This document shows, in pieces, positions 1-64,000 of a DNA stretch of 64,000 nucleotides (positions are counted from its first letter, which is position 1; the number at the start of each line of letters is the position of its first letter). The DNA lies in contig CP075365.1 of the NCBI GenBank assembly GCA_019454125.1, forward strand, positions 2,040,218 through 2,104,217. The letters run 5' to 3'. Below the pieces are notes generated by a model, which saw only the letters and a program-made list of their open reading frames with translations, made no database searches and had not been told where the DNA came from. The translations under genes were made by a program, and so were the position numbers. Source of the stretch: Fimbriimonadaceae bacterium (GTDB lineage Bacteria; Armatimonadota; Fimbriimonadia; Fimbriimonadales; Fimbriimonadaceae).

Positions 1-1464
1 CAGCAACGGCCAGAGTCCGCCTTCCCCGGCGGCCTTAAGGTCAAGTTCGATTCCAGCACTTACGACCCGACGACGGGCAAGCTCGTCTTCTCCGGGCGGG
101 TCGAGGCCCGCTACGACCTGACCACCATCACGAGCGAACAGCTCACCCTGGACGTCGAGGGCCGGCAGGGCACGGCCGAGGGCGGGGTCGTGGTGACAGA
201 CCCGGAGGGCACGATCCAAAGCGCCCGCCTGGAGTTCGATTGGGAGCGCCGCACCGGAGTCGCCATGGACGTGAAGCTGCAAGCGGACAACGTCCGAATC
301 GAGGCGCGCAGGATCGACGTGCGGCCCGAGACTTGGGAGCTGACCGACGCCTCGGGGGCGCTGGCCCGGAGCGACAAGCCACCCGTCTCCTTCACCGCCG
401 CCACCGTGACCTTGCGGCCCGGTCGCGACGGGGTCGCCCGCCACGTCTACCTGCGCGTCCTGGGGGCGAAGATCGGCCCGGTCCCGCGGGTCGCCTTCAG
501 CCTGCGCAAGCGGGTGCGCGGCATCGGCATCCCTTCCTTGACCAACCGGAAGGGGCTCGGACTCGGCGTCACCTGGGGGCCGTCCTTGGCTCTGGGCGAC
601 CAGGCCGCGGCAATCGCGTCCTTCGACTCGTTTCCGCGCCAAGCGCCCGGTTACAGCCTGGAGATCGCGTACAGCCCGCTCGACCCGGAGTCAGACTCGC
701 TGATCCAACCGCGCAGCGACTTGGGCGAGCGGTTCTCGGACGGGTGGTTCGACAACATCGCCGTCGCCTCGCCCCAAGACGAGCGCTCTAATATCGGCAA
801 AAGACGCAGGTCCGTCTCCGTCGGAACGGGCTGGAACCGGGCGACCCAGGCGCGACCGAACGACGCCCTCAACGTCACCAAGCAGCTGGAGATCGTCGGC
901 GAGGCGGGCGAGCAGATCGGTGGGCTGGGAGTCTACGGCAACCTCCGCATCCAGAGCATCCGCCCGAACCCGCGCGAGAACTTCATCGAGCGGGCCTTGG
1001 GCCTGGTCACCGTCGCCGCGCCGACCGTGAATCTGGGCCGCGACCTGTTGCTCGTCACCCGGGCCGACCTCTTTGGGACCGCCAGCGAGAAGAACACCTT
1101 TGCCTGGGTCCGGGGCCTTGCCGGGCTCACATGGGAGCCCATCGAGGGCTTGACGGCAGGCGTCGCCTACACCAGGGGGACGAGCGCGGGCACGCCGGAC
1201 TTCCTTTTCGACCCGCTGGTCAGTCGGGAGGCGTTCCACGTCCGCTTCGACTACGTCCGCGGCCCGTACACCCTCCGCTACCTGACGAAGTACGACTTCG
1301 ACCGGAAGAACTGGTACGACCGAGAGTACGAGATCGCCCTCGTCGCCCAAGTGGTCGAACCGTTCATTCTATTCAGGAGCTTTCCGAGCGACACCCGCTT
1401 CGGAGTCCGGTTCCGGCTCGACAGCTTTGTGGACCGGCTCCAGCGTCGCCGCCAGAGCCGGTGA
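1..1464 (+). CDS. LptD/OstA-like outer-membrane protein, 3' part (5' end outside window)
   Basis: The reading frame is open from base 1 to the TGA at 1462-1464, so the gene begins upstream of the window; about 487 residues are visible. The first 130 or so residues look like an OstA/LptA-type beta-jellyroll, with alternating short strands and phrases such as FSGRVEARYD and LDVEGRQGTAEG. The rest is rich in alternating hydrophobic/polar strands ending in aromatic residues and RFGVRFRLDSF, as expected of a beta-barrel. By family this would be an LPS-assembly (LptD-like) protein in the outer membrane, implying a diderm. It is shorter than Proteobacterial LptD as far as seen. The barrel assignment is inference; the open frame and OstA-like start are seen directly. 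Confidence 0.7.
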   Translation, partial: QQRPESAFPGGLKVKFDSSTYDPTTGKLVFSGRVEARYDLTTITSEQLTLDVEGRQGTAEGGVVVTDPEGTIQSARLEFDWERRTGVAMDVKLQADNVRIEARRIDVRPETWELTDASGALARSDKPPVSFTAATVTLRPGRDGVARHVYLRVLGAKIGPVPRVAFSLRKRVRGIGIPSLTNRKGLGLGVTWGPSLALGDQAAAIASFDSFPRQAPGYSLEIAYSPLDPESDSLIQPRSDLGERFSDGWFDNIAVASPQDERSNIGKRRRSVSVGTGWNRATQARPNDALNVTKQLEIVGEAGEQIGGLGVYGNLRIQSIRPNPRENFIERALGLVTVAAPTVNLGRDLLLVTRADLFGTASEKNTFAWVRGLAGLTWEPIEGLTAGVAYTRGTSAGTPDFLFDPLVSREAFHVRFDYVRGPYTLRYLTKYDFDRKNWYDREYEIALVAQVVEPFILFRSFPSDTRFGVRFRLDSFVDRLQRRRQSR

Positions 1465-1479
1465 CCCCAAGAGGGGCTC

Positions 1480-1689
1480 CTAAGCCGCTTTGGACTTGTC
1501 TGCGACGCTGCACCCGACGACCCGGTCTAACCGGAACTCGCCAAGATCGGTGATGAGGCACGGCCCAAAGTGGGGGACGAAGCTGACGTCGTACACCTCG
1601 GCCAAGTGAACGGCCTCTCGGCCGGCCCGGTCGCGGTAGGTGAGGTTGACATAGCTGCCGACAAAAGTTTTAGCTTCAGAGGAAAGCAT
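1480..1689 (-). CDS. small conserved-looking hypothetical protein (69 aa)
   Basis: A 69-residue ORF convergent with the LptD-like gene, 15 bp beyond its stop. The sequence contains VNLTYRDRAGREAVHLAEV followed by FVPHFGPCLITDLGEFRLDR, which reads like a compact beta-barrel domain rather than a chance GC-rich ORF, since its residue composition is balanced. There is no signal peptide or membrane segment. I cannot name a family; a small SH3-like or regulatory fold is possible. No strong ribosome-binding site is seen before the ATG. Confidence 0.55.
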   Translation of the reverse strand: MLSSEAKTFVGSYVNLTYRDRAGREAVHLAEVYDVSFVPHFGPCLITDLGEFRLDRVVGCSVADKSKAA

Positions 1690-1840
1690 AGGGTCCGCCT
1701 AATCAAGGTACGACGGGGGTCGAGCCCTCGCCTAGTCCCTTTCTTCCCGACCTCGACCGGGCCCCCGACCGTAGCTCTACATGTTTGGCCTCAGTCCAGC
1801 GAGTTAACGGGCCCCCGTCCGCCAGTAGAATGGAGGGGAG

Positions 1841-3745
1841 ATGGCTTACCGGCTGGAGGGCGCACGGTGCCGCGACTTTTCGCAATCGTCCCGCACGGAG
1901 TGGCTGCTGACGAACGGGCTCGGCGGATACGCGATGGGCACGGTCAGCGGAGCGAACTCGCGTCGGTACCACGGACACTTGGTGGCCGCGATCCGGCCCC
2001 CGACCGAGAGGATCGTGCTGCTCGCCGCGATCGAGGCCTACGCCACGATCGCCGACCAGGTCTTCGGCGTCTCGACGAACCAGTACGTCGGCGCCGTCCA
2101 TCCCCAGGGCTATTCCCTGCTGGAGTCCTTCGAGGTGGGCGACCACGCCGAGTGGCGCTTTCGTCTTGCGGGCCAGGCGCTGGCCAAGCGGTTGAAGCCC
2201 CATGACGGCGCCAACGCCGTCACCGTGGAATACCGCAACCACGGCGACACTCCGATCCAGCTGACCCTGCGTCCCCTGGCCTGCCACAAGTTCTACCACG
2301 ACAACTTCCGGGTCACCGACTTCTATCCGCAGTTCCTCATCTTCCCCGAGGATCGGACGATCCTGGCCCAGGACGGCGTGCAGCTCTTCCTGGAACATCC
2401 GAACGCGGAGAGGACGCCCACGACCGGCTGGTACTACCGGTTCGAGCACGGGCGCGAGATCGACCGGGGGCTCGACCCGATCGACGACCTTTACTGCCCG
2501 TGCGAGCTGCGCTATTACCTGATGCCGGGCGAGGCAGCCACGCTCGTCGCGTCCACGGAAGAAGGCACTCCGCCGGTGGCCTTCGGCGAGCTCGCCGCCA
2601 CCCCGCAGGAACCGGAGGCGAAGCTGGTGGAAGCGGCGAAGTACTTCCTGGTGGGCGGATCGGCGCGGACCACGATCATCGCGGGCTACCCGTGGTTCAC
2701 GGACTGGGGCCGCGACACCATGATCTCCCTGCCGGGCATCTGCCTTGAGACCGGGAACGTGGCAGCCGCCCGAGAAATCCTCCGCGCCTACGCAGGCGCG
2801 ATGAACAAGGGGCTCGTCCCGAACCGCTTCCCCGACCGCTCGGAAACGCCGGAGTACAACACGGCCGACGCGACCCTCTGGTTCGCCAACGCACTTCACC
2901 TGACCCTCCAGGCGGAGTGGGACGAGGGGTTCGCGCTGGAGGCGTTCACGTGGTTGCGCGAGATCTTCGAATGGCACCAAAAGGGAACGTCCTTCGGCAT
3001 CGGCGTCGACCCCGCTGACGGGCTCCTGCGCCAAGGCGCCGACGGATACCAGCTGACCTGGATGGACGCCAAAGTCGGACACTGGGTGGTGACACCCCGG
3101 CACGGCAAGCCGATCGAGGTGAACGGTCTGTGGGTGAACGCCTTGCGCGTCGCCCAGGCCCTGGCAGACCGGCTCGGAAAGGACGGCGCCGACTTTCGCG
3201 CGGCCGCGGAGCTGGCCGAGGCGAACTTCGAGGCGAAGTTCTGGAAGGCCTCGATGGGCCACTATCTCGACACCATCGACCCGGACGACGCGAGCCTCCG
3301 ACCGAACCAATTGATCGCGATGGGGCTCCCCTTCGCCCCCTTGCGGGGGGAGAACGCCAAGGCTGCGCTTCGAAAGATCCGCGAAGAGCTGCTGACGGAG
3401 CACGGACTCCGGACGCTCGGTCCTCGGGAGTCCGCCTATCGCGGCAAATACATCGGCACCATGACCGAGCGGGACGCGGCCTATCATCAGGGCACCACCT
3501 GGCCCTGGCTGATCGGCCCCTACGTGTCCGCGGTCTTGCGCGTGGAAGGGGACGTGGCGGAGGCGCGACGAGTCCTCACGAGCGTCCCGACTTGGATGGA
3601 CGAGTACGGCCTGGGCGGGATCGCCGAGGTCTATGACGGCGACGAGCCGCAAAACCCCGGCGGATGCCCCTGGCAAGCTTGGAGCACGGCCGAGGCCCTT
3701 CGCGCCTGGCGCGAGACGGAGGCGTTCGCAAAGGGGCGAGAATGA
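1841..3745 (+). CDS. glycogen debranching enzyme (amylo-alpha-1,6-glucosidase family)
   Basis: 634 residues, the usual size for the archaeal/bacterial GDE family. It starts at an ATG right after a strong GGAGGGG (1832-1838). The N-terminal domain (about residues 1-200) opens with TEWLLTNGLGGYAMGTVSGA, the family hallmark. The C-terminal (alpha/alpha)6 catalytic domain carries YPWFTDWGRDTMISLPG near residue 281 and VTPRHGKPIEVNGLW near residue 411, then GGCPWQAWSTAEALR at the end. It should hydrolyse alpha-1,6 branch points of glycogen or related glucans in the cytoplasm. Its stop overlaps the start of the next gene as ATGA. Together with the GH15 enzyme at 42.8 kb it suggests glycogen or maltodextrin turnover. 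Confidence 0.92.
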   Translation: MAYRLEGARCRDFSQSSRTEWLLTNGLGGYAMGTVSGANSRRYHGHLVAAIRPPTERIVLLAAIEAYATIADQVFGVSTNQYVGAVHPQGYSLLESFEVGDHAEWRFRLAGQALAKRLKPHDGANAVTVEYRNHGDTPIQLTLRPLACHKFYHDNFRVTDFYPQFLIFPEDRTILAQDGVQLFLEHPNAERTPTTGWYYRFEHGREIDRGLDPIDDLYCPCELRYYLMPGEAATLVASTEEGTPPVAFGELAATPQEPEAKLVEAAKYFLVGGSARTTIIAGYPWFTDWGRDTMISLPGICLETGNVAAAREILRAYAGAMNKGLVPNRFPDRSETPEYNTADATLWFANALHLTLQAEWDEGFALEAFTWLREIFEWHQKGTSFGIGVDPADGLLRQGADGYQLTWMDAKVGHWVVTPRHGKPIEVNGLWVNALRVAQALADRLGKDGADFRAAAELAEANFEAKFWKASMGHYLDTIDPDDASLRPNQLIAMGLPFAPLRGENAKAALRKIREELLTEHGLRTLGPRESAYRGKYIGTMTERDAAYHQGTTWPWLIGPYVSAVLRVEGDVAEARRVLTSVPTWMDEYGLGGIAEVYDGDEPQNPGGCPWQAWSTAEALRAWRETEAFAKGRE

Positions 3746-4995
3746 TCGGGCGCGCCGCTGCCTTGACCTTGCTCGGTTGCGGCCTCCTTGCCCCGGCGTG
3801 CCGACCCGGCCCGACGACTTCTTCAGCCCTAGACCGTCCTCGCTTCCAGGCTGAAAAGGTCGACCCCAAGGTCTACGACTCGATGAACGAGTTCTCGTTC
3901 AAGCTGGCCCGCGCGGCGAACCTGGCCGGCGGGAACTCGTGTTTGAGCCCGGTGTCCCTCGACCAAACTTTAGTGGTCTTGTTAAACGGAGCGGAAGGCA
4001 AAGCCTTTGAGACTCTTGCCGACCTCTTGGACGTGGAGAACCCGGACATTGACGCGATTAACCAAGGGCGCATGGCCTTGATCGACGAATTGCGATACTT
4101 GCCGGGAAATCCCGTCACACTTTCCACAGGGATCTTTTCCGTCCAACCCTTGCGAATCCATCCCCCCTTTGCGGGAGAGATGCGGACAAAGTTTGGCGCA
4201 GAGCTCCGCAAGTTGGGCGGAGCGAACACAGATTCCGCACGCCAGGTCCGCGACTGGGTGGCGAACGAGTCTCTCGGTCGGATCACCGAATATGACCCCG
4301 AACTTTCCAAGGACCTGCTTTTCATTGTTCTGAATGTCGCCACGTTGACGGCCGAGTGGGAAGGGCCTTTCGACGCGCCGCAAGCCGCGCAATTCATGTC
4401 GCCCAGCGGCACAAAGGAAGTCCCTACGATCAAAGACCATCGCGCGGTCGGCTATTATAGAGACGACACCTTCTCTGCCGTGCGTATCCCTTATAAAGAC
4501 AAGACCTTATCGATGGTCTTCGCCCTCCCGAAGAAAGGCAATGTTTCAGGCCTTGTAAACAGTTTAAGCGCAACGAAGTGGCGCTCTTTGCTTAAGAGTT
4601 TTCGTACTGATTCCCTCGACCTGCAGTTTCCTGTTTTCTCGGTGGAGGCCACCCAAGACCTGGTTCCCGCGCTGAAGGCGCTCGGCGGCGAGAGCCTCTT
4701 CCGGCCCGGGAACGACTTCCGCCGGGTCTCCCGCGAGGTGTACCCTCCCGAGACCTCCATTTCCAGGTTCAAGCAGACGACCTTCATCGAGGTGGATGAA
4801 AGGGGGACGCGGGCGGCCGCGGCGACTCAAACCGACGCCGTCGCCATGGATGCCCCCATGGAGCCTCTGAACTTCATCGCCGACCGGCCCTTCTTCTATG
4901 CCGTCGTCGAGGAGAAGACGGGCACGATCCTCTTCTTCGGGGTCGTCACCGACCCCTCCGTCAGAAGCGGCAGATCCGAAGCGCAGCCTCGGTGA
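3742..4995 (+). CDS. serpin-family protease inhibitor, probably exported
   Basis: 417 residues from an ATG overlapping the previous stop (ATGA). The N-terminus is a short hydrophobic leader with cysteines (LTLLGCG, then LAPAC), so a lipoprotein or secreted form is likely though the lipobox is imperfect. Serpin hallmarks are clear: NSCLSPVSLDQTLVVLLNGA near the start, the hinge VDERGTRAAAATQTDAV, and the C-terminal FIADRPFFYAVVEEKTGTIL. Counting from the hinge, the P1-P1' bond would be Met-Asp, and the small-residue hinge predicts a true inhibitor rather than a non-inhibitory serpin. Codons from about 3,960 to 4,620 use more A/T than both neighbours, which may reflect transfer. The 3' end overlaps the convergent E1 beta gene by 35 bp. 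Confidence 0.9.
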   Translation: MIGRAAALTLLGCGLLAPACRPGPTTSSALDRPRFQAEKVDPKVYDSMNEFSFKLARAANLAGGNSCLSPVSLDQTLVVLLNGAEGKAFETLADLLDVENPDIDAINQGRMALIDELRYLPGNPVTLSTGIFSVQPLRIHPPFAGEMRTKFGAELRKLGGANTDSARQVRDWVANESLGRITEYDPELSKDLLFIVLNVATLTAEWEGPFDAPQAAQFMSPSGTKEVPTIKDHRAVGYYRDDTFSAVRIPYKDKTLSMVFALPKKGNVSGLVNSLSATKWRSLLKSFRTDSLDLQFPVFSVEATQDLVPALKALGGESLFRPGNDFRRVSREVYPPETSISRFKQTTFIEVDERGTRAAAATQTDAVAMDAPMEPLNFIADRPFFYAVVEEKTGTILFFGVVTDPSVRSGRSEAQPR

Positions 4996-5980
4996 TCTTC
5001 TCGACCGAAGGCAGCACGTAGGTTTCGAGCGGCTTCACCCACGGCACCGGCGTGTCCAAGCGCGTGATCCGGGCAGGCGGCGCGTCCAGGTACATGAACG
5101 CCTCTTGCGAAAGCCGCGCAAGGATCTCGCCGGCGAACCCGCAAGTGCGTGGAGCCTCGTTCACGACGAGCAACCGGTTCGTCTTCTTCACCGATTCGAT
5201 GATCGCTTGCTCGTCCAGCGGCACCAGGCTGCGGATGTCGATCACTTCCGCGCTGAAGCCCTCCTTGTCGAGGTTCTTCGCGGCTTCCAGGCAATGGTAG
5301 ACGTTGTTGCCATAGGTGACGATCGTGATGTCGTCGCCCTCGCGGCGGGTCGCCGCCTTGCCGAACGGGACCAGCGCGGCGTCGCCCTCCTCCAATTCTT
5401 CTTCGATCGCGCGGAGCCGGTAGAGCTCCTTCATCTCATAAAGCAACACCGGGTTCGGGTCGCGCAGCGCGCTCTTGAGCAAGCCTTTCGCGTCGGCCGG
5501 GGTGCTGGGACACACGATCTTCAGGCCCGGGGAGTTCGCGAACCAAGCCTCGTTCATTTGGCTGTGGTAGAGCGCGCCCCCGCCGTACCCGCCGGCAGGG
5601 CCGCGGATGACCATGGGGATCGCGACCTCGCCCGCCGTGCGGTAATGGTAGGTCGCGACCATGTTCACGATCTGGTCGAAGCCGCACGAGATGAAGTCGA
5701 TGAACTGCATCTCGACCATCGCGGTCTTGCCGTTGAGGCACATGCCGCAGGCGACACCCACGATCGCGGCCTCGCTGATCGGCGCATCGATCACGCGCTG
5801 CGGGCCGAACTCGGTGCGCAGTCCGTCCGTGACGCCGAAGGCGCCGCCGAGGATGCCGATGTCCTCCCCGATGCAGACCATGTCCTGGTTGGAGGCCATC
5901 TCCTCGAAGAGGGCCTCTTTGAGGGCGGTCAGGTAGTTCTTTTTAAGCCCGGTCGGTGCCGGCGTGGCGACAGCGCTCAC
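4961..5980 (-). CDS. 2-oxoacid (pyruvate or branched-chain) dehydrogenase E1 beta subunit
   Basis: About 339 residues. It contains the transketolase-like pyrimidine-binding domain (EDIGILGGAFGVTDGL, APISEAAIVGVACGMCLNG, GPAGGYGGGALYHSQ) and the C-terminal domain (EVIDIRSLVPLD, GFAGEILARL). The start chosen is the GTG at 5980, which shares GTGA with the stop of the upstream E1 alpha gene and has GGGAG 8 nt before it; another in-frame GTG lies at 6004. With E1 alpha it forms the thiamine-diphosphate decarboxylase of a pyruvate, branched-chain or acetoin dehydrogenase complex. No E2 or E3 gene is in the window, so the substrate cannot be settled. Confidence 0.9.
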   Translation of the reverse strand: MSAVATPAPTGLKKNYLTALKEALFEEMASNQDMVCIGEDIGILGGAFGVTDGLRTEFGPQRVIDAPISEAAIVGVACGMCLNGKTAMVEMQFIDFISCGFDQIVNMVATYHYRTAGEVAIPMVIRGPAGGYGGGALYHSQMNEAWFANSPGLKIVCPSTPADAKGLLKSALRDPNPVLLYEMKELYRLRAIEEELEEGDAALVPFGKAATRREGDDITIVTYGNNVYHCLEAAKNLDKEGFSAEVIDIRSLVPLDEQAIIESVKKTNRLLVVNEAPRTCGFAGEILARLSQEAFMYLDAPPARITRLDTPVPWVKPLETYVLPSVEKITEAALRICRF

Positions 5981-7116
5981 TGGCCGAACTCCCGATAAAC
6001 CCACATGCCGCCTTCTTCCGCCTCTGGGACGGGTTGGTTCACGGCGTATTCGACGCCCTCGTTCAAGTAGTCCACAACTTCGGCTGGGAAGTCCACGTCC
6101 GTCACTTCGCCTGCGCTCCGGCCCTCGGGCGCGTGCTTCTCAAACTCTTCTTGGGTCAGCATGCCCTTGGCGAGCATGATGCGCTTCATCACCGCGATCG
6201 GGTCGCGGGAGCGGCCCGAGTCGACTTCCGCCTTCGGCCGGTACTTCGCGGCCCGGTCGTCGTCGTGGTCGCCGTGGCCATAGGCGCGGAATGTCTTGCA
6301 CTCCACGATGCTCGGCCCTTTGCCGCTTCGGGCGTGGTCGACCGCCTCCATGACCTTCTCGTAGACGTCCAACACGTTCTGGCCGTCCGCGATGAGCCCG
6401 GGAATGCCATATCCGTCGGCGCGGCGGGCGAAGTCTTCCAGGGGATACTCCAGCTCGGTCGGCGTGCCATACGCCCACTGGTTGTTCTCGATGATGGTCA
6501 CCACGGGCAGCTTGTGCACGGCGGCGAAGTTGACCGCTTCGTGGAAGACTCCTTGGGCGGTCGAGCCTTCCCCGTTATAGGTGAGCACGACCGCATCACC
6601 CCCATTCAGCCGGTCGGCGTAAACGACGCCGGCCGCGGCAGGGATCGTGCCCGCAAGCATCGACGTCGAGTGGATGATGTGGTTCTTTCGAGAACCGATG
6701 TGCGACCAGTTGTCGCGGGCCCTGCCAGGGGAGCCGACTTTGCCCCAGACCTGGCTGCAAACCTCTTGGATAGTCATGCCCATCCGCTCCGGGTTCCGCC
6801 AACCGTTGCGGAAGTCCTTCAAGAAGAACGCGGGCATGTCGCGGTGGATCGGGCTGATCCAGTCCGTGGGCTTAAGGCCATAGAGCGAGCCGACCAAGAT
6901 CGCTTCCTGGTTGTGGCTCGAATAGAGCGTCCCTCTCAGACGGCCACGCTTCTTCTCCTTGATAAGGCGGACGTCGAAGTACCGAGCGAGGTACAGCTGG
7001 AGGAGGAGCTCGCGATAGTCCTCTGCGGTGAGTTTCGAGCCATGGGGCCCTAACTCGAACTCGTCGGTGTTTTTGGCGTTGCCCTTTCGGGCCGATTCGG
7101 CTGCGGTCGTGGCCAA
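5977..7116 (-). CDS. 2-oxoacid (pyruvate or branched-chain) dehydrogenase E1 alpha subunit
   Basis: 379 residues from a TTG start at 7116 with GGAG about 8 nt upstream. The ThDP-binding region reads GEGSTAQGVFHEAVNFA ending in ENNQWA, the GDG-X~25-NN motif with Glu in place of the first Asp. IGSRKNHIIHSTSMLAGTIP and the later YGHGDHDDDRAAKYR are typical of E1 alpha. It is translationally coupled (GTGA) to E1 beta downstream. It catalyses the decarboxylation step and the reductive transfer to lipoyl-E2 together with E1 beta. Pyruvate is the commonest substrate for such pairs, but branched-chain keto acids are equally compatible with what is seen. Confidence 0.9.
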   Translation of the reverse strand: MATTAAESARKGNAKNTDEFELGPHGSKLTAEDYRELLLQLYLARYFDVRLIKEKKRGRLRGTLYSSHNQEAILVGSLYGLKPTDWISPIHRDMPAFFLKDFRNGWRNPERMGMTIQEVCSQVWGKVGSPGRARDNWSHIGSRKNHIIHSTSMLAGTIPAAAGVVYADRLNGGDAVVLTYNGEGSTAQGVFHEAVNFAAVHKLPVVTIIENNQWAYGTPTELEYPLEDFARRADGYGIPGLIADGQNVLDVYEKVMEAVDHARSGKGPSIVECKTFRAYGHGDHDDDRAAKYRPKAEVDSGRSRDPIAVMKRIMLAKGMLTQEEFEKHAPEGRSAGEVTDVDFPAEVVDYLNEGVEYAVNQPVPEAEEGGMWVYREFGQ

Positions 7117-7192
7117 GGGGAAAACTCCGGGATCGGTGATCCTTAAAGATACCTATCGGGGCAAAACGTGAAAGGCTCGAACGGCCCAATAC

Positions 7193-7230
7193 AAAGGCCC
7201 CGCCCCATCAATAGGGCCGGGGCCTTTGGC
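7193..7230 (-). terminator. GC-rich hairpin after the thioredoxin-fusion gene
   Basis: Perfect 9-bp arms AAAGGCCCC (7193-7201) and GGGGCCTTT (7219-7227), with extra CCC/GGG pairing inside. It lies just past the stop of the minus-strand gene at 7238. There is no long T-run after it, so it is only terminator-like. Confidence 0.45.
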
Positions 7231-7237
7231 ACAGGGC

Positions 7238-8233
7238 TTAGTTAGCGGCTTTCAGGGCCTTGTCCATGTCGGCCAAGACCTGGGAGAGGCCGGCATAGCC
7301 CACGTACTCGTAGACCAACCGCCCCTTCGCGTCGATAAACTTGACGGTCGGGTAGGCCTCGACGTTGTACTTCTGGGCGAGGGCCACGTTCGGCCCGGCT
7401 TCCGCGTCGAGCTTCACCAGGATGAAGTCCTTCGCCTTCTTCTTGAACTCGGCCGCGGTGAAGGCCTCGGCCGCCATCATCTTGCAGGGGCCGCACCAGG
7501 TGGCGTAAAAGTCCACCATCATCATCTTGCCGGTCTGCTCAGAGACCTTGCGCGCTTCCTCGAAGTTCGTGAACCACTTGCCTTCCGTCATGGCCGCGAA
7601 GTCGAGCTCCTTGGCGCCTGCGGGCGCCTTGAACGCGAAGAGGTCGCTGGCGGCCTCGGTGGCGAGGCCCGAGACGTTCCAGACCGACTGGTCGCTAGCC
7701 GTCTTCGTCTTCACGACGACCTCGCCCTGGCGGGGCAGGCGGTCGCTGGGATCGATGTACAGGGTGACCATGGCCTGCGCGTCCTTGTCCACCTGGACCG
7801 TGACGACATCGTAGCTCTTGCCGCCGCGGTTTTTGTTGCCCATGTCGCGGCTGGCGTAAACGTTCTTGAAGGCGGCGCCGTCAAAGAACGCCTTCCAGGG
7901 CATCAAGGCGACGCTGTCGAAGAGCTCGCCGAGCTTTGCGGCGTCCTGCGGCTGCTTGTAAAAGGTCTTGGCGTTCTTGTCATAGGTCGTGACGTTCGTG
8001 CCGTCCGCGACCGTGAGGGTCGAGGCGGTCTCGACGCGGGCCATGTTCGGCTTCGCGAGCGCGACCGTGACCTGCTCCGAAGAGCCGCCCAGCTTCGAGA
8101 CCGTCACCGTCATCTTCAAGGTCTCGGCTTTGGCCATCGCTTCGATGGCGGCTTGGAGTTTTGGCGAAACATCGATCGCTCGCGCGGCGACGGCCACGCT
8201 CATCAGCGCGGCGAACATAATGGCTCGTTTCAT
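7238..8233 (-). CDS. exported protein: LolA/DUF2092-like domain fused to thioredoxin
   Basis: 331 residues from the ATG at 8233, preceded by GGGAG. A signal peptide is evident (MKRAIMFAALMSVAVAARA). Residues about 22-205 resemble a LolA-like/DUF2092 periplasmic lipoprotein-carrier fold (EAMAKAETLKMTVTV, RVETASTLTVADGTNVTTYD). Residues about 215-331 form a thioredoxin domain with the active site WCGPCKMMAAEAF and a cis-Pro region (EAYPTVKFID). The arrangement suggests a periplasmic redox protein with an attached lipid- or protein-binding module. The thioredoxin half is certain; the family of the N-terminal half is inferred. It is transcribed divergently from the next gene, with only 40 bp between starts. 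Confidence 0.8.
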   Translation of the reverse strand: MKRAIMFAALMSVAVAARAIDVSPKLQAAIEAMAKAETLKMTVTVSKLGGSSEQVTVALAKPNMARVETASTLTVADGTNVTTYDKNAKTFYKQPQDAAKLGELFDSVALMPWKAFFDGAAFKNVYASRDMGNKNRGGKSYDVVTVQVDKDAQAMVTLYIDPSDRLPRQGEVVVKTKTASDQSVWNVSGLATEAASDLFAFKAPAGAKELDFAAMTEGKWFTNFEEARKVSEQTGKMMMVDFYATWCGPCKMMAAEAFTAAEFKKKAKDFILVKLDAEAGPNVALAQKYNVEAYPTVKFIDAKGRLVYEYVGYAGLSQVLADMDKALKAAN

Positions 8234-8273
8234 CGTGAATTCTCCCGGTTCAGGCAATCAAGGGCATTTTGAC

Positions 8274-9632
8274 ATGTCGCGGCAAGAAACGTCAAAAAAT
8301 TTCCTTAGCTCGCATTGGCGGCTCGTGGTCGTGGCCGTCCTCTACCTCGCCGTCTGCGTCGCCATCATGAGCGTGACCCCGTACCGGACGGGCGGACTCC
8401 TGCGCTACCAGCGCGGACCGGACGGCTTTCCCGCTCGCATCGCCGACATCGGCGCGCCCGACGAGCGGCAGCACGCCAACTACATCCGCGTGCTTCTCGA
8501 TGGCAAACCCTTCCCCGTCCTTAAGCCCGGCGACCCCGACCTCTATGAGTCATACCAAGCCCACCAGCCTCCGCTCTACTATCTCGTCGCGGCCGGCTGG
8601 TGCCGGGCTCTTGGCCTTGACCCCACCGCCCCTTCGGCAGGGGGAGGAGTCCGCACCCTGAATGTCTTGGTCGGGCTCCTGACCTTGGCGGGGCTCGCGG
8701 CCGGCGTGCGGTGGGCGGGAGGAAGCGCGGCCATGCAAGCTTCGGCCGCAGTCGCCATGCTCGTCCCCATGGTCGCCGCGCTTCACGCGGCGGTGGGCAA
8801 CGACCCGCTGCTGTATGCCCTGCTAACGTGGTCGGTAGCGTTGGCGGTGAAGGGATGTGTACATGGTTGGCCGTTAAAGCTTGGCATCTTGATCGGAGTC
8901 CTTGGCGGGCTCGCCCTGCTCACGAAGACGACGGCCCTGGCCCTCTTCCCCGTTCTCGCCGTCGCCATAGCCCTCGCTTGGCGGAGCGGCCAAAGGCAAC
9001 CCGCGGGTTGGGCGGCGGCGCTGGCCCTGCCCGCGCTGATCGCCTCGCCGTGGATGGTCCGCAACACCCAGCTTTACGGCGACCCCTTTGCGCTCAAAGC
9101 CTTCAACGAGGCCTTCGTCGGTTCGCCGCAGGCCTCGCTCTTCATCGAGGGGCTGGGCCCCCTCACCTATTGGACGCAGATGGTCGGCTGGTGGACCTGG
9201 CGCAGCATAGTCGGCGCCTTCGGCTACATGGACATCTTCATCCTGGAGACGGCGGGGCCCAACGCATCGGGCGCCTTCTACAACCTGGCGGGGCTCTTGG
9301 CGGCGGCGACGGTCGGCGTCGGCGTCTGGTCGCTGGCCTCCCGGGAAAACAAGGCGGAGGGTGGTCGGGTCCTCCTAGTGCTCGGAGCGACGCTCATGGC
9401 CGTGGTCGCCCTCCTTTTTGTGCGGTTCAACCTGCAGTACTTCCAGGCTCAGGCCCGTTACCTCTATCCCGCGATCGCGGGGTTCGCGTGGATCGGCGCC
9501 GCCGGGGCCGCCCGCATGGCCGGGGACCGGCGGGAGCTGGCATGGGTCGTGCCCGCCCTCTTCTGGCTGCTGGTGGACGGCCTCGCCTGGTCCGCCATGG
9601 CGACAGGATTCCCAATTCGCGCCGAACCTTAA
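8274..9632 (+). CDS. polytopic membrane protein, GT39/DUF2142-like glycosyltransferase
   Basis: 452 residues starting at ATG 8274. After a first membrane helix (VVVAVLYLAVCVAIMSV) comes a luminal/periplasmic loop with APDERQHANYIRVLLDG and YQAHQPPLYYLVAAG. The PDE..H..Y and HQPPLYY motifs are typical of DUF2142 and GT-C (ArnT/PMT-like) enzymes. About ten further hydrophobic segments follow, with WMVRNTQLYGDPF between helices, another GT39 hallmark. By family it would transfer a sugar from a polyprenyl-phosphate donor at the outer face of the membrane. Acceptor and donor are unknown. A separate reading frame starts about 35 bp later. Confidence 0.75.
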   Translation: MSRQETSKNFLSSHWRLVVVAVLYLAVCVAIMSVTPYRTGGLLRYQRGPDGFPARIADIGAPDERQHANYIRVLLDGKPFPVLKPGDPDLYESYQAHQPPLYYLVAAGWCRALGLDPTAPSAGGGVRTLNVLVGLLTLAGLAAGVRWAGGSAAMQASAAVAMLVPMVAALHAAVGNDPLLYALLTWSVALAVKGCVHGWPLKLGILIGVLGGLALLTKTTALALFPVLAVAIALAWRSGQRQPAGWAAALALPALIASPWMVRNTQLYGDPFALKAFNEAFVGSPQASLFIEGLGPLTYWTQMVGWWTWRSIVGAFGYMDIFILETAGPNASGAFYNLAGLLAAATVGVGVWSLASRENKAEGGRVLLVLGATLMAVVALLFVRFNLQYFQAQARYLYPAIAGFAWIGAAGAARMAGDRRELAWVVPALFWLLVDGLAWSAMATGFPIRAEP

Positions 9633-9666
9633 ACGCGAAACCCCTCTTCGAGCGTCTTGGGAGATA

Positions 9667-11820
9667 GTGCTCGCGCCCCTCACACTCGTGCTGACCCTGG
9701 CACCCGCCCTCCGGGCCCAGGAAGCCAAGTCCGTCACCCTGCACTTGACCGCACGCCTGGAGCAGGTGGCCGCCAAAATCTCCGAGAAGGCAGGGGTCAA
9801 GTTGTCCGTAGACACCGCCCTAAAGGACCGCATCGTGCTCGTGGACGTGGACAGCGTCCCCTACGAAGAGCTTGTGCGGCGGCTTGGGCTGGCCTGTGAC
9901 GCGAAGCTGGAAGAGCGCGCCGGGGCGAGCTGGTTGGCCCGCGACCCCGAGAAAGAGGCGGCCTCAGAAAAGCGGGGGCAGAAGGACCGGCTCGAATCCA
10001 TCGAGAGGACGCGGGAACGGCTGCGGTCCATTGCAGAGGCCGAGTACACGGCCAGCAACGTTGCCAACTACATCCGGGCGGGGGGCCAAGCGCCGAGCCG
10101 CCTAGACGCCACGACCATGCTTTTCGGCTCCGGCGGCGCAAACGACGGCACGCCCCTGGGCCGGGCCGGGGCAAAGATCTTTCTCTCCATTCCGCCCGAG
10201 GAAATCGCCGCGATGAAGAGCGGCGAGCGCACCGTCTATTCGACCCGCCCCACGAAGATGCAGCGGCCGATAGACCCGAAGGCAGGCGACGTCCTCAAGG
10301 GCTATACCGAGGACTTGGCCACCGCCGCAGAAGGCGTGAAGCTGGCTGGCAACGAGGCGAACCCCCAGGCGCGGTCCGCGTTCCAGACTACCGAGGAAGC
10401 GGCCAAGGCGGTAAAGGTGCTCGCGGTGATGAGCCACCACCTCTTCTTCGGCATGGGGGTGCTCATCTGCGAGGTGAAGGCGCTCGCCCCGACCGGCCAA
10501 GTGGTCGACACCAACACGTTCGCGATCTGGGCAAGCCCCTTGCTCGCCGGCACTATGGACAGTGGGCTCCAGGCCTTCGAGGGCGAAAGCAAGATTGTCC
10601 TGAGCGAGCAGTCCCAGAAGTACCTCGAAAGCATGTCCTCGTTCGTCCGTGAGCCGGACGGGCCCGAGACGAACCCAGCCGCCCGCGACGAGACCCTGGT
10701 GCGGAGCGTCGACACGGTCGAGCCCCTTTCGCTCGTGGCGGCGGACGTGATCCGCGGCCTCTATGGGGGCGAAGGCAAGGGGGTTGTAGCGGAGATCCCT
10801 GACCAGATCCACCTGGTCGTGATGATCGCGGGAGGTGCCAAGGGCATCGACCCGAAGCGCGTCCGAAAGTTTATCTTCGACAACGTCCTGCACCCGGTCG
10901 AGGAGACCGACCAAAGCGTGGTCCTCACCCCGATCGAAGCGAGCGAGGCCCGAGACCAAGCCGTCGACAGAAAGGCCCTCGCGAACCTGGTCGAGCGGTA
11001 TCCGACGCCGGGATCGGTGACGTTGGAGGACGCCGCCAACTACACCGCAAACCGCAAGTCGCGCGGCTCTGGGAACGCGATCGAGCTCGTCACGCTGGGA
11101 TCGCTGGGCATCGACCTGGTGATGAACCAGCAGTTCGGGGACTCGGGGGCGGCTGCCTCTTTCCTGGACTTTCTCGGCCACCTGCCCCTTCCGCAACGGC
11201 AGACCCTCGCCGCGGGCGGGACGCTCCCCTATAAGACCCAGCTGCAGGACCAGCAGCGGCGCCTGCGCGAGATCGTCTACTCCGCGTCGGGCAAGCTCGA
11301 GCAGCGCTCGACCGAAGCAGCGCCGCACGCACCGGACGGACTCGAAGAGGACTGGATCCCCTATGGGGCGCAGGTCGAGCCGACTGAGGCCCTCCCCGAC
11401 GGCATACCTGCGGACGCCTTCATCCGTCTTACGACCAAGAACGAGCCCTTGCTCTATACCGTCGACCCGAAGACGGGGGCCTGGGGGGCCATCGATATCT
11501 CGACCCTGGCATCGCTGATCGCCCAGAAGGAGGCCGCGCCAAAGGCGGAGAAGTCAGAGTACGTCGACCCGCCGAACCGGTTCCGCATCGGGGGGCACCG
11601 CACCTACCTCATCGAGTTCGTTCTCGGCGCCGACCTTTTCAGTTCCATGCCGTATGAAGAGGACGTCAAGCCGACCACCGAGAAAGAATTCACATTGAAG
11701 ACCCTGCCGCCCGACATCCTGAAGCGCTTGCAGGAGTCGGTCAAACGCGCCCGCGAGGAACTCCGAGAAATGGAGGAAGAGGGCGGCGGCAACTTTACGG
11801 TCCCCGACGACGGAGGTTAG
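9667..11820 (+). CDS. large exported protein with N-terminal STN-like domain, function unknown
   Basis: About 717 residues. The start is uncertain: the best choice is GTG 9667, just after GGGAG (short spacing), with another GTG at 9688; both lead into a hydrophobic leader ending ALRAQ. Residues about 24-95 (VTLHLTARLEQVAAKISEKA, VDVDSVPYEELVRRLGLACD) match the beta-alpha-beta pattern of the secretin/TonB short N-terminal (STN) domain. The remaining 600 residues contain no motif I recognise, though they are hydrophilic with a charged coiled-coil tail (ESVKRAREELREMEEE). It sits immediately upstream of an ECF sigma factor and a second STN-like protein, so a role in the same envelope process is likely. 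Confidence 0.7.
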   Translation: MLAPLTLVLTLAPALRAQEAKSVTLHLTARLEQVAAKISEKAGVKLSVDTALKDRIVLVDVDSVPYEELVRRLGLACDAKLEERAGASWLARDPEKEAASEKRGQKDRLESIERTRERLRSIAEAEYTASNVANYIRAGGQAPSRLDATTMLFGSGGANDGTPLGRAGAKIFLSIPPEEIAAMKSGERTVYSTRPTKMQRPIDPKAGDVLKGYTEDLATAAEGVKLAGNEANPQARSAFQTTEEAAKAVKVLAVMSHHLFFGMGVLICEVKALAPTGQVVDTNTFAIWASPLLAGTMDSGLQAFEGESKIVLSEQSQKYLESMSSFVREPDGPETNPAARDETLVRSVDTVEPLSLVAADVIRGLYGGEGKGVVAEIPDQIHLVVMIAGGAKGIDPKRVRKFIFDNVLHPVEETDQSVVLTPIEASEARDQAVDRKALANLVERYPTPGSVTLEDAANYTANRKSRGSGNAIELVTLGSLGIDLVMNQQFGDSGAAASFLDFLGHLPLPQRQTLAAGGTLPYKTQLQDQQRRLREIVYSASGKLEQRSTEAAPHAPDGLEEDWIPYGAQVEPTEALPDGIPADAFIRLTTKNEPLLYTVDPKTGAWGAIDISTLASLIAQKEAAPKAEKSEYVDPPNRFRIGGHRTYLIEFVLGADLFSSMPYEEDVKPTTEKEFTLKTLPPDILKRLQESVKRAREELREMEEEGGGNFTVPDDGG

Positions 11821-11862
11821 GCCGCGTGACCTTTTGGGATTGTCCGGCGTCCAATTCCGCTG

Positions 11863-12435
11863 GTGGTGTGCTCCCTGTACGAACCATTGGAAACTCCGCA
11901 CTTTGACGAAGACGCCCGCTTGGTCGAGCAGGCGGCCAAGGGCGAAGGCAGAGCGTTCCAAAGGCTCTACGAGCGGCACTTCAACCGGGTGTTCGCTGTC
12001 TGTCGCGGTGTTCTCCTGGACACCGACGACGCCCACGACGCGGCACAGGAAACATTTACGTTAGTCTATCGAAACTTGCACAAATTCGACCAGAGAGCCC
12101 GCTTTTCCACCTGGCTCTTCAGAATCGCTTTGAACCGGGCGGTCCAGGAGGCCCGGCGCTTGAAGTACCGGCGCAAAGCCCAGCCGCTGGACGCGGCGCT
12201 CTCCCTTGCGGCCCCACCTGTGGAGCGGCACGGCGTCGACCCGGACCCCAAGGTGGACGCCTGCCTGAACGCAATGAGCCCCGCCGACCGCGCCGTCCTC
12301 ACGTTTTTTTACTGGGAGGACCTCTCTTTGCAGGAAATCGCGGAAGTCCTTGAGTGCTCTCCTAACGCGGCCAAGACGCGGCTCTTCCGGGCGCGTGAGC
12401 GATTCCGCGAGCTATATAGAGGAGAGGGGCAATGA
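11863..12435 (+). CDS. ECF-family RNA polymerase sigma factor
   Basis: 190 residues. Region 2 reads FQRLYERHFNRVFAVCRGV then DAHDAAQETFTLVYRNLHKF and FSTWLFRIALN. Region 4 reads SPADRAVLTFFYWEDLSLQE then IAEVLECSPNAAKTRLFRAR, a clear helix-turn-helix. The start is taken at GTG 11863; no strong ribosome-binding site is visible, and 11866 is an alternative. The 3' end overlaps the next gene as ATGA, the usual layout for a sigma factor and its anti-sigma. It likely directs transcription in response to an envelope signal sensed by that partner. Confidence 0.9.
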   Translation: MVCSLYEPLETPHFDEDARLVEQAAKGEGRAFQRLYERHFNRVFAVCRGVLLDTDDAHDAAQETFTLVYRNLHKFDQRARFSTWLFRIALNRAVQEARRLKYRRKAQPLDAALSLAAPPVERHGVDPDPKVDACLNAMSPADRAVLTFFYWEDLSLQEIAEVLECSPNAAKTRLFRARERFRELYRGEGQ

Positions 12436-13235
12436 AAGCGCTTCTGCCGGAGGTGAGCGAGATGATCTGGCGCGTCGTGGACTCTGGCGACGCGGCCGTG
12501 ATCAACGAGTTCAAGCTGCGCTACCCGGAACTCGCCGACGAGGTGGAAGCCCGGATCGCGATGGGCCGGCTGATCCGCGACTCGAGGCCGGCGGCCGTGG
12601 CCGGAGTCTTCGTACCGAGCCTCCAGGTCGTGAGGAAGCCCTCGGTGCCGAGGTGGGCGCTGGTGGCGGCGGTCGTTTCGCTGGCGATGCTGATCATCGC
12701 CTCGATTATCTTCTTGAGACAGGAGCCCTCCGAGCCGAGCCTCTACGACCAGCGCGACAAGAGCCTGACGAAGGAGCAGGAAGCCTTGGTCCGCCAGAAG
12801 CGCAAGTTCAGCAAGGAGAAGCAGAAGGGCGGCGACAGCGGGCACGGCGACCCCAACGGGGCGGGCTCCGGAAGCGGGCCCGGTCCGGGCCTGCCGTCGG
12901 GAACGACCGGCTCATTGGCACCGCCCCTGCAAAGGCCGGTCACGCTGGAGTTCGACACCGCGAAGCTCACCAGCGTGATCTCCTCGATCGCCTGCCAGTC
13001 CGGCCTGAACATCGAAGTCGCCCCCCTCTTCCAGGACCAGGTCGTCGACGTGCACTATAGCGGCATCCCCGCCCAGAACGTGCTTGACGAGCTTGGTGAG
13101 CAGTTTGCTTTTACGGCTTTGCCGCAGGACGACCGAACGGTCCTGATCGTCCCGGCCCGAGAGGTGGACCAAAGCCCGACCCTGGTGGATCCAGAACCGG
13201 GCTCACTGGGCTCGGAACCCCGTATAAGGGACTAG
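12432..13235 (+). CDS. single-pass membrane protein with C-terminal STN-like domain, putative anti-sigma factor
   Basis: 267 residues, start ATG overlapping the sigma factor stop. Residues 1-74 are a small cytoplasmic helical region (VSEMIWRVVDSGDAAVINEF), followed by one membrane helix at about 76-96 (ALVAAVVSLAMLIIASIIFL). A charged then Gly/Ser/Pro-rich linker spans about 100-168. Residues about 170-246 form an STN-like domain (VTLEFDTAKLTSVISSIACQ, VHYSGIPAQNVLDELGEQF). The position next to an ECF sigma gene and the one-helix topology suggest an anti-sigma, with the STN-like domain as its external sensor. No canonical zinc anti-sigma HxxxCxxC motif is present, so the role is inference. 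Confidence 0.7.
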   Translation: MKALLPEVSEMIWRVVDSGDAAVINEFKLRYPELADEVEARIAMGRLIRDSRPAAVAGVFVPSLQVVRKPSVPRWALVAAVVSLAMLIIASIIFLRQEPSEPSLYDQRDKSLTKEQEALVRQKRKFSKEKQKGGDSGHGDPNGAGSGSGPGPGLPSGTTGSLAPPLQRPVTLEFDTAKLTSVISSIACQSGLNIEVAPLFQDQVVDVHYSGIPAQNVLDELGEQFAFTALPQDDRTVLIVPAREVDQSPTLVDPEPGSLGSEPRIRD

Positions 13236-13295
13236 GACCACGCAAACGATCTGGCACGCTTCGTGCGTCAAACTGCGAATTCCTCAGGATCTTCC

Positions 13296-14105
<810 letters not shown>

Positions 14106-14177
14106 GAAGAATCGCCAAGACGGTCAAACACGTCGCTATACTGAGGGTAGGACTTAAATCCTGCCCTCAGGTGGCCG

Positions 14178-14906
14178 ATGACGACACCGGAACGAGTCTC
14201 TAACATCCGCGAAGAGCATGCGCAGAAAGCGCTTCTCGCCCTTGTCCCCGGGATCGTGCTGGACATTTTGGGCGCAGTCCTGATTTCCTACGGGCGGGAG
14301 TTCACCGCCCTGGGCTATGTGCTCCTCGTGATCGGGTTCGTGGCGACGGTTTACGGCGCCGTCCAACTCATGACCATGCGCAAGGTGCGCGGCCATGTCG
14401 TCGAGTGCCCGTTCTGCCACACGAAGAACGAGTTCCAAGAGGTGCCCGAAGGGGACGTGCGCTGCGAGGGGTGCCACCGGAGCATCCCGATCGTAGGGGG
14501 CCAGGTCGTGGCCATCCACCAGGTCCGTTGCGGCTTCTGCAACCATCTGAACTATTACAGCGACAAGAGCACAGGGCTTATCTGCGAAGAGTGCAACCGC
14601 GAAGTCCCGATCGCGCTCGCGGACGGGACGTCCACAAAGTCTCGCGCCGCGTTCGAGTCCTACACGGTCCATGACGACGAGCGCCCCTACGACCTCTTGC
14701 TCGCGGAACCCGGCAACAAGGATGAAGAACTCATCTCCTGCCTTCAGAAGATGCTGGCGCTGAACCGGAACCAAGTCAAGCAGTTGTTGGAGGACACTCC
14801 CGTCTTGCTGCTGAGTGGGATCCCCCGGCGAAAGGCGGAGATGCTAAAGGCCCAAATCGACATGCACCACGGCTTGGCCGAATACCGCGTTTCCCAGCAA
14901 GTTTAA
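14178..14906 (+). CDS. membrane-anchored double zinc-ribbon protein with L7/L12 C-terminal-like domain
   Basis: 242 residues. Two membrane helices (about 20-40 and 46-66) are followed by two zinc ribbons: CPFCHTKNEF with CEGC (residues about 77-99), and CGFCNHLNYY with CEEC (about 120-145). The C-terminal region, about 170-238, aligns by eye with the ribosomal L7/L12 C-terminal/ClpS-like fold: YDLLLAEPGNKDEELISCLQ, then LNRNQVKQLLEDTPVLLLSG, then KAEMLKAQIDMHHGLAEYRV. I know no characterised protein with this order. A TATACT hexamer at 14137-14142 may be its -10 element. Confidence 0.7.
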   Translation: MTTPERVSNIREEHAQKALLALVPGIVLDILGAVLISYGREFTALGYVLLVIGFVATVYGAVQLMTMRKVRGHVVECPFCHTKNEFQEVPEGDVRCEGCHRSIPIVGGQVVAIHQVRCGFCNHLNYYSDKSTGLICEECNREVPIALADGTSTKSRAAFESYTVHDDERPYDLLLAEPGNKDEELISCLQKMLALNRNQVKQLLEDTPVLLLSGIPRRKAEMLKAQIDMHHGLAEYRVSQQV

Positions 14907-14910
14907 GTCC

Positions 14911-14929
14911 CGACCTTCGCGAAAGGTCG
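14911..14929. repeat. short inverted repeat between the zinc-ribbon gene and hppA
   Basis: Arms CGACCTT (14911-14917) and AAGGTCG (14923-14929) with a 5-nt loop, five bases past the stop codon. No T-run follows. A TATCTT hexamer at about 14938-14943 downstream could be the -10 element for the pyrophosphatase gene. Confidence 0.4.
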
Positions 14930-15019
14930 TCCTAGGGTATCTTATGCGCTCGCGGTTGCCGGAGCTTTTCCCCAGCCGCGATGAGCCTTTTTGGAGAAGC
15001 CTTGCCAAGGACAGCAAAC

Positions 15020-18000
15020 ATGCCAACGCTCGCACGACTCCCGAGACGCCTTTTGGGGGGAGCCATGCTCCTCGCACCGGTCGCCGCACTGGCCTCAGAA
15101 GCTAACGTCCGCCTGAGTTTTCGCCCGCAAGACCAGATTTACCTGATCGTCTCGCTGGTCATCGGCATCATTTCGATCATCGCCGCCTTAGCCTTCCGCT
15201 CGCATGTCATTGCCCAATCGCCGGGCAATGAAAAGATGCAGGAAGTCGGCAAAGCGATCCACGAGGGGGCCCTCGCCTACCTTGGACAACAGTTCCGACT
15301 TATGGTCGTGTTCATCGTCGTCCTCGCGATCGGGCTATACGCGCTTTACCAAGGCGACTACGGCGCGACGGTCGCCACCTTCGTCGCCGTGTGTTTCGTC
15401 CTCGGCGTCTTGGCCTCTTACGTCGCGGGCTTCGTCGGCATGGACATGGCCGTCCGCGCGAACATGCGGGCCGCCGCCGCCGCCCTCACGAGCAACAAAC
15501 GGAGCCTTGAAGTCGCGTTCCGCGCTGGCGCCGTCGCCGGCCTCATGACGGTCGGCATGGGCTTGATCGGCGCCACGCTGATCCTCTGGCTCGGCCAGAG
15601 CGACGCGATGAAGTACCTCATCGGCTTCGGTTTCGGCGGCTCCTTGGCCGCCCTTTTCATGCGCGTCGGCGGCGGTATCTATACCAAAGCGGCCGACGTC
15701 GGCGCCGACCTGGTCGGTAAGGTCGAGGCGGGCATCCCCGAGGACGACCCGCGAAACCCGGCCGTCATCGCCGACAACGTCGGCGATAACGTCGGCGACT
15801 GCGCCGGCATGGCGGCCGACGTCTTCGAGTCTTACGAAGTCACCCTCGTTTCCGCGATCGTCCTGGGCGCCGCCACGGCCGTCCTCTTCGACACCGAGAC
15901 GTGGATGCGGCTCGTCCTTTTCGCCCTCATGGCGCGCGGCGTCGGCATCATCGCTTCGATCGTCGGGGTTCTGATGGTGAAGGGCAGCGACAACGTAGAC
16001 ACCGACCCGCTGAAGCCGATCACCTTCGGTTTCCAGGGTTCGGCGCTCCTCGCAGCCGTCCTCACATTCGGCCTGGCCTACATGATGCTGGGCGGCGTCC
16101 CGAGCGTCGGCGGGCCGGTCGTCACCAACCTGGTGACCACCCGGGCCCAGAAGGAGTTCGACGAGATTTCCCGCATCAAGGACATTCAAAAGGAGCTGGC
16201 CGTCAGCAAGAACGTGCCGCTCTACGAAGTCACCGCCGCGGACATCGAGAACGACAAGCGCGCGCAAGAACTCTTCCCCGTCAAGGCCGAGCTCCAGCAG
16301 GCGGTCTCTCGAGCGCTCTTCACGCCTGAAGACCAGATCAAGGCGCCCGAGCCGACCGAGGGCTTTTCGCCTGTCGACTGGTCGGACACCAAGCGCCCGC
16401 TCCTGACCTACGCCACCACCGAGCAGCAGCGGCCGGACAACCCGGCCCAAGCACCGCCGGAGCCGACGACGATGTCGCTCGCCGACCGCCTTTCGAAGGG
16501 CGACATGCGGTACTACAAGCTCTCGGTCGAGTTCGACGTCCCGGCTGCGCCGGGCAGCGACGCCAAGCCCGAGAAGCAGACCCAGACCTTCTACTACGGC
16601 CCCACCCGCAAGGACGACTTCGACAAGCTGGTCAAGCAGGCGCAGGACCAAGGGCAGAAGATCAAGGTCGAGGGCGACTTCCCGATCAAGTACATGACGA
16701 CCCGGACGGGCAAGCTTGTCGTCGGCATCGTCGACAACAAGAGCGAGGTGCCGATCCACAAGGTCGCCGGCCCTCCGATCACCTACTACGAAGCCCCGGT
16801 CGCCAAGATCAAGGAGCTGCAGGAAAAGCAGAAGGCGAGCCCGCAGACCCAGGTGCCGATGCCCCAGATGCAGACGGCCGAGGTCGTCGGGGTCCGAGAG
16901 GTGCCCGTGCCGTACTTCAAGTTCTTCGGCTGCGTCTTCTTCGGGATCATCATGGCGTTCCTCTTTGAGCGCCTGACCGACTACTACGTCTCGCTCCACA
17001 AGAAGCCGGTGCGCGAAGTTGCTGCGGTCGCCACCGCCGGCCCCGCCCCGATGATCATCCAGGGCATCGCCCTCGGAAAGGAATCGGCCGTGATGAGCCT
17101 CTTCGCGATCGTCGCGTGTCTCATCGCCCCGCTTCTCATCTTCCCCGCCAGCGAGTACGGCAGCTACATCCTGTCGTTCTACGGCATCGCGTTGGTCGGC
17201 CTCGGCCTCCTGACGACGACCGGCTACATCCTGGCGATGGACACCTTCGGCCCCATCAGCGACAACGCCCAGGGCGTGTTCGAGATGTCGGGCGCCGGAG
17301 CGGACAACCCGACCGCCAGCAAGGGCATCCAGCGGCTGGATGCGGCGGGCAACACGACCAAGGCTCTCACCAAGGGCTTCGCGATCGCCACTGCGGTCGT
17401 CGCGGCGGTCGCGCTGTTCCACGCCTTCGTCGAATCCGCCATGCTCAACGGCATCGGCATGCGCCTGGACGTGCCCGAGATCTTCCTTGGGCTCCTCATC
17501 GGCGGCGCCGCCCCCTACCTGTTCGCCGCCTTCTCGATCAACGCGGTCGGCCGAGCGGCCTTCCAGCTGATCAACGAGGTGCGCAGGCAGTTCCGAAGCG
17601 ATCCGGGCATCATGGCCGGGACGTCGAAGCCGGACTACGCACGGTGCGTGGCGATCGTCACCTCCGCGGCGCAGAAGGAGCTTCTCGGCCCAGGCATCCT
17701 CGCGATCGCCCTGCCCGTCATGGTCGCCTTCGGCTTCTCGATCGGGAAGGCCCCGACCGAAATCGGAGGCCAGCTCTATAACCTGACCGGCGCCCAGGCG
17801 CTCGGCGGCTTCCTCGCCGGCACCATCCTCAGCGGCCAGCTCCTGGCCGTGATGCTCGCCAACTCTGGCGGTATCTGGGACAACGCGAAGAAGCTCATCG
17901 AGGACGGCCTCCACGGGGGCAAAGGGACGGAAGCCCACAAGGCCGGCGTCGTCTGCGACACGGTCGGCGACCCGTTCAAGGACACCGCGGGCCCTGCCCT

Positions 18001-18199
18001 CAACCCGCTGATCAAGGTCATGAACTTGATCGCGCTGCTCCTCGTGCCGGCGATCATCGCGCCGCTCAAGCAAGAGGTGCTCATCGTGATCACCGTCGTC
18101 TCCGCGATCTTCCTGGTCATCGCGTTCGCGATGTCCAAGCGGAGTTCGCTGGGCAGCGAGATGGCCGCGATCGAGAGCTCCACGCCCCCCAGCGCTTAA
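15020..18199 (+). CDS. hppA: membrane-bound proton-translocating pyrophosphatase with large insertion domain
   Basis: About 1,059 residues versus roughly 660-770 for the family. The start chosen is ATG 15020 with AAGGA 9 nt before it; ATG 14981 is in frame but lacks a site. The substrate signature is intact (DVGADLVGKVEAGIPEDDPR, then DNVGDNVGDCAGMAAD, near residues 226-265). GNTTKALTKG near residue 777 has Lys and Thr at the positions that mark potassium-independent H+-PPases. C-terminal KAGVVCDTVGDPFKDTAGPA is also intact. The extra length is one soluble block of about 270 residues (bases 16,100-16,910) between the helix ending AYMMLGG and the helix FFGCVFFGIIMAFLFERL. The enzyme should couple pyrophosphate hydrolysis to proton export. 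Confidence 0.95.
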   Translation: MPTLARLPRRLLGGAMLLAPVAALASEANVRLSFRPQDQIYLIVSLVIGIISIIAALAFRSHVIAQSPGNEKMQEVGKAIHEGALAYLGQQFRLMVVFIVVLAIGLYALYQGDYGATVATFVAVCFVLGVLASYVAGFVGMDMAVRANMRAAAAALTSNKRSLEVAFRAGAVAGLMTVGMGLIGATLILWLGQSDAMKYLIGFGFGGSLAALFMRVGGGIYTKAADVGADLVGKVEAGIPEDDPRNPAVIADNVGDNVGDCAGMAADVFESYEVTLVSAIVLGAATAVLFDTETWMRLVLFALMARGVGIIASIVGVLMVKGSDNVDTDPLKPITFGFQGSALLAAVLTFGLAYMMLGGVPSVGGPVVTNLVTTRAQKEFDEISRIKDIQKELAVSKNVPLYEVTAADIENDKRAQELFPVKAELQQAVSRALFTPEDQIKAPEPTEGFSPVDWSDTKRPLLTYATTEQQRPDNPAQAPPEPTTMSLADRLSKGDMRYYKLSVEFDVPAAPGSDAKPEKQTQTFYYGPTRKDDFDKLVKQAQDQGQKIKVEGDFPIKYMTTRTGKLVVGIVDNKSEVPIHKVAGPPITYYEAPVAKIKELQEKQKASPQTQVPMPQMQTAEVVGVREVPVPYFKFFGCVFFGIIMAFLFERLTDYYVSLHKKPVREVAAVATAGPAPMIIQGIALGKESAVMSLFAIVACLIAPLLIFPASEYGSYILSFYGIALVGLGLLTTTGYILAMDTFGPISDNAQGVFEMSGAGADNPTASKGIQRLDAAGNTTKALTKGFAIATAVVAAVALFHAFVESAMLNGIGMRLDVPEIFLGLLIGGAAPYLFAAFSINAVGRAAFQLINEVRRQFRSDPGIMAGTSKPDYARCVAIVTSAAQKELLGPGILAIALPVMVAFGFSIGKAPTEIGGQLYNLTGAQALGGFLAGTILSGQLLAVMLANSGGIWDNAKKLIEDGLHGGKGTEAHKAGVVCDTVGDPFKDTAGPALNPLIKVMNLIALLLVPAIIAPLKQEVLIVITVVSAIFLVIAFAMSKRSSLGSEMAAIESSTPPSA

Positions 18200-18224
18200 A
18201 GCCAGTCCGCTGGTAAAGCGGATC

Positions 18225-18263
18225 GAGAGCCCGGAGGCCAACCCTCCGGGCTCTCTTCTTTTG
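18225..18263 (+). terminator. strong rho-independent terminator after hppA
   Basis: Perfect 13-bp stem, GAGAGCCCGGAGG (18225-18237) with CCTCCGGGCTCTC (18243-18255), a 5-nt loop, then TTCTTTTG. Confidence 0.9.
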
Positions 18264-18274
18264 TCCGGGAGGGC

Positions 18275-18280
18275 TACAAT
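18275..18280 (+). promoter_or_regulatory. candidate leaderless -10 element (TACAAT)
   Basis: TACAAT lies only 5 nt before the ATG at 18286, just after the hppA terminator. No clear -35 is visible. Transcription from here would start at or next to the start codon. Confidence 0.45.
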
Positions 18281-18285
18281 GCGCT

Positions 18286-18528
18286 ATGGCCGATCCACAA
18301 GATGTCCAGGCGACGAAAGCGCTACGGAGCGAACTCGGACGGCGGTTCGTGGACACCACCCAGGCCGACGTCCGCGTGATGCACGGCGTGGCCTACATCC
18401 GAGGCGTTGTGAAGCCCATCAAGGGCGGGAACCCGGACGTCAAGGCCGCGCTCGAAATGGTGGCGAAGTCCATGCGCCAGAAGGGGCTGGTCCGCGACGT
18501 CGTCATCGATTGCGCCTTCCGAACCTGA
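18286..18528 (+). CDS. small hypothetical protein (80 aa), possibly BON-like
   Basis: 80 residues, isolated between the hppA terminator and the TlpA-like gene. The central segment VRVMHGVAYIRGVVKPIKGG followed by LVRDVVIDCAFRT gives a beta-hairpin plus helix pattern reminiscent of BON domains, but no Gly-Xaa-Val motif series is complete. There is no signal peptide or membrane helix. It has no ribosome-binding site but a TACAAT hexamer 5 nt before the ATG, consistent with a leaderless message. Confidence 0.6.
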   Translation: MADPQDVQATKALRSELGRRFVDTTQADVRVMHGVAYIRGVVKPIKGGNPDVKAALEMVAKSMRQKGLVRDVVIDCAFRT

Positions 18529-18626
18529 AGCGGCGTCCTGGGCCAAAAGGGCAGACGGCCCGCCACCCGAGGAACCGCATACCGGAGTTCACCCGTTAAC
18601 GCTTATAACCTGCTAAGGGACTGACC

Positions 18627-19151
18627 ATGACTCTTCTCACTAAATCCGCCGCCGTTCTCTTGGGGATCGCCGCCCTCAGTTTTGCCGCCCAGGCAGGCGC
18701 CAATGACGTCAAGGAGCTGCAAGGAAAGGCCATCCCTGCCTTCACCATGACCACCATTGACGGCAAGACCGTCTCCAGCAACTCGCTGAAGGGTAAGCCG
18801 TACGTGCTCGACTTCTGGGCCACCTGGTGCGGCCCCTGCAAGAAGGCCACCCCGTTCATGCAGAGCCTCTACAGCGAATTCGGCTCCAAGGGCCTGGTCG
18901 TCGTCGGGGCCAACGGCCTTGAGGACACCAAGGGCGCAGGCCCGGCCAGCAGCTATGCCAAGGAGCACAAGCTGGGCTACGTGATGACCCACTCCAACGA
19001 CGCTTTGATGCAGAAGTGGGGCGTGACCGGCGTGCCGACCATCATGTTCGTCGATAAGACGGGCAAGGTCCGCAAGGTCTACGTTGGCTTCGCCGACAGC
19101 CTGAAGGCCGAGATGAAGGCGCTGGTCGCCGACATGGTCGCCGGTAAGTAA
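18627..19151 (+). CDS. TlpA/ResA-like exported thioredoxin
   Basis: 174 residues. A signal peptide (about residues 1-25, ending AAQAGA) is followed by an AhpC/TSA-TlpA fold: AFTMTTIDGKTVSSNSLKGK, then the active site DFWATWCGPCKKATPFMQ at about 64-70 and the cis-Pro loop GVTGVPTIMFVDK. By family it reduces disulphides of envelope proteins such as apocytochrome c, but no cytochrome maturation genes are near. The gene is monocistronic, ending in a bidirectional hairpin shared with the minus-strand tricorn-like gene. Confidence 0.9.
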   Translation: MTLLTKSAAVLLGIAALSFAAQAGANDVKELQGKAIPAFTMTTIDGKTVSSNSLKGKPYVLDFWATWCGPCKKATPFMQSLYSEFGSKGLVVVGANGLEDTKGAGPASSYAKEHKLGYVMTHSNDALMQKWGVTGVPTIMFVDKTGKVRKVYVGFADSLKAEMKALVADMVAGK

Positions 19152-19176
19152 CCCACACCCTCGAACCAAGAAAGAA

Positions 19177-19210
19177 AAAGCCCCTCCCACGGCACCGCGG
19201 GAGGGGCTTT
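19177..19210. terminator. bidirectional terminator between tlpA-like and tricorn-like genes
   Basis: Arms AAAGCCCCTCCC (19177-19188) and GGGAGGGGCTTT (19199-19210), perfect 12 bp. Read on the minus strand it is followed by TTCTTTCTTGG, so it best terminates the minus-strand gene, and it probably also serves the plus-strand one. Confidence 0.85.
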
Positions 19211-19227
19211 CTTGCGCCAAGCGCCCG

Positions 19228-22200
19228 TTACTTGCGCTTGATCACGGGGTCGGCCGGGGCCAGGGGCCGGCGCGGCGGGTTCTTCTTCATGTCTTCGAGC
19301 AGCCACTTTACGGCCGCATCGATCTGCGGGTCGATGCCTTTGACGAAGAGGTTCGGGTCGCTCGGGACGTCGATGTCCGGCTCGACACCCGGCCCCTCGA
19401 TCACCCAGCCCTCTTTCAGCGTGTACATGCCGTAGTTCGGCACGCTGATCGCGCCCCCGTCGACCAAGGGCCAGCCGGGCGAGCTACCGACTTCCCCGCC
19501 CATTGTCCGACGCCCGATCACAGGGCCGGTCTTCAGGTCGCGGAAGCGGTGCGGGAATTCTTCGCCACACGAGATGTTGAACTCGTTCTGAAGGCAGGCG
19601 ATGGAGCCGGGGAAGTAATTGCCCTGGCGCGTGAACCCGCGCGGGTTGTTGCGCTGGTTGAAAAACCCGGTCAGCTTCAGCGAAAGGGTCCGGTTGATGA
19701 AGTCCTGCACCCAGCCGCCGTCGTTATAGCGCGTGTCGACGATCAGACCGTCCTTCTCCCGGGCGGGCGCGTACTGCTTCAGGAAGTCGGCCATGTCTTC
19801 GTTGCCCATGGCGGATAGGTGCAGGTAGCCGATGCGTCCTCCCGACGCCTTCGCCACGTACTCGCGGTTCTTCCGGACCCAGTCGAGGTACCGCATGCGG
19901 TCCTCGCTCCCCACCGGCTTCACCTTGACCTCCTTGGCACCCTCGGCGGCCGGGCGGTCGTTCACCTTGATCGAGACCGTCTGGCCCGCGCGGCCCACAA
20001 GGCCGGAAAGGAAATCGCTGCCGACTTTCGCCGGCATTCCCGCGACCTCGATCAGGTACATACCCTCCTTCACGCCCAGGCCCGGCGCCAGCAGGGGTGA
20101 CCGCTCCTCGGTCCGGAAGCCGTCGCCGCGCACCAGCTGCTTGATGCGGTAGTAGCCGCTGGCGTCCGGTTCCAGGTCCGCACCAAGATAGCCGTTCTGC
20201 TTCATGCGCTTATCAGACTGCACGTCGCCCGGCGACCGGTATTGGTGGCTGGAACCCAGCTCCGACTGCATCCAACGGATCAGCTCGTCGAGTTCGGTGC
20301 GGTGGCGGACGGAGGGCAAGAACGCGGCATATTTCTTCCCGATCGCGTCCCAGTCCACGCCGTGCATGTTCGCCACGTAGAAGTAGTCGCGGCTTAGCCG
20401 CCAGGCGTCCCAATAGATCTGGTCCCACTCCGCGCGCGGGTTCACGGCAAGGGTGAGGTTGCCGAAGGAGACCCGGCCCGATTCGCCCGGCGCGTCGTTC
20501 GCGCCGACGTCCACCACGCGGAAGACGCGCCCGCTTCCCGTCAGGAGCTTCTTGCCGTCGGCAGAGACCTGGAACCCGTCCCCGCTGGTCACTGTCCCCT
20601 GCTTCTTGTTCTTCAGGTCGTAGAACGAGATGCGCCCGTCCCCGGCCATCAGCACGCGGTCGCCGACCACGGCAATTTGGCTATAGTTGCCCGCCGCGAC
20701 GGGCAGCTCGACCTTGCGGTCGGCGATGCCGTCGAGGTCGATCTTTGTCACGGGGCCGGACGGGGCCTCCTCCTTCTTGGGTTCTTCCTTTTGCTCGTCC
20801 TTGGCGGCCGGCTTCGGGTCCTCCTTCGGCTTCTCGTCCTCGTCTTCGGCGGCGAAGGGCGAGGCTTGGTCGGCCTGCAGGGGTAGGAGCACCGCGATGG
20901 TGGGCCGGCTCGCGGCGAGAATGCCCTGCCAGGGGTCGTAGTCCAGCGAGATTTGCCGCGTGCTCAGGAAGGCCAGGTACTTGCCGTCCGTACTAAAGCT
21001 CGCGGCAAAGTCACTGGCGGAGCCATCGCTCACGCACGTGGTCTTCCCCGAGGTCACCTCATAGAGATAGACCTGGGTGATATCCGCCACCAGCATCGGC
21101 AGGTGGTAGGCGAGCCAGCGACTATCCGGAGAGAAACTCACGGCGACCCCGTTCCAGGGCTCCATAGTCGTCGCCACCGCGCGGGCCGTTCCGCTCGACG
21201 CATCGACCATGCGGATTTCGCCGCGACTGTCCTGCAGCACGATCCACTTGGAGTCCGGCGACCAGTCGAACTGGGTGATTTGCCCGTCGCGGTCAGTGGT
21301 CAGCCGTCGGGCGCCGGTTCCGTCTGACTTTGCGACCCAAAGGTTGGGCTGGCCACCCTCGTCGCTGACGAAAGCGACCCACTTCGCGTCGGGCGACATG
21401 TTCGGCTTGCGGAGCCGAACGCCGTCCTTCGCCATCCACACCCGGGCCTCGCCATCCTCCGCCGGCAGCGAGACGATCTGGCCACGGGACTCGCAGAGCA
21501 CGCGCTTCCCCGTCGGCGTGATTCTGGCGGCCGTAGCGAGGTTCTCTGCCGGGGTTCGATATGGGCGCGTGTACCGCAGGTCCGAGTCCAGCCGGAAAAC
21601 GACCTCGCGGACCTTCTTTGTGGCAGGGTCGAGCATCTCCAGCCCCCTGCCCTTCTCATAGACCAGGCGCTTTCCGTCCCCCTGCACTTGCCGGACCTCC
21701 ATGTCGTATGGGCCGGCGACGGCGACCGGCTTGCCGCCCTCCGCGCCCACCGACATCAGCGTGAACTTGGCGTTCGTCTCGTTCACGAAGTAGATGCGGT
21801 CGCCCAGCCAGCAAGGGAACTCGTTGTTGCCGGGAAGGTCGGTGACCTGGCGGAAGGTGTTCTTCGATAGATCGCCGGTCCAAATCTGGTTTTGAACGCC
21901 GCCGCGGTAGTGGAACCACGCCATGTAGGTGCGATAGAAGCGGGTGAAGGCGATGCGGTCGCCGGCCGGCGCGGGGCTCACGTGCGAGGCGAACTCCAAC
22001 GGGAGCAGGGTCGGTGCGCCGCCCTCCGCCGGCACCGAACTGACGGGGCTCACGGTCGGCAGGATGCCGGACTTATAAAGGATGCCGCGCCCGTCCGCGG
22101 TCCAATCGTCCGGGATCGAAACCCGCGCGCCGTAGGTCAGGCGCTTGGCGGGACCTCCCGTCACCGGGATCGTATAGATGTCGTTGACACCATCGTACTG

Positions 22201-22437
22201 GGCGCGGAAAGCGATGATGGCGCCGTCCGGGCTGAAGCGCGGATGGGTCTCGATCCCAGGATCGCTCGTCAGGCGGTGGGCTCTTCCGGTTGAAAGGTCC
22301 CCGATCCAAATATCGCCTTCGCTCTGGAACGCGACCTGGTCACCGTGGATGTCCGGAGTGAACATGAACGGCCGGTCGACTTGGGCAAGCGAGAGGAGCG
22401 GGGAGATGACGACGACAAACAGCGCTGGGTGCCGCAC
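19228..22437 (-). CDS. tricorn-like S41 protease, exported
   Basis: 1,069 residues, matching tricorn core protease length. A signal peptide (ending PLLSLAQ) implies export. Residues about 25-600 are beta-propeller repeats (HPRFSPDGAIIAFRAQYDGV, KWVAFVSDEGGQPNLWVAKS) with a charged Glu/Lys/Pro-rich insert near 520. A PDZ-like region follows, then the S41 protease part. The Ser-His pair reads ELGSSHQYRS (about 732). The nucleophile region is NEFNISCGEEFPHRF (Ser near 956), where tricorn has Ser-Asp-Gly; here Asp is Cys. GRRTMGGEVG and GPGVEPDIDV follow. It should degrade peptides in the periplasm or outside the cell. Start GTG 22437 has TAAACT 6 nt upstream and no ribosome-binding site. Confidence 0.9.
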   Translation of the reverse strand: MRHPALFVVVISPLLSLAQVDRPFMFTPDIHGDQVAFQSEGDIWIGDLSTGRAHRLTSDPGIETHPRFSPDGAIIAFRAQYDGVNDIYTIPVTGGPAKRLTYGARVSIPDDWTADGRGILYKSGILPTVSPVSSVPAEGGAPTLLPLEFASHVSPAPAGDRIAFTRFYRTYMAWFHYRGGVQNQIWTGDLSKNTFRQVTDLPGNNEFPCWLGDRIYFVNETNAKFTLMSVGAEGGKPVAVAGPYDMEVRQVQGDGKRLVYEKGRGLEMLDPATKKVREVVFRLDSDLRYTRPYRTPAENLATAARITPTGKRVLCESRGQIVSLPAEDGEARVWMAKDGVRLRKPNMSPDAKWVAFVSDEGGQPNLWVAKSDGTGARRLTTDRDGQITQFDWSPDSKWIVLQDSRGEIRMVDASSGTARAVATTMEPWNGVAVSFSPDSRWLAYHLPMLVADITQVYLYEVTSGKTTCVSDGSASDFAASFSTDGKYLAFLSTRQISLDYDPWQGILAASRPTIAVLLPLQADQASPFAAEDEDEKPKEDPKPAAKDEQKEEPKKEEAPSGPVTKIDLDGIADRKVELPVAAGNYSQIAVVGDRVLMAGDGRISFYDLKNKKQGTVTSGDGFQVSADGKKLLTGSGRVFRVVDVGANDAPGESGRVSFGNLTLAVNPRAEWDQIYWDAWRLSRDYFYVANMHGVDWDAIGKKYAAFLPSVRHRTELDELIRWMQSELGSSHQYRSPGDVQSDKRMKQNGYLGADLEPDASGYYRIKQLVRGDGFRTEERSPLLAPGLGVKEGMYLIEVAGMPAKVGSDFLSGLVGRAGQTVSIKVNDRPAAEGAKEVKVKPVGSEDRMRYLDWVRKNREYVAKASGGRIGYLHLSAMGNEDMADFLKQYAPAREKDGLIVDTRYNDGGWVQDFINRTLSLKLTGFFNQRNNPRGFTRQGNYFPGSIACLQNEFNISCGEEFPHRFRDLKTGPVIGRRTMGGEVGSSPGWPLVDGGAISVPNYGMYTLKEGWVIEGPGVEPDIDVPSDPNLFVKGIDPQIDAAVKWLLEDMKKNPPRRPLAPADPVIKRK

Positions 22438-22443
22438 GCGGAA

Positions 22444-22449
22444 AGTTTA
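22444..22449 (-). promoter_or_regulatory. candidate leaderless -10 element (TAAACT)
   Basis: On the minus strand TAAACT ends 6 nt before the GTG start at 22437 of the tricorn-like gene. No Shine-Dalgarno sequence and no convincing -35 are present. Confidence 0.45.
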
Positions 22450-22457
22450 GCCCGTGC

Positions 22458-23129
22458 CTAGGCCGTCACGGCCGCAAGGACCATGTCGCAGGCTTCCGAG
22501 ATGGAGTCGGCGAGTTCGACGCCCGTGCCGCGCAGTTCTTCCCGGCTGTGCATGCCGTAGGTGACGCCGACCACCAGCCCGCAGCCGGCCGAGAGCCCCG
22601 CTTGGATGTCGCTCGGCGTGTCTCCGACCTTCGCCACATGCCCGGGCATCTCTACCCCAGTCCGGCGCATGGCCTCGAAGATCATGTTCGTATGGGGCCG
22701 GCCCCGGGAAACCTCATCGCAAGCGACGCTCGCGTCAATTCGATCCGCCCACCCCGTCCGATAGATCATGGCGTCCGCGACGGGCCGGCTCAGACTGGTG
22801 TCCAAAGCGACCTTGACGCCAGCGCCCCGCAGCCGCTCGAAGACCGTGCTTGCACCCTCGACCTCGCACACACCCGGCTCCACGTGGTAGAAGCGCACCA
22901 TGCGCGTGACGAAATCGTCGTGGATGCGGCGCACGAGGTTCGGGTCGCTGTCCTCCCCGAGCAGCTCGGCGATCATCAGGGGCTTGGGAAGGCCCATGAG
23001 TTGGCGGCAAGCCTCGGGGTCTCTGGGATAGCCGTTCTCGGCCATGGCGGCCGCGACCGCCTCAACGACATTAGAACCGTCGCGAAGGGCCGTGCCGGCG
23101 ATGTCGAAGAGCGCGAGCTGGATGGCCAT
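22458..23129 (-). CDS. phosphonatase-like HAD hydrolase
   Basis: 223 residues. HAD motif I is FDIAGT, with Ala in place of the second Asp, as in phosphonoacetaldehyde hydrolase and the phosphonatase-like group. Motif II is DTSLSRP, the conserved lysine/arginine region is ACDEVSRGRPHTNMIFEAM, and motif IV is KVGDTPSDIQAGLSAGCG. It lacks the distinctive cap-domain Lys context needed to call phosphonoacetaldehyde hydrolase itself. No phosphonate transport or transaminase genes are near, so the substrate is unknown. It lies 20 bp upstream of the tricorn-like gene on the same strand. Confidence 0.85.
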   Translation of the reverse strand: MAIQLALFDIAGTALRDGSNVVEAVAAAMAENGYPRDPEACRQLMGLPKPLMIAELLGEDSDPNLVRRIHDDFVTRMVRFYHVEPGVCEVEGASTVFERLRGAGVKVALDTSLSRPVADAMIYRTGWADRIDASVACDEVSRGRPHTNMIFEAMRRTGVEMPGHVAKVGDTPSDIQAGLSAGCGLVVGVTYGMHSREELRGTGVELADSISEACDMVLAAVTA

Positions 23130-23137
23130 ATTGTCTT

Positions 23138-23143
23138 ATGTTA
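23138..23143 (-). promoter_or_regulatory. candidate -10 element (TAACAT) close to the HAD gene start
   Basis: TAACAT on the minus strand ends 8 nt before the ATG at 23129. There is no ribosome-binding site between them, consistent with a leaderless or near-leaderless transcript. Confidence 0.35.
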
Positions 23144-23266
23144 CTCACGCTGTTTTGAATTTTCAAAGAACTACCCGTCCTTTTTCGCAATCTGTAGAAC
23201 CTGGTACCCTATCAAGTCCCGCTGGCGGTTCGGACTGACCCCGCCGCCCGTCTGGATATCTAAGCC

Positions 23267-25738
23267 GTGCCCGACCAAGAACCTCGGATCCTCTCTGTCG
23301 ACATCGAAGACGAGCTTGCAAAAAGCTATGTCAACTACGCGATGTCGGTTATCATCGCCCGGGCGTTGCCCGACGTCCGCGACGGGTTGAAGCCCGTCCA
23401 GCGCCGCATCCTTTACGCGATGCGTGAGCTGAACCTCACGCCGCAGAACGCGACCACGAAGTGCGCGAAGGTCTGCGGTACGACGAGCGGCGACTTCCAC
23501 CCGCACGGCGAGGCGATCATTTATCCCACGCTTGCCCGCCTGGCGCAGACCTTCACCTTGCGCTATCCGCTGGTCGAAGGCCAAGGGAACTTTGGCAGCA
23601 TCGACGGCGACGCGCCGGCCGCGATGCGGTACACGGAGTGCCGCCTCACGCCGATCGCGATGGAGATGTTGGAGGACCTGGATCGCGACACCATCGACTG
23701 GGTGCCGACCTACCTCCAGGAGAAGAACGAGCCGACCGTCCTGCCCGCCAAGTTCCCGAACCTGCTGTGCAACGGCGGCCAAGGGATCGCGGTCGGCATG
23801 GCCACCTCGCTCCCTCCCCACAACCTCACCGAGGTCTCCAATGCCATCCTCCACCGGATCGCGAACCCGGATTGCGACCTGGACGCGGTGCTGGAGCACA
23901 TGCCCGGCCCCGACTTCCCGACCTACGGGCTCATCATGGGCACCAAGGGAATCCGGAGCGCCTATGAATCCGGCCGCGGCAGCATCGTCATGCAGGCCAA
24001 GACGATGATCGAACCGATCGAGAGCGGAAAGTCCGCGATCGTCGTCACCGAGCTTCCCTACCAGGTCAACAAGAAGAACCTTGTCGCGAACATCGCGGCC
24101 CTGGCCAAGGCCCGCAAGTTCGACGGCATCACCGACGTCCAGGACTATAGCGACAAGCGCGGCATGCGCATTCAAATCGAGCTGCGCCGTGACGTCAACC
24201 CGAACAAGGCGCTGAACTACCTGCTGAAGCACACCTCGCTTCGCACCACGTTCGGCGCGATCATGCTCTCGCTGGTCGACGGGGCGCCGCGAGTCAGTCC
24301 GCTGCTCACCATCCTCGACGAGTACATCCGGCACCGCCGCAAGGTGATCGACCGCAGGACCCGCTACGAGCTCTCCCGCGCCCTCGACGAAGTCCACGTC
24401 AACGAGGGTTACCAGATCGCGCGGCGGTTCCTGGACGACGTTATCCGCACGATTCGCGCCTCCGCCGATTCGACCGAGGCTCTGGTGCGGCTGGTCCGCG
24501 AATTCGCCATGTCGCCCTACCAGGCCAAAGCCGTGCTGGAGATGCCGCTCCGTCGCCTGACCCAGCTTGAGCAGTCCGACTTGGAGAAGGCGTACAAAGA
24601 CGTGCTGCGCCGTGCCCAGAACCTCATGGACATCCTTGCGGACCCCGTCCGCCTCACCAAGGTCCTGACGGACGAGATCGTCGCCATGCGCGACAAGCAC
24701 GGCGACGACCGGCGCACCAAGATCATCGCGAGGGAGGCGGGCGACTTCGACGAGGAAGACCTCATCCCCGAGGAAGAGGCGATCATCTCGATCAGCCGCG
24801 ACGGTTACATCAAGCGCATCTCGCTCGACGCCTATCGCCAGCAGAAGCGGGGCGGAAAGGGGATGAAGAACGTGATGAAGGCCGAGGACGAGCCAGCCCA
24901 CCTCTTCCAGGTCAACACTCACAACACGATCCTCTTCTTCACCGACCGGGGCAAGGCCTATAAGCTGCGCGCCTATGACATCCCCGAATCGGGGCGCTAC
25001 GCCCGCGGGATGCCGGTGATCAACTACATCGCCATCGATAGCGAAGAACGGGTCACCGCCGCCGTCCGCGTGAAGAACATGGCTGAAGAAGGCTACTTGG
25101 TCATGGTCACGCGACTTGGTGAAGTGAAGCGGACGAACCTTTCGCGCTTCCAGAACCTCCGCAGCAACGGCCTCATCGCCTTCGACATCGAAGAGGGCGA
25201 CGAGCTCGGCTGGGTGCTTCAGTCGTCCGGCAACGACGACATCATCATCGTCACCCGGGAGGGCATGTCCATCCGCTTCAAGGAAACGGCCGCGCGCGAC
25301 CGGTCGAGGGCAGCGGGCGGCGTCCGCGCCATCAACCTCCGCACGGGAGACAGCGTCGTCGGAGCCGACTTGGCGGACGACGCCTGCACCCTCCTCGTGG
25401 TCGGCGAACACGGATATGGCAAGCGCACGCCGATCAGCGACTACCGGCTGCAGGGCCGCGGCGGCACGGGCATCCTTACGATGAACGTCACCGAGAAGAC
25501 GGGCAAGATCGTGAGCGCGGAGGTCGTCGAGGACGACGACAAGCTCCTGGTCCTGACCGTCAACGGCAAGGGCATCCGGCTCCGCGTCCGCGACATCCGG
25601 CTGGTCAAGCGCGTCGCCCAAGGCGTGAAACTGATCAACTTGGCCGATAACGACTCCATCGCCTCGATCGCCCGGCTCGTGGACACCCCCGAAGCCGACG
25701 ACATCGAGGACGACGACTCGGAAGAGACCGAAGAGTAA
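23267..25738 (+). CDS. gyrA: DNA gyrase subunit A
   Basis: 823 residues from GTG 23267. The breakage-reunion domain is complete, with the catalytic tyrosine at residue 122 (AAMRYTECRL), the same number as in E. coli. The C-terminal beta-pinwheel carries a GyrA-box, QKRGGKG, which separates it from ParC. The C-terminus is acidic (DDIEDDDSEETEE). Numbering coincides with E. coli through the quinolone region, HPHGEAIIYP at 78-87: position 83 is Ala and 87 is Pro, instead of Ser and Asp. With GyrB (not in window) it introduces negative supercoils. It is transcribed divergently from the HAD gene. Confidence 0.97.
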   Translation: MPDQEPRILSVDIEDELAKSYVNYAMSVIIARALPDVRDGLKPVQRRILYAMRELNLTPQNATTKCAKVCGTTSGDFHPHGEAIIYPTLARLAQTFTLRYPLVEGQGNFGSIDGDAPAAMRYTECRLTPIAMEMLEDLDRDTIDWVPTYLQEKNEPTVLPAKFPNLLCNGGQGIAVGMATSLPPHNLTEVSNAILHRIANPDCDLDAVLEHMPGPDFPTYGLIMGTKGIRSAYESGRGSIVMQAKTMIEPIESGKSAIVVTELPYQVNKKNLVANIAALAKARKFDGITDVQDYSDKRGMRIQIELRRDVNPNKALNYLLKHTSLRTTFGAIMLSLVDGAPRVSPLLTILDEYIRHRRKVIDRRTRYELSRALDEVHVNEGYQIARRFLDDVIRTIRASADSTEALVRLVREFAMSPYQAKAVLEMPLRRLTQLEQSDLEKAYKDVLRRAQNLMDILADPVRLTKVLTDEIVAMRDKHGDDRRTKIIAREAGDFDEEDLIPEEEAIISISRDGYIKRISLDAYRQQKRGGKGMKNVMKAEDEPAHLFQVNTHNTILFFTDRGKAYKLRAYDIPESGRYARGMPVINYIAIDSEERVTAAVRVKNMAEEGYLVMVTRLGEVKRTNLSRFQNLRSNGLIAFDIEEGDELGWVLQSSGNDDIIIVTREGMSIRFKETAARDRSRAAGGVRAINLRTGDSVVGADLADDACTLLVVGEHGYGKRTPISDYRLQGRGGTGILTMNVTEKTGKIVSAEVVEDDDKLLVLTVNGKGIRLRVRDIRLVKRVAQGVKLINLADNDSIASIARLVDTPEADDIEDDDSEETEE

Positions 25739-25816
25739 AGTTCGACCCTGATGGTTCTCGGGCCTACCCTGCTCCTATAGGAGCAGGTGCTTCGTCCGAA
25801 ACTATTAGGGTCAACT

Positions 25817-26599
25817 ATGCAACCGGGCCAGTATTCGAACTATCCTCGCGCTCCAATCCAAGAGATCAACTTCGGCACGATCAAAGAAGGCTGGGATTTG
25901 ATCCTGAAGAATTGGCAGCCCTTCGCCACGGCCAGCCTTATGGCGCTCCTCGTCGGCCTTGTGGTCTATGGCGTGGGATTCATCCCGCTCTTTCCGATGA
26001 TCATGGCTTCGGCCAACCCGGACAACCAGACCGCGAGCACGATGGGGCAGCTCACGCTGCAGTTCATGATGCTGCCGGTCATCATCCTGGCGATCGCCCT
26101 TGCCTCGCCCTTCTACGCGAGCATGACCCACATGACCTTGAAGCTCCTCTCGGGTCAGAGCCTGGAGACGAACGACGCCTTTGTGGGCTTCCAGCGGCTG
26201 GGCCAGATCATGGTCGCGGGCGTTATCATGGCGATCGGCGTCTCGGTCGGCTCGCAGTGTTGTTATCTGCCTGGCTTCTTCATCGGGGGGATGACGATGT
26301 TCACCTATCCGCTGATGTTCACGCGAAACTACGGCCCGATGGACGCGTTGAAGGAGAGCTGGAACATCCTCATCAAGCACGTTTGGATGGCGATGCTCTT
26401 CTACCTCGTGATCTCGCTGCTGGCCGGCCTTGGGGTCTGCGCCTGCTTCATCGGCGTCTTGGTCACGATGCCCTTGCTCTACGTCTGCCCGGCCCTGGTC
26501 TTCCGTGACTTTAACGTCCAGCCGGTCGGCATGGTCGATGCTCCGGTCACCACCCCTGGCCCCGAGAGCGGGACGATGTTGGATCCGGAAGCGCCCTAG
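25817..26599 (+). CDS. polytopic membrane protein, DUF975/glycerophosphodiester-type membrane domain-like
   Basis: 260 residues from ATG 25817. A short N-terminal tail with NFGTIKEGWDLILKNWQPF precedes about five to six membrane helices. The pattern GWDLILKNWQPFATASL and later MDALKESWNILIKHVW (two related 'W..L..N/H.W' repeats) is typical of DUF975-like and GPDPase membrane-domain proteins. The C-terminus is Pro/Gly-rich and soluble. Function unknown. A small perfect hairpin (CTGCTCC/GGAGCAG) lies upstream, between it and gyrA. Confidence 0.7.
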   Translation: MQPGQYSNYPRAPIQEINFGTIKEGWDLILKNWQPFATASLMALLVGLVVYGVGFIPLFPMIMASANPDNQTASTMGQLTLQFMMLPVIILAIALASPFYASMTHMTLKLLSGQSLETNDAFVGFQRLGQIMVAGVIMAIGVSVGSQCCYLPGFFIGGMTMFTYPLMFTRNYGPMDALKESWNILIKHVWMAMLFYLVISLLAGLGVCACFIGVLVTMPLLYVCPALVFRDFNVQPVGMVDAPVTTPGPESGTMLDPEAP

Positions 26600-26628
26600 G
26601 CCGGCGTCTCGAAAACTCTCTCCCAGCG

Positions 26629-26665
26629 AAGCCCGTCCACGCCGAAAGGCGCGGGCGGGCTTTCT
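26629..26665 (+). terminator. terminator of the polytopic membrane protein gene
   Basis: AAGCCCG (26629-26635) pairs with CGGGCTT (26656-26662) around additional GC pairing and a GAAA loop, followed by TCTTATG. Confidence 0.65.
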
Positions 26666-26932
26666 TATGCCCAGGCGGAACAGCAGTTGCAGGGCCCGCG
26701 GTGGGCTGGCGGGAAGATGTTGGGGGACTGACTGGGCCGCCCCCTCTCACCCACCAAGCGGGCCACAAGGCGCCGTGGGGTGGGCAGTGGGATGCTTAGG
26801 TGATTCGGGCGGCAGCCTGGGCGCCTGCGGCCGTCGATTGCCCCCCTCGCATCAAGCAGGCGGGCCACAGGGGGACTCTGGGGTTGAAGGTGCCGGTGCC
26901 TGGCGGGCGAGGGCCGGGCGCAAAGAAGAGGA

Positions 26933-26952
26933 CCCCGGTCTTTCGACCGAGG
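26933..26952 (-). terminator. hairpin after the PEP-CTERM gene
   Basis: CCCCGGTC (26933-26940) and GACCGAGG (26945-26952) form a stem with one mismatch. On the minus strand it is followed by TCCTCTTCTTT, a weak T-rich tail. Confidence 0.5.
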
Positions 26953-26981
26953 CCCCCTGTTGGTCTGAAGTCCGGTTGGAC

Positions 26982-27671
26982 TTACTTCTTGCGGCGGCGG
27001 GCAACGAAGGCCGCGACGCCAGCGCCGAGAGCGACCATGGTGGTCGGCTCCGGAACCGCGTTGGCGCGGACGAGCCAGGCGCCCGGCAGACCGATTTCGT
27101 CCATGCGGAAGCTACCGATGCCGCCGCCGACGTTGTTCGGGTCGAAGCCGTTAGCCGTGCCGCTGCCACCGACCCAGCTGCGAAGGCCGTTGCCGTTCGG
27201 GCCGCTCTGGTCGAGCGAGCCGGGGAAGCCGCCGGCGCTGTGGTTGATCGCCACGCCGACATAGAAGCGGTTGTTGAAAGCGCCAGCAACGCTCACGCCG
27301 CCGGTGGCGACGCTCTGGAAGCGGTCAGTGTCGATCGAACCAGCAGCAACCGTGCCGACGCCCTGGCCGACGAGGGTGATCTGGCCGGTCGCCCAGCGAG
27401 TGCCGCCCGAGTTCTGCGTCCAGACGAACCAGCGGAACGACTGACCGGCGGTGACTCCCGAGGAGCCCGGGAAGCTCGGCGAACCCCAGGTCATATCGAC
27501 CGTGGTGATCACGTTGTTGCCACCCGAAATGTCGAACTGGTTGGCCCAGGCGAGGTTGCCACCGGCGGTGAGGCCGATGCTGTTCTCGGAAGTGCCGTCG
27601 TCAATCGTGTAGGTCTGAGCGTTAGCGGCCACGGCGACCATGGCGAGAGCGATAAGGGTTACCTTTTTCAT
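26982..27671 (-). CDS. PEP-CTERM sorting-domain protein
   Basis: 229 residues from ATG 27671, preceded by an AGGAG-type site. It has a signal peptide (KKVTLIALAMVAVAANA) and a secreted body of beta-rich, Gly/Ser/Asn-rich sequence (DISGGNNVITTVDMTWGSP). It ends in a classic PEP-CTERM tail: VPEPTTMVALGAGVAAFVAR then RRKK. By family the tail is recognised by an exosortase-type enzyme, and such proteins go to the surface or exopolysaccharide matrix. No exosortase is in the window. A good sigma-70 promoter lies upstream. Confidence 0.88.
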   Translation of the reverse strand: MKKVTLIALAMVAVAANAQTYTIDDGTSENSIGLTAGGNLAWANQFDISGGNNVITTVDMTWGSPSFPGSSGVTAGQSFRWFVWTQNSGGTRWATGQITLVGQGVGTVAAGSIDTDRFQSVATGGVSVAGAFNNRFYVGVAINHSAGGFPGSLDQSGPNGNGLRSWVGGSGTANGFDPNNVGGGIGSFRMDEIGLPGAWLVRANAVPEPTTMVALGAGVAAFVARRRKK

Positions 27672-27735
27672 GGGAAAGTCTTCTCCTGCAAGAACTGTCG
27701 AGCCTCTGATTACCAGAAGATTCGACATCACGGGG

Positions 27736-27764
27736 ATTGTGACGCGCGAGACTCTGTATGTCAA
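27736..27764 (-). promoter_or_regulatory. sigma-70 type promoter of the PEP-CTERM gene
   Basis: On the minus strand a perfect -35 TTGACA (27764-27759), a 17-bp spacer, and -10 CACAAT (27741-27736). The resulting leader would be about 60 nt. Confidence 0.65.
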
Positions 27765-27818
27765 GAGTCTAGCGCCAGAATCAGACAACTCTAGCAGTAA
27801 TACTTGTCACGCCCAGGT

Positions 27819-28706
27819 TCAGACCCTGGGATTGGGCACGAAGTCGCCCCCACGGCACCGTTTCAAATAAGCCAGGGCATGCACCTGGCCCGTCATCTCC
27901 AAGTCCCCGCGGTAGACGGGGTCGTGCCATCCCTCGATGTCGATCGAGCCCCGCCATCCTGCTTGCCGCAGGATCGAGAAGACCTGCGTCCAGTCGGTGT
28001 CGCCAAAGCCCGGCGTCCGGTGCCAGACCGTGTACTCGCCGCACCGGGTGCCCTCACGACGGATCTTGTCCCAGTCCACGTTCGCGTCCTTCCCGTGGAC
28101 GTGGGCCACTTTCCCCACCCACGTTTTGAGCTGGGTCAAAGGGTCTACCAGGCTCACCATCTGGTGGCACGGCTCCCACTCCAGCCCGAGCGCCGGCGAC
28201 GGCACTGCGTCGAACATCATCTCCCAGGCCCGGGGCGCATGGGCGATGTTCCATTTCGGCCGCTCCCAGTCCCCGCCCATGTGGCAGTTCTCAAAACCGA
28301 TCCGCACCCCGCTGTCTTCTGCCAGGCGGGCGAGAGGGGCGAAGACCTCCTTGAACCGAGGGATGGATTGGTCGACCGGCCGGTCTTCCAGGGCGCCGGC
28401 AAAGCCGCACACGCAGTCCGTCCCGAACAGGGGCGCCGCCTTGATGACCGCCTCCCAGCCCGTGCGGCACTCCTCGTCCTGCAAGGGGTTGCCATAGAAG
28501 CCGAGCGCCGAGACCGCCGCCTTCCCTTCCAGAGCCCCGCGGACCTCGTGCGCCGTCCGCTCTAGGTCGATGCCGTCCAGCGACTTGCCCAGTGTGAGCT
28601 GGAAAGTCTCGAAGCCGTGGGGCAGCACCTGACGTATATAGTCCGCGGCCCCCCGCATGGGCACCAGGGTCCCGATGCGGATGTCTTGGTGGTCGGCTCG
28701 GCTCAT
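27819..28706 (-). CDS. sugar phosphate isomerase/epimerase (xylose isomerase-like TIM barrel)
   Basis: 295 residues from ATG 28706. The TIM-barrel pattern is clear: IRIGTLVPMRGAADYIRQVL at the start, GVRIGFENCHMGG with metal-ligand Glu, LGLEWEPCHQMV, VAHVHGKDANVDW and GSIDIEGWHDPVY. These Glu/His/Asp positions fit the divalent-metal site of the AP-endonuclease-2/xylose isomerase superfamily. Substrate unknown. No sugar operon surrounds it. Confidence 0.85.
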   Translation of the reverse strand: MSRADHQDIRIGTLVPMRGAADYIRQVLPHGFETFQLTLGKSLDGIDLERTAHEVRGALEGKAAVSALGFYGNPLQDEECRTGWEAVIKAAPLFGTDCVCGFAGALEDRPVDQSIPRFKEVFAPLARLAEDSGVRIGFENCHMGGDWERPKWNIAHAPRAWEMMFDAVPSPALGLEWEPCHQMVSLVDPLTQLKTWVGKVAHVHGKDANVDWDKIRREGTRCGEYTVWHRTPGFGDTDWTQVFSILRQAGWRGSIDIEGWHDPVYRGDLEMTGQVHALAYLKRCRGGDFVPNPRV

Positions 28707-28824
28707 GTGACCGTTTAGGCTACCTGCGGGGCACGGCCACCAAGTGCCTGCGGAGGTCCCTCGCACGCAACCGTCGAGACCGCCGGCCGTTTCAAGAAGG
28801 GATGCAGTGGCCCCTAGGACCGCG

Positions 28825-29391
28825 ATGATGATGTGGACGGTCGGCTGTCAACCGGCGGCGGCGCCCACTCCACGCCCAATGGCCGGGGCTTCCACCGACC
28901 CCGTCTACCTGGGGGCGGTCGCCCAGCTCGAAGACGCTGCCGTCTACGACGCCAGCTACCAGCCCATCCGGTATCCGGGCGGCGACGTTCCGAAAGACCG
29001 CGGGGCCTGCGCCGACGTCGTCGTCCGCGCCCTTCGCCATGCCGGGCTCGACCTGCAGAAAGCCATCCACGAGGACGCGGCCCGGCACCGCTATCCCCGC
29101 ATCGGCACCCGGCGCGACCGGAACATCGACCATCGGCGGGTAGCCAACCAAGTCGTCTACTTAAAACGTCACGGGAAGGCGCTTGCAAACGACCGCGACT
29201 GGCGGGCGGGCGACATCGTCGCCTGGGTCCTGCCTAACGGGCGCGACCATATCGGGATCGTGAGCGAGCACAAAGGACGGTCGGGAAACCTCGCCGTCAT
29301 CCACAACATCGGCCGCGTGAGCGAGGACGACGTCCTCTACGCGTGGCAGGTCGTCGGGCACTACCGGGCAAGCTTGCGGACGGACCGGTAA
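28825..29391 (+). CDS. DUF1287 (YiiX/NlpC-P60-like) protein, probable lipoprotein or exported
   Basis: About 188 residues from ATG 28825 (three consecutive Met codons). It begins MMMWTVGCQPAAA, a very short leader before Cys, so lipidation is uncertain. The DUF1287 core reads YPGGDVPKDRGACADVVVRA (candidate nucleophile Cys), HEDAARHRYPRIG, DWRAGDIVAW and GRDHIGIVSEHKG (candidate catalytic His). The family is a cysteine-peptidase/amidase-like fold of unknown substrate. It ends 10 bp before the MFS gene. The true start could differ. Confidence 0.82.
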   Translation: MMMWTVGCQPAAAPTPRPMAGASTDPVYLGAVAQLEDAAVYDASYQPIRYPGGDVPKDRGACADVVVRALRHAGLDLQKAIHEDAARHRYPRIGTRRDRNIDHRRVANQVVYLKRHGKALANDRDWRAGDIVAWVLPNGRDHIGIVSEHKGRSGNLAVIHNIGRVSEDDVLYAWQVVGHYRASLRTDR

Positions 29392-29394
29392 CAT
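29389..29394 (+). promoter_or_regulatory. candidate leaderless -10 element (TAACAT) overlapping the DUF1287 stop
   Basis: TAACAT ends 7 nt before the GTG start at 29402, and its TAA is the stop codon of the preceding gene. No ribosome-binding site intervenes. Confidence 0.35.
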
Positions 29395-29401
29395 TCCGAC
29401 C

Positions 29402-30682
29402 GTGCGATCCCCGGCCGTTCCGCCCGAAGAGCGAATGACCGGAGTCTATAAGGACACCTGGGGTTGGAACGTCGGGTTCGCCGCATACTGGTTCGCCACC
29501 AGCTACAAGTGGTTCATCCTTCTCACGTTCGTCCTCCCGGACCTCGTCGCAAAGATCGTCGGCGACGCTGACAAGAACTCCGCATGGGGCATGGTCTATG
29601 GGATAGGGGCTGTCTGGGCCGTCTTCGGCCCCGCCATCTTCGGCACCCTCAGCGACCGCATCAACACCCGCTTCGGCCACCGGCAGCCCTTCATCGCGGC
29701 GGGCGCGGGGCTCACCGTGCTGGCCGTCTGGGCGGTCGGCTCTTCCACCACGATCTTCGCCCTGACCTTGGCGTACCTGCTGCTTCAGGTGGCGGACGAC
29801 GTCGGCACGGGCCCCTATGGAGGAATGGTGCCGGAAGTCGTGCCAGAGCACCGGCGTGGCTTCGCCAGCGCCGTGATGACCTTGTTGCAGCGGCTCGCCG
29901 AGATCGCCACGGCCCTCGCCGCGATCGTCCTGCAAAGGCCGGACCTCATCCTGGTGGGGATCGCGGTGGTCAATGTCCTTTGCGCGGCCTGGACGATCCG
30001 CTCCATCTCCGGGTTGCGCCCGGCGGAGCGCCCGCCGGACAAGCCCCGGGCGCCCTGGCACCGAGCCTGGATCGACCCCTGGTTCGACCACGACTTCCGT
30101 TGGCTGTGGTTCACGCGCCTGCTCACCTCGGCCGCCGCGTTCCTGGTGACGAACTACATGCTCAACTATTTGAAGGACATGTTCCCTTCGTTCCGGCTCT
30201 TCGGCATCGACCTGGGGGATGCGGGAAGGGGCCTGCAGCTTCTGGGGCTGACCCTTTCGATCGGGGCGAGCGTGGGCGCGTTGATCGCCGTGCGCCTGGC
30301 GGACACGGTCGGCCGCAAGCGCCTGGTCTACATCTCCGGCTGGGTGATCTCCCTCATGACGGTGCCCTTCGCCTTGGCGCGGGACTATACGGCGATCTGG
30401 GCCATGGCGATTGTCCTAGGGGTCGGCAGCGGGGTGCGGGGCGCGGTCGACTGGGCGATGGCGGCGGACATCGTGCCGGACAAAGACGAGGCCGGGGGGC
30501 AAATGGGGCTCTGGTCGAGCAGCCAGACCGCCGTCCAAATCTTGGTGGGGGGCGCGGGCGCCGTGATCCAGCATTTGAACGAGCAGAACATGGGTGTCGG
30601 CTACGTTTCCGCCATCTGGCTGGCGGGTTTGCTGTTCCTTGTCGGGACGTTCCTAGTCCAGAAGGTTCGCGGCAGTTCGTGA
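29402..30682 (+). CDS. major facilitator superfamily transporter
   Basis: 426 residues from GTG 29402, with about 12 hydrophobic segments. GTLSDRINTRFGHRQPFIAA is the MFS loop 2-3 motif (G..SDR...R.GRR). A second copy of that kind, RLADTVGRKRLVY, lies in the C-terminal half. VPEVVPEHRRGFASAVMTL and AADIVPDKDEAGGQMGL resemble the GPH/sugar-cation and SUC transporter groups. The substrate cannot be told from sequence. It lies in line with the DUF1287 gene. Confidence 0.88.
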   Translation: MRSPAVPPEERMTGVYKDTWGWNVGFAAYWFATSYKWFILLTFVLPDLVAKIVGDADKNSAWGMVYGIGAVWAVFGPAIFGTLSDRINTRFGHRQPFIAAGAGLTVLAVWAVGSSTTIFALTLAYLLLQVADDVGTGPYGGMVPEVVPEHRRGFASAVMTLLQRLAEIATALAAIVLQRPDLILVGIAVVNVLCAAWTIRSISGLRPAERPPDKPRAPWHRAWIDPWFDHDFRWLWFTRLLTSAAAFLVTNYMLNYLKDMFPSFRLFGIDLGDAGRGLQLLGLTLSIGASVGALIAVRLADTVGRKRLVYISGWVISLMTVPFALARDYTAIWAMAIVLGVGSGVRGAVDWAMAADIVPDKDEAGGQMGLWSSSQTAVQILVGGAGAVIQHLNEQNMGVGYVSAIWLAGLLFLVGTFLVQKVRGSS

Positions 30683-30727
30683 CGGTCGGTGGGTAGGGCC
30701 ATCCAGGCCGGTATCCTCTCGCCTCTC

Positions 30728-32557
30728 ATGAGCTTCGTGCAGCGCACGCATTGGTGCGGCCAAGTCCGGTCGGAACACGTTGGCGAACGGATTGTCCTTA
30801 ACGGTTGGGCACACCGCGTCCGCAACCTGGGTGGCCTCGTCTTCGTCGACCTCCGAGACCGGACCGGCCTCATCCAGCTCATGCTCGACCCGGACGCGGT
30901 GGGCAAGCAGGACATCAAGCCCGAATCCTCGCTCAGCGTCTCGGGCACCGTCGAACTGCGCGACCCTGCCAATGTCAACGACAAACTCGCCACCGGCGAG
31001 GTCGAGGTCCGCGTCACCGGCTTCACGGTGCTGGGAGACTGTGGGGTGCTGCCTTTCCCTGTCAGCGACGAGGACCAGATGACCAAGGTCAACGAGGAGC
31101 TCCGCGTCAAGTACCGCTACCTGGACCTGCGCCGTCCCTCCATGCACCGGCGCCTGGCCATCCGCGCCGCCGCCGTCGGCAAGATGCGGCGGTTCCTGGA
31201 CGAGCGCGGGTTCATCGAGGTCGAGACCCCCATTTTCACAAAGTCCACGCCCGAGGGTGCCCGCGACTACCTCGTGCCCTACCGGCTGGAGGCGGGCAAG
31301 TTCTACGCCCTCCCCCAGAGCCCGCAGCAGTACAAGCAGCTGCTGATGGTGGCCGGCGTCGAGCGGTACTACCAGATCGCCAAATGCTTCCGCGACGAAG
31401 CCCAGCGCGCCGACCGCCAGCCGGAGTTCACCCAGCTCGACCTTGAAATGTCCTACGTCTCCCAGGAGGACGTCCTCCAGTTGATCGAGGGCATGACGCT
31501 CGACGTCGTGAACTCCGTCATCCAAGACTTCGCGCTTGATAAAGACCCGGTGGAGCCCTTCGTCCGGATGACCTACGACGATTCGCTCCGGCTCTATGGC
31601 AACGACAAGCCGGACCTGCGCTTCGGCCTAGAGATCTTCGACATCTCCGCCCTCGCCGGGGCGTGCGACTTTTCGGTGTTCAAGAACGCGGTGGCGGGCG
31701 GTGGCCACGTCCGAGGCGTCCGGTACCCGGGAGGGGCCAAGTGCAGCCGGAAGGACGTCACCGAGCTTGAAGAGTTCTGCAAAGGCTTTGGCGCAAAGGG
31801 CATGGCGTCCCTCTACATCGAGGGGGCGGAGTCGGAGAGTTCGGTCGCCTTGGGCGACGGGCGCTTCGTCCGCGGGGCGATGGCGAAGTTCCTGAGCGTG
31901 GACGAACTCATTCGGATCGTCGACGAAGGCAGCGCCGAAACCGGAGACCTGCTCTGCTTCATAGCGGACAGCTACGCGGTGAGCTGCGAAGTCCTGAGCC
32001 GCTTGCGGCTCCTGATCGGCGACCGTTGCGGGCTCCGCGACCCCCGCAAACTGAAGTTCGCCTTTATCCTCGACTTCCCGCTCGTCGAGTGGAACGAGGA
32101 CGAGCAGCGCTGGGACCCCACCCACCACCCGTTCACCTCGCCCAAGTTCGAGGACATGATCTACCTGGAGACGGACCCCGGCCGAATCCGCGCGGACTGT
32201 TACGACGTGGTCTGCAACGGCACCGAGTGGGCGTCCGGCTCGATCCGAATCCACCGTCCGGACGTGCAGGCGCGCATCTTCCGCCTCATCGGCGTCACGG
32301 AGGAGGAGCAGCAGGAGCGCTTCGGCCACATCCTGGAAGCGTTCAGCTTCGGCGCTCCGCCCCACGGCGGCATAGCCCCCGGCATCGACCGCCTGGTCAT
32401 GTTCCTTTGCGACGACGACAACATCCGCGATGTCATCGCCTTCCCGAAGCTAGGCGGCGGCTACGACCCCATGATGGAGGCCCCGTCCGACATCAGCAAC
32501 ACGCAGTGGGACGAGCTTGGCCTCGTGGTCAGGCCCGCGCAGAAGGCGCAGGCCTGA
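30728..32557 (+). CDS. aspS: aspartyl-tRNA synthetase, bacterial type
   Basis: 609 residues from ATG 30728. An anticodon-binding OB fold ([20 protein letters not shown]) is followed by the class II core: motif 2 in [20 protein letters not shown] with TQLDLEMSY, the bacterial GAD insertion in the middle, and motif 3 [11 protein letters not shown] near the end. FDLRDR-type and [11 protein letters not shown] motifs are present. His in GWAH is the residue often found in non-discriminating AspRS, which also charge tRNA-Asn; this is suggestive only. It starts 45 bp after the MFS gene. Confidence 0.96.
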
Positions 32558-32569
32558 CCTTTCGCGGCG

Positions 32570-33388
32570 TCACTTCCTGGACCGACGGGAGAAGCTCGCG
32601 GCGGCGAGACCTGCGGCCAAGAGCAGCGACGGCTCCGGGACGATGCTGATTTCCTGGACGGTGAACCCGACGAAGGCCGTTTCGAACCCGGGCGTGACCG
32701 TCGTGTTCCACTGGAAGGCGCCCGTCCAGTTGCCGGGCGCGAACGGCGAGCCGGAGTCGTCCAGATCGGTGGCGCTTCCGTCCGTCAGCAGGTCCCGCAG
32801 GCTCGGATAGCCGCCCATCTGCTGGTGGTCTTGGTTTCGGAACGAAGCCTGGGCCGTGAATGTCGAACCGGTCGGGTCGGTGACCGAGAACGCGCTGGGA
32901 TCCATCGTCGCGGAATCGTCGTCCGCCGTCCCCGCCAGGTCGATGTCGTGGTAGCTGAAGAGACTGAGGCCGATCGAGACGGTCGAGAGGTTCTGGACCA
33001 GGAAGGCGGTGGTCAGTTGTGCCCGGCCTGGCCCCGTCTCAATGAGCTCGTACTGGACGAGGAACTTGAGGTGGGGTCCGCCGGGGACGCCGCCCGCGCT
33101 CTCGGTGAACTCGGCTTCGGCCGTGTTCCGGTCGGAGGTCAACCGCGCGAGGTTCGAGACGGCGTACTCGCGGGAGTCGTTGCCCGCCCGGAACCAGAGC
33201 CAGTTCTGGTGCGGGCTGGCGACCCCGCCCTGGAAGAACGTTCCTGTCCCAAAGTTCGCGCTCAGGCGGTCGCCGGACATGTCGTTCAGGCTGTAGGTTG
33301 CGTCGCCGTCGGTCAGGAGGATCGAGTTCTGGGCGTACCCCGGGGCAAAAATGCTCACAAGCGCGAGCAATGAGATGGTTCGCTTCAT
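32570..33388 (-). CDS. PEP-CTERM sorting-domain protein
   Basis: 272 residues, convergent with aspS (12 bp apart). A signal peptide (LLALVSIFAPGYA) is followed by a secreted beta-rich domain (LSLFSYHDIDLAGTADDDSA). The tail is IVPEPSLLLAAGLAAASFSR then RSRK, a PEP-CTERM signal. Sequences like NLSTVSIGLSLFSYHDIDLA recur in Planctomycete/Armatimonadota surface proteins of unknown role. Confidence 0.85.
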   Translation of the reverse strand: MKRTISLLALVSIFAPGYAQNSILLTDGDATYSLNDMSGDRLSANFGTGTFFQGGVASPHQNWLWFRAGNDSREYAVSNLARLTSDRNTAEAEFTESAGGVPGGPHLKFLVQYELIETGPGRAQLTTAFLVQNLSTVSIGLSLFSYHDIDLAGTADDDSATMDPSAFSVTDPTGSTFTAQASFRNQDHQQMGGYPSLRDLLTDGSATDLDDSGSPFAPGNWTGAFQWNTTVTPGFETAFVGFTVQEISIVPEPSLLLAAGLAAASFSRRSRK

Positions 33389-33559
33389 GGCGGGACTCGC
33401 AGCCGGCCATCGTTGCGCCGGCTCGTCTCACCATTGGCCTTGTCCCCAGAAATTGTGACAGGGCTTTGGCGGCCAAACCGTTGTCCTGCGCGCACGTTCG
33501 GGGCCGCCGAACTTCGCCCGGTTCGGCCCGGCAAACTTTCCGCGCACCCTGACAAAATT

Positions 33560-33582
33560 CCTGCATCCCTACAAGATGCAGG
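33560..33582. repeat. perfect inverted repeat in the nrdR upstream region
   Basis: CCTGCATC (33560-33567) and GATGCAGG (33575-33582) with a 7-nt loop, in the 257-bp divergent region between the PEP-CTERM gene and nrdR. It has no T-run. An operator or attenuator is possible. Confidence 0.4.
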
Positions 33583-33645
33583 CCCGTCTCTACCCTCGCG
33601 ACCCAACATCTTGAGTTCCGCGCGAACCTGGACGTACTAAAGACT

Positions 33646-34137
33646 ATGAAGTGCCCCTACTGCGGCGATCCCGACCAAAGAGTGCTCGACTCCCGCCCCG
33701 CGCGGGACGGAGAGGCCATTCGGAGGAGGCGGGAGTGCACCCGGTGTGGCCGGCGCTTTACCACGTTCGAGGCGCCTGAACTGGCCCGTCCCTACGTTCT
33801 GAAACGGAGCGGGGAGCGCGAAGAATTCGACCGGGAGAAGCTGCTGCGCAGCATGGTGCTGGCCTGCGGCAAACGCCCGGTCGGGATCGAGCGCCTGCAA
33901 GGCGCGGCCGACAAGATCGAGCGCGACCTTTCGCACCGGTTCACCGGCGAGGTGCCGAGCCGAGTGATCGGGGAACGCGTCCTGCACGAACTCTCGCAGT
34001 TGGACGACGTCGCATTTGTCCGGTATGCAAGCGTCTACCGGGAGTTTGACAGCCTCGAGGAGTTCTCGGCTCTTATCGAGGACGTCAAAAGGGCCGAAGG
34101 GCCGAATCCATCGGCTCTCGCCATCATGCCAAATTAG
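33646..34137 (+). CDS. nrdR: transcriptional repressor NrdR
   Basis: 163 residues. The N-terminal zinc ribbon MKCPYCGDPDQRVLDSRPAR with CTRCGRRFTTFE is followed by an ATP-cone (residues about 48-140: PYVLKRSGEREEFDREKLLR, VIGERVLHELSQLDDVAFVR). NrdR senses ATP/dATP and represses ribonucleotide reductase genes; here it sits directly upstream of one, which supports autoregulation of dNTP supply. Confidence 0.96.
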   Translation: MKCPYCGDPDQRVLDSRPARDGEAIRRRRECTRCGRRFTTFEAPELARPYVLKRSGEREEFDREKLLRSMVLACGKRPVGIERLQGAADKIERDLSHRFTGEVPSRVIGERVLHELSQLDDVAFVRYASVYREFDSLEEFSALIEDVKRAEGPNPSALAIMPN

Positions 34138-34179
34138 TAGACACACGGTAACATATATCACGGAGGATCACGACCAGCC

Positions 34180-37100
34180 ATGAAAATTATTCGGTACTTC
34201 ACCCGCGAAGGGCGCGACCGCTACGACGGCATCGCATTTGAGCCACGGACCAGCGAGATTCGGAACCCCGACGGCTCGGTCGTCTTCCGCATGGAGGGCG
34301 TCATGGTGCCCGCCCACTGGTCGCAGGTGGCGACGGACATCCTCGCGCAGAAGTATTTCCGCAAGGCTGGCGTCCCTGGCACGGACCACGAGACGGACTC
34401 CCGTCAGGTCTTCCACCGGCTCGCCGGCTGCTGGCGCAGTTGGGGCGAGCGGCACGGCTATTTCGATACGATCCAGGACGCGGACGCCTTCTACGACGAG
34501 CTCTGCCACATGCTCGCACGGCAGGTCGCGGCCCCGAACAGCCCGCAGTGGTTCAACACCGGCCTCCACTTCGCCTATGGCATCGAAGGCACCTCTCAGG
34601 GCCATAGTTATGTCGATCCTAAAACCGGCAAACTTGAACAGAGCCGCAACGCCTATGAGCGGCCGCAACCGCACGCCTGTTTCATTCTCGGGGTGAGCGA
34701 CGATCTCGTCAACTCGGGCGGCATCATGGACCTATGGACGCGCGAGGCGCGGATCTTCAAGTACGGCTCCGGCGTCGGGACGAACTTCTCGCGCATCCGC
34801 GCGGAGAACGAGCGCCTCTCGGGCGGCGGCAAGTCGAGCGGGCTCATGAGCTTCCTGAAGGTCGGCGACCGCTCTGCCGGGGCGATCAAGAGCGGGGGCA
34901 CCACGAGGCGCGCGGCCAAGATGGTGTGCCTCGACGTCGACCACCCCGACATCCGCCAGTTCGTCAAGTGGAAAGTGGTCGAGGAGCAGAAGGTCGCGGC
35001 CTTGGTCACGGGATCCGCGCTGAACAAACAGCACTTGAACCAGGTGGTCGCCGCCTGCGAGGAAGGCGAGAGCGAGGCCCGCTTCGATCCCCGGCAGAAC
35101 AAGGCCCTGCGACGAGCCGTCGCCCGCGCAAAAGCGGCAGGCGTCAGCCTGAACTACATCCAGAGAGCGATCCAACTGGCGCAACTCGGGTGGACCAGCA
35201 TCGACTTCCCCGTCTTTGACACCGGCTATGAGAGCGAGGCCTATGTCACGGTTTCTGGCCAAAATTCTAACAATTCCGTGCGCGTCTCGAACGAGTTTCT
35301 CCGTTCCGTGCAAGAGGGCGGGCCCTGGGAGCTGAAAGCCAGGACGACGGGCGACGTGCTCGAGACCATCGACGCGGACGACCTCTGGAAAGAGATCTGC
35401 TATTCGGCATGGGCGTGCGCCGACCCCGGCCTCCAATACGACACCACGATCAACGATTGGCACACCTGCCCCGAAAGCGGTCCAATCCGAGCGAGCAACC
35501 CGTGCAGCGAGTACATGTTCCTCGATGACACGGCGTGCAACCTCGCCTCGATCAACCTTTGCGCGCTCTTCAACCCAGAGACCGGCGAGTTCGACATCGA
35601 GGGCTATCGCCATTCGATCCGGCTCTGGACGATCGTCCTGGAGATCAGCGTCTTGATGGCGCAGTTCCCGTCGCCGGAGATCGCCGAACTGAGCTACGAG
35701 TTCCGTACGCTCGGGCTTGGCTACGCGAACCTCGGCGCGCTCCTGATGCAGATGGCGGTGCCCTATGACAGTGACCGCGCGTGCGCGATCGCGGGGGCGC
35801 TCACCTCGATCCTAGGGGGCGAGAGCTATGCGACGAGCGCCGAGATGGCCCGCCAGCTCGGCCCCTTCCCGGGGTATGAAAAGAACAAGGCTTCGATGCT
35901 CAAAGTTATACGCAACCACCGAAGGGCGGCGTATGACGCCGCTCCCGAGGAGTACGAGGGGCTGGGCATCACCCCGGTCGGGCTGAGCGCGGCGAACTGC
36001 CCGGACGACCTACTCCAGGCCGCCCGCCAAGCCTGGGACGACGCCCTGGAATCGGGCGAGATCCATGGCTACCGCAACGCGCAGGTCACGGTCTTGGCGC
36101 CCACCGGAACGATCGGGCTCGTGATGGACTGCGACACCACCGGCATCGAGCCGGACTTCGCCCTGGTGAAGTTCAAGAAGCTGGCGGGCGGCGGTTACTT
36201 TAAGATCGTGAACCAGTCGGTCCCGGTCGCCCTTCGCCAACTCGGCTACTCGCAAGAGCAGATCGAGGACATCGTTAACTACACGGTTGGGCACCAAACC
36301 CTGGACGGATCGCCCGCGATCACGCATGCCGAGCTCCGCTCGCGCGGCTTCACCGACGAGGTGTTGGCGAGGCTCGAGGATGGCCTGAAAGGCGCGTTCG
36401 AGCTGAAGTTCGCGTTCAACAAGTGGTCCCTCGGCGAGGACTTCTGCCGGGAGACGCTCGGCTTCAGCGACGACCAACTGAACGATTGGGCTTTCGACAT
36501 GCTCGCGGCCCTCGGTTTCAGCAGGCAGGAGGTGGAGGCCGCGAACGACTACGTCTGCGGAACGATGACCATCGAAGGGGCGCCACACCTGCGCGAGGAG
36601 CACCTGCCCGTCTTCGATTGCGCGAACAAGTGTGGGAAGAAGGGCCGGCGCTACATCTCCGCCGCCGGGCACATCCGCATGATGGCCGCCGCCCAGCCGT
36701 TCCTGAGCGGCGCGATCAGCAAGACGATCAACCTCCCGGCCGACGCCACCATCGACGACGTCAGCGACTCCTATTTGCTCTCGTGGAAGCTCGGCCTGAA
36801 GGCCAACGCGCTCTACCGCGACGGCAGCAAGCTGAGCCAGCCGCTCAACGCTGGTTCGGACGACGCTGCCGCCGCGATCCTGGAAGCGGCTTTGGAGACC
36901 GACGACACTGCCCTCGAAGCGAACGAGGACCTCGCCGCCGCGCTCCGAAGCCACGACCTGCAAATCTCTGCCCACGAGGCCGTCCAGCAGATCGCCACGC
37001 GCCTGGTTTACCGCTATATCGCGCGGCGGCGGGTGCTGCCAGCGCGGCGGCGCGGCTATACACAGAAGGCGCGGGTCGCGGGCCACAAGGTCTATATCCG

Positions 37101-37821
37101 AACCGGCGAATACGAAGACGGGGCGCTGGGCGAGATCTTCATCGACATGCACCGCGAAGGCGCCGCCTTCCGGTCGCTTATGAACTGCTTCGCGATCGCG
37201 GTCTCCCTCGGCCTTCAATACGGCGTGCCGCTCGAGGAGTTTGTGGAGGCGTTCGTCTTTACGCGCTTCGAGCCGAACGGTCCCGTCCAGGGCCACGACA
37301 ACATCAAGATGTCGACATCGGTGATCGACTACATCTTCCGCGAACTCGCCATGACCTACCTCGGCCGGAACGACTTAGTCCAAGTTTCGCCCGACGATGT
37401 TCGACACGACTCCATTGGTTCCCCTTTGCAACCAGGGCTGGACTTTGAGGAGGAAGAGGACGGGCCTGAGATCGTCGGCACCCCACCCGGCGTCGCGCGC
37501 GGAAAGCACATGGGCGTGCAAGAGCACGACGACGACCTGGAGGACGATGACGAGGAAGAGCCGCTACCCGTCAACAGCAACGGCGCCCGCGCCGCCGTGC
37601 TCACGTTCAACGAGGACCGTCGCTCCTCGGTCCGGGTGGCGAGGCCGAGATCCGAGACTCGAGCGACCTCGCCGGCCATGTCGGTGGAAGAGCGGGTCCG
37701 CCAGGCGAGGCTGAAGGGGTACGAAGGCGACGCCTGCAAAGAGTGCGGCGCATTCACGCTCGTCCGCAACGGCGTGTGCCTGAAGTGCGACTCCTGCGGC
37801 TCCACGAGCGGCTGTAGCTAA
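34180..37821 (+). CDS. nrdJ: adenosylcobalamin-dependent (class II) ribonucleotide reductase
   Basis: 1,213 residues. The catalytic barrel has [10 protein letters not shown], the N-terminal redox Cys in [11 protein letters not shown], and the active-site [11 protein letters not shown] (near residue 440, N-x-C-x-E). There is an internal region with an insertion after [19 protein letters not shown]. The C-terminus carries a CxxC swinging arm plus zinc-ribbon: [22 protein letters not shown]. No small R2 subunit is needed for this class and none is present. It follows nrdR by 42 bp, with GGAGGA 12 nt before the ATG. It reduces ribonucleotides using vitamin B12 independently of oxygen. Confidence 0.96.
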
Positions 37822-37841
37822 GGGCGCGGCCGGGAAAGAGG

Positions 37842-37871
37842 ACGCCCCACCGCGATACCGCAGTGGGGCGT
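37842..37871. terminator. hairpin between nrdJ and the convergent PEP-CTERM gene
   Basis: ACGCCCCAC (37842-37850) and GTGGGGCGT (37863-37871), perfect 9 bp with a 12-nt loop. The tails are only weakly T-rich on either strand, so bidirectional termination is probable but not certain. Confidence 0.6.
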
Positions 37872-37899
37872 GGAGGATCTATGCGAGGGCGAGAGCGGC

Positions 37900-38697
37900 T
37901 TAAGCGCGCTTGCGGCGGAGGAACGCGGCCACGCCGGCGCCGAGGGCGATGATCGTCGCCGGCTCCGGAACCGACTCGGTCGGCTTGTCGTGCAGGTCGA
38001 TCCAACCTTGCTTGCGCCACTGCCAGCCGCCGTTCTCCTTCAAGAAGCCGTTCTCGTACTGGGTGGTCAGGCCGGAAACCTGGTGGAACCAGATGCCGAT
38101 GTGCTCGCCATAGGCGAGACCGGTCCACTCGCCGGGGCCGCCAGGGCCGGGGTTCGCGGGGACGTGCGCGTTGATCGCGGTGGCGTCGAGGTCGACTTTC
38201 ATCGTACGCGTGCCGTTCGCCTCGTTCACGACGGAGAGCTGGTTAATCCAGCTGGTGGTGACCTTCGACGAGACGATCTTGTCGGGCGGCTGGTTGCCCG
38301 CCTGCGGAGCGCCGTCCTGGTACGACGTGTCGCCGTTGATGCCGTTGTAGGCATAGACGGTCAGGGTCGGGTCGCCGCCGTTCAAGAACGTGGTGGCGTC
38401 GAAGTACATCAGGGCAAGTTCGCCAGCGTGGCCCTTAGGGTTCGGGCCGCCGCTGACGGCGAGCCAGAAGCCCTCGGTCTTGTCGTTCTGCGGGGTCGCG
38501 GCGAAGTTAGCGGTGAACGTGAAGCGTTGGCTGACGGTGTTAAACGTCGAGCGTATGTCGGTGACGACGCCACCGGACATGTTCGTGCCCGACGTGTCGC
38601 CGTCCCACACCCACTGATACTCGGACGCGTTGGCCCGCCCGGCGAGCGAGCCGACGAGGCCGACCACCAGGGCCGAGAGATATTGAGTCCTCTTCAT
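37900..38697 (-). CDS. PEP-CTERM sorting-domain protein
   Basis: 265 residues from ATG 38697 with AAGGA upstream. The signal peptide is KRTQYLSALVVGLVGSLAGRA. The mature part is Trp/Asn-rich and ends in SVPEPATIIALGAGVAAFLR then RKRA. It lacks a recognisable enzyme motif. It is the third PEP-CTERM protein in the window and shares the same tail logic, but not body sequence, with the other two. Confidence 0.87.
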   Translation of the reverse strand: MKRTQYLSALVVGLVGSLAGRANASEYQWVWDGDTSGTNMSGGVVTDIRSTFNTVSQRFTFTANFAATPQNDKTEGFWLAVSGGPNPKGHAGELALMYFDATTFLNGGDPTLTVYAYNGINGDTSYQDGAPQAGNQPPDKIVSSKVTTSWINQLSVVNEANGTRTMKVDLDATAINAHVPANPGPGGPGEWTGLAYGEHIGIWFHQVSGLTTQYENGFLKENGGWQWRKQGWIDLHDKPTESVPEPATIIALGAGVAAFLRRKRA

Positions 38698-39037
38698 TAT
38701 CGGAATTCCTTAGCCAATGCGGCTTGCGACCGGAGTTACAGGAGGTGTGCCAAGCCGACCCCGGCCCGAGAAGAACCGGCAAAAGTGACTAAGGGGACTT
38801 TAACGCGGCACCGGCCAGGTTCCGAGCGATAGAGCCAAATGCCCAGAGAGCCGGTAAAAATTATGACGCGGATCTCGCCAGCCTTAAAGTAGACTCGGCG
38901 TCTGCCTTGGGCGTTGCCCTTGGGATTGGCACGATTTTCGCGACGATCAGCAAGCGTCGGCAAATGCGGTTCTTTCCCAGTGCTAACCTCGGCGTTGGGG
39001 TAGGAGCCTCTCCCGCCCCGTTTCCTTGGAGAACCTT
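38698..39037. other. 340-bp divergent intergenic region
   Basis: Between the divergently transcribed PEP-CTERM gene and the first subtilisin-like protease, so it must hold both promoters. The clearest element is a sigma-54-like sequence at 38926-38941. It has no believable ORF. A stretch TTGGCAC-N8-TAA on the minus strand resembles the same kind of element with one mismatch at the -12 position. Confidence 0.5.
38926..38941 (+). promoter_or_regulatory. sigma-54-like -24/-12 element upstream of the first S8 protease
   Basis: TTGGCACGATTTTCGC matches the TTGGCACG-N4-TTGC consensus with one mismatch and has the required GG-N10-GC spacing (GG 38928-38929, GC 38940-38941). It lies about 97 bp before the start. 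No activator gene is adjacent. Confidence 0.35.
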
Positions 39038-40747
39038 GTGAAGAAGTCGATTACCCTTCTTGCCCTCTCAACCGTGGCCGCCTATGCTTGCGCCGGCTCT
39101 GGTTTGTACAACCCCATCCAGTTCCAGAACATTCCTGGAGTCCAGGAATTCACTGGCACGATGATCGTCAAGCCGCTCTCGATCGAGAAGCTGCAGCGAC
39201 TCGGAAAGAACCAGATCCAGGCCGAGGCGGTCCGCCGCAACGCCGAGGTCTTGATCAACGCCGACACCGTCAACTACATCCCGGTCCTCGACTTCTACAC
39301 GGTCAGGCTGACCAAGGGCGAGACGGAGATGCAGTTCGCGAAGCGGCTCCGCGAGACCGGCATGTACGAGCTCATCGAGCCGAACTACCGAGTCTTCCCC
39401 GCTTTCACCCCGAACGACCCGCAGCTCGGGCTCCAGTGGTCGCACACGAACAACCAGTCCACCGAGGCCTGGGACATCATGCGCGGCAGCTCGAACGTTA
39501 CGATCGCCATCACCGACACCGGCGTCCACAAGTTCCATGAGGACTTCCTGAACCCGCAGAGCCGCTTCGTCCCGGGTTACAACGCGATGACAGGCGTGAC
39601 CGAGGCCAACGGCGCCACCGTTCAGGACACGAACGGCCACGGCACCCACTGCGCCGGCATCGCCGCCGCTTGGGGCAACAACAGCCGCGGCGTCGCCGGC
39701 GTCAACATCGAAGGCGCGAGGATCATGCCTGTCAAGATCGACCAGGGAGGCGGCACGACCTTCGAAATCCTGACTGGCGGCGCCCTCTGGGCCGCGCAGA
39801 ACGGCGCCAAGGTCATTTCGACCAGCTACAGCGGCGTCACCTTCGCTACCATCGGCACGACCGGCGACACGATCCGCAACAACTACGGTGCGCTGTGGTT
39901 CTACGCGGCCGGTAACGAAGGCGCGAACCGCGGCGCCGCGGCCGACTGGCCGAACGTCACCATCATCGGCAACCTGCAGTCGAACAACACGCGCAACAGC
40001 GGCTCGTCCTATGGCAACATGATCGACTGCTTCGCGCCGGGCACTTCCATCCGCTCGACCTTCTGGACGAACGACGGCCAGACCGCGACCTATGCGGACC
40101 TCACCGGGACTTCCATGGCCACCCCGTACGCTGCCGGCGTCGCCGCCATGATCTGGGGCTCGAACCCGAACCTCAGCGCCGAGCGCGTCGAGACGATTCT
40201 CGAGAGGACCTGCATCTTCACGGGCACGCCGAGCACCTTCGGGTGGGGCCGCACGAACCTCTGGAACGCCATGGGCCGAAAGCCGAACAACCTGAGCATC
40301 CTGCGCGGAATTCAGGTGGGCGGCGACGTCCGTAGCCTGGACCGCGTTGAGAACACCGTCCTCGACGTCGCCAAGGGCATTACGGTCAACCAAGCCGAAG
40401 CGCCGGTGCAGATCGTCACTGAGCACAATGCGTCGTTCGATTCGAACTTCGGCGAGCTCTACGTCACCGTCACCGCGAAAGTGAACGTGACCGGCGTCCT
40501 TCGCCAGCGCGTGCAGCTCTTCAACTTCACCACGAACCAGTACGACACCGTGAACGAGGGCACCATCGGAACGTCTTACGGCGTCTTCGAAGCGAGCCAG
40601 ACGAGCAACGTCGCCAACTACATCAGTGGCGGTATCGTCCGGGTCCGCACGCAGGTGTTCCCGGCCGGCCCGGTCTCTTCGAACAACTGGCGCACCCAGT
40701 TCGACCAGGTCAACGTCCGCACGTTGCGCGCGGACGAAGCCAGTTAA
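39038..40747 (+). CDS. secreted subtilisin-like S8 protease, copy 1
   Basis: 569 residues from GTG 39038, with GGAGA 5 nt upstream. Signal peptide to about residue 20, then an I9-like propeptide region (about 25-120). The catalytic triad is complete: Asp in AITDTGVHKFHEDF, His in NGHGTHCAGIAAAWG, Ser in TGTSMATPYAAGVAAMIWG, with oxyanion Asn in AAGNEGA. A C-terminal beta-rich domain of about 130 residues ends RTLRADEAS. No PEP-CTERM or TPR tail. It is followed by a near-duplicate gene, 244 bp on. Confidence 0.95.
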   Translation: MKKSITLLALSTVAAYACAGSGLYNPIQFQNIPGVQEFTGTMIVKPLSIEKLQRLGKNQIQAEAVRRNAEVLINADTVNYIPVLDFYTVRLTKGETEMQFAKRLRETGMYELIEPNYRVFPAFTPNDPQLGLQWSHTNNQSTEAWDIMRGSSNVTIAITDTGVHKFHEDFLNPQSRFVPGYNAMTGVTEANGATVQDTNGHGTHCAGIAAAWGNNSRGVAGVNIEGARIMPVKIDQGGGTTFEILTGGALWAAQNGAKVISTSYSGVTFATIGTTGDTIRNNYGALWFYAAGNEGANRGAAADWPNVTIIGNLQSNNTRNSGSSYGNMIDCFAPGTSIRSTFWTNDGQTATYADLTGTSMATPYAAGVAAMIWGSNPNLSAERVETILERTCIFTGTPSTFGWGRTNLWNAMGRKPNNLSILRGIQVGGDVRSLDRVENTVLDVAKGITVNQAEAPVQIVTEHNASFDSNFGELYVTVTAKVNVTGVLRQRVQLFNFTTNQYDTVNEGTIGTSYGVFEASQTSNVANYISGGIVRVRTQVFPAGPVSSNNWRTQFDQVNVRTLRADEAS

Positions 40748-40777
40748 GGCTAACTTTAAAACCTGTACAGTTCGGGT

Positions 40778-40807
40778 CCCGGTGTATCACCGGGGCTCGT
40801 TCTTTTT
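40778..40807 (+). terminator. terminator of the first S8 protease gene
   Basis: CCCGGTG (40778-40784) and CACCGGG (40788-40794), 7 bp with a 3-nt loop, then GCTCGTTCTTTTT. Confidence 0.75.
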
Positions 40808-40811
40808 GCCG

Positions 40812-40834
40812 GGCTGTTTTCGATAACAGCCTTT
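40812..40834 (+). terminator. second hairpin directly after the first
   Basis: GGCTGTT (40812-40818) and AACAGCC (40825-40831) with a 6-nt loop, followed by TTT. It may reinforce the preceding terminator. Confidence 0.5.
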
Positions 40835-40849
40835 ACAGTTCAGACCCGT

Positions 40850-40877
40850 TTGACAATCGTTAGGCTAGTTCTATTCA
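40850..40877 (+). promoter_or_regulatory. candidate promoter of the second S8 protease
   Basis: Perfect -35 TTGACA (40850-40855), 16-bp spacer, weak -10 TATTCA (40872-40877). A leader of about 110 nt would follow. Confidence 0.4.
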
Positions 40878-40990
40878 GCTTGAAAGATGGGGTTGCCACT
40901 TGAAAACATTGCATTCGGAAGCGTCTTGTGGCCATACTAGGAGAGACCTCTGGCCTATGCCGGATGGGTCGTTCGTTTGGTGCAGAACCC

Positions 40991-42706
40991 ATGAGAAAAT
41001 CCCTGACTCTGCTTGCCCTATCCAGTCTTTGCGGCCTTGCTTTGGCCGGCACTGGATCCCTCAATCGCCTGAGCTTCACGGAGCAACCGGGCGTGGCCGA
41101 ATTCAGCGGCCAAATGATTGTCAAGCCGCTTTCGCTTGAGACGTTGCAGCGCCTCGGCAAGAACGTCATCGAGGCCGAAGCGATCCGCCGCTCCGCCGAA
41201 GTGATGATCAACACCGAGACGGTCCGTCACCTCGAGGTCGTCGACTTTTACGTCGTGAACCTGCCGAGGGGCGAGGACGAGAACTCCTACGCCCAGCGGC
41301 TGATGAAGACCGGGAAGTTCGAGTACGTCGAGCCGGACTGGCGCGTCTACCCGCAGTTCACTCCGAACGACCCTCGCCTCGGTAGCCAGTGGTCGCACAC
41401 CAACAACCAGTCGACTGAGGCGTGGGACATCTTCCGCGGCAACGCGGCCGTCACGGTCGCCATCACGGACACGGGCGTCCACAAGTTCCACGAGGACTTC
41501 AACAACCCGTCCAGCCGGTTCGTCCCTGGCTACAACGCGGTCAACGGCATTCCTGAAGCCAACGGCGGCGCCGTGCAAGACATCAACGGCCACGGCACCC
41601 ACTGCGCCGGCATCTCCGCCGCCTGGGGCAACAATGGCCTCGGCGTCGCGGGCGTGAACATCGAAGGCACGAAGATCATGCCTGTCCGCGTCTCCAACTC
41701 GAGCGGCGGCAGCTCCAACATCTCCTGGCTAACGGGCGGCGCCCTTTGGGCGGCCCAGAACGGGGCCCGGATCATCTCGACCAGCTACAGCGGCTTCTTC
41801 AGCGCCGCCGTTAACACCACCGGCAACACGATCCGGAACACGTACAACGGCGTCTGGTTCTGGGCTGCGGGCAACGACGGCGCTTTCCGAGACGGTAGCG
41901 TCGACTGGGTGAACGTCGTCATCGTCGGCAACTTGCAGTCGAACAACACGAGGGCTGGCGACTCGGCCTTCGGCCCCGCCATCGACCTCTTCGCCCCCGG
42001 CTCGAGCATCTGGTCGACCGTGTGGTCCAGCGACAACCAGATCAACACTTACGCCAACTTCTCGGGCACCTCGATGGCAAGCCCCTATGCGGCCGGCGTC
42101 GCGGCGATGATCCTGGGCTCGAACCCGAACCTCAGCGGTGACCGCGTCGAGGAGATCCTCGAAAAGACCTGTATCTTCAACGGTGACCCGAACACCTTCG
42201 GCTGGGGCCGCTCCAACCTCTGGAACGCCATGGGCCGCAAGCCTGGCAGCGTCCAGGTCTTCCGCGGCAACCTCATCGGTGGCGACGTCCGCAGCCTGGA
42301 CCGCGTCGAGGGCAACTCCTTCAACGTGAACAAGGGCATCACCGTGAACCAGGCCGAGGCGCCCGTCCAGATCATCACGGAGCACCCGGCCGCCTTCACG
42401 AGCACCGCCGGCGAGGTCTACGTGACCGTCACCGGCCGCGTCAACGTGACCGGCGTCCTGCGACAGCGGATCCAGCTCTTCAACTGGAACACCGGCCAGT
42501 ACGACAACGTCAACGAAGGCTCGATCGGCACCAGCTTCGGCGTCTTCGAAGGCCGCCAGACCGCGAACGTCGCCAACTACGTGAGCGGCGGCACCGTCCG
42601 CGTCCGCACGCAGGTGTTCCCGGCCGGCCCGGTCAGCTCGAACAACTGGGGCACCCAGTTCGACCAGATCAACGTCCGCGTCCTTCGCGCCGGCGAAGCC
42701 AGCTAA
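40991..42706 (+). CDS. secreted subtilisin-like S8 protease, copy 2
   Basis: 571 residues from ATG 40991. It is colinear with the preceding protease over its whole length, including the propeptide and C-terminal domain. The triad is Asp in AITDTGVHKFHEDF, His in NGHGTHCAGISAAWG and Ser in SGTSMASPYAAGVAAMILG. Most catalytic-domain residues are identical by eye, so the pair arose by tandem duplication. The signal peptide is RKSLTLLALSSLCGLALAG. Differences cluster in loops (for example the SNSSGGSSNI loop after MPV), which could shift specificity. It has its own promoter and terminator, hence separate regulation. Confidence 0.95.
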   Translation: MRKSLTLLALSSLCGLALAGTGSLNRLSFTEQPGVAEFSGQMIVKPLSLETLQRLGKNVIEAEAIRRSAEVMINTETVRHLEVVDFYVVNLPRGEDENSYAQRLMKTGKFEYVEPDWRVYPQFTPNDPRLGSQWSHTNNQSTEAWDIFRGNAAVTVAITDTGVHKFHEDFNNPSSRFVPGYNAVNGIPEANGGAVQDINGHGTHCAGISAAWGNNGLGVAGVNIEGTKIMPVRVSNSSGGSSNISWLTGGALWAAQNGARIISTSYSGFFSAAVNTTGNTIRNTYNGVWFWAAGNDGAFRDGSVDWVNVVIVGNLQSNNTRAGDSAFGPAIDLFAPGSSIWSTVWSSDNQINTYANFSGTSMASPYAAGVAAMILGSNPNLSGDRVEEILEKTCIFNGDPNTFGWGRSNLWNAMGRKPGSVQVFRGNLIGGDVRSLDRVEGNSFNVNKGITVNQAEAPVQIITEHPAAFTSTAGEVYVTVTGRVNVTGVLRQRIQLFNWNTGQYDNVNEGSIGTSFGVFEGRQTANVANYVSGGTVRVRTQVFPAGPVSSNNWGTQFDQINVRVLRAGEAS

Positions 42707-42737
42707 CCAGCTAGCTCGACAGAGCAAGACCTCAACG

Positions 42738-42770
42738 AGCCCTGGCCCTCGTGGCCAGGGCTTCTTTATT
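42738..42770. terminator. terminator between the second protease and the convergent GH15 gene
   Basis: AGCCCTGGCC (42738-42747) and GGCCAGGGCT (42753-42762), perfect 10 bp with a 5-nt loop, then TCTTTATT. Its distal part reaches the end of the minus-strand gene (42766), so it may serve both. Confidence 0.85.
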
Positions 42771-44682
42771 GCCGGGCCGCGTCAAGGGCGAGGACGGTCG
42801 CGACGAACTCCGCGTGCGACCAGGTGAGCGGGCTCACGCTCAGGTGCTCGCCCGTTTCCGGGTGGAGCTGCTCGGGGAGGACGCCGGTCGGCGAGGCCTT
42901 CGAACAGACCCAGGCAAGGGTCTCCAAGACGTCGTCCTTAGCCTCCATTCCCCGCAGGTAGAGCTCAGCCTGGGCGAACCACAGGCTGCAAATGATCCAG
43001 GGATTGCCGGGATACGCCTCGCTTCGCCGAAAATAGTAGTCTTGCGCATAGCGCGCGTACCCGCCGACCACCGTCTCGACGCGCAAGTCCTCGCGGAGCG
43101 AATCTAGCGTCTTCCTAAACTTCCCGTCCTTTTCCCATTGGCCGCGCAGGAGGCCGAAGACGATCGCGCTGTCCGGCGTCCGGTCGGCCTGGTAGACGCC
43201 CTCGCTCGCGGAGAGCATCCGCACGAACCGGCCGAGATCCTCTTGCCAGAAGTGCATCCCGAAAGCGTCACGCATCTGGCGGGCGGCGTCCAGGTACCGC
43301 GCGGCACGCTCGGCGTCGCCTGCCGCCTCGGCGACCTCCCCACTGTCTTCCAGTGCGCGCCACACACAACAAGTGGTAAAGGCGTGGATGCCACGGCGCT
43401 CTTCCCATAAGTCCCAGCTCGGCAGCGGCAGCCCCTCGCGGTCGCGGTGCCGCACCATGAAATCGGCGGCGGGCCGCACGAACTTCTCCCAATGGCGGAC
43501 CCCCGCTTCCAGGCCGCGAGCCCGCACCGCCGAGAGCACGAGGGCCGTCTCGTCCTGCTGGAACGGGACTTCAGGGTGGCCGTCCACCACCCACGGGTGC
43601 CAACTCGCGCCGAGGTTGCCGTCGGCCCGATATTTCTGCAGCAGGAAGGGGCGGTCGTGGGGCATGGCCCGTTCACAGAACTCGAAAAAGCGGTCGGCAA
43701 AATCGCAGAGGCCAAGGTGGCACAGGGTCTCGACGACGCAAGCGCCGTCGCGCGGCCAGCAGTAGCTGTAGGTCGCCCGGTTGGTCTCAAGAATGTCGGA
43801 GTCGTTGGCGGCGAGGACGGCGCCGTGCGCGTCGATCTGCGTCTGCATCAGGAGGAGGCTCTGCTTGAACTCGCGGTCGATCTCAGGGCTCACGGGCGCG
43901 GGAAGTGCGGCGCGCTTCAAGAACGCCTTCGAGGAGCGGGACTGCCGCTCGAACACCTTGTCCAGGCCTTGCTGCTCGACCGCGCCCATGAGTTCGTCGG
44001 CCTCGTCCAAGCGCTCGGCCAACACCATGAACATGCAGAACTCGGCTTCCCCGCCCGCGGCCAAGGCGGCCGAGACCCCAAACGTGGAGTCCACCGAACC
44101 TTGGGCGATCGGGTTGCCCTCCAGCCGCCCGTCCTCGGCGTCGCGCCAAGTCCCCTCCAAGCCGTTGAAACCCTTGAGCCCGGTCGAGAACTCCTCGATC
44201 CCGTCAGTGGGCGTGCGCGCGGCGACCATCACGTAGTACGGCCCGCGATAGTGGACGACGGCGTTGCGGAACGGAAAATAGAGCGCCGTGTTCCCGACGT
44301 CGCTCTGCCCCAGCATGAAGTGTTGGGTGAAATAAAGCTTCACGGGGCGCGCGATGCTCCGTAGCTCCTTCACGCGGACGCGCCGCACATAGACGGGGAG
44401 TTCCGGATCGACCGCGTCCGTGCACTGCAGCTCCAGCCCGGACTTCCAGCTGAGAAGCTTTGTCTCGGCGACCAAGGTGTCCGGCTGATAGCCCATCTCC
44501 CTTTGCCAGTCCTCTGAATCGCACCAGGAAAGGTGCCCGTCCACATAGACCCCCTGCCGCACTCGGTGGCCGAGCAGGTGGTTCGGATAGCCCACGTAAG
44601 GGAAGCAAAGGTCGCGGATCGCATACCGCTGATCGAATGCGATGAGCAAGCGGCCGTTTCCTAAGACCAGCGGGCGGGGCAT
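42766..44682 (-). CDS. GH15 glucoamylase-like glycoside hydrolase
   Basis: 638 residues, the size of bacterial/archaeal GH15 enzymes. The N-terminal beta-sandwich starts VLGNGRLLIAFDQRYAIRDL. The (alpha/alpha)6 catalytic part has TYSYCWPRDGACVVETLCHL, PFQQDETALVLSAV, the proton-donor region WDLWEERRGIHAFTTCCVW and the C-terminal GNPWIICSLWFAQAELY with the general base. No signal peptide, so it is cytoplasmic and would release glucose from glycogen, trehalose-like or dextrin substrates. It pairs functionally with the debranching enzyme at 1.8 kb. Its start codon is only 24 bp from the divergent PCD start. Confidence 0.92.
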   Translation of the reverse strand: MPRPLVLGNGRLLIAFDQRYAIRDLCFPYVGYPNHLLGHRVRQGVYVDGHLSWCDSEDWQREMGYQPDTLVAETKLLSWKSGLELQCTDAVDPELPVYVRRVRVKELRSIARPVKLYFTQHFMLGQSDVGNTALYFPFRNAVVHYRGPYYVMVAARTPTDGIEEFSTGLKGFNGLEGTWRDAEDGRLEGNPIAQGSVDSTFGVSAALAAGGEAEFCMFMVLAERLDEADELMGAVEQQGLDKVFERQSRSSKAFLKRAALPAPVSPEIDREFKQSLLLMQTQIDAHGAVLAANDSDILETNRATYSYCWPRDGACVVETLCHLGLCDFADRFFEFCERAMPHDRPFLLQKYRADGNLGASWHPWVVDGHPEVPFQQDETALVLSAVRARGLEAGVRHWEKFVRPAADFMVRHRDREGLPLPSWDLWEERRGIHAFTTCCVWRALEDSGEVAEAAGDAERAARYLDAARQMRDAFGMHFWQEDLGRFVRMLSASEGVYQADRTPDSAIVFGLLRGQWEKDGKFRKTLDSLREDLRVETVVGGYARYAQDYYFRRSEAYPGNPWIICSLWFAQAELYLRGMEAKDDVLETLAWVCSKASPTGVLPEQLHPETGEHLSVSPLTWSHAEFVATVLALDAARQ

Positions 44683-44706
44683 AGGTTCGTTTTACCAGCG
44701 AAAGGT

Positions 44707-45036
44707 ATGGCCCGACCCGAGGGTAACCTCGGCCCGGTGGAACTGACGTACGATTCGCTCGCTGAACCGCAAATCGCGGCCGCGCTCGGCGGGGTGCCGA
44801 CTTGGACCCTGAGCGAGGGCAGCCTCGTGCGCCTCTTCGAGTTCCGAAGCTATAAGGAAGCCCTTGTCTTCGCCGCAGCAGTGGGCTGGGTCGCGGACAA
44901 GCTCAACCATCACCCGGACATTCTCATTGGGTACCAAAAGGTCAGGATTGCGACGGTCACCCACGACACCGGTGGGCTCACCGCCTACGACTTCGAGCTG
45001 GCGCGGCGGATCGACGCCCTCGCAGACCTCGACTGA
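44707..45036 (+). CDS. pterin-4a-carbinolamine dehydratase-like protein
   Basis: 109 residues, the usual size. It carries the family motif [20 protein letters not shown] then [15 protein letters not shown], with the tandem histidines that dehydrate the carbinolamine. The N-terminal extension [10 protein letters not shown] is optional; a later start is possible. It overlaps aroC as TGATG. By family it would recycle the pterin cofactor of aromatic amino-acid hydroxylases or act as a DCoH-type partner; no hydroxylase is nearby. Confidence 0.9.
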
Positions 45037-46151
45037 TGGCCTCCACCTTTGGCACCCTCTTCCGCGTCAGCACCTTTGGCGAGTCGCACGGCCCGGCAGT
45101 GGGCGTCGTGGTCGACGGCTGCCCTTCTTTACTGCCCTTCTCTGAGGAGGACGTGCAGCGGGAGCTCGACCGCCGGCGGCCCGGCCAGTCGCGCATCACG
45201 ACCCAGCGGCACGAGAAAGACCGGGTCGAGATCCTGAGCGGGGTCTTGGACGGGGTGACGCTCGGCACGCCGATCGCCATGCTCGTGCGGAATGAGGACT
45301 CGCGCTCGCGCGACTATGACGAGATGCGCGACAAGTACCGGCCGAGCCATGCCGACTTCGCCTACGACCGGAAGTACGGCATCCGCGCATGGTCGGGCGG
45401 GGGCCGGGCCAGCGCCCGCGAGACGATCGGCCGGGTGGCGGCAGGCGCGCTCGCCCAGAAGCTCCTTCGCCATGTTTGGGGAGTCGACGTCGTGGCCTGG
45501 GTCGAGACGGTGGCGGAGATCAAGGCGAGCGTCGACCCCGAGACGGTGAGCCGGGAGCAGGTCGAGGCGACGATCGTCCGTTGCCCGGACCTACAGACGG
45601 CGGAGGCCATGATCGAGCGGATCGAAGCCGTCCGCAAGGAGGGCGACACGGTCGGCGGCGTCGTGGGGTGTGTCGCCCGGAACGTGCCGGAAGGCTGGGG
45701 CGAGCCCGTCTTCGACAAGCTGGAGGCGGACTTGGCGAAGGCGCTGATGTCCCTCCCCGCGAGCAAGGGGTTCGAGATCGGCAGCGGTTTCGCGGGAACG
45801 CTGCTCCGCGGATCGCAGCATAACGACCCGTACCGCGCCGCGCCGGACCGCTCGGTCACCACGCCGACCAACCACTCTGGCGGCGTCCAGGGCGGGATCA
45901 GCATCGGATCGCCCATCACCCTGCGCGTGGCCTTCAAGCCGGTGGCAACGATCCTCGCCGAACAGGAGACGGTCAACGTGCACCACGAGAACACGACCTT
46001 GAAAGGGCGCGGGCGCCACGATCCTTGCGTGCTCCCGCGGGCCGTGCCAATGGTCGAGGCGATGGTCGCCCTTGTGCTGGCCGACCATGCCCTGCGCCAA
46101 CGCGCGCTGGCCGGCGAAGACGTGCCGCGACCTCCCGTCGGACTCGGCTAA
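45036..46151 (+). CDS. aroC: chorismate synthase
   Basis: 371 residues, start ATG sharing one base with the previous TGA. Signature motifs are present: [80 protein letters not shown] and [18 protein letters not shown]. It converts 5-enolpyruvylshikimate-3-phosphate to chorismate using reduced FMN, the last common step of aromatic amino-acid synthesis. Pairing with a PCD-like gene is unusual; other aro genes are not nearby. Confidence 0.97.
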
Positions 46152-46154
46152 ACT
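46149..46154 (+). promoter_or_regulatory. candidate leaderless -10 element (TAAACT) overlapping the aroC stop
   Basis: TAAACT ends 7 nt before GTG 46162, and its TAA is the aroC stop codon. No ribosome-binding site intervenes. Confidence 0.35.
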
Positions 46155-46161
46155 TAACTGC

Positions 46162-46959
46162 GTGGTGACCGAAGCCCCCGTGAACGGCCCGAGCGAAATC
46201 CATGGCGCTGGCAGCGTCGAGGCCCGAGACGTCGATTTTTTCTACGGCAAGTTCCAGGCCCTCAAGAAGGTCAGCCTCAAGATTTCTCCCCGCCAGATCA
46301 CGGCGCTCATCGGGCCGAGCGGTTGCGGCAAGTCCACGTTCTTGCGGTGTTTGAACCGAATGAACGACCTGATCGAGGGCACAAGGCTCGAAGGAACGGT
46401 CTTGATCGACGGCACTGACATTTATAGTCAGAACATAGACCCCGTGCAACTTCGGAAGGTCGTCGGGATGGTTTTTCAGAAGCCCAACCCCTTCCCGATG
46501 TCTATCTATGACAATGTCGCCTATGGGCCGCGCATCCACGGGACGCGCCGCAAGGCGGACTTGGACGAGGTCGTCGAACGCTCGCTGAGGGGCGCGGCGC
46601 TCTGGGACGAGGTCAAGGACAAGATCAAGGACAGCGGGCTCAGCATCTCCGGCGGTCAGCAACAACGGCTCTGCATCGCCCGCACGATCGCCGTCCAGCC
46701 GGAAGTCATCCTCATGGACGAGCCTTGCTCCGCGCTCGACCCCATCGCCACGGCGAAGATCGAGACGCTGATGCAGGATCTGAAGAAGGACTACACGATC
46801 ATCATCGTCACGCACAACATGCAGCAGGCGCACCGCGTGGCGGACACCACCGCGTTCTTCATGCACGGAGAGATCGTGGAATCGGGCCCGACGGAAAAGC
46901 TTTTCCGAGACCCGGCCCGCCAAGAAACGCGCGACTACCTTTCGGGCCGGTTCGGCTAG
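46162..46959 (+). CDS. pstB: phosphate ABC transporter ATP-binding protein
   Basis: About 265 residues from GTG 46162 (46165 is an alternative GTG). Walker A is [10 protein letters not shown], the ABC signature is [18 protein letters not shown] and Walker B is [34 protein letters not shown] is specific to PstB. It would energise high-affinity phosphate uptake, but pstS, pstC, pstA and phoU are not in the window, so the gene is separated from its partners. It follows aroC by 10 bp. Confidence 0.95.
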
Positions 46960-47292
46960 GACCGGGGTAGGCACGGCTACCAGTCTTTCTGCCGCTCTGG
47001 AACATTTCCCGGCCGCAGAGCCTCTATGACTTGTCTACCAGACGGTTCTACCCGGCCGGTAGATGCGCAAGATATCCCCCCTATACGGGAAAACCATAAA
47101 CTCTTATAGAAGGTTAAGTGCTAACAACACTGACTACTTTTTCCACCAAGAAAAGTGGTTTTTCTATGAGACCATGGTCATATCCTTGTCTTTTGGGGTT
47201 ATAATGTGTGCCAGACTTGACGTTGAACTAGTCAGGTTCGCCGTTAGCTTGTCGTTATGGCAAGCAGGCCTTATCTTAGAGAGGTGATTGTG
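46960..47292. other. 333-bp AT-richer intergenic region upstream of the XRE-TPR gene
   Basis: Clearly lower in GC than everything around it. The first 105 bp hold five CTACC/GGTAG pentamers (46966, 46977, 47035, 47048, 47058) including a near-palindrome TCTACC-CGGCC-GGTAGA at 47047-47063. The rest is AT-rich with a consensus TATAAT at 47200-47205. A 74-codon frame exists here but its composition does not look like a gene. The region probably holds the regulator's promoter and operator. Confidence 0.55.
47200..47205 (+). promoter_or_regulatory. consensus -10 TATAAT upstream of the XRE-TPR regulator
   Basis: A perfect TATAAT about 90 bp before the start, in an AT-rich block. No -35 at standard spacing is convincing (TGGTCA lies 19 bp upstream), so activator dependence is possible. 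Confidence 0.4.
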
Positions 47293-48915
47293 ATGAACGA
47301 ATCCGCACAGCTGGCCGAGATCGGCCGGAAACTCAGGGAAGCCGCGAAGGACGCGGGCTTGTCGCTCAGAGACTTGGGCGATAAGATGGGGGTCTCTAGA
47401 CCTACCATCTATGCCTACGCCTCAGGAGCGCTTCGCATGTCCCCCGCTCGCTTGAGGCAAGCCGCCGAAGTAACCGGAAAGTCGGTGGCTTATTTCGACC
47501 CGAAAGACGTCGAAGACCTTGACGCGCGCTCGACCAGTGGCCAGGCCCTGCGCCTGATCGACGCCCTTATGGGCCCGCCCGACCCCTCCGCCGCCGCCAA
47601 GACGGCCCTGGACGCCATCGAACACAGCCGCGAGGCGGAGACGCCCGGCATCAAGGCCGAGTTCCTCCGGCGCGCCGGCGTGGCTCTTGCCAGCAAGGGC
47701 GACTATGTCGAGGCCGTGCAGCACTTGGAGAGCGCCCGAGCCCTCTTCCAGACTGCGGACGTCCAGGACAAGGCCGCCTCTTGCGCCCAGACCCTGGGCT
47801 ACTGCTATATCCCTCTCGGCCACATCGAGAAGGCCCGCACCTGCTTTGAAGCGGCGCGCGAGCACCTTCCCGAGGACGAGAAGTGGAAGGGCCAGGTGAG
47901 CCTGGCCGCCCTCGCCGAACGGGTCGGCGACTTCGCCACTGCCGAGAGCACGCTCAGCGCTCTCCTTGACGACAAGGACCTTGATGAAAAGGCCTTGACC
48001 TTTGTTCGCGCCAATTACGCGAGCATGGTATGCACCCGCGGCTTTTGGAAGTCGGGGCAGGCGCAAACGGAGACGGCCCTCGAGGCTGCCTACCGGACAG
48101 GACAGACGACGCAAGTCGCCGAACTCATGATTCAGAACGGTATCGCTTTGACTCACCTCGGGCAATTCGACGAGGCTTCCCTTATGCTCATGCGAGCGCG
48201 GGACGTCACGTTCAGCCTGCAGGACGAGTCCCGACAAACCATGGTCGAACTCGCGACCGGCATGTTGTTCGCCGCCGTTGGCGACGAGAACAAAGCCCGC
48301 GAGATGGTTATGAAAGGCATGGCCAAGGCTATGCGCGGCCAGTACCGCCGCTCCGAGTCGCTCGCCCTTCTGCTGCAAGCCGAAGGCGCGCTCGACCGAG
48401 GCGACGACTTCCTGGCCCGCGAGTACGCCGTCCAGGCCAAAGGCCACAGCGTGGCCCACCACTACCCGGTCGCCCAGGTGATCGCGGACACCGTGATGGC
48501 CATAGCCTGCGCCCGCCTGGGCGACGTCGACGCCGCTGAGACTGCCCTTATCGAGGCGCAGACCCTTGCGGCGAAGTCCGAGCTCGGCGAAGCCGCGGTG
48601 CGGATCGAGGAAGCAAGGGCCGCCATCGCGCTCGCCAAGGGCAACCAAGACGACGCGGTGGCGATCCTTGAAGGTGCCGTCGAAGACGCTCGCAAGCTCT
48701 CGCTGGAACCGCTTGCCGTCCACCTGCTCGGCCTTATTGCCAAGATCGAGTCCGGGAAATCGGGGAACGGGAAAGGCAAGTCAGCCCAAGACCGGGCGGA
48801 GGACGCCAAGCGTGCCCTGAATGAAAAGGCCGCCTGGAGCGAGTCTTGGAGCAGGGCCCTGGTCCTTGCCCCATCGAAGAGCGGGATATCCTCCTTCGGT
48901 AGGAACGGAGTGTGA
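47293..48915 (+). CDS. XRE-family HTH regulator with TPR repeats
   Basis: 540 residues from ATG 47293, preceded by AGAGGTGA. The N-terminal helix-turn-helix (residues about 5-60) reads LREAAKDAGLSLRDLGDKMG and VSRPTIYAYASGAL. The remainder is about ten tetratricopeptide-like helix pairs (ALASKGDYVEAVQHLESARA, TLGYCYIPLGHIEKARTCFE). XRE-TPR proteins often bind a peptide or a partner protein through the TPR superhelix and control an adjacent gene. The downstream lipoprotein gene overlaps its stop, so co-expression is certain if translated. The last 30 residues are poorly conserved-looking. Confidence 0.88.
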   Translation: MNESAQLAEIGRKLREAAKDAGLSLRDLGDKMGVSRPTIYAYASGALRMSPARLRQAAEVTGKSVAYFDPKDVEDLDARSTSGQALRLIDALMGPPDPSAAAKTALDAIEHSREAETPGIKAEFLRRAGVALASKGDYVEAVQHLESARALFQTADVQDKAASCAQTLGYCYIPLGHIEKARTCFEAAREHLPEDEKWKGQVSLAALAERVGDFATAESTLSALLDDKDLDEKALTFVRANYASMVCTRGFWKSGQAQTETALEAAYRTGQTTQVAELMIQNGIALTHLGQFDEASLMLMRARDVTFSLQDESRQTMVELATGMLFAAVGDENKAREMVMKGMAKAMRGQYRRSESLALLLQAEGALDRGDDFLAREYAVQAKGHSVAHHYPVAQVIADTVMAIACARLGDVDAAETALIEAQTLAAKSELGEAAVRIEEARAAIALAKGNQDDAVAILEGAVEDARKLSLEPLAVHLLGLIAKIESGKSGNGKGKSAQDRAEDAKRALNEKAAWSESWSRALVLAPSKSGISSFGRNGV

Positions 48916-49511
48916 GGAAAAACCTCCTGAAAATCGTGGCGGTCGGCATCCTGGCCGCCACGCTATTCGGCTGCGGTGGCCAGGGTTCGATGGTCACGCA
49001 GGAGCGCGGCGAGGGGAACATTCCCATCGGCCGCATGCCGGATCCTTTTGTCGAAGGGACCCTTGCGGTCTCCGACTCTAAAGGTGTCCGCCAGATGGTC
49101 AGGAGCACGAACGGAACCTTCTGGGTCGCCCCCTTGGCGTCCGGCCCGGCGAAGTTCATCGTCACCTCTTCGAACCCGAACCTGAAGCCCGTGCAGTTCA
49201 CCGCGACCATCGGCCTCAACCAGCGGTACATCTTCAAGGCCCGGTTCCCCAGGATCCGCCGGATTCAGATCCCGGTGGACTTGAACATCGGGATCCAAGA
49301 AGGCACCCAGCTGGAAGTCGGACGCAGGTATCCCATTCGCATCACGACCAATCTCGAGGGCCGCACTTTGGTGCTGCCGACGGTCTATATCAACAACGGC
49401 GTCGGCTCGCTCGACGACCTTGACCGGATGACCGTCCTCGTTCGTGGCAGGGGCGAAATCGTCACCGTCTACGAAGACCAAGAAAATTCTGTCCGGTTCA
49501 CCACCCGGTGA
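48912..49511 (+). CDS. putative lipoprotein coupled to the XRE-TPR regulator
   Basis: 199 residues from GTG 48912, overlapping the regulator stop as GTGA. A lipoprotein signal (KIVAVGILAATLFGCGGQG, Cys at about 21, lipobox LFGC) anchors it to a membrane. The mature part (NGTFWVAPLASGPAKFIVTS, VLPTVYINNGVGSLDDLDRM) looks like a beta-sandwich carboxypeptidase-regulatory-like domain. No enzyme motif. The tight coupling suggests that the regulator senses or controls this surface protein. Confidence 0.78.
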   Translation: MRKNLLKIVAVGILAATLFGCGGQGSMVTQERGEGNIPIGRMPDPFVEGTLAVSDSKGVRQMVRSTNGTFWVAPLASGPAKFIVTSSNPNLKPVQFTATIGLNQRYIFKARFPRIRRIQIPVDLNIGIQEGTQLEVGRRYPIRITTNLEGRTLVLPTVYINNGVGSLDDLDRMTVLVRGRGEIVTVYEDQENSVRFTTR

Positions 49512-49566
49512 GCCGGACAGGCCTCCCGAGCTTGCCGCCACGTTCCGAGACTATCCTATAGGGTCT

Positions 49567-50991
49567 ATGTCAACCGAATGGCGGCAAGACCGGGAATCGA
49601 GCGAAGTGGAACCAGGCGCGACCCTTGACGCCCTGATCGGATCGACGTCCGACGGCATTGTCTGCCTGGACGAGAACCTTCACGTGCTCCTCTATAACCA
49701 GGCGGCTCTCCGCGTCATGGACGCGGACCCTGACTCCCTGGTGGGCAGCGAGTTCCTCGCCTATGTCGATGCCGAAGACAGGGCTTCCGTCACCGCCCTC
49801 TTGCGAGACCTGGGCCAGACCGAGCTCGCCTCGCTCAACCTGGACCGCCCCTTCCAGTTCCGCTTTGCTCAAGGCGGTGCTGACCCTGTCCCGGTCGAAG
49901 CCACCGTCACCCAGACCATAACGGCCACCGGCCGTATCTTTGCGTTCTTCGTCCGAGACGTCTCAGAACAGGTGGAAGCCCAACGCCGCGTCGAAGGGCT
50001 GGAGTCCAGCTTGGCGACCAAGCTGGTCCAACTCCAAGAGTCAAAGGAGCGCCTGACCCTCCTGCAGGCGTTCTCAGACTTCCTCCAGTCGTGCCTCTCG
50101 CTTTCGGAGGCCTATGCCGAGGTCGCCCGGTTCGGTCGACGGCTCTTCCCCATTGGGGGCAGCCTCGCCGCGACCGAACCAGAGGGCAAGCGGCTCGTGA
50201 TCGTCGCCGCCTGGGGCGGCGCCACGGAGGGCGACAGCTTCGAGCCCGACGATTGCTGGGCACTGCGCCGGGGACGCGTCCACGAAAACCGCTTGGGCGA
50301 CCAGATGGTCTGCGAGCACGTCCCCGCCGACTCGCCGCCCTCGCTCTGTCTGCCGCTCCTGGCCCGGGGGGAGTGCCTGGGCGTCCTTCGCGTCCTTCGG
50401 AGCGCGGCCGACCCCGCCTTTTCAGAAGAAGACCAAGAGTTCTTGCTGGCCGTAGCCGACACGGTCAAGCTGCGCCTGGCCAACTTGCGGCTTCAAGAGG
50501 CCCTGCGGTCCCGTGCCCTCCCAGACGGGCTGACCGGCCTGCTGCGGAAGGCTTCTTTCGTCGAGATGCTCCGGTTGGAGATCGACCGAGCCCGCCGGAC
50601 CGATTCGCCCCTTGCGGTCGTCTCGCTCGACATTCCCGATTTCCCCGAGACGGTGGCGACTTACGGGCGCGAGGTGGCCGACCGGCTGCAGCGGGCCGTC
50701 GCCATGGCCCTGAAGGAATGCGTCGACCGGGGGGACATTGCTGGGCGGCTGGACGACGGCCTCTTCGCGGTGGCCATGACCGAGACCCGGAAGAAGCGGG
50801 CTATCTCCCGCGCCCAAGAAATCCTGGAAGAGACCTCCCGGACGTCCCTGCCGGACGGCCACCCCTTGCCGGCGGTGGCGATTGGGGTCGCCTGTTACCG
50901 TGAGCATGGCGAGACCGTCGGCGAGCTCCTAGAAGCCGCCATTTCAGCCGGGCGCGACGGCATCGCCCCCCAAGCGAACTCGGGAAGCTAG
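49567..50991 (+). CDS. PAS-GAF-degenerate GGDEF signalling protein
   Basis: 474 residues from ATG 49567. A PAS domain (about 20-130: STSDGIVCLDENLHVLLYNQ) is followed by a coiled linker, a GAF-like domain (about 170-310: RLVIVAAWGGATEGD, PSLCLPLLARGECLGVLRVL) and a GGDEF-like fold (about 325-470). The signature loop is AGRLDDGLFAVAM in place of GGDEF, and the metal-binding strand reads SLDIPDFPETV. It probably cannot make c-di-GMP and may be a receptor or regulatory dimer. TATCCT sits 9 nt before the start. Its stop shares CTAG with the convergent phosphoesterase. Confidence 0.85.
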   Translation: MSTEWRQDRESSEVEPGATLDALIGSTSDGIVCLDENLHVLLYNQAALRVMDADPDSLVGSEFLAYVDAEDRASVTALLRDLGQTELASLNLDRPFQFRFAQGGADPVPVEATVTQTITATGRIFAFFVRDVSEQVEAQRRVEGLESSLATKLVQLQESKERLTLLQAFSDFLQSCLSLSEAYAEVARFGRRLFPIGGSLAATEPEGKRLVIVAAWGGATEGDSFEPDDCWALRRGRVHENRLGDQMVCEHVPADSPPSLCLPLLARGECLGVLRVLRSAADPAFSEEDQEFLLAVADTVKLRLANLRLQEALRSRALPDGLTGLLRKASFVEMLRLEIDRARRTDSPLAVVSLDIPDFPETVATYGREVADRLQRAVAMALKECVDRGDIAGRLDDGLFAVAMTETRKKRAISRAQEILEETSRTSLPDGHPLPAVAIGVACYREHGETVGELLEAAISAGRDGIAPQANSGS

Positions 50992-51932
50992 CCTTTCCCG
51001 TCCGAGTTCCAGCCCCAGGAGACGTACGAGTGCTCCCAGCGGCCATCGGGGTAGAGGTCGAAGACGGTATAGCCAGGGTCAAAGGTGCGGCTCTTGCCCA
51101 TCCACCATGCCCCGCTCACGGCGCCGGCGCAGACGTAGCTCACCCCGTTGTAGTCGTAGCGGTCCACTAGGTGGATGTGGCCGCTGACGCAGAGCTTAAC
51201 CTGCGGGTTCGCGTCGAACACTTTGCGCACGTCGTCAAAGTTCTTCGTCTGCAGGCTGCCGCCCACCACCCATTCGCCCTGTGACGGCTTATAACCGTGG
51301 ACCATGTTGCAGGGGGCGATGAGGGGGATGTGCGACACCACCATCATCGGCTTTTCCGACTTGGCGATCTCGCCCTTGAACCAGTCTAGCTGGGCTTCAT
51401 CGAGATAGCCGTTGTAGCCGTCGTCGGTCATGATGAGCGTGTCCAGGACGACGAGCCGCCAGTCCCCCGCCTCCAACGCCTGGTAGGTGTTCGCGTATTC
51501 GAACGTCTCCATGAACCAGCGCTTGCCCCAGAGGGGCTCGTCGCCCGTGGTCTTGCTGGCCTTCTTGTTCCATCCCCAGACGTCGTGGTTGCCGAGGGTG
51601 TGCACAACGGGGACGTCGCAGTCCTTCATGACGCTTGAGAAGATCGCCCACTGAGTCTTGGCACGTTCCTCGGTCGCGGCGAAAGCGTCCATCACGAGGT
51701 CTCCGCCCGTCACCACCATGTCCGGTTTGGGATCCTGGGAGAGGGCGTGCCGGAGGGCCTTGGCCATGCCCCACGGAGCGTTCATCTCGGGCTGGACGTG
51801 GACGTCCGTAAAGTGGACGACCCGGAACGGCTTGAGGCGGGCGATATCGGTCTGTTCCTGGCGGCCGAAAGCCAAGGGAGCCAAGCTGGCGACTGCGCCC
51901 GCCGCGAGAAGTTCACGCCTTGTGAGACTCAT
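50988..51932 (-). CDS. Tat-exported calcineurin-like metallophosphoesterase
   Basis: 314 residues from ATG 51932. A twin-arginine signal (SLTRRELLAAGAVASLAPLA) leads into the metallophosphoesterase core: VVHFTDVHVQPEM (D.H), VVTGGDLVMD (GD), HTLGNHDVWG (GNH), VVSHIPLIAP and CVSGHIHLVDRYD (GH.H). Export by Tat suggests that metal loading occurs in the cytoplasm. Substrates may be phosphomonoesters, nucleotides or phosphodiesters. The ATG chosen gives the Tat signal directly. Confidence 0.9.
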   Translation of the reverse strand: MSLTRRELLAAGAVASLAPLAFGRQEQTDIARLKPFRVVHFTDVHVQPEMNAPWGMAKALRHALSQDPKPDMVVTGGDLVMDAFAATEERAKTQWAIFSSVMKDCDVPVVHTLGNHDVWGWNKKASKTTGDEPLWGKRWFMETFEYANTYQALEAGDWRLVVLDTLIMTDDGYNGYLDEAQLDWFKGEIAKSEKPMMVVSHIPLIAPCNMVHGYKPSQGEWVVGGSLQTKNFDDVRKVFDANPQVKLCVSGHIHLVDRYDYNGVSYVCAGAVSGAWWMGKSRTFDPGYTVFDLYPDGRWEHSYVSWGWNSDGKG

Positions 51933-52006
51933 ACCGGGATTTTGCCTCTTGCGCCTTCTTGCGGGCAACGGGCAGTGGGGAAAAGCGGAAAGAACCCATC
52001 GTGGCC

Positions 52007-52497
52007 ATGGCGGTCGTCCACCCGGACATCCTCGACGAGCGGCGGGCAAAAGGTCTGCTTGCGTTCTCGGTCGGCACTTTCGCCCTTTCCTGCGCCCTCC
52101 CGTGCTTCGTGTGGCTCACCGGTTCGAAGCCTTGGTTCGGCTGGGAGGCGCTCTTCTTCGGCGGCTTCGGAATTTTCGCGGGACAATTCGGCTGGTTCGC
52201 GAACCCCCTGCTCTTGCTCGCCTGGGTCGTGACAGCCGGGAGTCGCGGGAGGTTGGCGCGCGCGATCGCGGTCTTGCCCCTTGCCGTCTCGCTGCACACC
52301 TTCGCCATGCCGGCGCAAGAGTTCTGGGCCGACGAGGCGGGTGCGACCCGGATGCGGCTCGAAGCCCTCGATATCGGCGCCTGGTGGTGGTTCACGGCCC
52401 TCGCCCTGGTGGCGTTAGCGGCGTGGACAAAGCCCCTTCGCCGCCCGCCCGGGATCACTCCCCCGCTGCTCAACCGGCCGAACACGTCGGACTTGCT

Positions 52498-52501
<4 letters not shown>
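52007..52501 (+). CDS. small polytopic membrane protein (hypothetical)
   Basis: 164 residues from ATG 52007 with about four hydrophobic segments ([58 protein letters not shown]). Soluble loops carry [16 protein letters not shown]. No family recognised. Its start lies 74 bp from the divergent phosphoesterase start and its stop shares CTAG with the convergent transketolase. Confidence 0.65.
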
Positions 52502-54480
<1,979 letters not shown>

Positions 54481-54593
54481 GCACGGGACTGTACCCCTCG
54501 CGGCCCATCGCACCCGCCCCGGTCAAACTCTTGGGCGAACCTCCCGGCCCTTTTCGGGCCTCTATCCTTCGCAGAGGTAGCCTCGCAAAACGC

Positions 54594-56909
54594 ATGATCC
54601 CGCTCCTTGCCGCGCTGGCCCTTGCGCCGCACGCCGCGCCTTGGCGCGTGAACTCGTTCCACACCCTGGTCTGGGACGAGACGCCCTACTTACCGGTGGG
54701 CGTGCATGTCCCGGCCCAACCCGAAGCCGTGCAAGCAGCGGTGGACGCAGGCATCCACGACCTCGTCGTCGAGATCGGGGGGGACGCCTCGGATTGGCCG
54801 AAGGCGGCGGAAGTCTTGGAGAAGAACGGGTGCCGCTATGCCCTGAAGCTTTCGGTCGCGCGGCCCACGGCGGACACGGTCATCGTAGAGCCGCAGGGCT
54901 ACCGGATCCCGGACATCTTGCGCCCGCGCGACATTGAGCTGCGCCTGCCGGGGGCCAGCGAAGCGCTCTTGATTCTGGTGAAGGCGCGCGAGGGGTCCGT
55001 GCGGTGGTTCCGGCGCGTGCCCGTCATTGACGGCGTCCTCAGCGACCACATCGATCCCGAGGTCGAGCTGCCCCACGTGCTCCTGGTCTATCCGACGCAG
55101 CGCGACTTGCGGGCGCCCGACTACTGGTCCGCGTTCGACGAGCATCGCGACTACCTGCTGGAGATCTTCCGCTCGCGGCCGCCCGGGCCTGGGTGCCGGG
55201 CGATCATCGATCCTGGCGGGGCGGGAGTCGCTCAGACGGAGGGGGCCGTCCCCCTCTCGCCGCTCTTCCACACCGAGCTCGCCGACTACCTCAAGTCGCG
55301 TTACAAGGACGTGGCGAGCGCCCTCCGTGCCTGGTCGATCGCCGCGAACGACATCGACAGCTTCACGGTGATGGCCCGCCTTGTACCGCTTTGGTCTGAG
55401 ACGCGCGGCATCGCCCAGTTCTTCGACCCGCGCGAGAACCGCCTCTACACGACCGACCAGCAGAGGTCGACCGCCTGGGCCGACATTCGCCAGGTGAAGC
55501 GGCTGGCCGGGGCGAGACGCCTCGACCGCCTCAAAGCGACGCTTCGAAAGATCGCGGACTTGCCGGTGATCCAGACCTGGCACGAATGGGCCGACGAAGC
55601 CGTCCTGAGCGAGGGGCTCGCCTTCTCGACGGAAACGGGATCGGTGCCGGCGATGGTCGAGGGCGCCTCGCGCCCCCTCAGCAGCGTCTTGCGGCGGCGC
55701 GACCCATCCAGCCTTTGGGCGACGGACCTGACTCTCGTCGATGGGGGGCTCTCGGCCGAGGACGTCGTGCGCGAACTTGAAGGCATGGGCGTGCGCGGCT
55801 GGTTCTTCCGGGCAGGCGACCGAGGCACGCTCCAAGCGGTGGCGTCGATCGCCGCAGCCCGCGCCAGCGACCTCTCGTCGGCGGAGTGGACCGTCCGACC
55901 GCTCTTTTATCCGGAGGCGGCGCGAGGGGCGGCGGCCCCTGTCCGGCTCCGCGGCGGGCTCTGGTGGCTGCCGACCCCGACCCCCGGCGACCGCATCGAC
56001 TATGGCGCGGGGTATGAGGGCTATCGCGGCTCCGACGCGCTCGGCCCCTTCTTCGCGATCTGGTCGCGTGAAGGCGCACGGCCGACAAAGTTGCGCCTGA
56101 CCGACGAAAAGGGCGTGACCGCGACCGACTTGGACGGGAACATCACGGAACTCCGAGTCCGGCGTCACCGGACGGAACTGCTGGTGCCGGACCTGCCCGT
56201 CATCCTTCGCGGCCTCACGGTGCCGCCCGTCCCCGAGCAAGCGATGGCGGAGACCACCTCCGCGCTGGCGACCCTGTTCGACCACTTTGAGAACCGAGTA
56301 GACCCGGCCGGATCCGAGAAATATCTCTTCAGCGGAAAGCTGCGGGACTTCGAACAAGAACCCGGCGGAAGCTACAAGACCTTGCGCGAGCAGCTGAACC
56401 GGCTGGTTCCGCGGGCCGCCCCTTACACCTGGATCGAGGCCTTTCGATGCCCCAAGCACGACTTCAGCGAAGTCAGGCAAACGGCGGGCTCGGCCAGCGA
56501 ATCCACCTTGGCGCTCGCCTCGCGCATCCGCCCGAGCGGCGATTCGTTTGTGGGGACCTGGCCCATTCCCCGCCGCGCGAGCGGCAAGCAAGAAGTGTGG
56601 GTCGCCGCCTCGGTAGCGGGCAACGACCTTTCCGCCCTCACGGTGACGCTGGGGACGGCGGTGCTAAAGCCAGAGGCCGCGCCGGTCTCTTTCTATGGCG
56701 CAGGCTTCGGCTGGTACAAGCTGGGCGAGTGCGACCTCTCGACGCAGGTCGAAACGATTCAAGTCCGGGTCGAGCCGCGCCTCGGGTTGGACCTGGAGTT
56801 GGACGTGATCGTCGTCGGCCCTCCGGGGTTCCGACCGGACGGGCCGCGCCCGCCGATCACCTTCCTTTCGCCAAGCCCGACGGAAGGAAAGGGTTCGGGC
56901 GGTCTTTGA
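54594..56909 (+). CDS. large exported protein of unknown function, TIM-barrel glycosidase-like
   Basis: About 771 residues from ATG 54594. The leader IPLLAALALAPHAAPW probably exports it. The N-terminal region (VWDETPYLPVGVHVPAQPEA, HDLVVEIGGDASDWPKAAEV) looks like the start of a TIM-barrel GH42-type or GH-like domain, and SSPLSPLFHTELADYL is followed by a barrel-like TWHEWADEAVLSEG. The C-terminal third is beta-rich (QVRVEPRLGLDLELDVIVVG). Glutamates that could be catalytic exist, but I cannot place them. A distant glycoside hydrolase is the best guess. The 3' end overlaps the convergent VanX-like gene by 53 bp. Confidence 0.6.
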   Translation: MIPLLAALALAPHAAPWRVNSFHTLVWDETPYLPVGVHVPAQPEAVQAAVDAGIHDLVVEIGGDASDWPKAAEVLEKNGCRYALKLSVARPTADTVIVEPQGYRIPDILRPRDIELRLPGASEALLILVKAREGSVRWFRRVPVIDGVLSDHIDPEVELPHVLLVYPTQRDLRAPDYWSAFDEHRDYLLEIFRSRPPGPGCRAIIDPGGAGVAQTEGAVPLSPLFHTELADYLKSRYKDVASALRAWSIAANDIDSFTVMARLVPLWSETRGIAQFFDPRENRLYTTDQQRSTAWADIRQVKRLAGARRLDRLKATLRKIADLPVIQTWHEWADEAVLSEGLAFSTETGSVPAMVEGASRPLSSVLRRRDPSSLWATDLTLVDGGLSAEDVVRELEGMGVRGWFFRAGDRGTLQAVASIAAARASDLSSAEWTVRPLFYPEAARGAAAPVRLRGGLWWLPTPTPGDRIDYGAGYEGYRGSDALGPFFAIWSREGARPTKLRLTDEKGVTATDLDGNITELRVRRHRTELLVPDLPVILRGLTVPPVPEQAMAETTSALATLFDHFENRVDPAGSEKYLFSGKLRDFEQEPGGSYKTLREQLNRLVPRAAPYTWIEAFRCPKHDFSEVRQTAGSASESTLALASRIRPSGDSFVGTWPIPRRASGKQEVWVAASVAGNDLSALTVTLGTAVLKPEAAPVSFYGAGFGWYKLGECDLSTQVETIQVRVEPRLGLDLELDVIVVGPPGFRPDGPRPPITFLSPSPTEGKGSGGL

Positions 56910-57603
56910 GCGCTTCGTGCCAGAGCCGATTCTGCTCGGCATAGGCCTCGGGCGGAAGGTGGGCGAGCCCGTAGACGCACTCGTCGTGCCCCATGCGGAC
57001 GGCCCAGCCCGCATCGCCATAGCTGTAGTGCCAGAACTCATCGCGGCAGTTTGAAAAGCCGACGCCGAGCATGGCCTCGACCAGCGCGCTCCGGTTCGCC
57101 AGCGCTTGGTCGGTGAGGCCGTAGACAAAGGTAGGCGCCCCCATGAAGCGGTCATAGGGCGAGACCAGGTCGAGGGGTTCGTCCTCCAGGTCGACCAGGG
57201 TGACGTCGAGCGCTGCCCCGGTGCAGTGGCCCGGCGGCGCCTTTTGATCGGGCGGCGCGACGAAGCGGCAGACGAGGCGTCGCTTCGTCGCCGGGTCGAG
57301 TCCGGGCCGGGCTTCCTCGAGCTGCGACGTCATCCAGGCGAAGATCGCACGCTGGCGCTCGATCGGACGCCAGGCGTCTGTCACGGCAAGCCGAATCCCG
57401 GCGGGCAGGCTCCGGGCCGCGCGCTCCACCATCTCCGCGACGGACCTGCGGCAGTAAGGGATCGTCGTCGCGCGCACCAGCCGCACACTTGGCGCCGCGT
57501 CCCGGATGTCGACGAGCGGCTCGCCGTTCTCGCGCTCGCGGATCCGGTTGAGCGCGCGGATCGGCTCAGGCCGTCCCTTTGATCGGTCCCACTTCGCGGT
57601 CAC
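56857..57603 (-). CDS. VanX-like D-Ala-D-Ala dipeptidase (M15D-type)
   Basis: 248 residues, taking GTG 57603 as start. The zinc site is present: SRPPGHCTGAALDVTL-type motif (PPGHCTGAALDVTLVDL, His and Asp ligands) and the downstream RDEFWHYSYGD with catalytic Glu and third ligand His. LVDIRDAAPSVRLVRATTIP is the typical VanX N-terminus. It may trim D-Ala-D-Ala from peptidoglycan precursors or the wall; no van regulatory or ligase genes are near, so resistance is not implied. It starts 51 bp from the divergent ArgC-like gene. Confidence 0.88.
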   Translation of the reverse strand: MTAKWDRSKGRPEPIRALNRIRERENGEPLVDIRDAAPSVRLVRATTIPYCRRSVAEMVERAARSLPAGIRLAVTDAWRPIERQRAIFAWMTSQLEEARPGLDPATKRRLVCRFVAPPDQKAPPGHCTGAALDVTLVDLEDEPLDLVSPYDRFMGAPTFVYGLTDQALANRSALVEAMLGVGFSNCRDEFWHYSYGDAGWAVRMGHDECVYGLAHLPPEAYAEQNRLWHEALKDRPNPFLPSGLAKGR

Positions 57604-57642
57604 CTTGCCGGTGTTACCCGCTCCTCCCAACCGGACGCCAAG

Positions 57643-57648
57643 TATCCT
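57643..57648 (+). promoter_or_regulatory. candidate leaderless -10 element (TATCCT)
   Basis: TATCCT ends 6 nt before the GTG at 57655, and no ribosome-binding site is present. It lies within the 51-bp gap to the divergent VanX-like gene. Confidence 0.45.
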
Positions 57649-57654
57649 GGGCAG

Positions 57655-58374
57655 GTGATCGCCGTCGCGCGGCCAACCGATCCGTCCCTGCTCGCCCTCC
57701 TTGACCGGCACCCCGAAGTCGAGCTCGTCGAACGCGCGACCCAGCCGGGTCAGATCGACTTCTGGCAAGGGGACTGGCACCGCCAAGTCGTGACTGCGCG
57801 GCCCGACCTCGAGCTCTACGGCGTGGTCGAAATCGAGGACAACAACCCGCTCGTCTGCGCGGACGTCGCCTCAGTCCCCGGGCCGGCCGCGACGCTGGCG
57901 ACCCTGGCGCTGGCCCCGGTCGGCATCGCGCGCATCGTGAGCGAGCCGCCTTCCCTTCTCTTTGCCTCGCCGGTCGATTACAGCGACCTTGAAGCCGCGC
58001 TGCCCCGCTGCGGGATCGAAGGAGCCGACTTAGCCTTCGAGCAGCAGGACCTCGGCACGGTGGTGGCGATGCTCGCGATGGTGGTTGTCGAGCCGCCGGG
58101 GACTCTGGAAGAGGTCGCCGCCCTCTATCGCGAACGGTACGAGCGGAGCTTCTTTGTGCGCGAATCGCGGGTGGATGAGTGGTACGGTCGCCTCGTCGAA
58201 GGGCAGCACCACGCGGCTTACCGCCTCGAGTCCACTGAGGACGAGGGCCACGCCCTGTTGAGCGTGCACGTCATCGCCGACCTGCACGGAAAGTGCGGTG
58301 CTTCGCAGCTCGTCCACTGCATGAACGTGATGGCCGGGTTCGAAGAGTCGCTCGGGCTTGACCGGCCGTTCTAG
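57655..58374 (+). CDS. degenerate ArgC paralogue (N-acetyl-gamma-glutamyl-phosphate reductase-like, no catalytic Cys)
   Basis: 239 residues versus about 345 for ArgC. The N-terminus SLLALLDRHPEVELVER matches the ArgC start, but the GxxGxxG dinucleotide loop is lost (IAVARPTDPS). SVPGPAATLATLALAPVG aligns with the NPGCYPTA catalytic loop, with Pro in place of the nucleophilic Cys. LAFEQQDLGTVVAMLAMVVV matches the FTPHLVPM-RGIL strand. The C-terminal ADLHGKCGASQLVHCMNVMA then [12 protein letters not shown] matches DN-GKGAAGQAVQ-MNLM. It is thus probably a non-reductase scaffold or regulator. Its stop shares CTAG with the FmdB-like gene. Confidence 0.7.
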   Translation: MIAVARPTDPSLLALLDRHPEVELVERATQPGQIDFWQGDWHRQVVTARPDLELYGVVEIEDNNPLVCADVASVPGPAATLATLALAPVGIARIVSEPPSLLFASPVDYSDLEAALPRCGIEGADLAFEQQDLGTVVAMLAMVVVEPPGTLEEVAALYRERYERSFFVRESRVDEWYGRLVEGQHHAAYRLESTEDEGHALLSVHVIADLHGKCGASQLVHCMNVMAGFEESLGLDRPF

Positions 58375-58694
58375 GAGCCAGGCGCCTTCTCCGCCTCGAC
58401 CTCTTCGGGCCCCCCGATGATGACGTCCACTCCGGGGCCAGCCACTTTCTCCCAAACGCCGAACTCGGACTTTTTCCACGTGGTGAAGCCGCGCCGGGCG
58501 GCTTTGTCGGGATCCAGGGTGCCCTTGGTCTTCACGTTCATGCGGCTCACCAGACGCTTGACCTCCAGCCCGCAGGCCGGGCAGAACTTGAGCGGCGGGT
58601 CGTTCACGGACTGGATGACCTCAAAGCGGGTGCCGGCGAGCTCACACTCGTCATGAAGATGCTCGTACTCGTAGATCGGCACAACTTTCATCAT
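58371..58694 (-). CDS. FmdB-type zinc-ribbon protein
   Basis: 107 residues. [20 protein letters not shown] then [20 protein letters not shown] matches the FmdB/CxxC family, but the first half has H-x-x-x-C instead of the usual CxxC, while the second CPAC is kept. This His/Cys variant occurs in some family members. The C-terminal 55 residues are Lys/Glu-rich. Members are small regulators or metal-site accessory proteins of unknown mechanism. Confidence 0.82.
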
Positions 58695-58729
58695 ACGCCG
58701 CCTGGCGACGCGGTAGCCTCTTCGTAGGC

Positions 58730-59392
58730 GTGCCTTACGCGGAATTCGACCACTTGCAGCAGAGGATCGTAGCGTGCGAGCGCTGCCCTCGCCTCCGGGC
58801 TTGGTGCCAGGAGGTCGCCCGGACCAAGCGGAGGCAGTTCCAAGACGAGTTCTACTGGGGCCTCCCGGTCCCGAACTTTGGCGACCCCGAAGCGAGCGGG
58901 CTCATCGTGGGACTGGCCCCGGCGGCCCATGGCGCGAACCGAACGGGCCGCATGTTCACAGGCGACCGTAGCGGCGAGTGGCTGTATCGGGCCCTCTTTC
59001 GCGCTGGGCTCGCCAGCCAGCCGAACGCCGACCATGCCCAAGACGGCCTGCGGCTGGAGCGCGTCCTCATCACGGCCATTTGCCACTGCGCGCCTCCCGA
59101 CAACAAGCCGCTGCCGGAAGAGATTGAGAACTGCTCGATCCACCTGCGCGACACCCTCGCCCTTCGGCCCTGGCGCGCCTATCTGTGCCTCGGCTCCCTG
59201 GCCTGGCGTCGGCTCTTCGCGCATTTGGGTGTTCGGCCCTTCCCCGCCTTCGCCCACGGGGCGGAAGTAGAGGTCGGGGAGGCAACCGTCTTCGCGAGCT
59301 ACCACCCGAGCCAGCAGAACACCTTCACGGGGCGGCTCACGGAGGAAATGCTCGATTCCGTCGCCACCCGGTTTGCAAGGGCTCTGGGCTAG
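58730..59392 (+). CDS. family 5 uracil-DNA glycosylase (UdgB-like)
   Basis: 220 residues from GTG 58730. The family 5 motif [20 protein letters not shown] is complete. Four cysteines ([11 protein letters not shown] near residues 16-26, CHCAPPDNK and ENCSIH near 116-136) can bind a 4Fe-4S cluster. The C-terminal [16 protein letters not shown] is the second active-site motif. It excises uracil and other deaminated bases from DNA; such enzymes are typical of thermophiles but occur elsewhere. Start codons of this gene and the FmdB-like gene are 35 bp apart. Confidence 0.93.
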
Positions 59393-60537
59393 TTCACGAG
59401 GGAGATGCGCTCCAACTTGTGCCGGATCAGCTCGCCGTTGCGCGAGACCGAGACTTCGACATGGCTGCCAGGCTCGCCGCGCAGGCGGCCTTCTATTTGG
59501 CGGAAGTTAAAGCGGGTCGTGTCCGCGCCGTCGACGCCGAGCAGGCTGTCTCCCCGCTTGATCCCGGCCTTCTCAGCGGGAGAACCGGGGACCACGTTGA
59601 AGACGGTCGCACGTCCCGCCTTGGGGTTGAAAGTGGCGCTGAGCCCGGGCTCCCCTTCCGCCGGATCGGTGACCTCGCCGCTGAAGTTGTCCAGCCAAAC
59701 CCGACGGCGAGCCAGGTCGAAAGTGACGTTAAAGTGCTTCAGGAACCCGAACCCGATTGTGCCGTCCCCGTCCGCGTCGCTCGAGGGCAGGTCGATCACG
59801 CTCCACGTGCTCTTGGGGACGGGAACGCCATAGATCTTCAGGTCTGGAAGCTCCGCGTAGAACGAATCGACGGGGCCGCTCGCGACCCAAGACGTGGCCA
59901 TGAAACGCGGCTTCTTGCCTTCTTCCCAAAGGCCGACCCGTTCCAACACCTCCTTGTGGGTCGTCGCGTAAAAGGCGTTGCCCGTGTCGAGCGAGAGGGT
60001 CATCCTCTTTCCGCTGGGAGCCTCGACCGCCATCGGGATCGAGCTCCGGCCGAGAGGCAGCATCCGCGCCATGAACGTGCGCTTGTTGTCCGGCTGGCGG
60101 GTCGAAATGTCCAAGTTATCCGGATGGACTATGATCACTTTGCGCTCGAAGTTGATCTCGGTCACGTGGCGCGCAAAGGGGGCGAGGCCGAGGATGCCGT
60201 CCACATGGGTGCCATAGGCGAGCGTGTAGTGGTCGGCCGGCTGCTGGATGATGTCCCTTTCCGCGACGTCCGACTCGTAGGGCCCGATGCGCAGGCTCTT
60301 GAGCTTCACCGACTTGGCCTCGAACGAGCCGACGAAGTCGCGCAGGTTGATCGTGCCGTCTGCGGGGCCGACGTTGAGGCTCTCGTTGAGCACGATCGTG
60401 CCCGAGAAGCCGGTGTCGAACATCAGAGAGACGGCGCGGCCGTTAACGTGCGCGTCGACCACGATCGCGTTCTCCCCGATGCGGAAGGGAATCTCGACGG
60501 GCAGCTGCAAAAGAGTTCCAAAGAGCGCGGCTAACAT
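59389..60537 (-). CDS. double retropepsin-like aspartic protease with PDZ domain
   Basis: 382 residues from ATG 60537, preceded by AGAGG. Residues about 20-135 hold the first retropepsin-like lobe with [14 protein letters not shown], and about 150-265 the second with [14 protein letters not shown]; each carries a DTG motif. A PDZ domain follows ([32 protein letters not shown]). The two lobes suggest a pepsin-like bilobal active site within one chain. The first 20 residues are weakly hydrophobic ([15 protein letters not shown]), possibly a signal. Its substrate is unknown. It is convergent with the UDG gene, sharing CTAG. Confidence 0.88.
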
Positions 60538-60611
60538 GGGTGGATCGCCTCTCTTTATACGTTCCGCCGAGGATGTCGCGTCCCAAGGCCGACCCAATGG
60601 CGAAGATTCTG

Positions 60612-60617
60612 TATACT
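60612..60617 (+). promoter_or_regulatory. -10 element TATACT upstream of the livJ-type operon
   Basis: TATACT about 60 bp before ATG 60679, with a weak CCGACC in the -35 position 17 bp upstream. A leader of roughly 55 nt would precede the first gene. Confidence 0.4.
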
Positions 60618-60678
60618 AGCCGCCGCTTTAGCCGTCGGACCAGCAACGGTTCGAAAGGGCTAAACGTCAGTGACGATC

Positions 60679-61962
60679 ATGAGACGCTACGGAGCATTCC
60701 TCCTTGCCGCCGCGGCCCTTGCCTGCGGCCTCACCGCTGGTTGCAAAGAAGAGGCGTCAGGCGCCGCTGGATCTAGCGCCGGTTCCTCTGGGACTGGCAC
60801 CGCTGGGTCGCACGGCGGCGATGGCACCACCACTTCCAGCCGCCCTGCCCCTTCGAAAGAAGGCAACTCGATCCAGGGCGACACGATCCGCATCGGGCTC
60901 GTCGCCAGCCAAAACGGCGACTTGAAGCCGTGGGGCGACGACAGCATCAAAGGCGCCCAACTGGCTGTGGACGAGATCAACAAGGCGGGCGGCATCAAGG
61001 GCAAGCAGGTCCAGCTGCTGGTCGGCGACAGCGCCTCGAAGCCCGAGCAGGGCAAATCGGCCGCGCAGAAGCTCGTCGGCACTGACAAGGTCATCGGCTT
61101 GCTCGGCGAGGTCGCCAGCGGCATCACCCAGCAGATGGCGAACGTCGCGTTCGACGAAGGCGTTCCGCTCATCGCGGTCGGCGCGACCAAGACCGACATC
61201 ACCAAACAAGGCAGCAACCTCTTCCGCGTCTGCTACACGGACGATTTCCAGGGCCCGGTCATGGCGAAGTTCGCCTACGAAGAGCTCGGCCTGCGGAACG
61301 TCGCCGTGATGACGGACAACAAGCAGCCCTATTCCCAGTACCTGAGCGAAACCTTCAAGAATGCTTTCGTGAAGCTCGGCGGCAAGATCGCGGACGAGCA
61401 GTTCTATGAGACGGGCACGACCCAGTTCAACGCCCAGATCGGCCAGATGAAGTCGAAGAACCCGGACGGGGCGTTCCTGAGCGGTTACTTCAACGAGGTC
61501 GGCCCGATCGCCAGCCAGATGCGCCAGGCGGGCATCAACGTCCCCCTGATGGGCGGCGACGGATGGGACAGCACCCAGTTGCAGACCTCCGGCGGCCAAG
61601 CCATCATCGGCGGCTTCTTCTGCAACCACTATAACAACCAGGAAGACCGGCCCGTGGTCAAGGACTTCCTCAGCAAGTGGCAGGCGAAGTACGGCGGCAC
61701 CCCCGGCACCACCATGGGCGCCCTGGGCTACGACGCGGCGATGCTCATGATGGACGCGATCAAGCGCGCCGAGGGCGATAACGGCGCCGCCGTCACCCGC
61801 GCACTCGAGGCTACCGAAGGGTTCGCTGGGGTCAGCGGAGACATCACCCTGAACGGCAAGAACGGCGATCCGCCGAAGAGGGCCCTCGTCGTCGAAGTCG
61901 TCAAGGACGGACAAGCTTTCAAGAAAGCCTACGATCCTTCTGACCTGGCCGACTTGAAGTAG
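60679..61962 (+). CDS. branched-chain amino-acid-type ABC transporter substrate-binding lipoprotein
   Basis: 427 residues from ATG 60679 (a GTG at 60670 is in frame). A lipoprotein signal ends LTAGC (Cys 22), then a Gly/Ser/Thr linker of about 40 residues. The LivJ-type periplasmic-binding domain follows: IRIGLVASQNGDLKPWGDDS, GAQLAVDEINKAGGIKGKQV, ALGYDAAMLMMDAIKRAEGD. It binds leucine/isoleucine/valine-type or related ligands outside the membrane. It is the first gene of the cluster and ends 1 bp before the permease. Confidence 0.93.
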   Translation: MRRYGAFLLAAAALACGLTAGCKEEASGAAGSSAGSSGTGTAGSHGGDGTTTSSRPAPSKEGNSIQGDTIRIGLVASQNGDLKPWGDDSIKGAQLAVDEINKAGGIKGKQVQLLVGDSASKPEQGKSAAQKLVGTDKVIGLLGEVASGITQQMANVAFDEGVPLIAVGATKTDITKQGSNLFRVCYTDDFQGPVMAKFAYEELGLRNVAVMTDNKQPYSQYLSETFKNAFVKLGGKIADEQFYETGTTQFNAQIGQMKSKNPDGAFLSGYFNEVGPIASQMRQAGINVPLMGGDGWDSTQLQTSGGQAIIGGFFCNHYNNQEDRPVVKDFLSKWQAKYGGTPGTTMGALGYDAAMLMMDAIKRAEGDNGAAVTRALEATEGFAGVSGDITLNGKNGDPPKRALVVEVVKDGQAFKKAYDPSDLADLK

Positions 61963-61963
61963 T

Positions 61964-63118
61964 TTGCTAGCGCCCGAAAACCTACTGGCAGCGTTCGAAA
62001 TTTCGATCCTGCCGCAACAGCTTGTGAACGGACTCCTCCTGGGGTCGATCTACGCGTTGATCGCGCTGGGTTACACCATGGTGTACGGCGTGCTTCGCCT
62101 GATCAACTTCGCCCACGGCGAAGTGTTCATGCTGGGGTCTTACGTGGCGCTTTTCGTCTCGTGGGGGCTGGGGTTCCACCCGGCGGACTTGGCACGTGCC
62201 GACCGCCCTTCTTCAGCCCTCTATCTGGCGATCATGCTCCTCGCGAGCATGGCGGTCTGCGCCCTCATCGGAGTGTTGATCGAGCGACTGGCTTACCGGC
62301 CCATGAGGAGCCAGCCGCGCATCGCCTCGCTCATCACCGCGATCGGGGTCTCGCTCTTCATCCAGTATGCGGGCGGGCTCTTCCTGCCCCAATCGCCGCC
62401 CCCCGCGATCTCCGAGCAGATCAACCCCTACCGCGGCAGCCTAGACCTCACCCTGAAGCCGGCGCCCGCACAACTGCTTCAGCAGGCCGACACCCTGCAA
62501 GGGAACGTGGTCGCTGCCCAGCGCGCCTTAGAGGCCGCCGCCAACACGCCTGAGGAAGCTCAGCTGCGGACCCAGCTTCAGGAGAGCCAGAGGCAACTGT
62601 TCCAGGTCCAAGGGGAGATCAACAACGAATCCGTCGACCTGACCATCCCGATCGGCCAGCTCATCATGCTCGGCACGACCGTTGCGCTTATGGGCGGCCT
62701 TTGGTACCTGGTGCAAAAGACGAAGACCGGCCGAGCCATGCGCGCCGCCTCCCACGATTTTGATTCGGCCTCGCTGATGGGCGTCAGCGTCGGCCGCGTC
62801 GTGACCATCACGTTCTTGATCGGTTCGGCGCTCGCCGGTGCCGGGGCCATGATGTACGCCACCGTGCTGCGCACCCCGCTCACCCCATTTATGGGCGTCA
62901 CGCCCGGTATCAAGGCGTTCGTGGCGGCGGTTCTCGGCGGTATCGGCAATATCCCTGGCGCCGTCCTTGGCGGCTTGCTGATGGGCGTGGTCGAGACCCT
63001 GGCCGTCTGGGCCGGCTTTAGCGGTTACAAGGACGCGGTGGCTTTCGTCATCCTCATCGTGGTGCTGCTCTTCAAACCCGGTGGCCTCCTCGGTTCGGCC
63101 AAGGTGGAAAAAGTATGA
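61964..63118 (+). CDS. branched-chain amino-acid-type ABC permease (LivH family) with helical insertion
   Basis: 384 residues from TTG 61964; typical LivH proteins have about 290-310. Core motifs are intact: LVNGLLLGSIYALIALGYTM, VYGVLRLINFAHGEVFMLGS, KTGRAMRAASHDFDSASLMG, FMGVTPGIKAFVAAVLGGIG and NIPGAVLGGLLMGVVE. A loop of about 85 residues, of which about 60-70 are extra, sits between the fourth and fifth membrane segments (bases about 62,400-62,650). It is Gln/Glu/Ala-rich and probably coiled-coil (LLQQADTLQGNVVAAQRALE). It forms the membrane channel with LivM. Its stop overlaps livM as ATGA. Confidence 0.92.
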   Translation: MLAPENLLAAFEISILPQQLVNGLLLGSIYALIALGYTMVYGVLRLINFAHGEVFMLGSYVALFVSWGLGFHPADLARADRPSSALYLAIMLLASMAVCALIGVLIERLAYRPMRSQPRIASLITAIGVSLFIQYAGGLFLPQSPPPAISEQINPYRGSLDLTLKPAPAQLLQQADTLQGNVVAAQRALEAAANTPEEAQLRTQLQESQRQLFQVQGEINNESVDLTIPIGQLIMLGTTVALMGGLWYLVQKTKTGRAMRAASHDFDSASLMGVSVGRVVTITFLIGSALAGAGAMMYATVLRTPLTPFMGVTPGIKAFVAAVLGGIGNIPGAVLGGLLMGVVETLAVWAGFSGYKDAVAFVILIVVLLFKPGGLLGSAKVEKV

Positions 63119-64000
63119 AGTTTTGGGCCGTACGCGCGCTTTCCGTACTCGCGGCCCTTGCGTTCGCTTATGGCCTTGAGAGCGTGGTCTCCGGCAATAT
63201 GGCTGAGAACTACCGCCTCTTTGTCTTGGCCGGTCTCTACGTCACCCTTGCGGTCAGCTTAAACCTTATCAACGGCATAACCGGCCAGTTTTCGATCGGC
63301 CATGCAGCCTTTTACATGGTCGGCGCTTACAGCGCGGGTGCGGTCTCGCAAGCGTTCTATGCCAACCAGTCTCTTGGCCAGGTTCCTTGGCTGATAACGA
63401 TGGCCCTTTTCGGTGGCGTTTGCGCCGCGATCGCCGGTCTCGTCGTCGGCTTGCCCAGCCTTCGCCTTCGTGGGGACTATCTCGCGATTGTGACACTCGG
63501 TTTCGGCGAGATTTTGCGCATCGTTGCGCAGAACATTAAGGAGGTGGGGGGCGCTTACGGCATGAATGTGAAGCCTTTCGGCTCGGCCCCGAACACCCTG
63601 TGGCTAGTCTGGTTACTTGCCATTCTGTGCATAGCCGTATGCCGAAACCTACTCAGAACCGCCCACGGGCTGCCCTTCTTGGCTGTGCGCGAAGACGAGG
63701 TGGCGAGCTCCGCCATGGGGGTTAACGTTCCCTCGACGAAGGTCACCGCGTTCGTTATAGGATCTATGTTTGCGGGAATGGCTGGTGCGCTGCTCGCCCA
63801 CACGGAAACGTTTATCTCTCCCGACATGTTTAAGATGGACGTGTCGTTTATAATTCTGACAATGGTGGTCCTCGGCGGCACAGGCTCCATCACTGGTTCG
63901 ACGGTCGCAGCCGTCGCACTCTTCGCCATTCCCGAGTGGCTGAGAAATCTCCAAGACCCGGTCACGAAGACCGCTTATCAGATCCCGGGTTCTGCGATTG
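63115..64000 (+). CDS. branched-chain amino-acid-type ABC permease (LivM family), 5' part
   Basis: At least 295 residues from ATG 63115; the gene runs past the right edge with no stop. Motifs SLNLINGITGQFSIGHAAFY, LPSLRLRGDYLAIVTLGFGE, VREDEVASSAMGVNVPSTKV and GGTGSITGSTVAAVALFAIP are those of LivM. The start overlaps the livH stop (ATGA). The codon composition from about 63,580 onward is more AT-rich than in livH, with ATA and TTA/CTA codons rare elsewhere in the window. The ATPase genes livG/livF probably follow beyond the window. Confidence 0.92.
   Translation, partial: MKFWAVRALSVLAALAFAYGLESVVSGNMAENYRLFVLAGLYVTLAVSLNLINGITGQFSIGHAAFYMVGAYSAGAVSQAFYANQSLGQVPWLITMALFGGVCAAIAGLVVGLPSLRLRGDYLAIVTLGFGEILRIVAQNIKEVGGAYGMNVKPFGSAPNTLWLVWLLAILCIAVCRNLLRTAHGLPFLAVREDEVASSAMGVNVPSTKVTAFVIGSMFAGMAGALLAHTETFISPDMFKMDVSFIILTMVVLGGTGSITGSTVAAVALFAIPEWLRNLQDPVTKTAYQIPGSAI

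Follow-up and report, generated by a model that had tools for sequence, protein, structure and literature searches.

The locus described here raises the question of why a bacterial membrane protein should end in a domain resembling the C-terminal domain (CTD) of the ribosomal protein L7/L12, and what such a domain might do away from the ribosome. The gene lies in a stretch of 64,000 nucleotides from a Fimbriimonadaceae bacterium (contig CP075365.1), hereafter called the window. The original prediction, made from the sequence alone, had described two membrane helices, two zinc ribbons and a terminal L7/L12-like domain, and had proposed that the protein might tether ribosomal or proteolytic partners to the membrane. 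The ORF is present exactly as it had been described, with an ATG start; its parts and the neighbouring genes are collected in Table 1. No paper on this architecture was found in the open-access literature.

Table 1. Features of the locus, with positions in the window
Feature	Positions	Strand	Basis
Whole ORF, 242 aa: membrane hairpin, double zinc ribbon and L12-CTD-like domain	14178..14906	+	
Helix 7-37, holding predicted membrane helix 1	14196..14288	+	AF2; membrane placement judged from sequence
Helix 40-69, holding predicted membrane helix 2	14295..14384	+	AF2; membrane placement judged from sequence
Putative zinc ribbon 1, C77/C80/C96/C99	14406..14474	+	four invariant Cys; zinc binding presumed
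Putative zinc ribbon 2, C118/C121/C136/C139	14529..14594	+	four invariant Cys; zinc binding presumed
Predicted L7/L12-CTD-like domain, residues 170-237	14685..14888	+	AF2, structure comparison, hhalign
Most conserved 13-mer of the CTD, residues 189-201	14742..14780	+	overlaps presumed bL12 factor-binding face
TATACT, -10-like hexamer before the gene	14137..14142	+	enrichment upstream in related loci
ECF sigma factor gene, linked neighbour	11863..12435	+	Pfam; linkage
Probable FecR-like anti-sigma factor	12432..13235	+	AF2; STN/secretin N0/anti-sigma matches
Prepilin-like gene	13263..14105	+	Pfam N_methyl; 16/56 loci
H+-translocating pyrophosphatase HppA, linked neighbour	14981..18199	+	Pfam H_PPase

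The AF2 model of the protein, computed on an alignment of 50 sequences (mean pLDDT 92.2, pTM 0.62), lays out the two helices, two small beta units and then the CTD, with pLDDT values of 61-75 in the linker blocks (141-170) and of 94-97 in the CTD blocks. The CTD itself has the order strand-helix-helix-strand-helix-strand (E171-177, H182-193, H197-205, E209-215, H217-229, E233-238). Both CxxC...CxxC units of a Cys4 double zinc ribbon were found, and all eight cysteines are invariant in three alignments of 30/30, 50/50 and 24/24 rows, sets that share genomes and of which the 50-row one was fetched partly with a pattern covering C118/C121. Pfam ribbon matches are weak and below cut-off, such as that of DZR_2 over the second unit (residues 117-145, E 0.0029); the cysteine pattern suggests that the ribbons bind zinc. 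Counts of charged residues around the helices are equivocal as to the side of the membrane (mean K/R versus D/E of 2.84/3.58 in residues 1-17, 0.84/0.38 in the turn and 2.10/0.98 after helix 2); the ribbons and the CTD probably lie on the cytosolic side. The overall architecture given in the original prediction is thus borne out by the AF2 model and the eight invariant cysteines.

The CTD is predicted with high confidence to adopt the L7/L12-CTD fold. Its model superimposes on 1ctf, the L7/L12 CTD, with Z 13.0 and an rmsd of 0.9 A over 68/68 residues at 24% identity, while a Foldseek comparison with the L7/L12 CTD gave a TM-score by target of 0.94, and the six best Foldseek matches were all bL12 (E 2.2e-4 to 7e-4). 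In the structure ranking 1ctf comes first and other bL12 structures next, with ClpS following from Z 10.7 down; the best ClpS superposition has an rmsd of 1.9 A over 70 residues. The L7/L12 likeness of the last 70 residues, earlier drawn by eye, is therefore upheld, and the structure prediction returned no fold foreign to both L7/L12 and ClpS. ClpS as the closer relative of the CTD was rejected as less likely: it is structurally farther than L12, and hhalign against local ClpS-like proteins gave probabilities of 20.2% and 0.3%, a weak exclusion because that set is small (12 rows) and atypical. The genome itself carries two tandem ClpS-like genes (L171 and G000:C1:2503044-2503536) that diverge from ordinary ClpS, and such tandem genes recur in some of the 31 searched genomes.

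Relatives of the gene were gathered by a contig scan, which listed 62 loci, labelled Armatimonadetes/Fimbriimonadales (including Fimbriimonadaceae) or unspecifically, plus one (L075) whose archaeal label likely reflects a mislabelled bin. The near alignment holds 50 of the 63 possible sequences (the window and the 62 loci), with partial and near-duplicate ones omitted, and a further reference alignment holds 39 of 45, five loci without a start motif having been skipped beforehand. The comparison with the Pfam profile PF00542, proposed at the outset as a check, gave a weak score for the window protein and stronger ones for part of its relatives. The window protein scores below the 25.9-bit cut-off both as a whole (E 0.059, 14.1 bits) and with the CTD alone (E 0.005, 17.5 bits). 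Among the relatives, E <= 0.01 is reached in 27 of the 50 near rows (best 1.5e-7) and, in a CTD set of mostly distant members, in 14 of 21 rows (best 2e-9); of 31 genomes, 10 pass the curated cut-off at this gene. Two sequences that also exceed the cut-off, G013:C227 and G007:C6, belong to other loci. When the family CTD was aligned by hhalign with the CTDs of 16 bL12 proteins from the same order, the probability was 97.7% (E 1.6e-12), and a further hhalign comparison for PF00542-type homology gave 94.0%; in a control with 50 column-shuffled bL12 profiles no probability rose above 50%, and the top-scoring profile reached 1.2%. As the PF00542 score of the window protein is weak, the sequence case for L12 homology rests on the relatives; on the predicted fold and these profiles together, we accept the CTD as a homologue of the bL12 C-terminal domain.

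Membership in the ribosomal bL12 family itself was considered and rejected, because the N-terminal domain is missing and the factor site is altered (see below). The dimerisation and L10-binding domain of bL12 is absent, residues 1-165 being taken up by the membrane helices, zinc ribbons and linker, and TIGR00855 aligns only to positions 54-116 of its 125, below cut-off.

The protein belongs to a conserved lineage family of bacterial membrane proteins. A match at E <= 0.001 is present in 60/61 searched genomes of the window's order, and with a broad family profile at E <= 1e-30 the gene is found in 147 of 291 genomes of the phylum (a hand count from the listing): 109/113 in the order (families f1-f5), 10/12 in f12, 16/17 in f13, 2/2 in f14 and 10/10 in f19. 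The matches listed for other families lie at about 1e-9 to 1e-14, and those whose place is shown cover the CTD part only and look bL12-like. Two small genomes of the genus g29 (1.5 Mb, 97% complete) are without the gene, and a tblastn search of plasmid records with a distant family member gave no match. In the genus g21, all four fetched genes (L172-L175) end just after the second ribbon: they lack the CTD while keeping the helices, the eight cysteines and an adjacent sigma/anti-sigma pair. The CTD is hence a detachable module, and the hairpin with the zinc ribbons forms the core.

In the window, and usually in its near relatives, the gene follows an ECF sigma factor gene and a second gene, whose start in the window overlaps the sigma stop. 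The product of the latter has a cytosolic N-terminus, one membrane helix and a periplasmic STN-like domain (AF2 pLDDT 76.8); neither the whole product nor its cytosolic N-terminus has a Pfam match, and its model matches secretin N0 domains, the putative anti-sigma factor BDI_1681 (Z 10.6) and the anti-sigma protein PupR (Z 9.4). Of the 56 near loci with enough sequence, 45 have the pair within 2 kb upstream of the gene and in its orientation. Of the 11 near loci without a nearby pair, ten still extend into the CTD and one (L100) ends at a contig edge. Downstream, HppA begins within 700 nt in 31 of 55 near loci. The window's HppA matches the Pfam H_PPase profile in two stretches and therefore seems to hold a long insert before residue 642. 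An 80-aa ORF near HppA (18286-18528) is conserved in 16 scan loci, and a long ORF upstream of the sigma gene (9418-11820) is matched at 22-27% identity in 4 scan loci; neither has a Pfam match.

Farther afield the gene order changes. Among 40 fetched loci of other families and g21, the four from g21 are the only ones with the sigma pair beside the gene, and the linkage was not found in the fetched loci of f2-f5, f12-f14 and f19. HppA lies downstream in 3 of 4 f5 loci (L180-L182) and was not detected in the fourth (L122). One of these loci also encodes the ribosome-silencing factor RsfS upstream of the gene (L182:4788-5309), and the other three hold ORFs related to it at a like distance. In f19 (five loci, one genus) the directly upstream genes are all of one family, which in the two tested by Pfam is SHOCT-like with a Toastrack (DUF4097) domain; Toastrack proteins are proposed, in a passage of PMC11237479, to be sub-membrane signalling platforms of envelope stress. 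Judged by gene order, envelope stress would thus be a recurring but not uniform theme among the neighbours.

The first alternative to weigh is that the protein is a third component of ECF signalling, which binds the adjacent sigma factor, the anti-sigma factor or RNA polymerase and so holds its target at the membrane. The gene order conserved in 45 of the 56 loci, retained even where the CTD is lost, would suit such a role, as would the precedent in a passage of a review (PMC7939475) that free mitochondrial MRPL12, with its L12 CTD, binds directly to the RNA polymerase of mitochondria, a point that the same passage records as disputed. However, the pair is unlinked in other families, the gene has a -10-like element of its own, and the linkage survives the loss of the CTD, so that the CTD, at least, is not what ties the gene to the sigma pair. 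We consider this alternative unlikely.

The -10-like element, TATACT, occurs within 120 nt upstream of the gene in 31 of 61 loci versus 39 of 5000 windows of 120 nt drawn at random from these loci, an enrichment that is only suggestive because the loci are related; in the 31 loci it sits 16-56 nt before the start codon. A promoter scan of the window found no full promoter match or promoter-like site, and a terminator scan gave two weak candidates on the opposite strand, a lower number than shuffled sequences produced. An inverted repeat (14141-14170; two 15-nt arms, 87% complementary, no spacer) lies directly before the start codon and overlaps TATACT. As the element suggests independent transcription of the gene, a shared order does not have to reflect cotranscription. 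The idea that it forms a simple operon together with the sigma pair is likewise weakened by the families without the pair, by the upstream TATACT and by the dissociation of CTD and pair, which separate both ways: the CTD is lost with the pair kept in g21, and kept elsewhere without the pair.

What the CTD might bind can be approached through its conservation, measured on 30 rows obtained by tblastn in relatives; these were chosen over the 50-row alignment because the loci of the latter were fetched with ribbon and CTD patterns (QV[RQ]CG[FY]C and NRNQVK). Residues 189-201 have the highest mean identity of any 13-mer of the CTD (0.915) and overlap the last part of helix 4, the loop that follows and the first part of helix 5, which we take to be the region of bL12 that contacts translation factors. 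The contact positions are presumably K65, V66, I69, K70, R73, G79, L80, K81, E82 and K84 of bL12; their equivalents average 0.82 in conservation versus 0.66 for the rest of the CTD, a modest effect in that 2.8% of random sets reach 0.82 when the relatedness of the rows is ignored. The bL12 residue set on helices 4 and 5 is not itself conserved in the family: K65 is mostly replaced by T/S, V66 by E/D, K70 mostly by S, and K81 and E82 mostly by N and Q, while R73, G79 and L80 correspond to Q190, N196 and R197, which are invariant in 30/30 relatives where the 16 same-order bL12 CTDs carry R/K, G and L. Only the equivalents of I69 and K84 are largely retained. A conserved face with altered contact residues suggests a different partner: the CTD surface appears to be constrained, its docking face retained but re-specified.

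These replacements bear on a second alternative, that the protein is a membrane-bound mimic of the ribosomal stalk whose CTD has retained binding to translational GTPases or ribosome machinery, gathering these at the membrane. Its fold is nearly identical to that of the bL12 CTD, the I69 and K84 equivalents persist, and members in other families are more bL12-like, for instance in having L at position L80 and in reaching PF00542 E values as low as 2e-9. However, with K65, K70, R73, G79, L80, K81 and E82 replaced, the usual translation GTPases are unlikely partners; the Q, N and R that stand in for three of these are invariant in the 30 rows, and the genome also encodes an ordinary bL12. We hold this alternative to be distinctly improbable. 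Of the tethering role originally proposed, docking at the membrane may fairly be inferred, because the most conserved stretch of the CTD lies at the presumed bL12 factor site, whereas ribosomal or proteolytic partners are not supported: seven of the presumed contact positions speak against translation factors, and the case for a ClpS-like role is weaker still.

A third alternative makes the protein a redox- or zinc-responsive membrane regulator, in which the ribbons serve as sensors of thiol or metal state, with the CTD a mere accessory. It would be in keeping with the invariance of the eight cysteines and with the g21 genes, which retain the ribbons without the CTD. It would also accord with a glutaredoxin-family gene directly downstream in 12/19 fetched f12-f14 loci (Pfam-checked in L108 and L115) and a thioredoxin-domain gene near 28 of the 62 scan loci. 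However, Cys4 ribbons are usually structural and the glutaredoxin neighbour is lineage-specific, and we give this possibility little credence. A ClpS-type protease adaptor delivering membrane-proximal substrates, for which the shared superfamily fold speaks, is highly improbable given the closer structural match to L12, the poor hhalign result and the separate ClpS-like genes in the same genome.

The explanation that we favour, if only tentatively, is that of an adaptor anchored in the membrane, whose docking port is of the L12 type but has changed in specificity, perhaps in envelope-stress control. A two-helix membrane protein would hold the double zinc ribbon and the L12-fold domain, probably on the cytosolic side, with the membrane hairpin and the ribbons as the core that positions a detachable port. 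The CTD would bind a partner protein through its bL12-type helix-loop-helix face, and the changed side chains on that face suggest a partner other than the factors of bL12. In the window's relatives the protein would probably serve envelope homeostasis or stress control, given the adjoining ECF sigma/FecR-like anti-sigma pair and proton-pumping pyrophosphatase. A bolder scenario, which we regard as doubtful, is that a duplicated bL12 CTD was transferred from ribosome to membrane in an ancestor of part of the phylum and gained a new partner, yielding a membrane 'stalk' under envelope control that recruits some component of the gene-expression machinery (RNA polymerase, a sigma factor or a GTPase).

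The L7/L12 CTD is among the best studied recruitment domains in translation; according to a title in the reference list of PMC7395135, a conserved region of it is the binding site of IF2, EF-Tu, EF-G and RF3. A membrane family that keeps the L12 fold and docking face while altering the contacts would show reuse of the domain outside the ribosome, and the invariant Q190/N196/R197 patch offers a ready handle for finding the partner.

Comparison with known systems places the locus as follows. The neighbouring genes recall FecI/FecR systems in that an ECF sigma gene overlaps one whose product has a single membrane helix and an STN-like domain in the periplasm, but the cytosolic N-terminus of the probable anti-sigma factor differs in having no Pfam match. 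The Toastrack/SHOCT envelope-stress modules, which are PSP partners, include a gene of the kind found directly upstream in f19, whereas none was seen beside the gene in the window by Pfam searches of the neighbours. ClpS (PF02617) has a superfamily fold in common with the CTD, but is structurally farther than L12 and gives a weak profile match. The bL12 CTD (PF00542) shares the fold and the order of elements without a gap over 68 residues, is linked by profile homology through the relatives and, at the presumed positions, has the same face conserved; the family differs from it in the replaced factor-site residues, with the window sequence falling below the Pfam cut-off, and in that the N-terminal dimerisation domain of bL12 gives way to two predicted membrane helices and two putative zinc ribbons.
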